A DNA stretch of 64,000 bases from Collybiopsis luxurians FD-317 M1 (lineage: Eukaryota > Basidiomycota > Agaricomycetes > Agaricales > Omphalotaceae): contig KN834806.1 of assembly GCA_000827265.1 (NCBI GenBank), positions 189,770-253,769 of the forward strand. The letters are read 5' to 3'. A program made the position numbers and the translations under genes. Numbering within the stretch: position 1 is the first letter of the stretch; every line of letters starts with the position of its first letter. The notes beneath the pieces were generated by a model. That model did not search any database and was not told the DNA's origin. It saw only the letters and a list, made by a program, of their open reading frames with translations. Shown piece by piece: positions 1 to 64,000 of this stretch.

Positions 1-1473
1 ATGCACGGCTGTTGCTACATCATGGCCACGGTTATCCTTTGTGGGTTCCAGAGCCCAATGAGGCTTTGCCGCAAGAGTATCTAACCGAAGGTGTTGGTGT
101 CGGGGACGTAGGCATTGTCACCGCGGGAGGCTCTTTTGACTTTTTATTCAATGTTTTTAAACCTGCCGAGCACCTTATCAACCGGTGTCAACCAGGTGGT
201 CTTCCAGAAGGATTTGTTCCCCTGCCATGGGATCCACGATTTCTACAAGTTAATTCCCATCAACATCGCTCGGGTGTTCCAATATCGAGCCGAGGAACAC
301 AATCAATCGAGTTTGAAGTTGGAGCTTCAGCACCAATCCCGTTTGTTTTTCCGATTCCTATTGAATTAATGTCAGTTATAACCAACCTACAATCCTTTGT
401 CAGAGGCGCTCCTTCAAAGATCGAAGGCGGTATAGAGCTAAAGTTCAGCGATTCCCGAGGAGCGATGTTGATGCTTCCCAATGGTGCATCAGAGTAGATT
501 ATGGCAATCTCAAAATTTTGCGAGAATTTGCAGCTCTCAACGCGGAAAGTTGGTATCACTTTGTGAATAGCGAAAACGTTGGTCGCGAGGCAGAGAATGG
601 ATCTTTGTATCTCATCACTGGATGCGACAAGACAAGCTCCTGGGAGGTGGCTGCGTATTCAGCTCCATCCCATGGACAAACTCTTTCAATCAAGTTCATC
701 TCACCCTTAGCTGACGGAAAGCTCTGTATGACTCGATCGTCTATGTTCCAGAGTTTTCTTTCAAGCAGGATATCGAATGGGTCCAACACAAATAACCAAG
801 CGGTATTTGTTCGTGGCTTCAAGATAAGCCTTCAACCTACTCGTTGGAAAAGGCTCTTTGGCACCGTTAAAAACACAGCCAAAATCACACCCATTGTAGC
901 AGGAAAAGCGCCAAAGAATGCTATGTCTAGAGGTGGTGTATTCAGCCCCGAGCAGAGCGAGATTAGTTTGGTACGAGGGGGTCAAGTGTCCGCAGGCGCT
1001 CGGGAAGACATAGAAACTTTTGATGCCGAAACCCCTCCGTTTAATGATAACGACACCAGCAGCGATGGCGCTAGCCCACGTTCCGCTGATTCAGAAGAAG
1101 AAGTGGTGAACGTCCAGGTGCGTCATTGCTACTTCATGGACATCTCAAGAGACTGATTCAATACAGACATATCACCCCTCAAAAATTGTCAACGATTATA
1201 TTCTCAATTTGGTAGATTTTTGAGTCATCTTGCGTTTCTCAGTCTGGGTTTTGATTTCCAACTTTGTCTCAGTCGGACGGGGCGGTGGCTATCTGTCACG
1301 ACAGAGAATGGTGCTCCATATTGACGGAGGTGTGTCAAGTCTTGCGGTATGCATATCCAATAGAGCCAAAGACTAAAGCGGGATTGCTTTGTAGTACGAC
1401 CAAGAAATTCCCAATAACGAAGAGCTGATTAGCAGAATTGAATAGAATTATTCCATTGATATCAGTGACTCAG
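1..1473 (+). pseudogene. Broken N-terminal module of a TEA-fused paralogue (5' end outside window)
   Basis: This is a decayed copy of the first half of the gene at 3556-6786, aligned exon for exon: about 3-340, 404-1117, 1167-1211, 1273-1329 and 1395-1473. The first nine residues lie left of the window. It keeps the module signature (HHGHGYPLWVPEPNEALPQE, then IVTAGGSFDFLFNVF, then LITGCDKTSSWEVAAYS). There are two lesions relative to the intact copy. A 1-bp deletion near 492 brings a TAG into frame at 495-497, and the original frame resumes as the open stretch 518-1117. An in-frame TAG lies at 1443-1445 in the fifth exon. Downstream exons (from 1537) remain fully open and encode a TEA protein, so only the N-terminal half looks dead. 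The module has no function known to me. A sequencing error could explain the deletion, but not both lesions easily. Confidence 0.75.
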
Positions 1474-1652
1474 GTACCGAAATTTCGTTACTTCGTACTT
1501 AAAACCTTCAGTAACTGACCTAATCGTCTCTACCAGGTTGTGCATTTCTAGCGTCTCGACAATCAGAGCCGCCTGACCACTGGGATACGGTTCGATCCGT
1601 TTCGGACCCACTGACATCAACCCCAGTGAGACAGGCTAGCTCCTCTAGTACT

Positions 1653-2987
1653 ATGGAATATCCCACCTCTTTATGGGTGGACAGCGACTATTCCAGATGT
1701 TCGACTTCCTCCACACTCGTGGAATACCCACCGACTTCCGACGTTATCGCTGCAGATAGTAAAGTCTCGGGAACAGAAGACGTCTTCCGGGCCGTAGTCA
1801 AATGTCGGAAAAGCTGGAAGACCCTCAAAGGGGGAAAAGTCGTATGGCCGCTTCATCTAGAAGCTGCATTACTCGAAGGTGATCTTCACATCGACTATCA
1901 CCATTTTTAAACTCAGTTGCATAGGCCTTGCTCTTTACAAGCCCGATAGCTCTCGAGAAGCGTTACTGCTTGGTCGGTAAGTATTAAAGGACACTAGGTC
2001 CTCTGGTACTATTCTTAAACCTAAATTATCAAGGTTTCCCATGCGTAATAGGTTCATCTCGGAGTACATTTTTAAGACGACTGGGGAGCTACGGACCGCA
2101 AAACAGGTCGGAAGTCGTTTACAACAACTAAGAGATACTGTAGGAGGCGGGAAAAAATGTACGCGTGTACGTTTGCGAGTGTAACCGTGGTGCTGATTTC
2201 GATATAGTACAAAAGCTGCTTTCTCCTTCTGCGGATTTCAGCTCCACCTCATCCAATCGCTCACATTCTTCTGGTTCCTCCGCAGGAGAGAATGTATGGA
2301 AGTCAATGCCTTCATCGCCCACCGTGATATACATCGACATTGTTGCTGAGGACTGCACTCCCTCTTTGCAACAAGAATATTCAACCAAAACCAGCCCTTT
2401 CGACGCCACTATAAGTTCATTACACGGTCCTCGATCCATCAGAATGATCAGACCATGTCTGGCATTCACATCGCCCGTGGGCTCGCCCATCATTGCACGT
2501 TCATGCTTCACTATTTGTCATGGTGATGTGGTCTATGAGGACTCATCTCCCTTGACCGTCACTTCTGCAACTGCACCAGAAGGAACTTCGGTGTATACAT
2601 GTGATTTGGCCCCCCATTATTGGAAGATGATCTGCAACAGTCCCGGTAGGTGCTTGACGAAGTTTAAGCTATATCTCTTCCTAACTTCTTCTAGACCCCA
2701 CGCAGTTCACGATCCACCATAATATCGTGCGGGAGTCTTCGTCAGCTCAGCTATTTTCTGCAACATATAGATTCCGATATGTTCTAAGAAGATTCTCCTC
2801 CCCACCACCTACTTTCTCTCCCATAGACGTAGATTCCACTGTCGAAAAGCATCAAACCGCAAATTTTCGGGGAGGTAGTCCTCAGTCCAGTCCTGGGATT
2901 CTTTCGGAGATCTCTTCCACCATCTACGATTCCGAAGACTGGCACGACCAATTTGATAGTCTTTCGATCGCGTCTCGCTGTCAATAA
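1653..2987 (+). CDS. TEA/ATTS-domain transcription factor
   Basis: Sequence-specific nuclear DNA-binding protein of the TEA/ATTS class (TEAD, TEC1, AbaA). Exons are 1537-1878, 1925-1976, 2034-2158, 2208-2645 and 2695-2987; all junctions are GT-AG and keep frame. The TEA domain is split by two introns: RKSWKTLKGGKVVWP, then LYKPDSSREALLLGR, then FPMRNRFISEYIF followed by QVGSRLQQLRDT, with the basidiomycete-like LQKLLSP right after. The C-terminal part is Ser/Thr-rich and shows no domain I recognise. The exon that opens with TEA-upstream sequence begins with residues homologous to the neighbouring paralogue, so the ancestral gene was a fusion with the module at 1-1473. Because that module is broken, I place the start at the in-frame ATG 1653, which gives 377 residues. 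The alternative is a single longer pseudogene. The start is therefore uncertain, but the TEA identification is not. Confidence 0.8.
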
Positions 2988-3555
2988 GGCTGTCAATGTA
3001 GAAGTAGAGTGGATATCCATACCAGACTTGATCATTTATAATAAATCTCTGTCCACCCAACGTTCGCTTTAATATAGAGATATCATACATTATGGCGCTG
3101 ATCGGGCGCTCAGGATGGCTCTCCAGCTTTTAGACTCGTTCCTAGCCTGGTCTAATGAAATTCTATCGATGATCAGGCTGGGGGATTTTGCAGTTTATCC
3201 GTGGTACACAATCCGGAGATCTTTGATGCTCAATTGGCGTTGCATTTGAGATTTACTTTGGGCAAGTATCTGAGCGACGTTACGTTTACATAGCCTTCTT
3301 AAAATCAACTGACTAGTATCTATAACGACTTGGCCTGATGGTATTTACGCTTGACCTCAGGTATCTAATCTAAATGCATGATTTGTGGGCGTCCTTCACA
3401 TTTTCACAGCTTTTAATGAATTCCGCGTTTGAACATGATCTATAAAGATAAGTACACGTTTCCTGAATTCGCCTAGGTTTTCCCTTTTTCCGAAGTCGTG
3501 TATCACTGTGAAATCACTTATAAAGCTAATCTGATGGCCACTTGACCTCAGCAAA
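2988..3555. other. Intergenic, 3' end of TEA gene and promoter of next gene
   Basis: 568 bp with no coding signal. It must hold the TEA terminator and the promoter of the tandem paralogue, but I see no clear TATA box. Confidence 0.5.
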
Positions 3556-6500
3556 ATGTCTTCGAACGCAAGTGAGACGTATGCACGCCTGCTGCTACAT
3601 CACGGCCACGGTTATCCTTTGTGGGTTCCGGAGCCCAATGAGGCCTTGCCACAAGAATATCTCTCCGAAGGCGTGGGCATTGGAGACGTAGGCATTGTCA
3701 CCGCTGGAGGCTCTTTCGACTTTCTGTTCAATGTGTTTAAGTCCCCTTTACATCCAATCAACCAATGCCTATCTGGCGGTCTTCCTAACGGATTTGTTCC
3801 CCTTCCCTGGGACTCACGATCCCTCCAGGTCAATTCTCATCAACATCGTCTAGGCGTTCCTATCTCAAGCCGGGGAACGCAATTGATTGAACTAGATATG
3901 GCAGTTTCTGCGCCTGTCCCGTCAGTTCTATCTGTTCCTAACCATATTGAGTGCTATACTAACTAAGTTGTTTTACTTTTAGTGGCACTCCTGTGGCTAT
4001 TGGAGGCGGTATTGAGCTGCGATTCAGTGAATCTCGAGGAGCAGTGTTGATGCTTCCCAATGGTGCCTCAAGGGTAGATTATAGTAATCTCAAGATCTTG
4101 AGGGAATACGCAGCTCTCAATGCAGAAAATTGGTATCGTTTCGTGAATGGCAGGAACATAGGTCGTGAGGCCGAAAATGGGTCTTTGTATCTCATCACTG
4201 GATGCGACAAGACAAGTCCATGGGAGGTAGCTGCGTATTCAGCTCCATCCCATGGACAAACTATTTCGATCAAGTTCACCTCACCCTTAGCCGATGGAAA
4301 ACTATGTATGACACGCTCGTCCACGTTTCAAAGTTTTCTTTCGAGCAGGATTTCAAATGACTCCAGTACAAATAACCAAGCGGTATTTATTCGGGGCTTC
4401 AAGATAAGCCTTCAACCTGGTCGGTGGAGAATGCTTTTTGGCTCGGTCAAAAACACAGTAAAAATCACGCCCATCATGGCCGGAAGGCTTCCAAAGAATG
4501 TCATGTCCAGGGGTGGTGTATTCAGCTCAGAGCAAAACGAGATGAGTTTGGTACGTGGTGGTCAAGCATCCGCAGAACCTCGGGAAGGCATAGGAGCTTT
4601 TGACGCTGGGACACCTCCGAGTCCATCCAGTGACGGCGACACACCCAGCGACAGCGCAATCTCCAGTTCTGTTGACTCGGAAGAACCAGTAAACGTACAG
4701 GTGTGTCATTTCCCCCTTTCTCGACATGTAAGAAATTGATTGTTGCAGATATATCACCCTTCAGAAATTATCAACGATTATATGCTCAATATGGTAGGAT
4801 ATCCGAGTACAACTACCGCAATTCTCATTTTAATTTACATCCTTTTTTTTTATCTCAGTCGAATGCAGCAGTGGCCGTCTGTCACGACAAAGAATGGTGC
4901 TCCATCTTGAACGAGGTGCGTCGAGTCTCTAACAAGGTATAAATGCCTCAAAGTCAAAGGGAACTGCTTTTCCAGTACGACCAGGAAATTCCTAACAACG
5001 AGGAACTCATTAGAAGAATTCAACAAAAGTATGAGATTGGCACCAGCGACTCAGGTATACGGTCATTCAGTGCTTACTATTAGGTATTGAGCAACTCTAG
5101 GTTATGCGTTTCTAACATTACGGTCATCGGAACAGTTTGGTCAAGTTCATCCTGTTTCAGACTCACACGAATTAAACACCATCGCAATGCTACCTTTGAG
5201 AAAAAGTCCTCCTGCAGATCGACCAGGAACTATGAGGAAATCGCGCAAACAGGGTGGGAGAGGAGAGAACAGCGATAGTATGGCCGACAGTTCCAAAGTT
5301 ACCACTGAAAGATTGTGAGATCCTATCCTCGTTTGAATTGATCCTTTTTAGATGATTGATTAGCTCAGGAGTCTGCTTTCACTGCAATAAATTAAAGGTC
5401 TTTGTTCGATACGCTTGAGTTTTGCCTGTCTCTTGACATGAATCACGGTTTACAGATACAATGCGAGTTTCCCCCCGACTTTGAAAAATGCAGACGATGT
5501 ACCACGGTAGGACTTCCTTGCGTAATCGAGGGAGAGAGATTAGGTGCAGGTTTAAAGTACGTTATCATAATACCTCCTTCTATTTTTCTCACCCGTTGGT
5601 ACATTCTGCCTTCAGCAAAAGCGAGACTTCAATTGAGCCGACCAAACAACGGCAGACTGCGGAAGAACAGGCTCGTCATTCTCAGGTTATTGTTGCAATA
5701 TTCCTAACTTGATTCCTCCCCGCAATTATAAAGGAAGCCATTTATCAGGGTTTTTCAGCATCTGCCCCTCTGTTGCCAATTTCTCCAGTGTTACCTCTGC
5801 CCGGCAGCTCGCAATTGTTGTGGAACATCTCTTCACTCTCTGATAATCACCCTGTTACCGATACTGAGATCCTCTCACCCGCTCCTGGTAATGAACAAGC
5901 CGGGGAGAGACCAGATTCAGCTCGTAGCTTGGATATGGAAGTTGACTCAGATACAGGCGGGAAACTGGAAGAGACAGGTTCAGTTGGGGACAGCAGTGAC
6001 ACCGAAGGGGACTCTGAATCTAATGATATTACTCCGACTCACTTCAAGCATGGTGGTTCTCCTGAGCTTGTTCGGGCTGGAGGGCCGAGGGGAAATCTCA
6101 CCGCGGCGGTTTTGCTCTCACAACCTCAGAATGCAACGGAAAGAGAGCCCCAGGAGCTATTTTCACAGGGACATGATCACCCCACGTCGTCACAGCCTTC
6201 ACAGATCCTTTTTGAATCAGAAGACTCGATTCAACAACGCCCACTTTCTGATGCATCGTCCAAAGTGCAGCAAGAACATGAAATGTTCCCAAAAATTGCA
6301 AAGTCAAATATGTCGACAGTTTCACGCTCAAGTTTGCTGAGTCAGTTGATGAGACAAGGAGTGAATACATCTGCAAACGAGCGTGCTGGAGAGGACCAAT
6401 CGTACATGGAGAGAGGTTCAGTCGCTAGGACAGAGCTTGAACCAGTCGGTAGCGTTCCACGCTCTGTTACGGCCGCAACTCCACTGCCTCTGAGGTTTCC

Positions 6501-6786
6501 TTACAACATCCCTCCTACTGCTCCTTCTTCTCCTCGTACGACTCGGCAAGAGATGCTTCGAACAGAGATCTCAGAAACGCTGCGCCGAAACCTTCTTTGG
6601 TCACGGCAGGTTTATAGACGAGAATTCTCTGGGCCGGAAAGGAGAAGGGCTAGTGGATCGAGTTCGACCGTGTCGCAACCGCTGGAGAGTACTGTTCCGT
6701 CTACGATTCAGGTGGAGGAGAGTCAGATGGACAATCGGCATGGAAGTGGGGAATCTGCGGAAGAGGATGATAGGTTACATGCGTGA
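3556..6786 (+). CDS. Zn(II)2Cys6 zinc-cluster protein with Agaricomycete N-terminal module
   Basis: Predicted 911-residue nuclear protein in ten exons: 3556-3920, 3983-4700, 4749-4793, 4859-4915, 4976-5054, 5101-5314, 5364-5397, 5456-5556, 5616-5685 and 5734-6786. Residues 1 to about 430 form the same module as the broken copy at 1-1473 (GHGYPLWVPEPNEALPQEYL; GSLYLITGCDKTSPWEVAAY), of unknown role. A zinc cluster near residues 496-525, spread over two exons, has all six cysteines in canonical spacing, C-X2-C-X6-C-X8-C-X2-C-X6-C, preceded by a basic stretch (MRKSRKQGGRG). The C-terminal third is acidic and disordered and ends with a conserved-looking helix (ISETLRRNLLW) that I recall from fungal regulator C termini such as DUF3295 proteins; that match is from memory. 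The start is the first ATG in the homologous frame. It sits in tandem with its TEA-bearing paralogue. DNA binding is inferred from the cluster alone. Confidence 0.85.
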
Positions 6787-7841
6787 AATTGTCATGTACG
6801 AAGTAATGAGGGCAAAGCTGGACAGTTTGTTTGAATTTCAACGCTCTCGATTGGGTGAGGAGGACATCTTTGACTTGTGCCCAGATTCTTTCTCATTAAG
6901 CTACCGTGGCTATCGCTCTATATGTTCATGTCATTACTTTTACGCTTCCGAGGTACCGCATACTTATATCCTTCCGAGGTTCACTCACCATCTCATATCC
7001 TCTCCGATCCTCGGCTCCTGTCCAACTCTGAGGAAGCCCAAATGGTCCTTGACTCAGAATATAGATGTATTGGGGTGTGACTGGGGTACAATGAAGTGGG
7101 TTGAGGATGAAAGAATCTCATGTGCTTTTTTGATCAGCTTCTCGAACTCTGGAATGGTGAACAAGATCTTGTTTGGACTTTAGGGAGCAGCTGCCCGATT
7201 TCAATAAGTATGGGCCAGTCAGCCAAAAGTCTGCGACTAATAACAGGCGTTCCGAGTCCCGACTCCCCTGGCGACGCGTCGTGTCCTGCAGAGTCATATG
7301 TTCTTCACGTGCTGTTCAATATGTAAGCCGGCACGCCGGCGGTTGGGGCTACAATTTTTTTTTTCTTTTTGACTACCACAACATTCGATTTTTCATTTCC
7401 AAAGATATCCCTCAATGCTTCAAAATAATCTGTATATTTCAATGGCTGAGGTCCTGGAGAGTATATGACACCGAGGTTAGTATCCGTTGCACTGGGACTG
7501 GGCGCTAGGCCCAGAGAAACGAAAGCTAAGGTGTTCGAGCTGTTCAACGGGATTAGTGAGTATTGAATCTGTCTGCCCGTTCATGATGTAACATATCTAG
7601 AAGTCAAGCACAGATCTCGTCTAAAGGACGAGACTTGACGATTTTCCATGCTAATACTGAACTTCTTTTTTTATCTGTCTCTTGTTTGGCATTTGTGATG
7701 CTAATTGACATTGTCTGCAGGGCGCAACTGTAACAGATCTTCGTCGGAGACTCGGAAAAGGGAGGTCGAATACGAGCTTGAATTCGTAAAATCTAGCAAT
7801 GCTATACGCTTTAAACATCATATTCTTTGTTGGTATCTGCG
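6787..7841. other. Intergenic between convergent genes
   Basis: About 1.05 kb between the stop codons of the zinc-cluster gene (+) and the AhpC/TSA gene (-). It holds a GC-rich inverted motif at 7326-7341 (GCCGGCACGCCGGCGG), followed by a T-rich tract. I see no gene. Confidence 0.5.
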
Positions 7842-9088
7842 TCACCTGAATAGATCATTAACCGCTTGCGAACCCTTTTGCACTGTTTTACTTTCGTCTT
7901 CAAGCAAGTCTACCGTTTCAAAATCGACAAAGTTATTTTCGCCAATCCGACCGACCAACCTCCTCCACCGTTTTCTCTCTTTCAGCAACCAAAGCTGTCG
8001 ATCTCGAGACTGGCTCCATTCTCTCTCATCCGTCGTTATCTCGATACTTTCTCTAACAGAGGATGCAGTCTCTTTTCGCACTCGTGGGATTAGGTCGAAT
8101 GTCACCCTTAAAGTCGGCTCGCAGAAGCTGCATGAGCTACCCAGTGACGTCGTCGTACCTGATGGACTACAGTCTTCATCGCCCCACTTTTTTTCTCCCG
8201 TCCTTTCCTGGGCATGGCTCACTACGTTCACGATGTCTTCATGTGCAGTCGTAAAGCGCATACGGTGTGCCCAGACACATTCGAGGTCTTTTCCGGGTGG
8301 TTTAACAAAAACAAATTCACCTCCGAGGAGCCCTTTGTCACCCATGTATCGCCAGAGTGGCATGCGTGCCTTTACTGCGTTCCTGAGGACGAGGGAGATA
8401 CCAGACAGAAGCTTATCGTGACGGATGTATGATCCCGAACCGAATCCCGATGAGGACGAGGGACGTTTTGGCCCTGCTTCAACTGTTCGCAACGTCATCC
8501 CGAGTGCGCTATACAAAGCCGCGGTGGGGTCGGTGTAGACAGCGTACGAGAGTTTGAAGATACCTGGGTGGAAGATATTAGGGTCAGGTACAAGACATCT
8601 GTGTCGCGGAGATGCTCACGTTGATAGCTCTTGATCATTTGCCACCCTCCGTTCCCTACAATGATCAGTCGAATCCCAGCCCTCTCGAGCGTCTCAGGGT
8701 TTACATTGTCACCAATGGAATACATGTAGTCCTGGCAAAGAGGGCAGAAGAAGTGTCGAATGAAGCAGACAATGGTTTTGACGGTTTCCTTCCCGCCCTC
8801 GTCTGCACCCAAGTTGGAAAGGATCATTCCAAAGGGAATGGATGATCCATCTTCGGTTAGGACCGGAAGATACGACGCTTGAGTGGTCGCAGCAGGACTA
8901 GGGAGACCGTTAACGGAGAACGACTCAGGTAGCTTGGTTGTGGGTGATGAAGGTGTGCCATGGCTATCCTGTTCTTCGTAGGTGGAAACGGGTGGCGCGG
9001 TTAAGCGCGTAGGCTCTTTAGCCTCGGTTACCGTGACCTTCCCTTCCTTGCGTTCGTATCTCTGCTCTGAAAATTTGCGGAAAGACAT
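7842..9088 (-). CDS. AhpC/TSA-type thioredoxin-fold protein (PRXL2-like)
   Basis: Two exons, 9088-8620 and 8563-7842, joined across a 56-bp GT-AG intron, give 396 residues. The core resembles the peroxiredoxin-like 2 (AAED1/PRXL2) group: residues about 100-230 contain TIVCFIRHFFCPLCQDYMYS with a CPLC motif (C115, C118), then AGIRLIIVGNGGWQMIKSYQ, and across the intron IFKLSYAVYTDPTAALYSALGMT. Further on are MPLWRYMGDKGLLGGEFVF and the HRMRFTTAHEDI segment, where these proteins usually end. About 120 extra C-terminal residues and 90 disordered N-terminal residues make it longer than animal members. The CXXC suggests redox activity in the cytosol, but members of this group are poorly characterised enzymatically. 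No signal peptide is visible. Confidence 0.85.
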
Positions 9089-11281
9089 GGAGAGGTTGGG
9101 TGAGAAATATGCGAGAAAAAGAGTGTATGTGTGGGTGAGAGAGTGTGTGTATGTGTGTGGTCGAAAGGCAAGACGATAGCTCAGGAGGTAAAGCCTGCCT
9201 TATACCGACCTGGAATGGAAAAAATGATTTTGAAAATGGTTTATCGCTCGCTTCCTATTATTCAGGATACCCAGACAGGCATGATGCCCCTGCGCGATAG
9301 AGAGTACGAAATTAGGCTGTAATCCTGCCAGATAAACATCCCGAAGAGGTCGTAGACCCTTCCAACGTCTTGCATGATGGATGCTCCAAGTCCCATCCGA
9401 AACTTTGATGGTTTCTCGACCCACGTCGTTGAGTGGCTTTGACGTCCTTCATTCTCTCGATCCCCTTTTATACCTGTTTGACCTCCTTTCCGTTCCGAGG
9501 ACCCCCTTGGCCGCCCTGGCTGTTGGGATTTCAAAGCTGAATGTTAGTACAAGTGAGGAAATCTCCAGGTACACGTCTAACACTTTTGGAATTAGGCAGC
9601 AGCCTTGTCTTGCACTTTCTCGGAAGCTTATGAAGCCCGTCGTGCATCTTAGCGACTTTGCAGTATGATCTGTGTCCTTGATCCTGGCATTGTGTGCATC
9701 ATGGATCTATGTCCAGCGATGCTGGCATGGTTGCTCGTTGTCAAGGGCGAGCGTGCAGTCAAGTGTTTACGTGAAACGCATTGGAGTACTTGGTTAATGG
9801 GTTCTACCAGGAATATTCGACCTGCATATGTCCTATCGACATTAACTGAGGTGAGTTCAAGTAGAGCGGAGATGACGCGGCCTCGCAATCGATGGACCGG
9901 CATTACAAGTAGTCCTGAATGGAACGGAAAGCTTTTCCCGAATTTTCAGTCGTTCGACGAAGGTAGTTACCAGCTTTGTGGTCACTGTGTAATGATTAAG
10001 TGCTTACTCGGTCGTTATATTGAGCACCAAATTTGTGACCAGGTATTGCTGTCTTCCAATAGGCAGAACGATAACTGAATGGCGAAGCTTCAGATGTTCG
10101 CCAGGTGAATTCTATCCTCGAACATAGTGACTTGCGAGAGAAGCAAAATTGGAGTATCGTGCTCTGAATTTCAATGCCCATCATTTTTGGAGCTCAAAAG
10201 TCTAAGTATGATTTATCAATAAGGTGCGGCCGCAGATGCTGAGAACAATTCCTGGCCATGGAGTCCGGTGTGTAGATTTCTCCTAGATATTATATAGGAT
10301 GGGTTTTGCCGCATGGGATTGAGAACCTTCATACACAGTGATATCAAGCACCGACGACTTACTCAGTGCACCCCGAAACGACGTCGGAGAGCAGCAATCT
10401 TCGAGAAAGAAATCAAAAGCTTCAAAAACAGGCTAGTCGTAATACGCCAACTCGGAAGAATATGTTATCAGGTGGTGAATGTTTTGATGGACCCCAAGTA
10501 GGTCCTGCTTGTAACTGCATCGTTTACGGAAGAAGGCAGATCTAATTCGTATTTCTATGCCACGTTCATTTAGTATCCTAGATAGAGAAGACCGATAAGC
10601 AAGAAGCATGAGATCTTGATTGAGCCTCTAGCCAATCGTATACCAAGGTACGGAAAAAATTGGTGTATATATCCGCTCGCGTAAGTACATAGAGCTGAAT
10701 AGCTGAATCTCTACAGATTCGATGCTCATTTAAAACGTTGCGGACTATCTGGTGATCGGAAATTGCTTTACGCGTAAAAGCTAAAAGGTTCCAATTCACA
10801 TCTCGGACCCTACTAGCTACTATCGGTAATGCAGGACCCGGACCCTCGTCGAGGTGGCTCACTGGCTAGATATTGCCATATGATCAACAGATCAGTACAC
10901 ACTTTAGAGATGACTTGTAGGTAATTTTCGATGCACATTTAGGATGGAGCGGAGGTAGATTGCCCTTCGGAACGCGAACGTGATCGCTGCCAATGACGCG
11001 ATGCCATCCGCGTGATAGTATGTCGAAGTCACTGCTTTTCTAGCTTTTCTAGCCTGGCTAGCCGTCTTTAGTTCCGAAGAAGAGTCGTTCGGAATGCTTT
11101 TCCTACTGAGTGAACTCGCGACTGCTCCAGGACTCGATTTGAAAGACTATCTCCTCGACACGATGTTTTTCACTTGACTACCATCGAGAGGTTGAAAAAC
11201 CTATATCGAGTAGGCTTTCTATTGTATGTCTATGGTACAGTGTATGACTATACAACGCGATCTATCCGTACAATTCTACTT
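9089..11281. other. Intergenic, no supported gene
   Basis: 2.2 kb upstream of the AhpC/TSA gene and downstream of the halogenase gene. Short open frames exist (for example 9649-9903 minus and 9665-10078 plus), but none shows a family motif or conserved splice structure. A TG-rich stretch (9121-9170) lies in the putative 5' region of the AhpC/TSA gene. Confidence 0.5.
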
Positions 11282-13443
<2,162 letters not shown>

Positions 13444-16058
13444 GGCTGTGGAATTGGGATCAATGAAGAGAGATCAACGAGACTAGCGCGTTGGATTGCC
13501 GTTTCCATCCTTCAGACTGGTTAATAAAGAGAAGATTCGGTGGCCCCAGGTAGAACCGCAAGCTAAAGATTGCTGAAGTTTGGCGCACAATCATCTTCAG
13601 TCACTGCCTGGCTTGGTTGAGAAGTGAATAGTGATCTGGGTTGTATTGATCTGTATTGAAGATTTGAATTGAATATTCTATATCTGGTAACGATATCTGA
13701 ATGATGGAATGTCGTAAGGCCCACCTGGGTCGCCCAGTTTCCGTGTCTCCATCGGACACCGACCAGGATCTGCAGTCATTAACCAGGGGCAAAGGGAGCA
13801 CCGCGTAACATCTTTCTCGTCGAGTACGCAGAGTTCCGACAGGTCTTTGGGATTCCATCTTGCCATAACCTTCCACCGTTGGTATCAGTAGCCCCAACGC
13901 GCCAGGCAAGTGTAGTTCCCGATCGGACCCAAAAGTGATATGTGGTAAATGGCGACTCGGACATGGGATCCGCTATGGTCGCCTCTCAGGAACACCTTCT
14001 CTAAATTATCTACATACTTCTACTACAGTCCTACACGGGATTAATCGATAGATATATAACGAAATAGGCCGCATACGTCCGTCAAACAACTATGTTGATA
14101 GCATTCAAGTGCCAGGTTGCAAGCATCCCGCTCGTGTTGATGCAGATAACTTAGAAGACAAGCTCTGCCGATGCCCATCGCGAGAAGAACTCTCTACAAT
14201 ATCCCACTCCGGGCCATAAAACCGTTAATGAATACAGTTGGAGAGCTGCGATGAAGGCCGGATATCGAATGATAGATAGCTCAGACAGCCTCGCCAAAGA
14301 AACTTATCGAATGACTTTCAGCTTGGACCCGTTCGATATAGTTATTGATATAACTAAATTTATACTTCATGGGTTTATATTTAAAAAAAAAAGAAGAATT
14401 AGGTTTTGAACATAGAACTGAATCTTGCCCGGGGTAATTATGCATGCACTGACCAGCTCGGATCCAGTGCACCAATATTCACGAATGTAGTCGGATCTGG
14501 GAAAGTAAGGAACGTAAATCTCGATCACAGCTGCAGTGCAGTGGTATACACAGAACTACTTCGATGAACGCTACTGTATCGTCCCAAAATCTATTTTGCG
14601 CCTAGAAGACAGATCAGGGAGAATCTGCGCTCGTCAGCGCCGCACGTCTCAGCAATAGGGAATCCAAGCCTATATCAAGTCCTAATCGTCGATACGAGCT
14701 AAACATATACACCATATGCATTCATCTCATGCATTCCCAAAACGCAATTCCGACTTTCAGAAACCGGTCATTGATTCCTATTCGGGGAGAAATGATCCAC
14801 AGTTTCACCGGACCCAGCGTATATGCAATGTGCATCGATAGTACCGGCATCTTCGAAGAAAACGATCGAGCTGAGCCTTTTGTTTTGTTTACGAGGCTAC
14901 ATTCCGGCAAAGCCTCGAGTACCATACTGCACGGTAATCGCCGAGTTCTAGCCTCCCGTTCTCGTTCTGCTTTTTTTCTTACTATTTGAGTCTGGACTGG
15001 GGCTCGAAGTAGAATAACATTCTCATGCTAACCAAATTGCGACTCCGTAGTCCTATTCGGCCACCATAAACGAACCCTGGTCTCCGGACAGCCCCCAGGA
15101 ATCGTTTGGTTTAAAATTCGAGAGGCGCAGAAACTGCATATATACATATCTATTTCTTGTTAGTATATATGTGCTCTTTGTTCAAAGACGGCGAGCCACT
15201 GATAGAGTAGTTAAGTAGCTTCGCGGTTGCCATGTAGGTGAGCCACTGCTAGCCACTAGTGTCGGTGAATCCCGTTGAGCGCGCGCGTCCGAGCTGGCGA
15301 TGGGAACGGTCAAGTTTCAGTGGAGCATTGGGAGCTTGTTCTACTCGTAGATAGACTCAGTCGTGTGCTTGGGACGGCGTGCGGAAATTTCAAGTCAATG
15401 TACTTTCAACGTCATTTTGTCAAGTGCTTCGCAAGTTTCATGTGCAAAACGGGTAGTTAGCGGTAGGAGCTCCGTGCAAGTACAAAACCTGGAACTCCAG
15501 TATGTAAATATCGAGGATCGGACAAACGCGCGGTAATAAAGCTAATAGGTACGATAAGTAGTCGTAGTCGTAAATGCCAAATATGCGATAGTATGCAAAA
15601 AATGCCAATGTCAAGAATCCAAAAAACCGACAGCGATTGATCTATACAAACAAATGTGCAAAAATGTGTCTCTGTGTGTGCAGATGGAGAGAGAAGAGAG
15701 CTGATGAATGATGATGATGATAAGGTGTGCTGGAAGACGATGCGGAACATACGAAAGCAAGATGCGATTGTGCAATTTGAACGATGAAGATATGAATGCA
15801 GGAGGATGACATATGATAAAAAAAAAGAAATGCGTGCGGATGAATTATGGTATAAAGAATGAACGAGTGAATGGGTAAACGTTGTATAGAATGATAAGAA
15901 AAAAAAAAGAAGAAATAGTGCGCGAATCCAATCCCAATCCACAAAATATTTTCAAGTGCAGCAGGAACCATCCACACCAAGTTCGAATAGTAGCAAACTC
16001 CCTACCGTCATCAGCCTTCGTAACCCACTACAGGACCAGCGAAAGTTCGAAAAAAGAA
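13444..16058. other. Intergenic, no supported gene
   Basis: 2.6 kb between the halogenase start and the 3' end of the 908-residue gene. It holds short A/T tracts (about 14383-14400, 15890-15915) and only unconvincing short open frames. The left part must carry the halogenase promoter. Confidence 0.5.
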
Positions 16059-18785
16059 TCATCGGTTAGACCTGCGAATCCCCACGTATGGAGTCGCAAC
16101 ATATCCAACGTCTCCAGAGCTCCCACTAATAAGAACCACAAACCATCCAAACATCGCCATCAAGAACCTCACCATCCATGCCGGATCTGCACCTAGACCG
16201 AGACCGGGTCTCAGCTGCATTGCGAGGGCAATGTCGATAGGTGAACGAGTGGTGGGTCGGCGTTTGTTCGGCAGGGCAACAGCAGTAGTAGAAGGAGAAG
16301 TGGCGCTGGTCTCGGTGACGGGTTTCTCGCTATCACCGGAAGAGGAGGTAGACGCTTCCGAGGACTTCTTTTCTGGCGCCACCGGCGCGTCCGAAAGAGG
16401 GTGAACGTCGACCGGGAAGGCCCCAGGTAAGATGGCCGTCTTGGGCGGTTCAGGTGCCTTTGGTGAAGAATCATCTTCGTTCACTTCGTTCGTCTCCTCC
16501 ACTTTATCTCCATCCACCGCTGACGGCTGACCTAACAAAGTGGTTTCCTGTTCATCATCATCACCAGGGTCAACTCGGATATCTTGCAGTGAGGCTTTGC
16601 TGCGGATCTGCGTGGACGTCAAACTGGCAAGTCCAAGAGGCGGCGCGTCTGCAGCACGAACCGACCAAGCAGGAAGAGGACGTGGGAGGGCGCGGCGTTG
16701 TAGAGGAGGAGAGGCAGGGGGAGTTGGAATTTGGGTTGGCGATGGGGATGGGAGGGTAACAGACGAGAACGAATCAGATTCTTTCGCTGCAGCTGCGGGA
16801 GCGGTTGGCTCGGGAAGCGGAAGCAAGTCAGGATCAGGGAACTGTTCCTCATCTTCAACCTGCGGCATGTCGTCAGTGATGCCGGCGTTTTCTTGGCCAT
16901 TTTCTATTTCGTCCAAAGGGGTAGACTCGACTGAGTCTTCCTGAATCTCGGCAGTCCCAATAGCGGCTTCGACTTCCGGAGAGGGTATTGGATCAGGGAG
17001 AGAGATGAGATGAGCCAGATTTTCGTGAGAGGGAGGGATTAAGGGCATCGAAACTCCTGCATCCTCAGCGTCCTCTACCACAACACTGTCACTCCTACCT
17101 TCTTGCACCCCCTCCACATCCTCCATATCCTTCACATCCTCTCTATAGTCATTAGTTTCATAAACGTCATAAATATCATTATCATTAACGTCGAGATCGA
17201 CGACGTGGGTATCTCCTCTGCCAATAACACCTTCCTCAACCGGGGGCTGCGCAGCAGCATCATCGCGCACAACGTCAGCAACTTCAGGAACATCGACAGT
17301 GGGCTCGACAACAGGAACAGAATCAAGTTCCGCTACACTGATGCCAGGTCCAAGCCCAACTTCAGCATCCGAGAGGTAAACCTTCGAAATCAAATCTGAA
17401 TCGAGGGAAGTATCGTCTCGAGGAATAGAAGAGAGCGTGTCATTGTCCCCGTGGAAAGTTTTGTCGTGCTCAGCAGTTTCGATGAGAATATCAACCGGTT
17501 GACGGCCAGCGTCTAGCACGGTCATACGAGGGGAGGTCGGCGGTGAAATGACAGATACAGATACAGAGGCGGAAGCGGAGAGAGGAGGTGGAATCAACAC
17601 AGGCGAAGAGAATGAAGATGGCTCGGAAACGGAAACCAACACAGCTTCACCCGCAGCCGCGACTGATCTTTCCCGGTCCATTAATTGAAGATATCCTTCA
17701 GAGGTCGACGATGACGCAGTCATCGGAATAGGGTGGAACTGTACACTCTTTGCCAGTTCTGAATCCCCATCGACATCCACTAGATCTCGTTCTTGTTGTT
17801 CCAGAAGCCTAGAATGGGGAGACACCCTCGAACTCAGACTAGCCACACTCTCGAATCCCCACTCCCAACCAATATCAACCTCCTTCTCTAGCTCAACCAC
17901 CTGCTCGCCCCCTTCCAGATCCGGCTCGTAGCCTGCAGCGTCCTCGCTAACACTAGAGACAATACTGTCCTGCTCGGTAGCACTAGCCGTAGCTTCTGGT
18001 TCGTCGTGTTCATCACGTATAGGTATCAGAAGAGGTTCCGGTTCCGGTCGCGGCTCGGTTCCCACTTGAGGGTCCAGCTGCACGTCCTTTTCCGGAGCGT
18101 GAAGGTCAATGAGGTTTATTTCTTCATGGAACGGATGTGAATGCATATGCCGTATTGGATCGAAACCCCAAGCATGAGCTGAACCCGGCTTAGGATGAAA
18201 GCCAGAATTCATCGGAGACGAGACGGGAACAGACGGAACGGACAAATCGACCAACGTCCCGAACTGAGTCTGTGGGGGGAACGGAGTGTTCGGCGTCGAG
18301 AGTGTAGTTTGAAGCTGGGTCTCGGGCTCGGGATCGGAGATATATGGACGTCGAGTCGAGCCGTTGAGTGTTCGCCGTTTGGAAGGGCTGAGTGGAGAGG
18401 AGATGGATCCTACGCTGTGACTCCGCTGTTTGGATTTAAGACGCGAACCGGGGGATGAAAGGCCAAACTGAATTGGGGACTTTGGACGTTCACGTTCAGG
18501 CAGGTCCTGCACGAGAGCCGCGTGTTGAAGATTTGAGAACGACCGAGAACGTGCATGAACAGCGGGAACAGGGCTGCTGGGAAGAGGTGGAGAAACTACA
18601 AAATCCTTGAACTGAGGACTCAAAGTGGACGTGTTAGTCGGTAATAGTTCCACTCCATCATCTTCGAGAGCCAGAGCAGCGGGTCTTGTCTTTCGACGCC
18701 ATTTGGCTATTCGAACACTAATAAATCCGAAAACGGCTAGTAGAGTTGAATACGCGAGGAGAGGTAAGACGGCGAAGGAGGACAT
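16059..18785 (-). CDS. Acidic disordered protein with N- and C-terminal membrane segments
   Basis: Uninterrupted 908-codon frame with no family I can name. I start at ATG 18785 because it directly precedes a hydrophobic helix (FAVLPLLAYSTLLAVFGFI, residues 3-21) followed by a basic stop-transfer run (RIAKWRRKTR). Thirty-three further upstream codons are open but look like leader. The middle of roughly 800 residues is Pro/Ser/Glu/Asp-rich, contains SPSKRRTLNGSTRRP-type basic patches, and is probably disordered. Near the C terminus a compact block (RSPIDIALAMQLRPGLGLGA) leads into a second hydrophobic segment (FLMAMFGWFVVLIS). This layout suggests a protein anchored in a membrane at both ends with a long loop or tail; the location is inference. 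The strong CpG content and open length support a real gene. Confidence 0.7.
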   Translation of the reverse strand: MSSFAVLPLLAYSTLLAVFGFISVRIAKWRRKTRPAALALEDDGVELLPTNTSTLSPQFKDFVVSPPLPSSPVPAVHARSRSFSNLQHAALVQDLPERERPKSPIQFGLSSPGSRLKSKQRSHSVGSISSPLSPSKRRTLNGSTRRPYISDPEPETQLQTTLSTPNTPFPPQTQFGTLVDLSVPSVPVSSPMNSGFHPKPGSAHAWGFDPIRHMHSHPFHEEINLIDLHAPEKDVQLDPQVGTEPRPEPEPLLIPIRDEHDEPEATASATEQDSIVSSVSEDAAGYEPDLEGGEQVVELEKEVDIGWEWGFESVASLSSRVSPHSRLLEQQERDLVDVDGDSELAKSVQFHPIPMTASSSTSEGYLQLMDRERSVAAAGEAVLVSVSEPSSFSSPVLIPPPLSASASVSVSVISPPTSPRMTVLDAGRQPVDILIETAEHDKTFHGDNDTLSSIPRDDTSLDSDLISKVYLSDAEVGLGPGISVAELDSVPVVEPTVDVPEVADVVRDDAAAQPPVEEGVIGRGDTHVVDLDVNDNDIYDVYETNDYREDVKDMEDVEGVQEGRSDSVVVEDAEDAGVSMPLIPPSHENLAHLISLPDPIPSPEVEAAIGTAEIQEDSVESTPLDEIENGQENAGITDDMPQVEDEEQFPDPDLLPLPEPTAPAAAAKESDSFSSVTLPSPSPTQIPTPPASPPLQRRALPRPLPAWSVRAADAPPLGLASLTSTQIRSKASLQDIRVDPGDDDEQETTLLGQPSAVDGDKVEETNEVNEDDSSPKAPEPPKTAILPGAFPVDVHPLSDAPVAPEKKSSEASTSSSGDSEKPVTETSATSPSTTAVALPNKRRPTTRSPIDIALAMQLRPGLGLGADPAWMVRFLMAMFGWFVVLISGSSGDVGYVATPYVGIRRSNR

Positions 18786-20733
18786 GGAAGTTGACGTGTC
18801 GACAGTGGTCAGTGCACGAAGACCAGGATAAAGAAAAGAAGGGGGTGAGGGAATCGTATGCGAACTAAATGAATAAGTCAGCAATTGGACCTGAGTAAAC
18901 TCGTGAAAAAGTTAAGCCTACTTGATTTCGCTAGTGTCAATTCCAACCAAAGCTGACAGCTCGCCCAAGCGTGGCGCAACCAATGGCTTCGCCCAAGAGA
19001 ATACCGAAAAGTAAAAAAGCAGCAAATACCAGAACGCAAGAAACATATGCGGCTGGAGATGCTGGTGGTTCTTAACGAAAGGGACCTGATCCTCGTTTAT
19101 GGCACGCGGAGCACACACCATCGGAAACGTGGCCCGGCCCGGTCGGATATGGAAAGTAATTTCGAGCCTCCTCGGCAATGGACGCGTTGCATCGAGACTC
19201 GCTGAGATTGGGACTTCTGAATGAGTGATTTGAGCTGAAAAAAATGCAGGCTTCGTTCTCAGACACGAGAGGCCCGTACACCTTTTCAGCGATCATCTGG
19301 AAGATTTTCGGAATAAACTATTCGTCTGCGCCGGACCAAAAGCTTCAGCGTCTCGAAGATACATCGAACAGGGTTCCAGTTCGGTGTAATGAGTGCCGCA
19401 GAAGGACGATTGACTGTGATTTAATTTCTGGAGACCATGCATTACGTTGAGCTAAAATGAACTGCAAACCAGTGAATTAGTACTGACCGTAATCATACGC
19501 CCATCAGTTACTACACACTTTGGCTCATGATCCAATCCAATTCGAACTAGCACGCATCCCAAGCGCTTCCTTCCTTCGTGTCGGTAGCTGCGTGCAACTA
19601 GAAATTATGTCGAACTGCATAGGTTTTGAATCCAGTCGCGGTAATACGGCAATTCATTTCGGCAAAGCTAGAGGTTGCGGTTAAGACATTTCGTCGGGTA
19701 AAGGGCAGGAGTAACTGAGAGAAGCCGTAAGAGAGACTTGAGAAGCAGCGAGTTAACGACTGCATAATTGTCTGTGATTCAAATGAGGAGGAGAAGATGA
19801 AAGTAAGGAAGAAAGAGGTTTCGCACTTTAGCGCTCAGATTGTGCCATTAACGCGTTTCACGTGATCCCTGCGTGATCTTAATTGCGAGGCGCGTTCTTT
19901 GATCAAGCACGCAAAATGCCAGGTATTGGGACTGAAGCGAATCATTATATTCAAAAAATTTATATTGCCAGAGAACCATCCTAGCGAAGGTGTTCCTGTC
20001 ATTCTTTGCATTAAGCCCTCTAAAAATTCTACCCAGACAAGCGATCCTTCGAATCCAAGGTACAAGGAAGGAAGGAAGGAAGGAGCAGGAATAATAATAA
20101 TCAGTCCCAGCTTAGTATATATAAGAGATGACGATGACATTAATATAGCTTTCATACCGACCAGTGACAAATTGATAGGGTGTGTTAGAAGAGAGGACTC
20201 AACGACGAGACTATTCTATCTTCTGCCCACAGCGTCGCATTTGGCACCTGCGAATGGGTAAAATTAATATAAACCAGTAAAAGAATCATTTCATTTTGAA
20301 GTTGGCTTGGTGCTTGGCCACTGACGACCGTCTAACTGCTGCTCAATCCCCCTAGTAATCAAAAGGCTCTGCAGGAAGAACAAACTCAACACGGACTTGG
20401 TATTGAATCTGAACACTTCTAGAAGGTCCAGAAGCCGTATGAAAATAGAGGTGAGTCGGCACTGGCTTTGTGGGACGTGGAATTAAGGCTTCCAAATGCA
20501 GCCAGAATATGTTGTTTCACTTTTTCAAAACACGCCCAGGTGCCAGAGCATTGCCCAACCTTAATTATTTTACAGTTTCTCATTTTTCACTGAAATCTGG
20601 CTGGAGAAAGCATGTATACGATGCCACCAAACTCAGCTCAAGTTCATCACTGTATGCCTCGTTCGGTAGGTCAAAAAGTCAAAAAGTCACAAAAAAAAAG
20701 GTCTACCAGGATCTATAATAAATACAAGTACAA
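18786..20733. other. Intergenic, promoter side of the two-TM gene
   Basis: Holds the probable 5' leader of the gene ending at 18785. A minus-strand open frame at 18918-19178 includes a hydrophobic run (FLAFWYLLLFYFSVFSW) that might be an upstream exon but cannot be joined convincingly. A GGAA microsatellite is at about 20064-20084. I see no other gene. Confidence 0.4.
20064..20084. repeat. GGAA microsatellite
   Basis: About five copies of AAGG/GGAA in direct tandem array. Confidence 0.8.
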
Positions 20734-23700
20734 TCACCGGAAGCACTGCGCCCAGTTTTCACCATAGACGCAGTCATCAAATATAAGCTTCGTGTATCCA
20801 TTACGAGAAATGATGCATGTATTGTGTGACCGCCAGAGATTTTGTCGGTACTGAGGCGGAATCCAAACAATTCCGTGAGGATATGGTGGAAAATAAATCC
20901 AACCATCAGAAGAGAGAGTCCAATGTCCATTTACTATAAAATGTCAGTGGGGTCGAGATGGAAGAAGGCATGTAGGAGACTTACAATTGGGTTCACTTCC
21001 AGAGGCACTCGCGAAGGAATTCGATGGTGTGAGATTAGACTTCGGCTAATGGTGAAGTCAAAATAATGAAATTTGAGCAAATGTTTGATGCAAGTATTGA
21101 GATCGGACGGACTTACAAGGTTAGCTTTATTGTGGCCCTGAATTGAGCCCAAGGCTCCTAGAGGTTTGGTCGCATCAAGAGGGAGTACAAACAATGAAGC
21201 TGGATCATCACGGCTCTGCAAGGGACTTTGTATTCGGGAATTTGTGTCGGGGGCCCTAATTCTACTTGTATCACTACTAGAAGCTGTCCTGGTCTCATCC
21301 GGAGAAAAAATAACTGATGTAGTTAAATTATCATGATCCTCCAGTAAGTCTACAACCTGAGCACAGGTTCTGATACTCCAAATTCTGAGTGTCTTGTCAT
21401 AAGAGCCAGAGGCAATCCTAGTCCCATCAGCAGAGAATGTAACAGATGAGACTACACTATCATGACCTTGCAAGGATTCTCCTATTTGCGCGCCAGTACT
21501 GCTGTCCCAAATCCTAACTGTCCTATCACCGGATCCAGATGCAATTCTGGATCCATCAGGAGAAAATGCAACCGATGTGACCATATCATTGTGACCCTCT
21601 AAGGGATCTCCTATCTGGGCTCCAGTACTGGTATCCCAAATTCTAACTGTCCTATCATAAGAGCCTGAAGCAATCCTAGCTCCGTCAAAAGAGAGTGCAA
21701 TTGCTGTAACTGCACTACCATGTCCTTGTAAGGGATCTCCTACCCGGAGACCGGTTCTATCATCCCAAATTCTGACTGTCCTATCATAAGATCCAGAAGC
21801 AATTCTAGTTCCGTCAGGAGAGAATGCAACTGATGTAACTAGTCTATCATGACCTTGTAAGGGTTCCCCTACTTGGGCACCGGTGCTTGCACCCCAAATT
21901 CTGATTGTGCTATCAAAAGACCCAGAAGTAATCTTTGTTCCACTTGGAGAAAATGCAACTGATGAAACTCCATTATCATGGCCTTGCAAAGGATCTCCTA
22001 CCTGGGCACTAGTACTGGAGTCCCAAATTCTTACTGTTTTATCCCAAGAAGCAGAAGCAATTCTGATCCCATCAGGAGCAAAAGCAACAGATGTGACATC
22101 ATCAGTATGGCCATACAAGGTTTCTCCTACCTGGGCACCCGTGCTGGTGTCCCAAATTCTAACTGTCTTGTCCCATGAGCCGGAAGCAATCCTGGTCCCA
22201 TCAAGAGAAAATGAAACCGATGTGACAGAATAGTCATGGCCTTGCAAGGGATCTCTTACCCAAGAAGCAGTACTACTAGCATCCCAAATTCTGACTGTCC
22301 TATCATCAGAACTAGAAAAAATACTGGTCCCGTCAGGAGAGAATATAACTGATGTAACTGATTTATCATGACCCTGCAAGGGATCCCCTACCATAACACC
22401 AGTACTGGCATCCCAAACCCTAACTGTTTTATCATTAGACCCAGAAACAATCCTGGACCCATCAGGAGAAAATGCAACTGATGTGACTACATCTTCGTGG
22501 CCCTCTAAAGGACCTCTAACTTGAGCACCAGTGCCAGCATCCCAAATTCTGAGTGTCTTGTCCCAAGATCCAGAAGCAATTTTTTTTCCATCAGGAGAAA
22601 ATGTAACAGATGCAACATCATCATTATGGCCATATAATGGATCACCCACCTGGGCACCAGTACTAACATCCCAAATTCGAACTGTCTCATCGCAAGAGCT
22701 AGATGCAATCCTGGTCCCATCAGGTGAAAATGTAACTGATTTGATTGTATGATCATGCCCTTGCCAAGGGCCTCCCTTTTGAACACCAGTACTGACATCC
22801 CACATCCTAATTGTCATATCATGAGAGCCAGATGCAATACTAGTGCCATCGGGAGAGAATGTGACTGAAGTAACTGAAGAATCATGACCCTCTAAGGGAT
22901 CTCCCAGTTGAGCGCCAGTATCAGCATCCCAAATCCTAACAGTCCTATCATTGGAGCCAGAAGCAATCTTTGTCCCATCAGGAGAGAATGCAATTGATGT
23001 AACCCAATTTTTATGGTCCTGTAAGAGATCTCTTATCTGAGCACCAGTACTAGCATTCCAAATTCTGACCATTCCATCTTTAGAGCCAGCAGCAATTCTT
23101 CTACCATCAGGTGACAATGCAATTGCAGTTGGAGCAGATGAAAATTCAATACAAGTAGAGTTCTGGAAGTCCCATACTCTTGTTTTCTGTGCAAATTTTA
23201 ATTTATGTATAAATCCTGGCAAATACTCCTCTGTCTGTGACCAAAATGGTAAAATGCTCAAGTAAAGATGTGGGGTTCTATTCCTCAATGTACTTGAGGC
23301 AAACAACATAAAAAGCTTTTGTAATGGTTCTGCAACTGCCTGCACCTGAAAAAGAGCTTGATTTACATCTGCCACCTATTTTATTGAGAATTCAATGTCA
23401 ACTTAAAGGTAGCTCACTTGACACTTACCTTGGCAAGTGATTCTAAAATTTCCCCACATTTGTCCAGCTGTTGTAGTAAGTTCATGGCTTCAATCCAAAA
23501 CACACCACGTCTTTCCAAGAATTCTTCTGCTGATGTGACAATTTTGGATGTAATCCTACTTCTGAGTAAGTGGAAGCTCCAAAAAGCACAGGAATATGCC
23601 AGAGTCTCTCCAATTTTTTCTTTGATAGTGGTCTGCAGACCTACTACTTCACTGTCTGGAATGAAAGAGGAAGGAAGGTTACAAATGTTAAATTCAAGTC

Positions 23701-25325
23701 GCTGCATATATAAAAGGCACAATTGTGCAAGAGTTGAATGACAATCTGCTCTGTCATAAGAACTCATATGTTCTTTGTCATATCTATACTCTGCAATAAA
23801 TTCTGAAAATGAAGTATGGAAGACATAAATGCAGCTATCTATATCCGAAATGTAAAGCACAGCTTGTAAGCTGTTTATCAAGCTTATGATGAGTTCTTCC
23901 TCCAAAACCAGAAGGTCTGCTAATGCTTTGCATGTTACCGGACTGCCTAAAGATATAACTGCATGGATAATTTTCCAGTAGTCTTCTAACTCCGCCGCTT
24001 CAGGCTTTAACTTGGCAATGCTACTTTCAATGATACCTGCATAGAGGTCTCTGAGGGCATGTAGGCTCTTTTGTCCTCTCAATAAATTCACAAATCTTCT
24101 TTTTTTGTATGCTTGACTTTCAGTATCATTGATAAATTTTGCCAGCGTAGCTGCATATATAAAAAGTGGGCCAGAAACACTGGTGAGCTTGTTCAATTCT
24201 TCCACAGAAGGTTCTACACTTTGAAGTGTTTTCTGCAGGTATATGTATATATCTTTCTCTACTTTGTTTTTTTCCACATTATGGAGCAGAAACTTTCTGA
24301 TTTTATAAACTTGTCCGACCACATCGTGATCAAACATCAATGCTTGAATGGCTCGCTCGGGTCTACTAGTGAAGAGGAATTTTAATCCTGGCATCTGATT
24401 ACTCTGAATAGCGGGCATAAGTGCTCCAAGTGTCTGAAAGACCTCTTCACATTCATCCAGTGCATCTAAAACTATGACTGGTGACGCCATTTCTCTTGCC
24501 TCTATACAAGCCAACCAAGGCTCAATCAAGAGCTTACAAACTTGGACAATAGGACTTTTAGTCACAATATCTGGATCTTGGTTGAGCAACCTTCTGAGGC
24601 GAATGTTAAAATTTGTAGAAAAATGGGCCAGTTGATATGCCAGAGTAGGAATTATAAACCGGTAATCCCTGCACTCTGGAATTTGCCTAGTGCAAAAAAA
24701 GGACCCAGCCAGGTTGTTTTGTGCTTCCAATATTAAACACATGGACTTTGCAATAGTGCTTTTCCCAGTCCCAGCCATGCCGCAGATCCAGTACCCTGGG
24801 AGACTGTCAGTGCCCAGAGCCCACTGCTCGATTTCTGCCAAGATCTGCACTCTGGTCCCTTCAACACAGGGAGTCCTCCTTTGTTCTCTACCAAGCTCAT
24901 AATCATGAACTGCTTGTACTGCATAATACTTTCTAAGTGGTTCTCCCTTTCTACTTGTTAGAACTTTCTAAGTATTAAAACTTACTAGCTCATGCTTACC
25001 TTGAACTGATCACCTTGTATATAAGTAAATTCTCCGTTGTTAATGTTAAAATGATGCGCTCTAGAAAAAAATCCACCGTCAGCTTGTTCTTGAGGTGTCT
25101 CCATCACTTTGCCATGAAATATGGTTGCGTCATTTTGGATTGCTGCTTAAAAAGTTTAATGATCATTATTGACGTATCATTTATCAGGATATTTTCACCT
25201 GTAGCATGACTAGCTCGGAGTCTAGGACTGGTGTCTTCTTTGTCAGCGGTGGATGAAGCAGAAACACCCTGGATTTTCAATTGAGTAAATGCCTTGTGAA
25301 ATGTTCCGGTATATTCTTGAAACAT
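20734..25325 (-). CDS. NLR-type STAND receptor: NACHT ATPase with WD40 repeats
   Basis: Signal-transduction ATPase of the fungal NLR class, proposed to sense non-self or damage and trigger a death or defence response. Six exons: 25325-25199, 25142-25000, 24928-23429, 23375-21117, 21045-20985 and 20933-20734, giving 1,429 residues. Residues 72-87 carry HHFNINNGEFTYIQGD, a motif common ahead of NACHT domains in mushrooms. Walker A is GMAGTGKST (140-148) and Walker B is VIVLDALDEC (241-250). From about 655 to 1300 there are 14 full WD40 repeats plus one degraded repeat, each with FSPDG..IASGS..TVRIWD, enough for two seven-bladed propellers. The last exons encode the tail DGWIYFPP and FDDCVYGENWAQCFR seen on similar proteins. 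No classical effector domain precedes NACHT; only about 110 residues lie there. The two large exons are CpG-poor whereas the flanking small exons are not. Confidence 0.92.
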
Positions 25326-25421
25326 GGTATAGTGAAAAAGGAACAGTTTGGTATTTTTGCAGCGTCAATTATCAGCAAGCGAGATGGGGGTTGCGAAAGA
25401 AAAGGAAGCTATGGAGGAATG

Positions 25422-25432
25422 TATATATATAT
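25422..25432 (-). promoter_or_regulatory. Possible TATA box of the NLR gene
   Basis: Alternating TA run about 97 bp upstream of the NLR start codon, on the correct side. It is based only on sequence and spacing. Confidence 0.4.
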
Positions 25433-28400
25433 GACATATACACGTAACTGCGCCTGCCGCCGATCAGGCAGATAGAACATGCACATTTAAACCTTATATT
25501 CAAATGCAATCAATAGTCGACATCAACATGCAGAAAACTGGAAACTCAAATGATACAATCTGTTGTTTCTGTAAAGCTCGTATCTGGGAAGGTAGCACTG
25601 TAGCCCTGCTTCCGTCGCTCCGAACACTAGCGTTGCCACGGCTCGCAAATAAACTGGTTAATATCAGTCGCTGATGCCGAGCCGGCTTGCCGGCGGTTGC
25701 TTTCATTCAATTTAGCTGACCGAGATTGCCCGACTTGCCTCAAGTTACAGTACATAGCAACCGGTATGAGGTAAAGGTGCGGCTTGCCGCTTGAGCCGCT
25801 TGTCCGAATTATGGGGCCGAAGTTTAGCAGGGGACAAGTCCCCGCAAGCGGAACGATGGTAATTTGAATGGAACGCCAAGAATATGACATCCAAAACCAT
25901 GGCCCAGCCTCCGCTTGGTCATAGGAGCATAACTGCTTTCGTATTTTCCTCTCATAAACTCTAGAACTGCAGATAGCGATTGGCTCTTTCAACGGTTAAA
26001 CATTGAACAATGAGAATCTGAGAAGCTACTGCTGACGAAAATTCTCCATAAAGACATAAGAAAACTGTGCTGCTCTTCTCTAGATGCTCTAACGATTTGC
26101 CCACTTCCTCGTATGGCAGCCCGGTTGGAAGTACTCAACAATAATATCACACCTCAACGGTGAATAACTCAATGGTTACATCGGTTAGTCCATGTCTGCA
26201 ACTGCTACACTTGATGATTGATTTCAGAGTCTACCTAGACCACGAGGACTGGATTTTCAGATTTTAGGTTCTGATAGGTTTTCAAATAGCAACCCTTATC
26301 CTTCCTTACCCTGTTGTCTGGATTTGAAATTTCCCAGTTCGAAACCCCGCTTTGTCGGAGTATTTATAGAGACAAAGGTCTGTTGCATGATTTCAAGCCA
26401 TGGGAGAAAATCCATGGAAGAACCCATCTCTCGTTTTTATATCGCGTAAGAGAAAAATGGCTCGAGTGCTTGGTTATATTTTGAGGTTTAAACTTTTTCT
26501 TACCTTTGTATATAGGTATATTTTTTCTATCGTCTTTGACTTACATGCAGTCGCAGTTTTTTATAGTTCCATGTTACTCTGAGATTGATTTTGCCCCTGT
26601 ATATGAATTATACTAAACAGTATTTATACCTCGGCCTAAAAAAAGCTTGCGCATGTGATATTACTGAGTCCTATCTTTTGTAAACCGATAGCTTTCTAAA
26701 ACTGAATAAGTATATCAAAATGCCTCCTAAACACTGCACTCGAATGACAAACCTATGAAAGCTACCTATTATCAAAATACCGAAATGATGTGCGCTTATC
26801 GCTGCGGCCTTGCTTTGAAACAGAATGCACGCAGTATAAATTGTATCTCATGCACCTACTACATACGACAGATCAGTCCCGCGAGTCGGTTCAAAGAAAT
26901 ATAACAAAACCTATGTACACGCAGGGATTACCGTTCCCATTTCTCTTCTCACACGCCACCTGAAACGATGTTTTCGTGAGCTAACTTAACCCGCCTTCTG
27001 CGAGGAGATGCAACCGACCTTTCTTTGATGACAGTGATCACAGGCTGTACGGAGCGAGCGCTCATATGGTTGAATCGAAGACCTGATTCCCTGTCATAAC
27101 TCTGACAACTCCGCGAGAGATGGAACAAAAACTCACATTGAGATGTTTCGGTGACCACTTTCGAGTATGTACGTTTTATACGATGGTTTTGGGGTTTCGC
27201 CTCCTCATTCATGCACGCTGCCATGCAATAGACCCGGAATGATGAACCGAAATTCTCCTCAGCACAAGTATGTCCGTTCCAGCAAAGTGGTAACTTAGAA
27301 GCAGATCCTGGCCTGTCTGGGTAATTAGCGCTGCAAGTTCTGTCTAGAATAGGGTATGAAGAAAAAACATCTAATTCCTCAATGACTAGTTTACCATACT
27401 ACTGTACATTACATGCTACGATTGTACACTGAACAGCTATGGAATACACTAGATACGGACTAGTTCACACAAGTCAGCTAAGCTTCCCTGCCTCAAACAT
27501 TCCTATGTCATTCATCCATTCAGATGACTCGCCTCATGTTTGTGAATTTCACCTCTCAGACCGCTAGTGTGGCCTTTGTGGAGTGATGAAAGACTGCATT
27601 TTCGATCAGTGCTCACCTTCCCAGCTGATTACCTATTCGGAACATTCTCACTTGAACTCGAGCATAGCACCCGGTGTGACGTACACAGATAGGCGGTGAT
27701 TACTGGCGACTTGCCGAACTTGTAAGCCGGATATAAAATATGGTCCGGCGAATACTGGCTCATCGGCTCCGAGCTCGACTCAGCACGGCACTAATCGCTT
27801 CCCTTAATCGGCGAATACGGTCCTTCTCTCATGATCTCGTGATGTATCTGCTTGATGCTCCTGATAATTTTTTCGTAGTTGACTAATCGGAGTACAGACT
27901 ACTTACTACCAAGTGTCGTACTTGCAAAAAATACTGGTCTCCACTGAATTATGTTCCCAAATATTCATTCAATAATTCCAGACGCTGACTGGCTCCTTCC
28001 CATCCCTCTAGCAATATATCCATCTAGAGACTCTTTGTTCCCTTACAAGGCTTCTCGGACTGGAGCTCTGTCAATGTATCGATTCAATCCTCAAGCTTGA
28101 TTCTCATCTTCCCGTTATCTCACATACCCGGTGTACTGCAAGTAGTTCAAGCAGTTTCAGAGCATCCAGATGGATATCTCTTGCGTCATGCGAGCGAGGG
28201 CCATGGGCCATCACCACATGAGGCGTATACGTAGCTAGATCAGTCGCGTTTTGCCTATGTACTAAAAGATAAACTGAGAGTTCCAGGCTGGGACTCTCCG
28301 ACAAGACTGGCAGTCATCGACATTTAAAAGATTCGGGTTTGGAAAGTATGATAGATGCATCATTCTATCTTATCGGCGGTGAACCGACCTAGAGACATCA

Positions 28401-29827
28401 TCCAGCGTCATGCACCCGACTTGGTTAAAGTCATGGCTTACGTGCATGCGACTCCGAGCAAATGTAATCCCTGGATATCGGGGAATGTTTTGTCTTCGAG
28501 CTTGTTCGAGTTTAAATTATCCTCAAGCACGTCCTATGTGCAAGTCCTGTTATCCAGAAGAGACGCTGTTCCAACCATGCGCGAATAATCGAATCCTGCG
28601 CAAGAGTCTACCTCGACGTAATCAGATTACTCGGCAAGGTATCCAGGCAGTATACATAACTTGTACTTGTGGCTCGGTTATAGCTGTTCAAAACGGTTCA
28701 ATGGTACCTACGATACTCGCAGCAATGACGTGCGTTGCCTCACACCGAAACGACTGACGACATCAGCTCAAGATTTTGTACATTGGTTTCTTCGTATATG
28801 GAGAATACGAATATACCCTTTAACTTACCGATGGTACTCATGACCGACTTGAAAGCTTGACTTGATCGCGCTCTACCCACGGAAAGTAATTCTCCCGCAG
28901 TGGGTATGCTTTCGCAGGGTTTCTTACCGTTCTTGTTCGATCCGTGCATGACCTTGGTACTTGTGCCGCTGAGTTTCGGAGACGGCATTTGCATAGGTGC
29001 GAGCGGACTTTTTCGCGTTCCACAGTTCGTCATCTTCAATATCTACGCAGTTTAATTATTTACATACAGGAATCCTAGGTCGCCTGACAGTTTCCTGTGT
29101 GCCCTGCGCTGCGTGGTCGGATGCGCACTGAAGGTTCAATTATGGTCAGAGTGCGCAGCCCGCCTCTCTACGGGGCTGTATGTGCCCGGAAGCACCCGTG
29201 TCGGACGACGACTTGTGGCATGATTGCCGTGTACGCGGTATAGCTAGATGATGTTGAGCTGTTGACTAAACGAAATTTTTGCTTCCGTAAAGTTCCGCGG
29301 AACCAAAGGTTGTTGATTCGTATTCCTGGAGCTGTTAGCTGTAAGTAGGAACTCGAAGAGTTACTTGAAATGAAGTTAGCTCCTAGTGTAGACCTATTCC
29401 AGGCTTATTGTCCTCTCAATCTGGCCAAAGCCATGTTCTTTTCGAGGCTGTGTTTATCTCGCTTACTTACTCACGGAGCATCGGTGTTTTTGGCCGACGC
29501 CACACTCCTTCTATAAAATACCCCAACAAGTCATCCACATCATCCTTTGTTCCCCAATTCGTCTTCCTCTCTACAGTGAGCCTCTTTCTATAGCTTTCTG
29601 GTATACCCCTTGAGCTGTCTTTTAGGTCTCAGACGCCACTGCACTGCAATTAGGTTCGCGTCACCTTCTGCACAGGATATTTTAAGCTAGGCGATCCCTA
29701 GCTACGATCTGTGTCGAGCGACTATATAAACCTCTTCCTCCCCTAGTGGGCTAGATTCTTTGGCCGCGCCTTTCCAATCTTCCAACACAAAAAAAGCTAC
29801 AACTTAACGACACTTGACGACTTAATT
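25433..29827. other. Gene-poor interval
   Basis: 4.4 kb without a gene I can support. Near 25682-25697 is a GC-rich inverted motif (GCCGGCTTGCCGGCGG) almost identical to the one at 7326, with more small inverted repeats around it (GGGGACAAGTCCCC near 25829). A minus-strand frame at 28740-29039 reads like a worn coding fragment but has no start or family match. Confidence 0.45.
29722..29730 (+). promoter_or_regulatory. Probable TATA box
   Basis: CTATATAAA about 100 bp upstream of the ATG at 29828, in the correct orientation. Confidence 0.55.
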
Positions 29828-30675
29828 ATGACTGAATATGACTACTCTCCCGCCGCCTACCAGCGTTACATGGAGACTCATGACCGAATTGCGAGATGGG
29901 TTGACAACACTGAAGCTCACCACAGTTCTTTCCGTGTACCTTTTGGTCCTCGTTCCGACATCGGAGAAGATGATCTTGATGGGATGAGTGAAGCGGACGA
30001 GGCGTTGCCCTCGGGTGCTAGTGCAGGCGGATGGTACGAGTCCAGACGCAGAGCCGGTGGAAGAAATACCTCTGCTCCCCTTCCCCCTCCGCTTCTTTAC
30101 CAACCCCAGCCTTACGCTCCATCACCCATGTACCCTGCCGCTCTTGCCTCTGCTCCTGTCGGCTACGGCTACCCCAGCGCTGCTCCAGGAGTATACATGA
30201 GCCCTCCCGTATCACCACCCGTATCACCTCAAATCATCATCCAATCCGTACCGAAGAATCGATCCCACCGACACCGAAGTTCCAAGCGTTCATCGTCCTC
30301 ATCGTCCAAAACCAAGACATACATCATTCCCCCACCAGGTTCAGTAGGAAACCCAATGCAGATACCGTCTTCGTATGGATATTCAGGCGCTCCACCTCCT
30401 CCTGGGACATACTCTTACCCCCAATCAGCATTACCGTACACCTCCGGCTCACCCTACTCCACTCACCCTTTCTCGCCGATCGGTTCACCCTCAGCGATGG
30501 GCCCTTCTCCTCCGCCGCCATACTACGCTCCGCAGCCTCAGTCAGGAACACCTGGCACGTACGTTATTATGCCAAAGAAGGGGAGGCATCTTAGGGTAAC
30601 AGTATGTGATCATTCACCCCTTCGCACTTGCGGGTATTGATTTTTTTTTTTTGCTTTTTTTTCTAGTACGTGTAA
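29828..30675 (+). CDS. Pro/Ser-rich protein, paralogue of the gene at 32650-33745
   Basis: Exons 29828-30601 and 30667-30675 encode 260 residues; the second exon adds only the last two codons and stop. If the intron is not spliced, the frame runs to 30640. The N-terminal block (TEYDYSPAAYQRYMETHDRI, then ARWVDNTEAHHSSFRVPFG, residues 2-40) and the C-terminal block (GTYVIMPKKGRHLRVT) are shared with the convergent gene at 32650-33745. Between them lies a Tyr/Pro/Ser-rich, probably disordered region with a basic Ser/His/Arg stretch. I know of no function for this family. A TATA box and a pyrimidine-rich leader precede the start, consistent with a well-expressed gene. Confidence 0.78.
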
Positions 30676-32649
30676 TTCGCATGCACGACTACGTATCGGA
30701 ACATAGCTTCAGCTCGGTTGCTATTTCCTGTCCACCGGACTTGACACCATACACAATACATCTACGTCTACATCGCATACCAATACCGTTACCGATACCC
30801 ACCTATACTCCGTATACCGTATCGCATCGACAGAGGGACTGCAAATTCTTTCTCCCCTTGTCTTAACGCACCCTCTCTTACCTGTTCTTTACACGAATTT
30901 AATTTACCCTGGCCGGCAACGTATACTTTGGGGGTTATCACTCTGTACGCTTGACATGACCGGCTGGATCTAATCAAACTGCATGCCCGATGTCGATTAT
31001 GTGTAATGCGTAATACACACACACACACACACGGGTGCAAATATCGATAATGAATATGCGGTTGACAATGATTGATCTCCATGGACCTGGATCAACGACA
31101 TTTTTCGCCTCAAGGTTACCACGTTGCACTTTTATCCCCAGACAGAGTCGATCCCCACCCCACCCCCCAAAGAAGTACAGAAAATTTCCATCGGGCTTTA
31201 CAAGTTGTCAAATGCTCCACTCGCTTTCGATGCGGGTCAGAGTCAGGCTCGTTTAGGTTGAACGGCGGACGGGGACCTTGGGTGCCGTTATGCATGGTTG
31301 AAGAAAGTTCATCTCGGTGCGGTGTACGCCTAGTTGTGTGCTGCTCGCCGCAATTTGGTACCGCAATGCAAGGCGGTGTTTGAACGATGACCGCGTCGTG
31401 CGTCTCATCAACGTACACGGCCTCCTACTGCTACCTCATATTCCTCCCTTCATCGCCGTTCCCCTGAACGTTCATCATAGAGTTTTTCTTTTTTTTTTTT
31501 TCTTTGTTGTTTTTTTCTTTGTTTTTTTCTTCTCCTCGTGTACATAGTTCTGGCTTCCCTTCTTGTCTATACTCATCTCACCATCTGGATCCTAAAAAAA
31601 TCCCTCACTCCATCCATTTTCATTTCTCTTCTGTGCCTATCTCGTTCATCGTTTCTCTCTTCTCATCTCATCTAATTCACTCGAGCATTATCATCTTTCC
31701 ATCTCAATGGACTCTTTCCTACTGTGTCCCTTCTCCTCGATCATCATCCTCATTGTGCGTTATCCATTATCGTGATTCATCTACATATAGATTCGGGGCT
31801 ACCCAGCTTGTACACACAAAGGGCCCTTTAAAATTTCCATCATATACTCGTACATCGTACATACATCATAGCTCCCATCTTCTTGCATCGCGTTTTGACT
31901 CTTACCCCTGTTGTGGCTGGGATTTTATATTTCTTCTAGCGTATGCTTGGGATCTGCCTATTAATTAGACGGACAGCCAGGATAATTGTTACGCAGTATG
32001 AGTATTATCTTCCTATTAGTAGAAGTTGTATTTTATCGTGTCTACCTGTGTACTTGTATTTGTAAATTGGAACGTCTTCGTATACTTTACCCCATCGCCG
32101 CTCGTTGCTGTGTTATATCTATCTCCAATGAACTCCTTACGCTATTGTCGTAAGTACATCCCGGTACTCTAGGTACTAATTAAGTGGGGCTATTTTCTTT
32201 CAAATGATATGAACATGATCATGATTAACTACATAAGTGCGCGTGTATCTAGAGAGACTATTCCTAAGTTCTAATATCTTGGTATCTAAGTATATGATCG
32301 TCATTGCGGTGCTTCATTAATAGTAATCCTACTGATCATTTATTATTGTTTATCGTTCTATCGTTTTATTGAGTGCTGGACTTCGAGCCTGAGCCCCACG
32401 CACGTTCCTTCTTCGCGATATCATCTAGGGCTGAATCCCGATACCCCCAGCTAGGGTCAGGTTCAGGTTCAGGTTCCGTCCATCGCTGTGTGATATCAAG
32501 CAAGCTGTGAAAAGTTTTCTCTTGGTAGTCAATTCCCCATGCTCAACCGCCCGACCACCAATGGGAACGAACTGCGCTGTGCTGCGAAGCCACCGCATAT
32601 GTTATGTATACTGTTCGCAAAAAGAGAAAAATTCAAGGGCCAAGGGTTG
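30676..32649. other. Intergenic between convergent paralogues
   Basis: About 2 kb between the stop codons of two related genes. It contains an AC dinucleotide repeat, long T tracts (31487-31530) and a short GGTTCA triplet repeat near 32459-32476. The open frame at 31504-31968 is low-complexity pyrimidine-rich sequence and is not called. Confidence 0.5.
31015..31032. repeat. (AC)9 microsatellite
   Basis: Nine perfect AC units. Confidence 0.9.
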
Positions 32650-33745
32650 TCAGGAATTATGAGCCTAGTTAAACAAGCTGTTCAACTTGAGGTACTATGG
32701 TACTCACAATAACGCTCATTTTCCGACCCTTTGGCGGAATGACGACATACCCTCCTGGTTCAGCGGCGTACGCACGATTGTCTACGACAGCATAATTTGG
32801 ACCGGGTACGACGACGGTTCCAGAACTGTATATCGGCTTTTGCGGAGACGAGAAGGAGGAAGAGCGTGGAGTGGATTGAGAGCGTGGACTCGAAGAGGAA
32901 TAAAGTCCATGTTCGTATCCTCTGTCGTTGTGATGGTGGTGATGATGATGATGTGACGATCGATGGTAGTTGGAATTCGAATGCGAATGCGAAGAGCGAT
33001 GTGTCGTGCTCTGCGAACGACGCGTATGCTGTGAACTCGAAATAGTTGCCGACGACTGATGAGGGTTTGGGTTGGCGATATACGCAGCCGGGAGAGTGGC
33101 ACTGCGTTTGGGCAGTTCCAATCCTCGAGAGTGGGATACTTGAGTGCTGGAATGAGGTACTGCATCTCGATGATGGGGTCGATGGTGATGGGGAGGGGTA
33201 TGGGTATATGTTTGAGACGGTGATTGGAATTGAGATTGAGCTGGCGGCGGCGGAAGTCGAGATGACAGGGACTGCGAACGTCGTTGGGATGATGGTGATG
33301 GCACAGCATACATCGTTCCTCCTGGGACGACCGCGGAGGGGCGGGAAGATGGATTGAAGGGTGCCTGATTTGTTTGAGGTATCGAAGGGTATGGATACGA
33401 GTGCCTCACTTGAGGGGTGTACGCAGTTGAACGCTGAGTGGCATAAGTGTGTGCTGGGACATTAGAGCCAACACCCGGCCGCAGCGTAGCACCCGATATA
33501 CTATTCCTCCTCCCTCTCTCTTCCACCTCCCTTTGTGTATAAACACTTCGATGGCGAGATTTGGATCTCGATGAAGAGGAGGTTGGAGTCCCCGAACCAG
33601 ATGACATGTCCACGTCTGACCGTGCCCCGAAAGGTGCCCGAAATTCAGAGGAGTGAGCATTAGTGTCGTCCACCCATCTTGAGATTCTCCGCTGCGTATC
33701 AAGATACCGCTGATATCCTTCAGGAGAATAATCGTATTCCGTCAT
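32650..33745 (-). CDS. Ser/His-rich paralogue of the 29828 gene
   Basis: Start at ATG 33745, seven codons inside the longer open frame, because it aligns with the paralogue start (MTEYDYSPEGYQRYLDTQRR, then SRWVDDTNAHSSEFRAPFG). The main exon is 33745-32708. A GTGAGT donor and a TAG acceptor suggest a last exon 32664-32650, for about 350 residues; without splicing the frame ends at 32669. The C-terminal block GGYVVIPPKGRKMSVI matches the sister gene. The interior is disordered, with many Arg-Ser pairs and a run of eight histidines. The function is unknown. The pair is tail to tail and only the two ends are conserved, so the ends are likely the functional parts. The last exon is less certain than the rest. 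Confidence 0.75.
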
Positions 33746-34768
33746 TTCTAAAAACTTGAGGACCAAAAAAATCTAGTAATAAGAGTACTTAGTAAGAGTT
33801 CAGTTCTGTATGTATAGGGGAAATAGTTCTTTGAGCGCTGAATGTCCAAAAGAGTCAGTTGGAGTAAATATGAGCGACGACTCAGTCGTCAACAAGCAAT
33901 GAGTCGACGTACGGGAGAATAAGGACAGGAAAACCAGCAAAGCCGCTGATATATATAAGGACAAAAATAATCTAGCCGAGGAGTCTATGCTAATGCGAGT
34001 ACCGTCACTCGCCTAGAAACGCACATATGAATGGAGACGATGTACGTTACTACTCGAGTCCTGTGCATCAACTCCCTATGTATGATGTGTAGTGCCTGGT
34101 TGGATGTTGGAATGACGAGACCAGTACGAGTTTATCATCCGTCAGTGTTCTTCACAGTGAAGATGTTTGAGCTGGGAAGAGATGGGAATATTCGCGCAGC
34201 AGCGGTGCTTGTGCTGCCTTATCACGCGCACGTAGAGCGTATTTCCGGTTAGCGAAAAGGCTCAATGAGAGTACAATTTAACATGAGAAAGAGCCAAATA
34301 ACGCGCGTCATTTCGGAAATGCTCGGACGCAGAGGCAGAATCCACGCTTCGGCCGTTAGAAAATGCGTTCTATTCACGAGAATCATCAAACCACAGACGG
34401 CTAGCGAGGCTAGGTTATCCGAGAAACGAAAATGACCATTACCAGACTATGCAGAACTCAATGCAACTTCCGAATCTCACCGAACTTTGTGTAATCGCGC
34501 ATCGCAACTTCGGTGCCACCGAAGCAAGCTCCCGAAGTGCGACCTGGCAGCTCAAAGGCGAAACGGTGCGACGCGGACCGGAAAAACCTCGCAGGGCTGA
34601 AGCAGAGCGGGAGATCTAAGCAAATCCAGAGCAATCCATATTACTGCACAAAGGTACACTAAAACACCTTCCATTACAGCTGTACACTTCATTCCTGCCA
34701 ATCTTTCGGCTATTCGCGAGAGCAAAAAAGACACCGGGTCAGTCTTCAACGAGAAGAACAGTCATAGA
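33746..34768. other. Intergenic, no further gene seen
   Basis: About 1 kb holding the promoter of the gene at 32650-33745 on its left and the 3' flank of BUB3 on its right. A minus-strand open frame at 34552-34749 could be an alternative last exon of BUB3 but lacks family resemblance. Confidence 0.45.
33949..33958 (-). promoter_or_regulatory. Possible TATA box
   Basis: TTATATATAT on the minus strand about 205 bp before the start codon at 33745, mirroring the TATA box of the sister gene. Confidence 0.45.
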
Positions 34769-36147
34769 CTAACTCACTTTAACTTCTGGACCAACCGTTT
34801 TAATCCAGATCTGAGGCCTCTCCCGCTCCATCCGGGCACCCTGCTCTCCTTCATCCCAGGTGTAGCAAGTAGCAACGGCAAGCTTCGTGCCATCGCAATT
34901 GAATGCGACACTCGAGACCGGATTGTTGAACTTGTGATATTGACGCAGTCGCTTCTTGATTTTGTGGTCCCATACGGAGACGGTGCCGTCAGAGCCCGCG
35001 GAGGCGAAGGTGTTGTAACTGTGCATGTGGAAGGAAATGACTATTAGTGTACAGAAGATCCTAGTGTGCGAAGGGAAACAAGACTAAAGATAGATGACAG
35101 CTCGAACGTACACGGGATGGAAGGCAAGCGCGTTAACTGGCCACACATGATCTACACCATCGATCGTTTGTCGGTGGCACTTGAACGCGTATTTTTTTTC
35201 TTGAGCTTCTGGAGATGGGTCAAAGTATTCCACGGCAATTCGACCTTCGACAGAGGCAGTTGCGAAGCCTAGCAGGTACAAAGTTATTCAAGGTTCTCAA
35301 GAAAAAAACATGAACACAATCTTTACCCTCGCCGTTGATCATACATGCCAATGACCGTGTCATGTACTTCAAGCTACTTTCCCTTCGTTGCATCGGTTCT
35401 TGCAAGTTTCGAGTATCATAAATGTGGAAAAGTCGGCTGGCCATGGCAACCACGAGAGTATTATTGACGAGGTCTATGTGGTATATTCGTTCTGGAGTTT
35501 CATGAGAGGCTTGCTGAGGCGTAGGTGCTCTGGGATCGAACAGTCGCATAGTCCGGTCCCATGAAGCGGAAATGAGAGCATCTACAGATATCAAATGAGC
35601 AAATGTCCGCCGTATGGCAGCGAAGTCAACGAACTGAGATCTTTTGAATACACCATGCCGGAGACAGCGTCAGCATGCGAGCCTACAACGTTGGTTTTTT
35701 CATTCGTGAAATCCAGACTGGACAGGTCAGATTGTCAGTCAACTGACAGGAACAAGAGCTCCCTTAACATACAATCGGACAGCTGTGTCCAGTCCCCCAC
35801 TAAATCCATGCTCAGCATCTGAGAAACAACAAGCTAATACAGCAGCTCGATGATCGAACTTGCATTTCTGTCTGCTTGTCTTGCTACTAGAAGCATCGTT
35901 TGCCACATCGAAAAGCTTGACGGTCTGTATGATATGTGTCAGCCACGGTAGAATTCGACGGAGAAAAAAAGTACTGTATCCCAGGAAGAAACGAGCAGCT
36001 GATTCGGGTTTGTAGGCGAATAGTGAACTTTGGAAATACTGTCAAAAGCTGGCGCTGGAAGTGCAAACTGAGATTCTGTATACAAAAAATTCTGAGCGTT
36101 TCAATAATGATTTCAGGTGGGAATCAAAGGGGAACCATACCAGCCAT
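34769..36147 (-). CDS. BUB3: Mitotic checkpoint protein BUB3
   Basis: WD40 protein of the spindle assembly checkpoint, which binds BUB1/MAD3-type kinases at kinetochores. Seven exons: 36147-36141, 36075-35975, 35924-35773, 35717-35635, 35581-35327, 35268-35112 and 35018-34769, giving 334 residues, close to the usual 325-340. Recognisable blocks are [38 protein letters not shown], the BUB3 hallmark [16 protein letters not shown] followed by KKYAFKCHR, and [20 protein letters not shown]. Exon 1 carries only 7 coding bases (ATG GCT G). The C terminus is read through a GTGAGT to a nearby stop; splicing there into 34552-34749 would add a tail unlike the family, so I prefer the short end. Confidence 0.93.
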
Positions 36148-37657
36148 AACGAGAAGATGATTGAAGTGGTTCAAAAGAAATTGCCGCTCAATTCCCGCGG
36201 CCCGTTGGTGTGCAAAGGTCACGTGACAATTGAAAGACTCGGGAACGCGTTCAAATTTCATGACGCGTCTTCTGCGCTTCATTTTCCCTGTCCAAACTTT
36301 GATTCACGCGTGTAGGTAATGACTCCTTGGCCCTTGCTTGGCCCGCTCACTCTCTACAGCTTTCTGTTCACTAATCTCCCGCCTTAAAGTCCGCTGGAAC
36401 CGCAGTCGGTTTGCAGTCGGTACTGAGCCTTGCTACTACTAGACAATAGGCTCGGTAAAAATTGAACGTTGAACGGTCAGTGGCGTTGGTGGTGCCTTTG
36501 TTAGTAGTGTCTTCGTTGGTAGTGTCTTTGCGGAAAGATATGTGGAAATCACACTGACGGGAACTAAGCAAAAAAGTTCATCTTTTTGCTAAAGCGAAAG
36601 AAACTTCTATCGAATCACAAGAACGAATTTGACTGCACCTTTCTAGTCCTTAATAAAGCAATCCGTTGATCTCTGGGCGCTGTTCCATGCTCAACTGTAT
36701 CCGAATCCGCTGAACTTTACAGCTCAAGAATCTTTTCCGATTGATATGGGGTTGACCAGATTTCGCAACCTTCCTCGGGCCCGGTCCAGCCTCCCGCGTC
36801 CGTCATTTCCTTCAGTATCTTCGCCGCCTTGTAGTTTTTTTTTCTTTTAAATTTATCCACTTTTTGCTTGTAGAATTCCAGTATCTTACTTTGAAAGGCT
36901 TTTCTCCACTTCCTCTGGCCAAGCCTCTGAGAATAATCTTAAGATAGCTGTCCTTAATGGTACCGCGATAGCAGCTCAAGGGAAACTCGTTCGTGATCTC
37001 TGAGCAAGTGTCTAATTTCAGGTACCGATATTAACCTGCCATCATCAAATAATGAATGGCGTACAATTCTACCACGGGAAGGGTAAATGAAATGTACAAT
37101 ATATAGCAGCTTCCGAGCTTGCTGCTCAAGATAATATCGTAACATCCAGCTTTAATGTTCTGTACATAGCAAGCTTTACCTTGTGAAGCCACTTACGTGC
37201 AAGATGACTTTGCATTTGCGGTGTTAGAAACTGACAATTCCATTTTCTTTGTCGACAAACGCCGCCCATCCGGGCCATCCCACACTCTCAGTAATGATTT
37301 CCCAACTTCCCACTTTGTAAATTCATGATAAGTATTGCTCCACGCAGCAATTGACCGCAAACGAGTCGTTATGGTTAAGCGTTAAACCTCCGCGGTCGCT
37401 TTTAAACGCTTGTCTGCACCAACTTGCGGGTTTTCGACAGAAATTCTATGCCCATTGCCGGGTATGTCAGCACTGCACTACCATCAGTAAGATCATAGAT
37501 TTCAAATTGAATGCATGTATCCGGAGCTATTACATTTTTGTGCTTTTCCATGGCTCCTATTCGTATTTAAATATACAACTCACACTCTCATGATTTAATC
37601 CGCCTTCCCTCTTGACGGGCATTGTTCGCATTCCCCAACACAGGAAACGCTCTCCTC
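36148..37657. other. Intergenic, promoters of BUB3 and the 37658 gene
   Basis: 1.5 kb between divergent genes. It contains a short imperfect direct repeat (36485-36535, unit about TAGTGTCTTTGTTGG). I see no coding signal. Confidence 0.5.
36485..36535. repeat. Short imperfect tandem repeat
   Basis: About three copies of a roughly 15-bp unit resembling TAGTGTCTTCGTTGG. Confidence 0.6.
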
Positions 37658-38752
37658 ATGCCCACATCAGATAGAAGCAGTAGCACCAATGGTTCTCATC
37701 GACAACGGCGACGTAAGTCGCCAGTTTCGATGTACAGAATGGACTACAACCTGGCAGCTGCACCCAAACAACCTCGGCCACTGATAAAAATTGAGCCTAG
37801 CCCGAAACCGAAACCAAAGTCGAGGGACCGCGCTGGAAGTGCCTCAACGGACCACTACTCTTCGCGTTCCCCCTCATATTACGAGAGCTCTCAACGATCC
37901 GTGGCATCGACTTCGACCCCGAGCTTCAATAGCAGCACTAAGAGCTCAAAGAGTATACTATCATTCTCCCTTCCTCGATTCCTCAATAAGCGTTACAAGT
38001 CTTCCCCTACCACTACCACTGTTTTCGAACCCCCAGATGACCCCACTACTCCAACCCCGATCTCGCTTCTTCCGTCTTCACCTGAGATGGAAGCAAAAGC
38101 GATTTTACATCCCCTTGGAGACGAACTCGATCCCCCTGATGAAGATAGGTCTGAAACAACCGTGACAGACGACAACGAGATTGTCGAGGTGCGACGCGAA
38201 CCTCCACAGGGTCATGTCACTTTCCAAACACATTCGCGGCGCACTAGCCTGACACTACCTGTCATTCCTGCACTGGAAGAAATCCTGGAACAACGCCCAT
38301 TGTCACCAGAATCTCCTCCCCCAAATCGTCCATCTCGCAATCCAAAGCGACCTAAAACGGCTCCCTCTAGATCGATGTCCTTTAGCTTTACTCATCCTAA
38401 TCCCTCATTACCCACACCACCTTCTCCATCTGGTGCCCTGAATAAGGTTCCCAGGCCATCTACGGCTCAACAACCTTTGGAAACGAGAAAGGTCGAATCT
38501 CCGGCATCCTCTTTAACACGATCTTCTTCAATTTCTCACTCCATGATGTTGGTACCTCCACGGCCTGATTCGCCATTTATTGATTCAATTACTTCCTCAC
38601 AAAATATCTTTGCCGCTGCATTTAGCTCATCTGACAAATCATCGTCACCCACCCTGACCGTCGCTAGACGCGAAAGAGGGCAAGGGTGGAGTGGAGAGTG
38701 GAATCGGGGCGATATGCAGGAGATTATACAACAACTAAGGCAGTTGAAGTGA
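37658..38752 (+). CDS. Ser/Pro-rich disordered protein with conserved C-terminal tail
   Basis: Open frame of 364 residues from ATG 37658 (MPTSDRSSSTN). The frame extends a little further upstream but without an ATG, and a CAG just before suggests a spliced leader. It is rich in Ser, Pro and basic residues, with many SP and RxxS sites that kinases could use. The end, RRERGQGWSGEWNRGDMQEI then QQLRQLK, resembles a conserved tail I have seen on basidiomycete hypothetical proteins and is the only ordered-looking part. There is no signal peptide or membrane segment. The function is unknown. Confidence 0.7.
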   Translation: MPTSDRSSSTNGSHRQRRRKSPVSMYRMDYNLAAAPKQPRPLIKIEPSPKPKPKSRDRAGSASTDHYSSRSPSYYESSQRSVASTSTPSFNSSTKSSKSILSFSLPRFLNKRYKSSPTTTTVFEPPDDPTTPTPISLLPSSPEMEAKAILHPLGDELDPPDEDRSETTVTDDNEIVEVRREPPQGHVTFQTHSRRTSLTLPVIPALEEILEQRPLSPESPPPNRPSRNPKRPKTAPSRSMSFSFTHPNPSLPTPPSPSGALNKVPRPSTAQQPLETRKVESPASSLTRSSSISHSMMLVPPRPDSPFIDSITSSQNIFAAAFSSSDKSSSPTLTVARRERGQGWSGEWNRGDMQEIIQQLRQLK

Positions 38753-39485
38753 CATTGTTCCTTTGATTCTATTTGGTATATTATTCACGCGGAAGATGGG
38801 ATCTTTTTTGTTTTGTGAGTTTTTCAATTCTGCTCTGCTCTGCGTCTGCATTACTGATATTAATTCATCTCACCAAAGGATCATGGGATCATTATGAATG
38901 TCGATCTATCCATCAGCCGAGGCGATCCTTAACTTTCCTTAATTAAGCTCTGAGAGCCCTAATTGCCCGGTAAAAGAGAACCAGTCCACTTTTGGTGATT
39001 CGCCAAACGATGGTCAGCACCTGTAGTACGCGCACTCGATATAGGCAAAATTTGGTAGTCTGACTCAAAGTGAGCGTACTCGGTAAATACGTGTCAACTT
39101 GTCAAGTCTCTCCTTTCCGCATACCTGTTGTCCGCTCCTTCGTTTAATTGCTCCATTCCAAGTATGTAGCTTTATCCTATCCATCAAATACATGATTCAT
39201 TCCCGCCTATGTATGTACCACCTGCTACAGCACTATGTGGTCATCGCTGTCTTCTTATCTCCGCCCAAATCATTTGACGGGTATCCATGTAGCTACCTCT
39301 AATGTTCTCTCCCGTTATAATCAGAGGGATGCGATCCACTTGTCAAATCAAACTGAGTGAGATGGACGGCATTCCGGTCCTTGCCTCTGCCTGTAGGAAT
39401 CAACCACATATATAGTCTTTTTGTATTTCCACATGATCCGAAATTGGAAGACTCACGAAATCACACATCTGGCTATTTCCGTACC
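38753..39485. other. Intergenic between convergent genes
   Basis: About 730 bp of 3' flanks. No gene or notable repeat seen. Confidence 0.5.
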
Positions 39486-40508
39486 TTAAACTTCGCAGAC
39501 CGCCCGTAACTCATCCCAAGTTCCCATCTCAAAGAACGCAGGAAGACACTTCCAAACGTCTTGACGACCTTGTGAATGCTGCCTTTTGGCATTTGACACA
39601 CATTCTAAGCAGACATTTAGCGCGTGCCACCTCGTGTACGGTCGTAAAGGATGTGGATGCCTCGAGGCTTCCAATAGATGCCATTCAGTGTGAGGACTTC
39701 GAGCGGCAGCACATAATAGATTGGTGCATGTAAGGGCCGGTTTGAAGCCAAGCAGAAACGAGTGTGAAAAACTCATCTCGGCATACCGGAGTCTCTCTCT
39801 GCCAACCAGACATACGGTCTTTTGCTGCCAGGATATGTCGCCCGGTTTATCCTCGAGGATGCGGCTAGAAGGTAGGCGAGCGAGGCAATAAAATGCGAAC
39901 GGTAGTACAATCGGAACGTCCGTTTCTTGAGCCAACCGAATGGCACGCATTATGACGTTGCTTTTGAGATGTTTAGAAGACAATTTACCTCGGGACGCTC
40001 GGGCATCATAATCTTCCAGCGTGGCAGGGAGTGTACGTGTAAAGAGAGTTATACACTTGCGGCGAAGGGATTGGATCACGTATTTTGAACTCAAGTGTAG
40101 TATCCCCATGATAAAATTTAGAATGTCGTCAAGTTCAGCATCGGCGGGAAAGTCGTCAAAATGACTTGCATTCAAAGCATATCAGAGGATCACAAGGCGG
40201 GGAGAAAGGAGATAGGCGCACGATGGATTGTACAGAGCATTTAGAAGATCACGGAAATCTTTTGAGCGATCGTGTAGCTGTACGATTGGACAACCTTCAA
40301 TAGTATCTTGAAGTTGATTGTTATCTGGCTGGGGCAGAGTAAAAAGCGTGGAAAAAATTTCCGAGCTGTTGGAGAGGACCGTCTGATGAACACGGAAATG
40401 GGTGTCTTCGACCCACAAAACAATGGAGCCATCGTAGAACCAGAATTTTTCGTCCTTTGTGGCTACATCCGACACTCTTGGCGTTATTGAAACTGGTTCC
40501 TCGCCCAT
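39486..40508 (-). CDS. BTB/POZ-domain protein
   Basis: Exons 40508-40222 and 40164-39486 encode 321 residues. The N-terminal BTB fold reads FYDGSIVLWVEDTHFRVHQT, then VLSNSSEIFSTLFTLPQP, then GCPIVQLHDRSKDFRDLLNA, followed by a helical region (ILNFIMGILHLSSKYVIQSL then RRKCI) typical of the large mushroom BTB family. The C-terminal part has CNLLCAAARSPHTEW-like segments rather than MATH or Kelch repeats. Such proteins may act as dimerising adaptors, some for CUL3 ligases; here that is family-level inference. The 5' end was copied during a local duplication, leaving a dead fragment at 43927-44008. Confidence 0.88.
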
Positions 40509-42141
40509 TGAGCCTGAGAGAGGTTAATGAAGCGGGAAGAGAATTGAAAACGAGCGTCTAACTGGAAATTTTCCCAGCGTCATACGCTCTCACGGGTCCA
40601 AGCGTTGTCTACCAGACGCCCGGAGGCAAAGTATGCCGACATGGCTAAAAAAAATCTTATATATAACTTGTGAATAAGAAGTATTACCAGGGGTATTCCA
40701 TTTTATACAAACATTACATGATCCCATGTCTTGAGGTTCACCCAAGGTTCACCATGGAAGGTCCCGCAAAATCGGCATAGCATCTGGTACCAATCATGAA
40801 ATGAATGAGTCTCTATAAGCTAGAATTGCCATTTTCGGTGAATATTCTCACAATAAAGACGCTTTGCAACGGCTCACTTGGGCCGGATAGAACCATTTTC
40901 CCTTCCTTGCCTTCTGCCAGCCTGTCAACAACGGCCATTGGCCATGCTTGGATCTCCCGATGTAGACAAGTCAATCCAACACTTGCCCGTTATTCTAAAA
41001 GTTAGATTTACAAACTGTTGCCAGTTCATAACCCGCATCGTATATATGGACTATAACGGGGATTTATGAAGTCAATTAAAAGCGTACATTTACACGCCGG
41101 AGAATGTTCGATGTAGAAAGATTTCTGCTTAAATGACATTCAGTGTCAATTAAAAATGTGGTGCAGTACCATCTAGATGACTGTACAATGGGGAAAGAAA
41201 CTGGATCAGCTCGGAAGAAAGGGGGATTTGTGTCAAATGAAGATGGGGAAGATTCATGATTAATCTCAACAACGAAGGAAACTGCATCAACGCAAATAAG
41301 AATTAATAAATGCAGCTCAAATCAAATAGATACTGTTAGTACAATGATTATCCGCAGGATGTAAACCGAGGTCAAGCTCGATCGCCCTGGCGATATGACA
41401 TGGATTTTTGGATGTTGAAGGTACCTTCATCATTCCATACCTGGTACGGGTGGAGATAGCTCTCTGCATCGCTATGCTCAATGAATATAGGAAATTACAA
41501 AGCCTGAAACCGGCCTAGCATGTCCCCTCAGTCCTAATTTCGTACAACCGATGAAGTACCCATTGATCTAACTAGAATAACTCCAGCAACCTCGCCAATT
41601 CCGAATCCCTAAAGTCTGTTGTGAGTAGGTTAAACCAAAGTGATATGAAAGCCCTGGCCCACTAGGCCTGTGCATCTAAAGGGTCTTCAGCAAACAAATT
41701 CCTGGAACACTCCGTGATTTCTGCATTGACAGATCCATCTGGCGGCCGTTGCCAGAGAGATGAACAGTCAATGAAGCCCAGGAAGGAATTGAAGAGTCCT
41801 GAATCTTTTGCATCAGAGCGTGCGCCGTCTATATGACGAACAAGTATTTGGTCTCTGTGCGCGCCACATGTACATGCGCGTTCGAGACGCACCCAATTAA
41901 TCGCCTATTAGGCCTTGCTCCTCAGCAAAAGAGGGCACAGATGGAAAGAGGTTACGCAAAGCCTTCAAAAGATATATATACTTACCTAGACCATAATCGA
42001 AATTCGAAGTTCTTAGTCCACACGCAGAAGTCGGACGTACGTGTCACGAGAATTGCACATGACTCTTAGCTCCTTTCTTCCGCCCCCTCATTCTTCACAA
42101 AGAAAGCCACTTTATCCAACGCTCCCTTCACCTGCCTAAGT
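40509..42141. other. Intergenic, promoters of BTB and DUF7918 genes
   Basis: Divergent promoter region. A TA-rich TATA-like run lies about 165 bp before the DUF7918 start (near 41970-41980). No coding signal seen. Confidence 0.45.
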
Positions 42142-43289
42142 ATGCCAATATTCAAAACTTTCTCTGCATCTGTCGTGGTTGATGGCAAACCTTTGGACGA
42201 GTATAATATTGAAACTTCAAATAGAGATGATGGAGTGACCATCGTTACTTGCTGGATTCCCTCGGAAGCGGGCAAGGTAAGCTTATATTTGCTGCGACTC
42301 TGATTGCTCTCAGATCTCATTTTGCAGAATTATCAAGTTCACTGGTCCGACACGCGTTTGAAGCATGCGATTGATGGTAAAGTATACGTGGATGGGCATT
42401 ATTGTGGACGCAAATTTCTTCGACGGAAAGAAAGAATCACGAAAAAAGAAGGGATTCGGGATTCTCCAACTTCCATGAAACTCTTCAAATTCTCGCCTCT
42501 GAGTATGACAGGTGCGCAGGACCTCAGGATTGCGTGATGGCTATTTCTGAAATGCATCCATTTTCAGACGATGATGAAACCTCCATGATCGAGATGCCTC
42601 ACAAGACTGGACAGATAGAATTGCATATCCAATATTGGCATATATCGAGAAGTGGGAAAAAGCAAGTTCCCTCGGTACGACCTTTGCCTGTTCAGCAGAT
42701 ATTCAATGAAAAGGCAAAGAAAGGGATTGATCACCAAACGAGGTACGTACTGCGTGAATCTTCGTCGTACATGTATGTAAGGGATGCACATGTTCCCTTC
42801 TAGCTTCTCTGAAACTGTATATGATACACGTTCAAAGCTTACTCGCGGCGGGAGGCCCATCGGGAAATGTTTTCTTGAATTTCACTTTCGATACCGGCCA
42901 CTAGGTTCCTCGATTTCGAGTCTAAGGTTATCGCTCTCGTACTTATTGGGTTATGCCTAGACATCCTCCGTGCCCATGGCTTTGCGCCGCTTCAAGCGGC
43001 TAACCAATCTCCTCGACTGGGCAAACGTCCCCGCTCGCCTTCCTTTGTGGAAGATGTCAAGCCTCAAGTTGCAGATGTTATCAAGAAATCAGATGACGAA
43101 GGTCCACGAAGGGAGATGGAGAGATTACAAGTTCGTCATTTATGGCTCCTAACGGCCGCATTCCTGCTGAAGTTTGCATAGGGGCGCACGAATGAACTGA
43201 GAGGGGAGAATTCAACCGCGAGGCACAGGAAGAAAATCAAACGTGAACCGGACGAACCACATATGAAGATGGAACCTTCGGCGACTTGA
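42142..43289 (+). CDS. DUF7918-type protein, copy 1
   Basis: Six exons, 42142-42276, 42328-42511, 42568-42742, 42804-42904, 42961-43130 and 43182-43289, give 290 residues. Family signatures are VVVDGKPLDEYNIETS, CWIPSEAGKNYQVHWSD, VYVDGHYCGRKF, IELHIQYWHIS and FHFRYRPLDILRAHGFAP, as in basidiomycete DUF7918 proteins. The beta-rich core spans about residues 1-210; a basic, Ser/Pro-rich tail with RLGKRPRSPS and a short coiled-coil stretch follows. The biochemical role of DUF7918 is unknown. The last intron is only 51 bp; retaining it would end the protein at 43181. Compared with copy 2, a small deletion shortens the extreme C terminus. Exon structure is identical to copy 2. Confidence 0.82.
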
Positions 43290-43926
43290 CACGGTGGGGC
43301 TAGCACCGTGACATGAGATTTCCAATCAACTTTTTGGTGAACAAAGGATCTAATGCAGAATTGGGGGGTGCTATCTTCTCGATTTGATTCGGCTGTATTT
43401 TGGTTGCGTGTGTATTCCTTTTGTACTTGACTAGCATGTGCATTTATCACCCGCTGTGTTATCCTGGTTTAGCGCTTGCGACGCGAATGTAGACTATACT
43501 GTGATGCAAAAATTCTTACTGCCTTTCAGATCCGCTAGTGTAACATCGAGGTTGAATCTGCTACAACAGAGTTTTGGTACAACTGATCATTTAGAGGGAG
43601 AAAGATGTGTCCATCGCAGAGAGGAGACACAAGATGACTTGGAAAATTCGAGAATGAAAACTCATTTCATCTGAGGGAACAGGACTCGGAGGTAAATGCT
43701 TGTGGCCAGAGTGAGGGCATGAGAAACACAGCGTTACAGCTGCGCCAAAGGGGGCGTCGCATTTGATCGCATGAAGATAAACAGAAAATAAAGATGTAAA
43801 TAATTAAAGAGAAGTCGTCAAGTGACCCCCTGGATAAGATCTATACTGGAGTTCTCTGACCTACGAGCGTTCTCGAAAACGTATGGACTATAAGTCTAAA
43901 CAAATTGGACCCGCATAACAAGAGTG

Positions 43927-44008
43927 AGCCATCGTAGAACTAAAGTTGTTCGTTCCTTGTGGCTACATCCGACACTCTTGGTTTTATTGAAACTGGTTCC
44001 TCTCCCAT
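43927..44008 (-). pseudogene. Dead 5' fragment of the BTB gene
   Basis: Copies the first 27 or so codons of the BTB gene at 39486-40508 (MGEEPVSI, then PRVSDVAT) plus its upstream sequence. An in-frame stop follows after about 23 codons, and nothing downstream continues the BTB domain. Confidence 0.8.
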
Positions 44009-44629
44009 TGGACCTGAGAGACGGTGATGGAGCAGGAAGAAAATTGAAAGCGAGCATCTAAATGAAAATCTCTCCAGCGCCCTACGCTCTCCAGTCTCAC
44101 GGGCCCAAGCGTTGTCTACCAGGCGCCCAGAGCAGAGGCAAAGTACGTTAACGAGACTAAGAGATCTAGAGACCTAACAGCAAAATCCCTTGCATAACTT
44201 GTGAAACGGTAAGGAGGGTCTTCAGCGAACGAATTCTTGGAACACCCCGTGATAACTGCATGGACGGATCCTTCCGGCGGCCATTTTCAGAGAGATGGAC
44301 AGTCAACGAAGCCCGTTTAGCAGTTCAAGAGTCCCGGTCCATTCGCATCAGAGCGTGCGCCGCGTAGACAATTATTTGGCGCCCATGTATGTGCCCAACA
44401 TACTTGACTAAGCCTTGCTCCCCAGTAAAAGATAGGAGGAGGCTACGGAAAGCCTTCAAAGGATATACATACTTACCATAATTGAAGTTCTTTGTCCATG
44501 CGTACAGTCGAGACGTGTCACGGGAACGTTCCACATGACTCTTAGCTCCTTTCTTCCGTCCCCCCTCTTCGGCCACCCCATCATCTTCACAAAGTAACTG
44601 TGTCCAACGCCCCCTTCACCTGCCCAACT

Positions 44630-45805
44630 ATGCCAGTATTCAAATCTTTCTCTGCATCTATCGTGGTCGATGGCAAGCCTTTGGACGAGTATAATATTGA
44701 AACTTCAAATAGAGACGACGGAGTGACCATTGTTGCTTGTTGGATTCCCTCGGAAGCGGGCAAGGTAAGCTTATGTTTGCTACGACTTTGATTGCTCTCA
44801 GATCTCATGCGGTAGAATTATCAAGTTCACTGGTCCGACACGCGTTTGAAGCATGCGATTGATGGTCAAGTATACGTGGACGGGCATTTTTGTGGAGGCA
44901 GAGTTCTTCAGCGGAAAGACAAATTTGCGAGAAAGAAAGGCCTCCGGGATTCTCCAACTTCCGTCAAACTCTTTCAATTCTCTCCTCTGAGTATGACAGG
45001 TGTGCTGGACCTCGGAATTCCCCTGTATGAAAGCTGTTTCTGAAATGCTTCTTAGAGAATGATGAAGCCTCCATGATCGAGATGCCTCACACCATTGGAC
45101 AGATAGAATTGCATATTCAATATTGGCATGTATCGAGAAGCGGGAAAACGAAACTTCCCTCGGCACGACCCTTACCTGTTCAGCAGATATTCAGTGAAAA
45201 GGCAAAGAAGGGGATTGATCACCAAACGAGGTACGCGAATATTCGTCGTACATGGATGTAGCAAGTCTTAAGGATGCACATGCACTTTTCTAGCTTCTCT
45301 GAAACTGTATATGATACACGACCGAAGCATACTCGTATTGGGAAGCCCATCGGGGAATGTTTTCTTCAATTCCACTTTCGATACCGGCCCCTGGGTACTT
45401 CAACTCTCAAGATTATGACAATCGCTTTCGTACTTATTGTGCCATGCCCAGACATCCTCCGCGCCCATGGAATCGCGCCGAAAGCAGCCAACCAATCTTC
45501 TCGACTAGGCAAACGACCCCGCTCGCCTTCTCATGTGGAAGATGTCAAACCTCAAATTCCAGACATTATCGAGGTATCGGATGACGACAATCCGCAGAGG
45601 GAGATGGAGAGATTACAGGTCCGTCATTTTATGGCTCGTAACACCCGCATTCCTGCTGAAGTCTGCATAGGGGCGCGTGGACGAACTCAGAGCGAAGAAG
45701 TCAAGCGTGAGAGACAGGAAGAAAATCAAACACGAACCGGACGGACCACATATCAAGATGGAATCTTCTTCGTCTGGTCCGGTCACCATCGACTTGACAT
45801 GGTAG
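44630..45805 (+). CDS. DUF7918-type protein, copy 2
   Basis: Exons 44630-44764, 44816-44999, 45056-45230, 45294-45394, 45452-45618 and 45671-45805 give 298 residues, with lengths of the first four exons identical to copy 1. The core carries IVVDGKPLDEYNIETS, CWIPSEAGKNYQVHWSD and RYRPLDILRAHGIAPKAANQ. After splicing the last intron, the tail reads REMERLQGRVDELRAKK, then a basic segment and a final VTIDLTW; that frame is conserved in copy 1, which supports the splice. If the intron is retained the frame stays open to 45855 and a different tail results. The function is unknown. The shared unit includes the promoter, so both copies may be expressed. Confidence 0.83.
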
Positions 45806-46483
45806 GTCTAGAACATAAGTTAATGGATCAATTTTTTCGTGAACTAAGGATCTAACACAGAACTGGAAAGCGCCACCTTCTCGATTTGTGGCTGTATTTT
45901 ACTTGTGTGTGTGTATCCCTTTTGTACTGGACTATGTGCACTTTGATTATGATACCCGCTGTGTCATCCTAGTACGCGAATGTAGACTATACTGTGATGC
46001 AAAAAAATTCTTACCGCCGTTCAGATTCCCTAGTGTGACATCAAGGTCGAATCTGCTGCAAGAGAGCTTTGAGGCAAGTGAGCATTGACACTGACAGGCA
46101 AATTGTGGGCGGGAACAGGAAGCGAGAAAGACCCATCCGCTGTAGGAAAATAGAACTCGTACGGAAAAGAGTATATGCCTGTGGCATATCGAGTCAATGT
46201 GAGGGTATGCGAGGTATGCGAGGTATGCAAGGCACAGCGCTGGCGCTACGCCAACGGGGATCACATCTGTTTGCATGAAACTAGAAGGGAAAGGGAGAGG
46301 AGAAAGGTAATCAGACCTATGCTTTTAGCAGATGCTCGTAGTTTCGAGTGATCGGAGAACTGTAGCGAGTAGATTTTATCTAGGAGGTCACCCTTACTAG
46401 AAGCTGGATAAGAATCTAAGCGACTCGGACCCGTTAACGCAAGTCTAGGCAGCAACGGCAACCAGGGCAAACGACCAACATTT

Positions 46484-46494
46484 GTATATATTTA
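46484..46494 (+). promoter_or_regulatory. Possible TATA box
   Basis: GTATATATTTA about 145 bp upstream of the start codon at 46640. Confidence 0.4.
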
Positions 46495-46639
46495 GAGCTC
46501 CCTCAGTCAGAAATCCCCCAGCTGGTCTACACCCAACGCTCTTTGCTGGTCAAAGAGAACATTTTGCCTCGATTCGTCGTCCATCTTCTCCCTCTGTACT
46601 CGAACGTCACTTTTTTCGACAGTCCTTGCTGTTTTGATA

Positions 46640-47192
46640 ATGCGTCTCAATACCGCTTACATTCTCGTCACAGCCGTAGCTTCGGTGTCCTCTATGGTAA
46701 ACGCGGTTCCAACTTTTGGGGTGAGTTACAGTTATAGTCCAACTAATGGGTTTCTTATACTCGATGCCCTTACATTTTAAGACCCCACACGATATACGGG
46801 CCATCCCTGTTGGCAACAACAACCCCTCATCCGCACGTCCAACGTTCGCAATCAAATTCACCACCAAGACGACGTCCGATGCGCACGACATATTTGCGAT
46901 GAATACCGAGACGTGGATCCGACAGTTCATGTCCCGCCCACGGGTGAAGCAAAATCTAGGTCAAGATTTTGATCTCCATTTCAGTAACCATAATGCGGAG
47001 AAGAACAAAGTCGAGTTTGTAGTGACAGGTCCCAGTTACAAATGCCCCTGTAAGGGCGAGCTGGATCCAAATTCCGCTCCAGGCAGGGGTAAACAGCCGG
47101 TGAAGGGAGAGAAGCAGAAGCAGGTCTTTAAGGAGATCATGTTGATGGATAAGAACGGGAACATTATAGATGATACTTGGACGGAGGATTGA
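46640..47192 (+). CDS. Small secreted protein
   Basis: Exons 46640-46720 and 46782-47192 encode 163 residues. The first exon is almost exactly a signal peptide (MRLNTAYILVTAVASVSSMV, then NA before VPTFG), so the mature protein begins near residue 23. The mature part is basic and Lys/Asn-rich with blocks RPTFAIKFTTKTTSDAHDIF and VEFVVTGPSYKCPCKGELDP; the CPC pair are its only cysteines, and the end is acidic (DDTWTED). I recognise no family. Secretion is inferred from the leader. A role such as an effector or a wall protein cannot be decided from sequence. Confidence 0.78.
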
Positions 47193-48167
47193 AGTAGGTA
47201 GATGGATACTTAGTGTCTCCCTTAGTCCTTGCTCGCATCGTACATGCCCCACACAGAGGCCAGAAATGCATTCCATCCTTCTTCCCCGCTTTGATGGAAT
47301 GTTGCTCGTAATCTGCAAAGACAGCGGCAATGATTCAGAATTTGACTCGGACTAAATCCGATTCGCAGCAGTTTGAAGTGATTCATGATCTAGAGGATTG
47401 AGTTCGTAAGCAAAGAGATCAGCGCGTTGACCGTGACACACGAAGCGAAAGTTACATACGTTAGCGAGAAATGAGCCAAAAGATCATTGCCATATCTTTC
47501 CTATGGCTTCCTTACCTCTGATGCCCTCAGGTGGGAGAAACTCGAGAGACTCATTGATGCGAGCAAATATTTCAAAAATACAAATAATGATATTTTGCTA
47601 TGTAGTACGTTTAGTAACAAATACTTAGATCCTATCGTGATAAGAAAGAAACCGTTATCAACGCGGAAGAGAACAAAGGATGTGAAAGAGCCGACTCAGG
47701 GAAAGCCTATGACCAATCGTGACGACGAAAGAAACCGTAGTCAGCGCGGCAGCATACATTTAAGTAAAAGCTGACGGAATAAAGAAATCGCATGAACTTT
47801 GGATTCCGGGGTTGAACCAAGAGAATAGACAGTTTAGAGAATCATTTTCAGGATATACTCCAAGGTTGAACTTGGTTGCCCTTGCCATGAGACAAGAATG
47901 ATTGGTATCAGGGAAAATAACCTGGGATAAAAGCTTGTAGAAAAGCTCCTCAGCAATGAGCATGGTAAGGTTGGGGTCTAGTGGCACCTTCATATTTCAG
48001 AGGCAACCGGGCGGAGTTGGACAGCATATGGCCATGCAGAGCGATAAAATCCTTGTAGCGCGCCTGCACAGTGATAGTCATGAAGGAGACTCGTCAAAAT
48101 GCGAGTCTCTTTACCCCTCCTATGCTATCAATCCTGATTACCTATGAATGATGAATTGCCCACTGAA
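47193..48167. other. Intergenic, no supported gene
   Basis: About 975 bp between convergent genes. Short open frames at 47487-47774 (+) and 47760-47993 (-) lack motifs or splice support. Confidence 0.5.
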
Positions 48168-49634
48168 TCAACCAGGATAGTTCCAACATCCCCAGGGAGC
48201 AGGCGGATAATTGAAACAACTAGCAACCATTGGGACACAGTAAGAGCTTATCCAGTGCATTGGGTACATTATTACCGGTTGAACGTAATGATAATAAACT
48301 GGGATGAAGGTAGTAATTGACCATCGAGATCGACGTTTTGGGCGAGGGAAAGTGGTTCGGGAAATGGGAGGAGAGTCGGAGAAATGCGGTGTGGAAGAAG
48401 GATGATTCATGAAAAGATTGGAAGAAGTGTGAGATTCTGATGAAGCAGCCTTATTAGGGAGATTATCATTGGAGAATATGCACTGATTGAAGATCATCGT
48501 CGTATTTGATTCATCATTGTAGGTGCTGGAGCTCATATTTCCGCCAATCGCATTAAAATGACCACCGTTAATGCTGAAATTCTCACTTGAATTAAACAAA
48601 TGCGGTGGATCCCTAAAGGGTATGTCATAAAGCCATTGCGCGAAGGTGCGAGGAAAACTCACTTGATCGGTAGATCTTCGGGGGAAGAATTTTGGGAACG
48701 TTCTAAAACTTCTGCATCGACAGACTTAGAAAGCCGCCGTCGTCGGGGAATTTCTATGTCGGCTGTCGTTGAACTCAAAGAAGAAGATGAAGAGTCTTCT
48801 ACTTGGGTTGCCACGATCTCATCGCAGACAGCGCTACTTTCAATTTTAGCTGTTGAATGACTACAGCGTACCTGTAATTGGATCAAAGTCAAAGTAAAGG
48901 GTGAGTGAGAACTTACTGAGTTTCATCCGGAGGATCCGGCATAATGTTGCTTAAATCCTTGGCCATTCGCTTCTTATTCCTCGCCTTCCTATCCTTATCC
49001 CGTACACGTTGAAGCCGATAGACATACCCTGGGTACTTCAATGCGTGCTCCTCCTTCTTTTCCTTCGCCAAATCTTCCCAATACTTCCGCTCCTTAGGCG
49101 TCAGCGACTTCCATTGCTGACTGATCGTCTTGGACAGATCAGCCTGTCGCTGCTTCTTCGTCATACCAACAGCTGCGGCTTCCTCTGCCGCCTGACGCTC
49201 CTCGCAGAGCTTGCGTCGAAAGAGAATGAAAGCATTCTCCGGTCGCTTGATATAGTCCAGAAGAGAGTAGGACGTTTTCCATATGGGTGAAGGTAATACA
49301 GATGTGAGAGATGAAGTTAGAAAAAGGGTTCGCATTAGAGGTGATGTTGTACATGATGATGAAGAAGAAATAGCGAGTGAATTGAGTTCAGGCTCGAACG
49401 GGGAATTAGGTGGCGTAAAGCAGGGACTGTCGGACAAGTCGAGGTTATGCGTGATAGGGAAAGTGAAGGCGCGTGGCGTGGGGGAGACGATCGTCAAAGC
49501 TGGAAGCCGGGGCGCGTCCGTCGTCACTTCGAGTGCTAGATAGAGGTAAGTATCAAAGTTAGAATACACTATCTCCGTCGATCTGATGACAACTCACGTC
49601 GGGGTTGGGTATCGCCCGTGCGGAGTACGGGCAT
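48168..49634 (-). CDS. HMG-box protein with NLR-like GG motif
   Basis: Four exons, 49634-49598, 49535-48917, 48860-48663 and 48612-48168, give 432 residues. An HMG-box DNA-binding domain lies at about 106-190: YIKRPENAFILFRRK, an extended loop, then QRQADLSKTISQQWKSLTPK and RKYWEDLAKEKKEEH, followed by the basic YPGYVYRLQRVRDK. It resembles the MAT/Ste11-type boxes of mushrooms with a longer first loop. From residue about 290 the third splice joins to LFNSSENFSINGGHFNAIGG, the pattern found at the N terminus of the NLR gene at 20734-25325. The C-terminal 80 residues are aromatic and Cys/Pro-rich (for example PVYYHYVQPVIMYPMHWISS). The 3' exons are joined by frame-preserving GT-AG introns; the acceptor at 48861 was chosen because only it keeps the frame. 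Confidence 0.8.
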
Positions 49635-49952
49635 GATGTTCGGGAGTAATTGATATGGAGTTACAAAAAGGTTTCGTTCGGGAGGAGTAGGGTGAAGAAT
49701 TCAAAGTGGAGGTGAAAGAACAAGTGGAAAATCGTAAGGGAGGGGGGGAGATAATTGGGGCGTTAGCACTCCTGCACGCTTGGTGGGAGGGAAGAAAGAA
49801 TAGTAGTAGGTGTCGCTCTATTGCCTTCCGGTTTTTCTTCTTGTTCGCTCACGCGTAGATCGATAAAAGGATAAGGGCAAGCGGGGTACGAGCCAAAAGT
49901 CAATACGGAGGGATGATTGTTCCCGCTACCTCTTTAGAGTAGAGCCGTTTGT

Positions 49953-50035
49953 ACAGCCATTTGCAAAAAGTTTTGCCCATTCGAGTTTTCAACAGCTGTT
50001 TATTTGTATTTGATACTTGATCCGGCAGCCATATG
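49953..50035 (+). repeat. Dispersed repeat copy a
   Basis: Carries the family core (TTTGCAAAAAGTTTTGCCCA and later TTTGTATTTGATACTTGATC). It matches the reverse complement of 50950-51043. It keeps CpG sites. Confidence 0.65.
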
Positions 50036-50235
50036 TAATCAATTGATTGCTCAATACTCATTTCTGTTCGTCTCTTCCATCCTTCACTTTGGCCGCCCAA
50101 CCTTTGGAAAAAGTATCATGCTTCTCTAAAATGACTAGTACAAAACCTACTGGAGCGTGATTACTGTTTTGCGCAAAAGCTTGCCTGGCTAGCCTGTCTT
50201 GTCGTTCACGAAGAATAGGTCGTTCGTGAAGAAAG

Positions 50236-50735
50236 CCTGGTAGCGAGGGTGTGGGGCACTCTCATTCTCACGCTTTTAAAACTCCGACAGGCTGCCAGTC
50301 TTCGCCGCTGGCCCTGCGCTAAACGCTTGGTTGATAAGATAGTAGTCTTGATAACGAGAACAGCGAATATTTTTCTCAGTCGATGTCTTCTGTGCAAAGA
50401 AATCATTCTGAGGAAGGCCTGAACAGTGCAAATATTTTTTTAAAAAGAAATTTCTACTGCCATCCCATCAACCCCTACAACCACTCGACCACCCTCTACT
50501 GAAGAATTATCGTCGCGTACAAATGAGGGCTTGATTGTCTGGGGTGGACAATTTTGTGGGATTTTCGGTGCATCCTACATTTAAGGTTGGAAGAACTGAT
50601 TACCAACGCGAAAACACATTACTGCAGAGCCTACCTGGAGCCTTAAGGTAAGTCAGAACTTGCGCCTTTGACCGGCAGCCCATCGGAGTTTCAAAAGCGT
50701 GAGAATGAGGGTGCCTCACACCCTCGCTACCAGGC
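50236..50735. repeat. Inverted repeat, about 62-bp arms
   Basis: Arms 50236-50297 and 50673-50735 are near-identical in inverted orientation (GCGTGAGAATGAG core; ACCCTCGCTACCAGGCT outer), with about 375 bp between. They may bound a short nonautonomous transposon. Confidence 0.65.
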
Positions 50736-50736
50736 T

Positions 50737-51043
50737 ACGCAAAAGCAGGAGCCCATGCGCAATCAGCTGTAATGTTTCGGATCAGTTCCGCCCAGTGCAT
50801 CGCGTTACGTCAGTGAATCTGCCGTGCTGCGATACGACGTTGTTGCTTCTCAGAGCAACCCCAAAACCCTCACTTCACAAATAGTCTGGGGGCCTTTCAA
50901 AATTGCACATTTCCTCTAGGTGGATGCTGCAAAACATGGGGTACAAACGAGACAATGTGAGGCTCAATAGAAATCTTGGATCAAATATTAAATACAAACA
51001 AGCACCGGTAGGAAACTCGAGTGGGCAAAGCTTTTTGCAAACG
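50737..51043 (-). repeat. Dispersed repeat copy b (CpG-containing)
   Basis: About 300 bp homologous in inverted orientation to 51330-51610. It still has CpG at positions where the other copy has TG or CA. Confidence 0.75.
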
Positions 51044-51082
51044 GCTGTAAAAAGTTTTGCCCACTTGAGTTTCCTACCGGTG
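51003..51082. repeat. 80-bp hairpin
   Basis: Left arm from 51003 (CACCGGTAGGAAACTCGAGT and onward) pairs with the right arm ending at 51082, with few mismatches and a small loop around the TTGCAAACGGCTG segment. The transcript could fold into a long stem. Confidence 0.85.
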
Positions 51083-51119
51083 TTTGTGTTGTAGATTTCA
51101 GCTTGATTGCAAGTGCAAG

Positions 51120-51332
51120 CTAAGAAGCTTGTAGAACATTATAGAATATTCTCTGAGTTTCCATATTATTCTGTACTCTTTCTTACTCATCTACAGACAT
51201 TAGTCAGATACTTACAGTAGATACTTACAGTACTTACTAGAACATTCTAGATACTATGTACTTAGGTATATAAGGCTCTGAGAAGAGCCAACACTAACAA
51301 GTCCATTATTCACTCTCATAACCCATTATCCA
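51120..51332 (+). mobile_element. Possible solo LTR
   Basis: AT-rich stretch with LTR-like features: TG near its left end, a TATATAAGG box at about 51269, short internal direct repeats (AGATACTTACAGT twice, about 51207-51236) and a CA-type right end. No second LTR or target duplication was identified, so this is tentative. Confidence 0.3.
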
Positions 51333-51610
51333 CAATAGTTTGTTTGTATTTGATATTTGATCTGAAATTTCTTTTGAGCCTCACATTGTGTTGTTCAAAT
51401 GCCATGTTTTGCATCCACATTGAGAAAATGGACAATTTTGAAAGGTGCTGGAGTATTCGTGAAGTAAGGGCCTTGGGTGTTGCTCTAAGAAGCAAAAATG
51501 TTGTGTCACAACACTGTGAATTCACTGATGTAATGTGGTGGACTGGATGGAATTGATCTGTGGCATTACAACTGACAGTGTCTGGAGTCCTGCCTTTGCG
51601 CAAAACAGCA
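51330..51610 (+). repeat. Dispersed repeat copy c (CpG-depleted)
   Basis: Inverted copy of 50737-51000. Most CpG positions of that copy are TG or CA here (for example CATCGCGTTACGTCAG versus CACCACATTACATCAG in the aligned strand). Confidence 0.75.
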
Positions 51611-51734
51611 GTCACACTCTGGTAGGTTCTTTACTGGGCATTTTAATGAAGTGTAATACTATTTCTGAAGGCTTGGGGCTAAAGTGAAGGGATGTGAGAG
51701 ATGACTGTTGAAATGAGTGCTGAGCACATATGGC

Positions 51735-51830
51735 AGCTGGATCAAGTAACAAATACATATAAATACATGTAGAAAACTTGGATGGCCAAAACTATTTGCA
51801 AATGGCTGTATTGTGCTTTGCTTTGGCTGT
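51735..51830 (-). repeat. Dispersed repeat copy d (CpG-depleted)
   Basis: A shorter copy with the family end TTTGCAAATGGCTGTA where copy b has TTTGCAAACGGCTGTA. Confidence 0.65.
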
Positions 51831-51959
51831 AACCACAGCAAAAATGTGCAAGTTGTGTGACTCTCACATGAAAAATCTCCTGCCATTCTGAACTGGTCCG
51901 GAACACTGAACAGTGAGCTCTTTTGCCCAACTTTTGCCTGCATCATACTCCTCGTTACT

Positions 51960-52204
51960 GTAAGCAATGTGCCTGCACTGTACCAATTAATGGAGCACCT
52001 TCTGCATTCCTCTTCATTTCTGAACCACTTGGGTCACTATACAAACCTTTGCTGTTTTCTTTAACTGTAACCACATCCAGTCTTCTGTCTGCCCATGCTG
52101 CTGAACATGAGCTCCAGGTTGTATTGGATACCATACCCACCAACCTCATACTTGGAAATGATTTGATTCAATTAATTAAGCATACTGACCTTGGATGATC
52201 TACC
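51960..52204 (+). mobile_element. LTR-retrotransposon protease fragment
   Basis: An open stretch ending in VVLDTIPTNLILGNDLIQLI resembles the C-terminal part of a Ty3/gypsy-type aspartic protease (the hydrophobic -ILGND- strand). It is cut at 52205 by the CATCAGG element. The interrupted sequence resumes at about 54631. A related copy lies inverted at 56240-56480. Confidence 0.55.
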
Positions 52205-52456
52205 ACATCAGGAAAAGTACCTTAAGCCCAGGGAAATACAGGAAGCCTGAGGGTGTCCAGGAAAATGGCCAAATTCTAGGAACCCTCAGGCACTCTCAGG
52301 TGCTCCAAATTGCTTAGGTTGCTTAGGCTTCCCAGGTTTTGGGCCAATTCCTAGGCTCCCTGGAAGATGTTTGAAAATAACCTGAGAGTCCCTGAGGGCT
52401 CCCTAGGGCTCCCTGGGACTCCCTGAGGATCCCAGGAGCAGAAGTATTCTAAATGC

Positions 52457-52674
52457 ATCAGGAAAAATGCCCTGGGCCCAGGCTTCCCAAAGATCTCTGG
52501 AGACACCCCCTAATTCCTAGGGATCCCCAGGGACCCTGAAAGACCCCAGAGCAATCTCAAAGCTCCAAAAGACTCTAGGAGAGATCTGAGAGATTCCTGG
52601 GATCCCTAGGATTTTGGGGGTGTCTCCAGAGACCTCTGGGCAGCCTGGGCAAAAGGTAGTTTTCCTGATGTGCT
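52457..52674. mobile_element. Short CATCAGG foldback unit
   Basis: A 218-bp unit with inverted ends (CATCAGGAAAAATGCC on the left; the reverse complement CATCAGGAAAACTACC on the right), nested in the larger element. It is CCTGGG-rich and CpG-free. Confidence 0.55.
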
Positions 52675-53424
52675 ACAAATCATACAAAATTACATTGCAA
52701 ATATACAGTTATGCATTATTCTTGTGTAAATGCACAACCAGAACATTTATTTGGTGAGAATTATGCAGAGGTTTTCACTTTGTTCATGGATCACATGATG
52801 AGCTCACTGTGAATTGTCCACAATCAAAAAAAAATTCCCATAGTCCAAACATGCACAATATTATTATCACTTACTGTATATATACTATGTACATATGTAT
52901 AGGCTTTGTACTACACAAATATACTGTGCTTGAGTATGTTAAGTCAATACAAAGCTTACATTAGTATAATAAACTGTACTTGTGGGATGTGGGCCATTGC
53001 ACTTTGCATGCAGCATGTATGAGTCTGGAATCTAATTTGCTCACAGTAATTGTATTTCCATAGTGCCATGTCTTGGCATATACAGACAGTACAACTAAAA
53101 AACAATGCCATTGTTCATAAATGCTATCATTTTTTGTTTCCGCCTATTGCCATTGTCTTCAGTCTCCTCAACAGTAAAGGGAAAGTTGACTGGTAGAACA
53201 GCACTGATGTCAAGTTCACTGCAAATGAAAACAACGAATACTGATCCTTTCATACCCTTTATCCTAGTGTCAATGTTTACACATACAACTTTGTCTTGCA
53301 AGATATCTAACTGGCCCTGCTTGTGCAATGTCATGGACCATCACCTCTGTGATATAGAATGCAAAGAGAGACAATGACAGGAAAAGGCAGAGATGTAAGT
53401 AATAGGGAATGGGGATTACATGTC

Positions 53425-53459
53425 AAGAAGGAAGGAAGGAAGGAAGGAAGGAAGGAAGG
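53425..53459. repeat. GGAA microsatellite
   Basis: About eight tandem GAAG/GGAA units inside the CATCAGG element. Confidence 0.9.
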
Positions 53460-54630
53460 TTTATTACACAGCATGGTCCAAGATCTGAATGCTGGTTTCC
53501 AGAGGTTATCCCAGTGCTGACCCTGTCACCATTGCCTCTGGGACTGCTGCAGAAGGAGAAGACAAGCTCAGAGCTGACACAGGGCATTGCTGCTGTAGAT
53601 CTCCCTGCCCTTCGGACAGCAGCCAACTATCTACAATACAAGTATTTAGAGGGGGGCAAAGTTGGGTCAATACTTCATAGCCCTTGAGAATACAAGTGAC
53701 ATGGTATATAGGCAATATATATGGTTAATTTTAGTTTGGTTTAGTTTAGAGACTGTTTGCTCATGTGCAAGACAGTGGTAGCTATGAATGATCTGCTGGG
53801 GAACAGATTGCCCCTGGGAAATAAAATAATATGTGGGAAAAACATCCAAGTGAAGAAATAGTGTCGCTCGCTGTATGAGGGACTGCCAAGAAAGAATGAA
53901 GAAACCACATAGCCCAGAAGTTGGGTGTGGAATAGATATGATAGGAATCACCTCATCTACTAAGTTTCAAGTGAAATGCTTAATGAAGAGAGGCTGGATT
54001 GAATAAAGAACATTAGAATGATGATGGTGGAGCAAAGGAACCGCATAATGAAGAAGAACCACATAATGAAGAGGAAGAGAAGGGAGGAAGATGATGGTGG
54101 ACAGAAAGTCACATAGCATAACAAAAGTTACAAAAAGTGACATGTCCATATATGGGGAAAAAGATGGATATAGAGAGCAAGTAAAGTGGCATGGGAAAAA
54201 GGTCAAGTCCTGTTGCAAGATGATTCCTCCATTTCATTCTGGACTCATAACTTAAAGTATAATAACTGACTAGTAAACTGAAGTAATAGGTAACAATAAA
54301 TCATCACAGCTATATAATAAAATACAATACTACAGTATATTAAAAGCAATACAAGAGTAGGATATACAGAGTAGAGTAAGTAGAAGAACAGATGAAAGTA
54401 TATTTTATTATTTCACATTTATATATTGAAGCTTCAGGACACCTGAAAGATCCCAAGGGATCTTCAGGGCAGTCTCAGGGACTCTCAGGCTCCACAGGAT
54501 TTGGGGGGTGTCCCTTGGCATCCTGGGCAGCCTATGTAGCCCAGGACTCCTGAGAAGCCTTAAACTGCTTGAGGACAACCCATAACAGCCTATATGTGCC
54601 TGGGCTATAGGGCCTTTTTCCTGATGCACC

Positions 54631-54790
54631 CAGTGACTTTCTTGACACCTTTAACCTACTGATTTTCACTGATCCACCTCCCACATCCCACATTCTCACC
54701 TTACCTGCAAGTGAGTTGTTTGTTAATATAGATATCAACAATCTCTTATATTCACCTAGGATTTACTGCATCATCCAATACTTGTTCTTC
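54631..54790 (+). mobile_element. Retrotransposon remnant, continuation
   Basis: Matches the inverted segment around 56240-56430 (shared CACCTTACCTGCAAGTGAGT and ATTCACCTAGGATT blocks) and continues the sequence broken at 52204. Confidence 0.6.
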
Positions 54791-54834
54791 TAACTCATGC
54801 ATTACCCTTTAATGGGATCCACTATAGTTGTAAC

Positions 54835-55901
54835 ATCAGGAAAAAGTTCCATATGCCCAGGCTAGCAGTGGCCAGTCTCAGAGAGTCCAGGTAAGCCTAG
54901 GCCACCTAGGCTGCCTGGGCTGCCCAGGTCAGCTGGAGTGGTCAGGAGACACCCCCCAATTCCTGAGGATCCTGAAGATGCCTGAGATTTCTATAAAGAT
55001 CTCTGAGAGTGCCTGAGGCTTCCCTGATGATCCCTGGGCATCCCTGGGCATCCCTGGGTAGCCCTGAGGCTTCAAAGAATAAATTTAAAATAATATTATA
55101 TGTTACTCTATNNNNNNNNNNNNNNNNNNNNNNNNNNNNNNNNNNNNNNNNNNNNNNNNNNNNNNNNNNNNNNNNNNNNNNNNNNNNNNNNNNNNNNNNN
55201 NNNNNNNNNNNNNNNNNNNNNNNNNNNNNNNNNNNNNNNNNNNNNNNNNNNNNNNNNNNNNNNNNNNNNNNNNNNNNNNNNNNNNNNNNNNNNNNNNNNN
55301 NNNNNNNNNNNNNNNNNNNNNNNNNNNNNNNNNNNNNNNNNNNNNNNNNNNNNNNNNNNNNNNNNNNNNNNNNNNNNNNNNNNNNNNNNNNNNNNNNNNN
55401 NNNNNNNNNNNNNNNNNNNNNNNNNNNNNNNNNNNNNNNNNNNNNNNNNNNNNNNNNNNNNNNNNNNNNNNNNNNNNNNNNNNNNNNNNNNNNNNNNNNN
55501 NNNNNNNNNNNNNNNNNNNNNNNNNNNNNNNNNNNNNNNNNNNNNNNNNNNNNNNNNNNNNNNNNNNNNNNNNNNNNNNNNNNNNNNNNNNNNNNNNNNN
55601 NNNNNNNNNNNNNNNNNNNNNNNNNNNNNNNNNNNNNNNNNNNNNNNNNNNNNNNNNNNNNNNNNNNNNNNNNNNNNNNNNNNNNNNNNNNNNNNNNNNN
55701 NNNNNNNNNNNNNNNNNNNNNNGGTGCCTAAGGCTAAACCAAAATCCTAGAGAGCCCTCAAAGACACTTCAGAAATCTCTCAGGGAGCTTAAAGGTCTTT
55801 AGGAATTTGGCCATAGCCTAGGCTACCCAGGCTACCCAGGCTGCCTAAAGCTCCCAGGGGTGCCTAGGCTAACCTGGGCCAAGGGTAGTTTTCCTGATGA
55901 A
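54835..55901. mobile_element. Second CATCAGG-ended element, containing the assembly gap
   Basis: The left end CATCAGGAAAAAGTTCC begins near 54836. The right end is the reverse complement CATCAGGAAAACTACCC near 55898. CCTGGG-rich subterminal sequence lies at both sides, and 611 undetermined bases interrupt the middle. Confidence 0.5.
55112..55722. other. Assembly gap (611 N)
   Basis: Run of N inside a repetitive element. Open frames reported across it are meaningless. Confidence 1.
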
Positions 55902-55914
55902 TGTGACAAATGCT

Positions 55915-56222
55915 GAAAATTACAGTTTTGAACCATGTAACACCCTTACTAGTCAATCTATCACATATGAGGAATTTTCCTGTTCCAGTGCTAATGCCTC
56001 CACTTTGTCTGTTTCTTGCATCATATCCTCGATCTTCTTTATCAGTGATTTGTAGCACACTATTTGGCCAATTTGAGAATGGAGTTTGCACTTCAATATT
56101 TTTACTTTGGTCAAGGATCAAGAAACAGACAAAGTGAAAGCATCAGCACTGGAACAGAAAAACACCTTGTATGTGATAGATTGACTAGTAAGGGTGTTAC
56201 ATGGTTCAAAATTGTAATTTTC
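55915..56222. repeat. Large inverted repeat, 104-bp arms
   Basis: Arms 55915-56018 and 56119-56222 pair with roughly 85-90 percent identity by eye around a 100-bp spacer. Both arms encode the same retrotransposon-like peptide (CDRLTSKGVTWF) on opposite strands. Confidence 0.85.
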
Positions 56223-56239
56223 AGTGTTTTCTGCATTAT

Positions 56240-56480
56240 GACCAGTGAGAAGAGTTAGAAGAATGAGTATTGGATGATGCAGTCAATCCTAGGTGAATAT
56301 GAGAAATAGTTATTATCTATGTTAACCAACAACTCACTTGCAGGTAAGGTGAGAATGTGGGAGGTGGGAGGTGGGAGGTGGATTGGTGAAAACCAGTGGT
56401 AGGTTAAAGGTGTTGAGAAAGTCCCCAGGTGGTAGATCAAGGTCAGTATGCTTAATTGATTGAATGAAATCATTTCTGTT
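56240..56480 (-). mobile_element. Retrotransposon remnant, inverted copy
   Basis: On the minus strand it continues from the GNDLIQ-like protease end (AAATGATTTCATTCAATCAA, then TTAAGCATACTGACCTTG) without the CATCAGG insertion. It therefore serves as the empty-site reference for 52204/54631. Confidence 0.6.
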
Positions 56481-57443
56481 GAAGTATGAGCTGATGCCAG
56501 TTACATCCTTAAAGTACTACCTGAAGGTTTTCCTATCTATTTAATCTATATATACATGGTACATAGAGCTGAATAGGAGAACCATTTGACACCCCCAAAA
56601 TTCACTCAGTACAAAATCACTTACCTACATCACTAAATTGGCAGAAATATTGTATCTCATTGCATCAATTATATTGATCGATTGAGATTACTGATCCTTA
56701 CATTTCATCATGATTTCTTGTAACTACCCTATAATATTGTGGGTAAATTGTAATGTCTTACAACCTAATTGCAATGCTTGCAAAGAAGTGTATTGGCCCA
56801 TAATTCTCAGACAATGCTTGGAAACTTGTTATGAGAAGGTATAGATTATCCATAAGAACTTTTACAGAAAATAATCAAGAATTTTACCACACAAGGTGAC
56901 GAGAATTTGATATTTCTACAGAAACAGTGATTTATGCTAAATTGACTTTGGATGGTATAAATATTTCCTAGTACTTACCTGACTACATGTATGCACTGAC
57001 AGTGCATACAAGCAGAGTGCAATGGGGACCAGGGGAGACCTAAGCAACAAATTTGAACCAGGGTACATGTTCAACAAATGGCAGCAAGTTCAAAATGAGG
57101 GTCCCTGAAGCCTACCCTTAATCAGTCTCATGATAAAATGTTTGTTGATTCCTTTCACATGTACCTGCATCTTACCTTCTGCCATTCATCATCCACCAGA
57201 TTTTGCTGGTATGTTCAGCTCTGTTCCGATTGTTCTCGCTAACCTCCATCCCCAGTTGTGACACCATGAACATCATTACCAAGGTAGTCGAGTAGGTACC
57301 TAACTAGTATTTCATTGGCAAGGTGTGTGCATGAAGCTTACACTCACTTTGGCTGTTTTGCTAACTCACCTTCTCTACGGTCATTCAGAAACTAGATAGG
57401 ATGTAAAATGTAGACATAAGTAAGCCTTCTGGATGTGGCCTAC
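56481..57443. other. CpG-poor sequence without recognised gene
   Basis: Nearly 1 kb of decayed repeat-like DNA. It contains a perfect palindrome at 56988-57010 (11-bp arms TGTATGCACTG around one A). No coding signal. Confidence 0.5.
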
Positions 57444-57451
57444 CTGCTATC
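57444..57451. repeat. Left 8-bp target-site duplication of MITE
   Basis: CTGCTATC, repeated exactly at 57993-58000. Confidence 0.85.
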
Positions 57452-57992
57452 TAGTGTTGGGCTCGGGTTGGGTCTGGGACTCCAAATCCTGACCCAACCT
57501 GAACCCGACTCATGACCCGGACCCGAGGAGTCAGGTCCTGGGTACCCGACTTTACTGCACTCGGGTCATTGCTAAGGTCACAGCACAATCAATTGAATAA
57601 ATTCCTAATGTTCATTGATTGTACTGTGACCATATACTATATGGTATTTTTCAATTTCAATTGCACAAACTCATATACTATATGTGTTTGTGCAATTGAA
57701 ATGAAAAATATGATGCTGGTGCCCACAATCAAAACCAAAGGCTATGATGTAATGAGATTTAGTTGAAATCTCATTGCATCATAGTCTTCAACTCAACTAG
57801 AAGAACATTTTATGAGCAGTTGTCCCTCTTTTATGAAGAAAACATTACTCAACACTGCACCGGCCAGGTCATTTCAGGTCATCTCAGGTCAGTCGGGTCA
57901 GTGTCAGGTTGAATATTGTGACCTGACCCAACCTGGTACAAGGGTCCCAACCCGAAACCCGATGTAACCTGGCTGACCCAAGCCCATCACTA
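57452..57992. mobile_element. Nonautonomous hAT-type MITE
   Basis: A 541-bp unit with terminal inverted repeats TAGTGTTGGGCTCGGGT at the left and TAGTGATGGGCTTGGGT as the reverse complement of the right end, flanked by a perfect 8-bp duplication (CTGCTATC). Eight-base duplications and a YARNG-type terminus (TAGTG) are features of the hAT superfamily. The interior is non-coding, with subterminal ACCCGA/GGGTC motifs and two strong hairpins (about 57647-57708 and 57742-57784). Confidence 0.85.
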
Positions 57993-58000
57993 CTGCTATC

Positions 58001-58692
58001 AAGTCATTGATTTTCATTTCTTTTTTCATTTCTTTTCCACTAGGTACATCCTTTGTATGCACTGCAGATCAACAGGAGGAGAAGCAGGCAAAGGAGCTTT
58101 TACAATAGTGGAATGAGTATGTGGTGAAGTTCTCTCATCAACTCATTCTGATACATCCACAAAGCCAGGTTTTCACTGGTACTTGTTCTGCTGCTCATAG
58201 CCGTGGTACCTAGATGGCAATGCATAAACAAGATGTAGCCAAATGAGCTTGTCATGCAGCAGTACCCTCAGGTTCAGCTGCAAATACTCAGTTAGCAGAT
58301 GGAACTTTGTTTTATATAACCTCTTCTACCTGGGTCCCCTTCATGAGTGATGATTTGTATTGCCAACTTCAGCCATCTTGTGATGTCAAATAGCCAAATT
58401 AATGACAGCTAAAATGCTGTTTCACTGTGACAGGTCTAGACCCAGTAAAATGGGTAAATAGCCCATATGAATAATACACTTGTCTGACATTGTCTTGGCT
58501 ATTCTCAGGCAGTCCTGACCATTGTGGCACCATGGACATAGAACCCTGCACACTGTCACTGATCCATTATCATGCAATTCTAGTCTGATACACTTGGAAA
58601 AACACTAAGTCCCTTTGACTTGGCTAGTCTAGAATTAAACTGAGGGATTCTATAACCACTGTACTGAGAGTATAACTCTGCTCACTGCCAGA
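58001..58692. other. CpG-poor decayed sequence
   Basis: Right end of the CpG-depleted island, reaching the 3' end of the NmrA-like gene. No element recognised. Confidence 0.5.
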
Positions 58693-59884
58693 CTACAAGG
58701 TGAATCTGTACATTTCATAGACTTGTAGTTGTCTCTGATGAGGAGCCAAGCTTGGAGAAGTATATGGTATGACACCAGTCATATCAACCTTATCCCAAAC
58801 ATGACCTTCCCATAACTTATTCGTACTTCCCGCAGTCCCTTCGTCCTTCCCTGTCAAACGGCTATATCCAGTTGTACCTCGCCCCGTTTCAGCCTCGATC
58901 TGTAACTCCGTCATAACCTGCCGTATCAGCTCTGACTCTCCAGGGACTTGTTCACCTTCAGCTAGGAAAACAATAGGTTTTTCGTAGATTCGGGCGATGT
59001 CACGCAAGGTGACGCGGTCGCCTTCCAAGCGCATCGTTTGGTTTACGAGGTAAGGGGAGTCGAGGGGCAGAGTTGTCAGTACGTGTGCTGTGAAGCCTAT
59101 GTTACAGTATCAATGAGAAAGGTTTGGCAGATGGTAAGTATCGCTTCAAGGAATAAGATTGGGAGGGGGGGGGGACTTACCGCCAACGTCAGTTTCGCTA
59201 GTCGCGGTGAACGGAGTCTCGCCTTTGCCTAGTATGTTCACACTATCGTTAACAGCCATTCCAACGAGCAGGGGGAAACTGCCAGAGAACCATCCAGTCT
59301 ATATTGAAGGGGATCCGTCGTAATTTATAAGATCCAAGTGGCCACTGCGGGTAGCGCTGAAGTTTAAACTCACGTAGAATCTTGTATAAGGCAGCTGGAT
59401 CGATTTTAGGTACTCTGGAGTTATGGGAACCTCAGCGCTTGTTCTAAGATCAAAAGTACGCACGTATGCACTTACCGACGAACCCGTCCTTCACAGCGAA
59501 AAGGTTCGAGTGCCCTTTCGCTTTCGCTCCCTCCGTAGGCAGACCCCACTCGGACGGTACGAACAACTTGACTGTGGTACTAGCCTTTGCAGCATCAGCT
59601 AAAGGGTACTGAGCTTCGAGTCCTCCACCAGACAAAGTGGACACGACAACGTCGATAGAATGGTCCTTGAGCACTTTTGTGACGGCAGAAACATCAGTGT
59701 AGTTAATAGGGATTTTTTGTACAGCTAACGAAGCCAGGTCGGTGGGGAGAGGTTTGCTTGATGACTCTGGGCGAACCAGGAGTAGGACTTTTGGTTTGTT
59801 GGGGGAATTTAGAAGGGCACGGAGGATGTGTGTTCCTATGTAGCCCGCGCCGACGAGAGCGATTGATCGAGACGAGGTGGACAT
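58693..59884 (-). CDS. NmrA-like NAD(P)-binding reductase
   Basis: Rossmann-fold protein of the NmrA/isoflavone-reductase-like atypical SDR family. Four exons, 59884-59476, 59414-59374, 59298-59181 and 59096-58693, give 323 residues. The dinucleotide-binding motif is GAGYIG near the N terminus (SIALVGAGYIGTHILRALL). VVVSTLSGGG, KLFVPSEWGLPT and EYLKSIQLPYTRFYTGWFSG follow, then TSETDVGGFTAHVL and TNKLWEGHVW. The start is the ATG directly before the Rossmann strand; the open frame extends 24 codons further upstream without family support. Its role could be redox sensing or small-molecule reduction; the substrate is unknown. The last 20 or so residues (after the LWEGHVW block) are read from CpG-poor DNA and may be a recent change of the C terminus caused by the adjacent transposon island. 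Confidence 0.88.
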
Positions 59885-60663
59885 GTTTGATTGAGGTCGG
59901 ATTGGGTGGATGGTTATATTTTGTGTCTCTTTGAGAACTTGACTACTTATTAGCATGTACGAGTACTTACTCTAGAATTCTCAACTTAAACGCTGACAAA
60001 GTCAAGTGAGCGTAAGCTTTCGCCGCTAACCTGGACATTTGTAAGTCCCGCGCGCAATCTCGTCATCAGAAAAGGATAAACTATTAGTAAGATTTCAAAG
60101 ATATTATAAAGATGTCAGCCACCATGGTGGCGTTGACTTCGCGATGAATATCTCTGAGAACCGAGTCTGGGTGATTTCAAATCCTAGAGTTCGAGTTGAA
60201 TTCACTTCATCGGTTGAGCAAACCAGAATGTTTTGAAAGGTCTTCTTGCTGACACCTGATGATGTTCGTATTTCGGCCGGCTACCGGCTAAGGTCTGCTA
60301 AGCGTAATGAGAAATTACTCGAAGGATAATGGAATTTTTCTGAGTTAGAATACTTTGAGGTGAAGGAGGTAAGGGAGATTTACTAGTACCCAAGGCCCGG
60401 TAAGATTTAATTTCGTCTTCACCTGAAGTTTCCATGGGAAGCGCTAACACGAGCGGAGCTGAGGAGAAATCATTTCAAACCCACCGTGAATTTTCCTCAG
60501 GCCTTGACATACACAAAGGGATACTGACAATCGTGCTACGAGTGAATGGAAGAAAGAAACGAAAGAGCACGTGTCATCCATCCACCGCGACGGTGCGTCA
60601 TCATCCTGATCAGGGCCGCACGCCACTCAGCGCCACTCAGCTTGAGCCTGAACCTGAACCACC
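59885..60663. other. Divergent promoter region
   Basis: Lies between the NmrA-like gene (-) and the membrane glycosyltransferase-like gene (+). An open frame at 60434-60706 overlaps the next start in another frame and looks like leader sequence. Confidence 0.5.
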
Positions 60664-62867
60664 ATGTCAATATCGCCTCGCAAGGAAAGGTCATCTCCCA
60701 CCCTAATCATTCGCAATAGAACTCGCCCAAGACCAGAACAAGTATATTCGAATTTCACCTTTGATGAAGGTTCCTTAACAGCTGGTACTCAAAAGCGCTT
60801 GCGGAATCGGTTTCTCTCATCTCGACTCGAGGTTAAGATATGTCTTGGTATTTCTGCTGCACTGGTGTTTGGCCTCTTGCTGGTTTATCTCCAATATCGA
60901 TGTGTTATCACGAGTTCTTCAAGTTCTCGTCTCGAACGAGCTAGTATTCTTCTCTCGCCATCGGGTGCATTGCTGAATAACTCAAAGTCGCCGAATCCAT
61001 CTCGCTCTTTTGCAGAGTCTTCCTACAAAAACGAGCTTTCTCCTTCAAATCTTGCGCTATTAAATCGCGGACCAGCGTATAATCCTTTCCGCACAGCTAC
61101 GGTTCCGTTGGTATATCGAACTGTCCTCGAACGACTGGATCGCTTGTGGGAACTCGAAAATGCGCAACAGGAAGCGTTGACGGATCCTTCGTCCTCTCCG
61201 CTTACATCTGCCACTGTACCCCTCCTCAAATCCGAAACTGAGGCTTTCTCTTCTTCAAAGCAGACTCCGACTATACTAGATGATATTTGCGACTCGGACT
61301 CGGACCACTCTGATTTGGCACCAGACGACGACGACGGCCAACGCCGCCGCCCTCGCCGATGTCGTTTCCTCTTCCCCCTTCGCATAGCCGAACAAGAATC
61401 CAAAGCCCGAATTCATCTCTTGGAAATCATACAGACTGCTCAACGACTCGATCGGATACTCGTGTTGCCGCATGTTGGGAAGAGTAGGTTGGGCGTGTGT
61501 TACAAGTGGGGGTTTGGGGTGTATTATGATGAGGATGAGGTGGTGGGGATGTTGGAGGAGCAAGGTGTGCGGGTGGTGACGCAGGAGGTGTTTAGGGGTT
61601 GGCTTGAGTTGCGGAAGGGGGGTGAGGGGGAGGGGAGGGTGCTTCGTGGGCAGGTGGTTTCTCTTGGGGTAGGTGCTACCGCTGGGGCTCGAATGGATTC
61701 GGATCGTGATCGTGCGCGGGTAGAGATCCCGTCTTTGGTGTCGGCTTCGGCTTTGGGTGATGGGGACCAATGGAATGGGCTCGTTGTTTCTGTCGATGAT
61801 CAGCCTGTTGGTGATATCCGGAATGATTCGAGATTTCCTAGGTGTTTTGCGGATCGGTTTGGAGGGTTGATGAGGTTGGATGAGTTTGTGCCTTTGGAGA
61901 TTTATCCTTCTCCTGCGTTGGGGAAGGTGTTGAGGACCCAGCCAATTGGGGAGGAGGTAGTTGCTGCGTTGGGGAGGGAGGATGTTTGGCGTGCTTCGAG
62001 GGTGCCTAGATCGAGCTTAGAGGACAGGGAGATGGAAGGTGATTTCGTTATAGAGGACCTGGATCCGGAAATACTTTTACTCAATTGGAACATGCGATAC
62101 CCCATCTTTATGCAACCATTTAGAGGAACGATATCGTACGCGCCATTTTTGGAAAGGTTAGTGAAGACGGAGTTGATGCCGCGGTTGCCGTATTTGTTTA
62201 TACATTGGAGGATGGAGGGGGTGTCGAAGGGGGTGTTGGGTGATTGTGCGAGTGATCTTGTTGATACGGTTGCGAGGGTGTTGTTGAGTCACGGTACTGG
62301 TGTGTCCGGGGTGGGTGATGGGATTGAGAAGGTTTGGTTTGCGGGGGATTTTCCGGTGCCTGTCAGTGATTATGATAAGGGTGGTGATGGTGCGAGTGTT
62401 TCTCCGGGTTTCATAGAGAAGTCGGGCACGTTTAGGGATTTCGGGGACGAGCATAGGGAGGCTGTGGGGATTCTTGTTGATGCGTTTCGGGAGGGGGGAG
62501 AGTTGGATAAATGGGGGATTACGGATTTAGCTGGGGAAGTGGAGGCGTTCCGGAGGCGGAGGCGGATGGAAGTGGATTTAGAGTTATTGAGTGATCCCGG
62601 GGTAATGGGGATTCTTGATAAGATGATTGGCGTGGAAGCGGCTATTTTTGTTGGAGGTTCGAAGAGGTGTGCCAGGACGAGGTAAGTTTTTGTATTTCTG
62701 TTACTTTTTATTCATTCGAATCGTATTCGAATTCAGATGAAAGTATGTACTGATGATGATCTTTGTTAACATTTTGTAGTTCTTTCACGAAACAAGTTAT
62801 CGATGGACGCCGGGAGAAGCTGAAGGATGCCAATCACGTACAGAATGTTGTTGAATATTTTGGGTGA
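60664..62867 (+). CDS. Type II membrane protein resembling O-fucosyltransferases
   Basis: Exons 60664-62681 and 62780-62867 encode 701 residues. A short basic cytoplasmic tail precedes a signal anchor at residues 58-77 (KICLGISAALVFGLLLVYLQ), as in Golgi glycosyltransferases. After a Ser-rich stem, the segment RIAEQESKARIHLLEIIQTA, then LDRILVLPHVGKSRLGVCYK, resembles the N-terminal fold of O-fucosyltransferase-like proteins. PYLFIHWRMEGVSKGVL, then VWFAGDFPVP, would be the donor-binding half. The second exon supplies the final block (SSFTKQVIDGRREKL). The start is the first ATG in frame and sits in a favourable ACC context. GDP-sugar transfer is inferred from this resemblance; the sugar and acceptor are unknown. 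The coding strand turns strongly G/T-rich after about 61480. Confidence 0.75.
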
Positions 62868-63322
62868 TTGAAGCTAGTTATAAAAGGGTTCTGATCCTTG
62901 GTTTCCACTTTCCGCTAAAGTAATCTTGTCGCACTGCACGGCTACACACGCGTGCGGGCTGTCCCGCGGGGTGGGGGGATGGACGCGGTACCGTGGCTTG
63001 AAACGTTTTTGACTTACGCGCGCGATGATTGTATTTATGTTACTAGTATTGTACTATAAATGCAGTCTAACAAGGTAGACTGTGATTTACTATCCCAAAA
63101 TCTGTTCGTGATTGACAATGACAGAGTGTGTCACGCCGTTTAGGTAAGATTTTGAGGGAGACAACCAAATTTGGGCGTCAACCAAAACTCTCATCTGGAC
63201 TTGTTGCTCTGTTCGACGTTGAATATCCCTCAACGCCCCAGCTGGCTGAATCAATTTTGAATACGCTCGTTTAGGGTTATCTTATGCTCTGACGCTGGAA
63301 AAGGACTACTGGAATCACATCA
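62868..63322. other. Intergenic
   Basis: 455 bp between two plus-strand genes, holding the terminator of the first and the promoter of the RCC1-type gene. No strong element recognised. Confidence 0.5.
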
Positions 63323-64000
63323 ATGAGCGCCAACAAGGAAAACAAGGACTCTGAATGGGGAAGAGGTACGAAATCTAGGTGTTCTGTGCTCCATTCTGAA
63401 TAAGATGAACTGAGGGAATTTCGTTATAGTGTTAATTTGCGGAGGAACAGATTGGTATGTCGTATTTGCTTTCGTTTAATTTTCTAGTATCTGGGGTAAA
63501 CAGTCAGGGCTGTATAGGACGCGGTTAGGTCGACGAGATAAAGTCAAGGACGAAGAAGAAGAAGACATGTAAGTTTCTTAATCTACTCTTCTTTTTTCTC
63601 AATAATTTCCCTTTCAATTCTCGTTCATCCTTCCAATTCAAAATTCACAATACTAAAAACAATTACATGCGACTACAATAGACACCCAGACCTTCTCGAA
63701 CCTCACATCCTTCGCTCTCTCTCAAACGTCAAAGTCGCCTCTGTCCATACCGGCTGCGCCGCATGTCATTTCGTCGTCCTCGACGTTGACGGAAACGCGT
63801 GGATATTCGGACGGAACGGGTCATGCTGTCTCGGTGTTTACAAGGACTCTGCGGGAAAAATCGTTGACGCGATCTCGGAGAATGCCCCTGTCAAGTTGAA
63901 CCCGGCTGCTCTTGGTGCGGCGCCCAGAACCAAGTTTGTGGACGCTGCTTGTGGACGGAACCATACGCTTTTGGTGGGGAGCGATGGACAGGTGTGGTCG
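63323..64000 (+). CDS. RCC1-repeat protein, RCC2-like (3' end outside window)
   Basis: The first four exons are visible: 63323-63365, 63430-63454, 63518-63568 and 63682-64000 (continuing). They read MSANKENKDSEWGRVLICGG, then TDWTRLGRRDK and an acidic linker, then RCC1-type blades: VHTGCAACHFVVLDVDGNAW, IFGRNGSCCLGVY and DAACGRNHTLLVGSDGQVWS. The GGT-W opening and blade order resemble RCC2 (TD-60) more than RCC1 itself. Family members form a seven-bladed propeller that acts in chromosome or small-GTPase biology. Exons 1-3 are very short (43, 25 and 51 bp), and their splice sites were chosen because alternatives give an immediate stop. Confidence 0.82.

Follow-up and report, generated by a model that had tools for sequence, protein, structure and literature searches.

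Plant NLR-ID proteins hold pieces of host regulators, integrated as decoys in an NLR scaffold. Gasdermins are pore proteins that act in cell death. The known fungal gasdermins (fGSDMs), of the RCD-1 and HET-Q1 type, are reported mainly in Ascomycota and are often encoded beside protease genes, and their control is described as proteolysis or allelic pairing (PMC10989679, PMC12881547). A protease gene within 10 kb is reported for about 80% of fGSDM genes. Models of nonself recognition in basidiomycetes are said to derive from ascomycetes (PMC8229728).

The window, the whole stretch of 64,000 nucleotides that was analysed, comes from the saprotrophic mushroom Collybiopsis luxurians FD-317 M1 and carries two tandem copies of a protein module. 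Sequence comparison places them in a family of mushroom genes, mainly of Agaricales, in which a module of about 430 amino acids is followed by a disordered linker and interchangeable C-terminal parts. Such a module-output family, combining a gasdermin-like fold with shuffled outputs, is rather probable. The features of the two copies are as follows.

1..1473, + strand: module copy 1, five exons, decayed (DNA alignment to copy 2, open reading frames, codon comparison, upstream DNA)
1537..1650, + strand: 5' part of copy 1 exon 6, with the last module strand (CAFLASRQSE...) and a linker, up to the TEA methionine (protein likeness to the start of 5101-5314, by eye)
1651..2987, + strand: TEA-domain gene with its own ATG at 1651 (Pfam TEA; six-frame match at C58:191780-191908; paralogue alignment)
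about 1836-2150, + strand: TEA/ATTS domain (Pfam TEA, 86.3 bits, cut-off 25.1)
3556..5054, + strand: module copy 2, intact, exons 3556-3920, 3983-4700, 4749-4793, 4859-4915 and 4976-5054 (spliced model; 100% identical to public model P0021; AlphaFold2)
5101..5314, + strand: copy 2 exon 6, with the module's last strand and then a disordered linker to the zinc cluster
5315..5363, + strand: the decisive intron of copy 2 (spliced model against P0021)
5364..5556, + strand: Zn2Cys6 cluster, exons 5364-5397 and 5456-5556 (Pfam Zn_clus, 25.4 bits, cut-off 21)
5734..6786, + strand: last exon of copy 2 (spliced model, Pfam DUF3295)
about 6220-6612, + strand: DUF3295 match in the last exon of copy 2 (Pfam, 33.7 bits, cut-off 25.8)

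Positions 1-1476 and 3581-5057 are 76% identical in DNA (1135 of 1497 alignment columns), which bears out the two tandem copies noticed in a preliminary description of this DNA. The DNA alignment stops three bases beyond the exon-5 splice site that follows the DSG codon. At the protein level likeness runs, by eye, slightly beyond this junction into exon 6 of both copies (CAFLASRQSEPPDHWDTVRSVSDP against YAFLTLRSSEQFGQVHPVSDS), in keeping with the earlier view that homology passes the shared DSG codon. A codon comparison of the two modules gives a dN/dS of 0.13, and by this measure the module of copy 1 was constrained until recently.

Copy 1 has its start codon 25 bases upstream of the window edge. 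In the DNA alignment it is one base shorter than copy 2 between 491 and 492, so that TAG 495-497 falls in frame; a second in-frame TAG lies at 1443-1445, ahead of the junction. No open reading frame from the module to the TEA domain was found in this copy because of these two lesions. The TEA gene itself resembles a paralogue on contig C52 (L003) from 'SSxxMEYP' onward, that is, from the methionine at 1651, and the module search listed no module match on that contig. The ATG at 1651 is thus, as the alignment reads, a start common to a module-free relative. The proposed passage of the first gene from module to TEA domain is not borne out. Both lesions, together with the separate methionine of the TEA gene, led to the dismissal of copy 1 as a working fusion. 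Copy 1 behaves in effect as would be expected if the module were a separate gene everywhere and its outputs neighbouring genes with their own 5' coding frames, the apparent fusions being merged gene models.

For copy 2 a 10-exon model with GT-AG introns (3556-6786) is open for 911 amino acids and joins module, zinc cluster and DUF3295; a tail paralogous to its last exon lies at C7:1109271-1109600 (51%). When the intron at 5315-5363 is spliced, the module continues in one open frame into the zinc cluster, and when it is retained the frame stops at TGA 5316-5318. The public model GYMLUDRAFT_62553 (P0021, 493 amino acids) ends at this TGA, as the separate-gene explanation would have it, and a second public model (P0043, 283 amino acids) starts at ATG 5935. 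Both public models found omit the zinc cluster and thereby separate the two ends; the search for public models had a length limit that a third model under about 245 amino acids would escape. Public annotation was not accepted as final for copy 2, the zinc-cluster exons being in neither model found. The claimed passage of the second copy into a Zn(II)2Cys6 cluster stands as a frame that is open if this intron is spliced, at variance with the public models. The exon that bears the linker also carries the last strand of the module (AFLTLR, predicted strand 423-428), which speaks against a separate module gene. Different DNA-binding domains do follow the two copies according to Pfam, TEA after copy 1 and Zn2Cys6 after copy 2, but copy 1 is without an intact fusion. 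Judged by their reading frames, both belong to a shuffling family, copy 1 as a broken member and copy 2 as an open one.

The genome holds 42 module loci, and the DNA behind 25 of them was read. Behind eight of the 25 copies comes a DNA-binding domain (TEA, four Zn2Cys6, tandem HMG boxes, bZIP-like and bHLH); behind five there is NACHT, CNH, a kinase or an SH3-like domain, and behind the other 12 no recognised domain. Besides window copy 2, Zn2Cys6 clusters lie behind the module at C7:136k, C18:476k and C182, the last borderline at 22.5 bits with exons joined by eye. The tandem HMG boxes are found at C7:418k, the bHLH at C18:390k, and the bZIP, a sub-threshold match, at C7:318k. These copies outside the window support the suggestion that one module is recombined with unrelated DNA-binding domains. 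Since further copies run into protein kinases, NACHT, CNH or an SH3-like domain, the exchange of DNA-binding domains is part of a wider shuffling of outputs; the idea is supported as a general scheme but too narrow. Pieces of C32, C74:76k, C3, C36:294k, C42, C35 and the shared C99 tail gave nothing above the Pfam cut-off, and the remaining stretches of the output-less copies were assessed by visual inspection and by tblastn using the known outputs. A literature search, with subscription papers mostly outside it, found no description of the module, of a TEA/zinc-cluster swap or of a gasdermin-DNA-binding fusion.

The loci at C7:136k and C18:476k are open module-zinc-cluster frames. The public model at the former (P0022) stops ahead of the cluster, and the model of the latter relies on two weak (AAG) acceptors. 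The open-frame test covered 14 of the 25 copies, its anchors being listed open stretches of at least 45 codons, so that short-tailed copies could not enter; for two of the 14, chance could produce an open stretch of that size (fractions 0.095 and 0.158). Between the module and some outputs there are about 1-2 kb and several introns, as with neighbouring genes, and merging of gene models may account for some of the fusions in other fungi (RNase III, Gti1/Pac2). However, C18:476k has no methionine between module and zinc cluster, an SH3-like tail is kept in four genera, and at C7:418k a breakpoint marks an in-frame capture. That the module is everywhere a separate gene is therefore improbable.

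At C7:418k the module is followed, in frame, by a duplicate of the 3' end of the stand-alone HMG gene on C5, with 96% identity between the two HMG sequences. The open fusion frame requires that intron 5 be retained or that a poor donor be used: splicing at the homologous GT-AG pair shifts the frame, and it is by reading through intron 5 that the frame stays open. A normal splice for this frame is thus unsupported. The 2-base shortening beside the exon-6 start of this locus, the lesions in window copy 1, a 1-base frameshift in the C7:318k module and the local expansion on C99 (10 of the 42 loci) are what would be expected if segmental duplication dropped a fast-duplicating module beside other genes, leaving most fusions as non-functional debris. 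Such a relic is nonetheless unlikely, given the dN/dS of the window pair, the four or more copies whose frames are intact (P0001 among them) and the non-random downstream neighbours of the module copies. In sequence terms, the common module, the variety of downstream domains, the open fusion frames of several copies, one recent in-frame capture and the lesions of some copies are all shown, and the interpretation preferred here is a family of module-output fusions.

The module matches no Pfam family at cut-off, and its earlier description as a sensor or partner module gives way to a predicted gasdermin-like fold. The predicted architecture has three elements: a domain resembling gasdermins, a serine-rich loop that is disordered, and a small alpha-beta cap. 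In the AlphaFold2 model of copy 2 (P0021) pLDDT is mostly above 90 over residues 1-275 and 363-430, with disorder at about 279-360 (loop) and 437-493 (tail). AlphaFold models of two members have gasdermins, including Neurospora RCD-1, as top match, and gasdermins come first in four structure comparisons of these two predicted models, with moderate scores and low TM-scores (0.15-0.22 by query in two Foldseek top fives); the two models rest on nearly identical alignments. The second model has no Foldseek match at E<=1e-3, and in VIA its two top rows show an rmsd of about 13. By VIA's own note the typical best Z for unmatched models is 7-8. Families missing from the fold lists were given no evidential weight. 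A profile of the module aligns with two bacterial gasdermins in the same register at E 1.8-2.2, non-significant by itself. A search of the genome with PF04598 gave no match at E<=1, and no gasdermin was among the Pfam matches of 20 members. PADLOC and NCBIfam scans of 39 members had no gasdermin among the best 25 of 47 and 25 of 46 families, those listed being kinase and other output or weak matches, and PADLOC on single proteins returned 0 families in 10 of 10. A proven gasdermin match was dismissed on the moderate scores and the common alignment; a gasdermin-like fold is predicted by modelling.

The disordered loop and tail of P0021 are compatible, and no more than compatible, with autoinhibition released by cleavage. 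As potential cleavage sites in the model they would also suit signal-gated regulators of transcription or signalling, whose module would detect a ligand or the state of a membrane and govern the DNA-binding or kinase domain joined to it. An example would be a transcription factor kept at the membrane until its serine-rich loop is cleaved. This is the preliminary view with a gasdermin-like sensor. The constraint on the window modules fits such regulators, and many outputs are ordinary regulator domains by Pfam with intact signatures (Zn2Cys6, HLH, HMG, Pkinase), yet the outputs are too diverse for a single regulatory logic (NACHT, CNH, SH3-like, kinases) and several members are decaying. Signal-gated regulators are the main alternative to the executor described next, possible but tentative.

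The module of these output fusions would, as preferred here, be a membrane-acting executor of the cell-death type, restrained within the full-length protein. New family members can come about through in-frame duplication of part of a regulator gene downstream of a module copy, and these then diverge or decay. The C-terminal parts have relatives among the regulators of the fungus itself (DNA-binding domains, kinases, NACHT, CNH, SH3-like), and the captured regulator would serve as bait or docking part whose disturbance by binding, modification or cleavage frees the module. By analogy with the integrated decoys of plant NLRs, an executor freed by a disturbed bait regulator is quite conceivable, if short of likely. 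The full proposal, a mushroom gasdermin-like family on captured transcription factors and kinases in which interference with a regulator, whether from a virus, a mobile element, a rival nucleus or a parasite, leads to membrane-acting cell death, is more speculative and somewhat doubtful. A large mushroom family with a gasdermin-like domain attached to kinases, NACHT and diverse DNA-binding domains would extend the fungal gasdermin system to basidiomycetes, account for a class of unannotated proteins and supply candidate genes for basidiomycete nonself recognition. The C5 HMG gene and its C7 capture would form a test pair for regulator recruitment into putative cell-death proteins.

Compared with fGSDMs, the module family is mainly from Agaricales, has an extra predicted alpha-beta cap and long C-terminal regulator fusions, and is without a significant sequence match to them. 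A search for the S8 subtilase motif in the 64-kb window and 22 further stretches, mostly of a few kb, gave one chance match beside a stop codon; locus L058 on C19 entered the analysis in this search alone. With fungal NLRs that have variable N-terminal effectors the family shares a modular architecture related to cell death: one module copy leads to NPHP3_N/NACHT, and Moniliophthora P0007 has a sub-threshold MLKL_N match plus a kinase. Most members, however, read without NACHT, and filing the module as an NLR was dismissed, NACHT lying behind just one of the 25 copies read and behind neither window copy. The module is not recognisable in the available text of a 2022 survey of fungal NLR N-termini (PMC9815663). 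By Pfam score the outputs belong to the same families as stand-alone TEA, Zn2Cys6, HMG-box and bHLH regulators; unlike these, they carry or follow an N-terminal module outside all Pfam models. As in plant NLR-ID proteins, regulator pieces (TEA, HMG, zinc cluster, kinase) appear beside or captured behind what would be a defence-type scaffold, whereas the scaffold here is not an NLR and a decoy role is proposed by analogy. If true, the family would be a fungal counterpart of integrated-decoy immunity, based on gasdermins rather than NLRs.

The DNA behind 25 copies of the module, a conserved N-terminal domain of about 430 amino acids predicted to be gasdermin-like, was read in 20 fetched regions (three with two copies each) and in the window. 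The genome of Collybiopsis luxurians FD-317 M1 (Omphalotaceae, Agaricales; 64.26 Mb in 200 contigs, the window being C58:189770-253769) contains 84 module matches, which group into 42 loci; contig C99 alone has 10 of these loci. DNA-binding outputs, that is, C-terminal parts of regulator type, follow 8 of the 25 copies read, other recognised outputs follow 5, and nothing recognised follows 12.

Outputs behind module copies (contig:position in kb; scores in bits)
Window copy 1: TEA
Window copy 2: Zn2Cys6
C7:136k: Zn2Cys6, 17.0, under the cut-off of 21, canonical spacing judged by eye
C7:418k: two HMG boxes, 55.0 and 51.3
C7:318k: bZIP-like, 23.2, under the cut-off of 27.6
C18:476k: Zn2Cys6, 43.5
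C182: Zn2Cys6, 22.5 (cut-off 21), exons joined by eye
C18:390k: bHLH, 42.1; also a separate six-frame match, 29.1
C28: NPHP3_N/NACHT, 88.2
C74:40k: CNH, 80.9
C72:196k: protein kinase, 197.5
C36:214k: kinase
C18:697k: small domain, SH3-like by eye, without Pfam match
C32: F-box-like, 13.2, under the cut-off of 24.3 and counted as unrecognised

The copies without a recognised output are C42, C35, C32, C36:294k, C74:76k, C3:1469k and six on C99, three of which have in common a long tail without a Pfam match, opening with a last module strand of the same type (GVTFAFF). The ten C99 loci lie within about 94 kb (31771-125787), nine on the minus strand and several closely paired. The module of C7:318k carries a 1-base frameshift, and in the surrounding stretch (C7:317000-324000) the bZIP-like segment is present twice in the same frame, at 3163-3303 and 3532-3663, the second 75% identical. 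Downstream of the module in C36:213300-220500 is a tandem pair of kinase domains, with a third kinase match immediately upstream (C36:212693-213172). Elsewhere in the window, apart from the module copies, an HMG-box match (40 bits) is found at 49024-49251 on the minus strand (C58:238793-239020).

Placement of the DNA-binding outputs behind modules is non-random, since TEA, HLH, Zn or HMG six-frame matches occur on the same strand within 4 kb downstream in 3 of 111 cases against 0.145 expected (P 5e-4), and direct reading found 8 such outputs in 22 stretches (P 7e-11 assuming 400 such genes in the genome, 1e-8 assuming 800), the domain types having been pooled post hoc, once they were known. 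In P0021, the public model of the copy 2 module, residues 423-428 form the last strand of the module, and the exon that encodes them, exon 6, also encodes the linker. The frame past this strand is open for 71 to 370 codons in 14 anchored copies, against medians of 9 to 21 in the other two frames, in a test that is anchored on listed open stretches of at least 45 codons, so favours long tails, and that covers 14 of the 25 copies. In 12 of the 14 the opening is beyond chance; for window copy 2 (fraction 0.095) and C74:76k (0.158) it is within the reach of chance. The spliced frame of C18:476k, modelled with two weak acceptors (AAG), is open for 788 amino acids with no Met from the module exon to the canonical Zn2Cys6 cluster, and that of C7:136k (658 amino acids) is open through its zinc cluster. 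Module and SH3-like tail form single public models in Collybiopsis, Tetrapyrgos, Stygiomarasmius and Moniliophthora. Public models on C. luxurians contigs are P0001 (C18), P0021 (C58), and P0022 and P0023 (C7).

The HMG output of C7:418k has a twin gene in the stretch C5:511100-513100, and the module search of the genome's contigs lists no match on C5. Identity is 96% across 1242 bp, introns and 3' flank included, up to the end of the 2-kb C5 stretch fetched. In the C5 gene the homology begins inside the long N-terminal coding exon; at the joint between HMG part and module linker the reading frame is kept. Judged from this alignment, C7:418k is a capture, a piece of a regulator gene apparently duplicated in frame behind a module. 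Against this reading, exon 6 of this copy has 2 bases fewer than that of C7:318k, so that normal splicing of intron 5 shifts the frame, and an open frame requires retention of intron 5 or use of a weak donor.

The two window copies share 76% DNA identity across 1497 columns, the alignment stopping at the exon-5 splice site. Copy 2 has an open model of 10 exons and 911 amino acids, in which splicing of intron 5315-5363 runs the module into the zinc cluster. Copy 1 lacks one base between 491 and 492 and has an in-frame TAG at 1443-1445; sequencing error at both sites is an unlikely explanation. A piecewise comparison of 405 codon pairs gave dN 0.115, dS 0.907 and dN/dS 0.13 with one stop, which indicates that the copies were constrained over most of their history and that copy 1 was broken recently. 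Before it came to sit behind a module, the TEA gene that follows copy 1 was probably independent, since its similarity to the C52 TEA gene starts at its own Met (1651) and C52 has no listed match in the module search of the contigs. Copy 2 ends in a tail of apparently composite origin: its DUF3295 part resembles C7:1109k (51%) and its zinc cluster those on C9, C17 and C19 (42-50%). The two public models found for copy 2 split it in two, both without the zinc cluster; a short third model would fall below the length limit used. With the zinc-cluster half as query, the single match among 7996 candidates scored under a length limit was copy 2's own public model.

Two protein searches yielded 42 module proteins, including some of C. 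luxurians itself, from sources among which Collybiopsis, Tetrapyrgos, Stygiomarasmius, Moniliophthora, Dendrothele, Marasmius, Paramarasmius, Cyathus, Mycena, Tricholoma, Plicaturopsis and Chiua are named. Twenty were scanned singly against Pfam: 11 have no domain at or above cut-off, and 9 do, namely kinase (4, one with an additional sub-threshold MLKL_N match), DUF6699 (2), RNase III with dsrm (1), Gti1/Pac2 (1) and GTPase (1, just reaching the cut-off). The module is followed by RNase III and dsrm in P0009 (Moniliophthora) and by Gti1/Pac2 in P0013 (Paramarasmius, cdc4 in the record); some of these fusions in other fungi, these two among them, may be merged gene models. P0018 and P0020 have extra N-terminal stretches upstream of the module (GGNITYFNF, HGGEIVSAGRDIHIN), which we take to be similar to short motifs that NLRs and kinases of agaricomycetes carry.

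Two modes of action may be considered. The module might gate a working transcription or signalling domain, for which the intact DNA-binding signatures speak; we regard this as possible if rather doubtful, as the outputs are mixed, one being a partial copy of a host gene, and birth and death of members are visible. These same features favour, tentatively, a module acting as a membrane executor that the full-length protein would restrain, the captured regulator perhaps serving as bait or docking part. No description of module fusions was found in the literature searched; the available sections of PMC9815663, on fungal NLR N-termini, and of PMC12881547 and PMC10989679, on mainly ascomycete gasdermins, do not mention them. 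The parts are of known kinds, and it is their combination that looks new.
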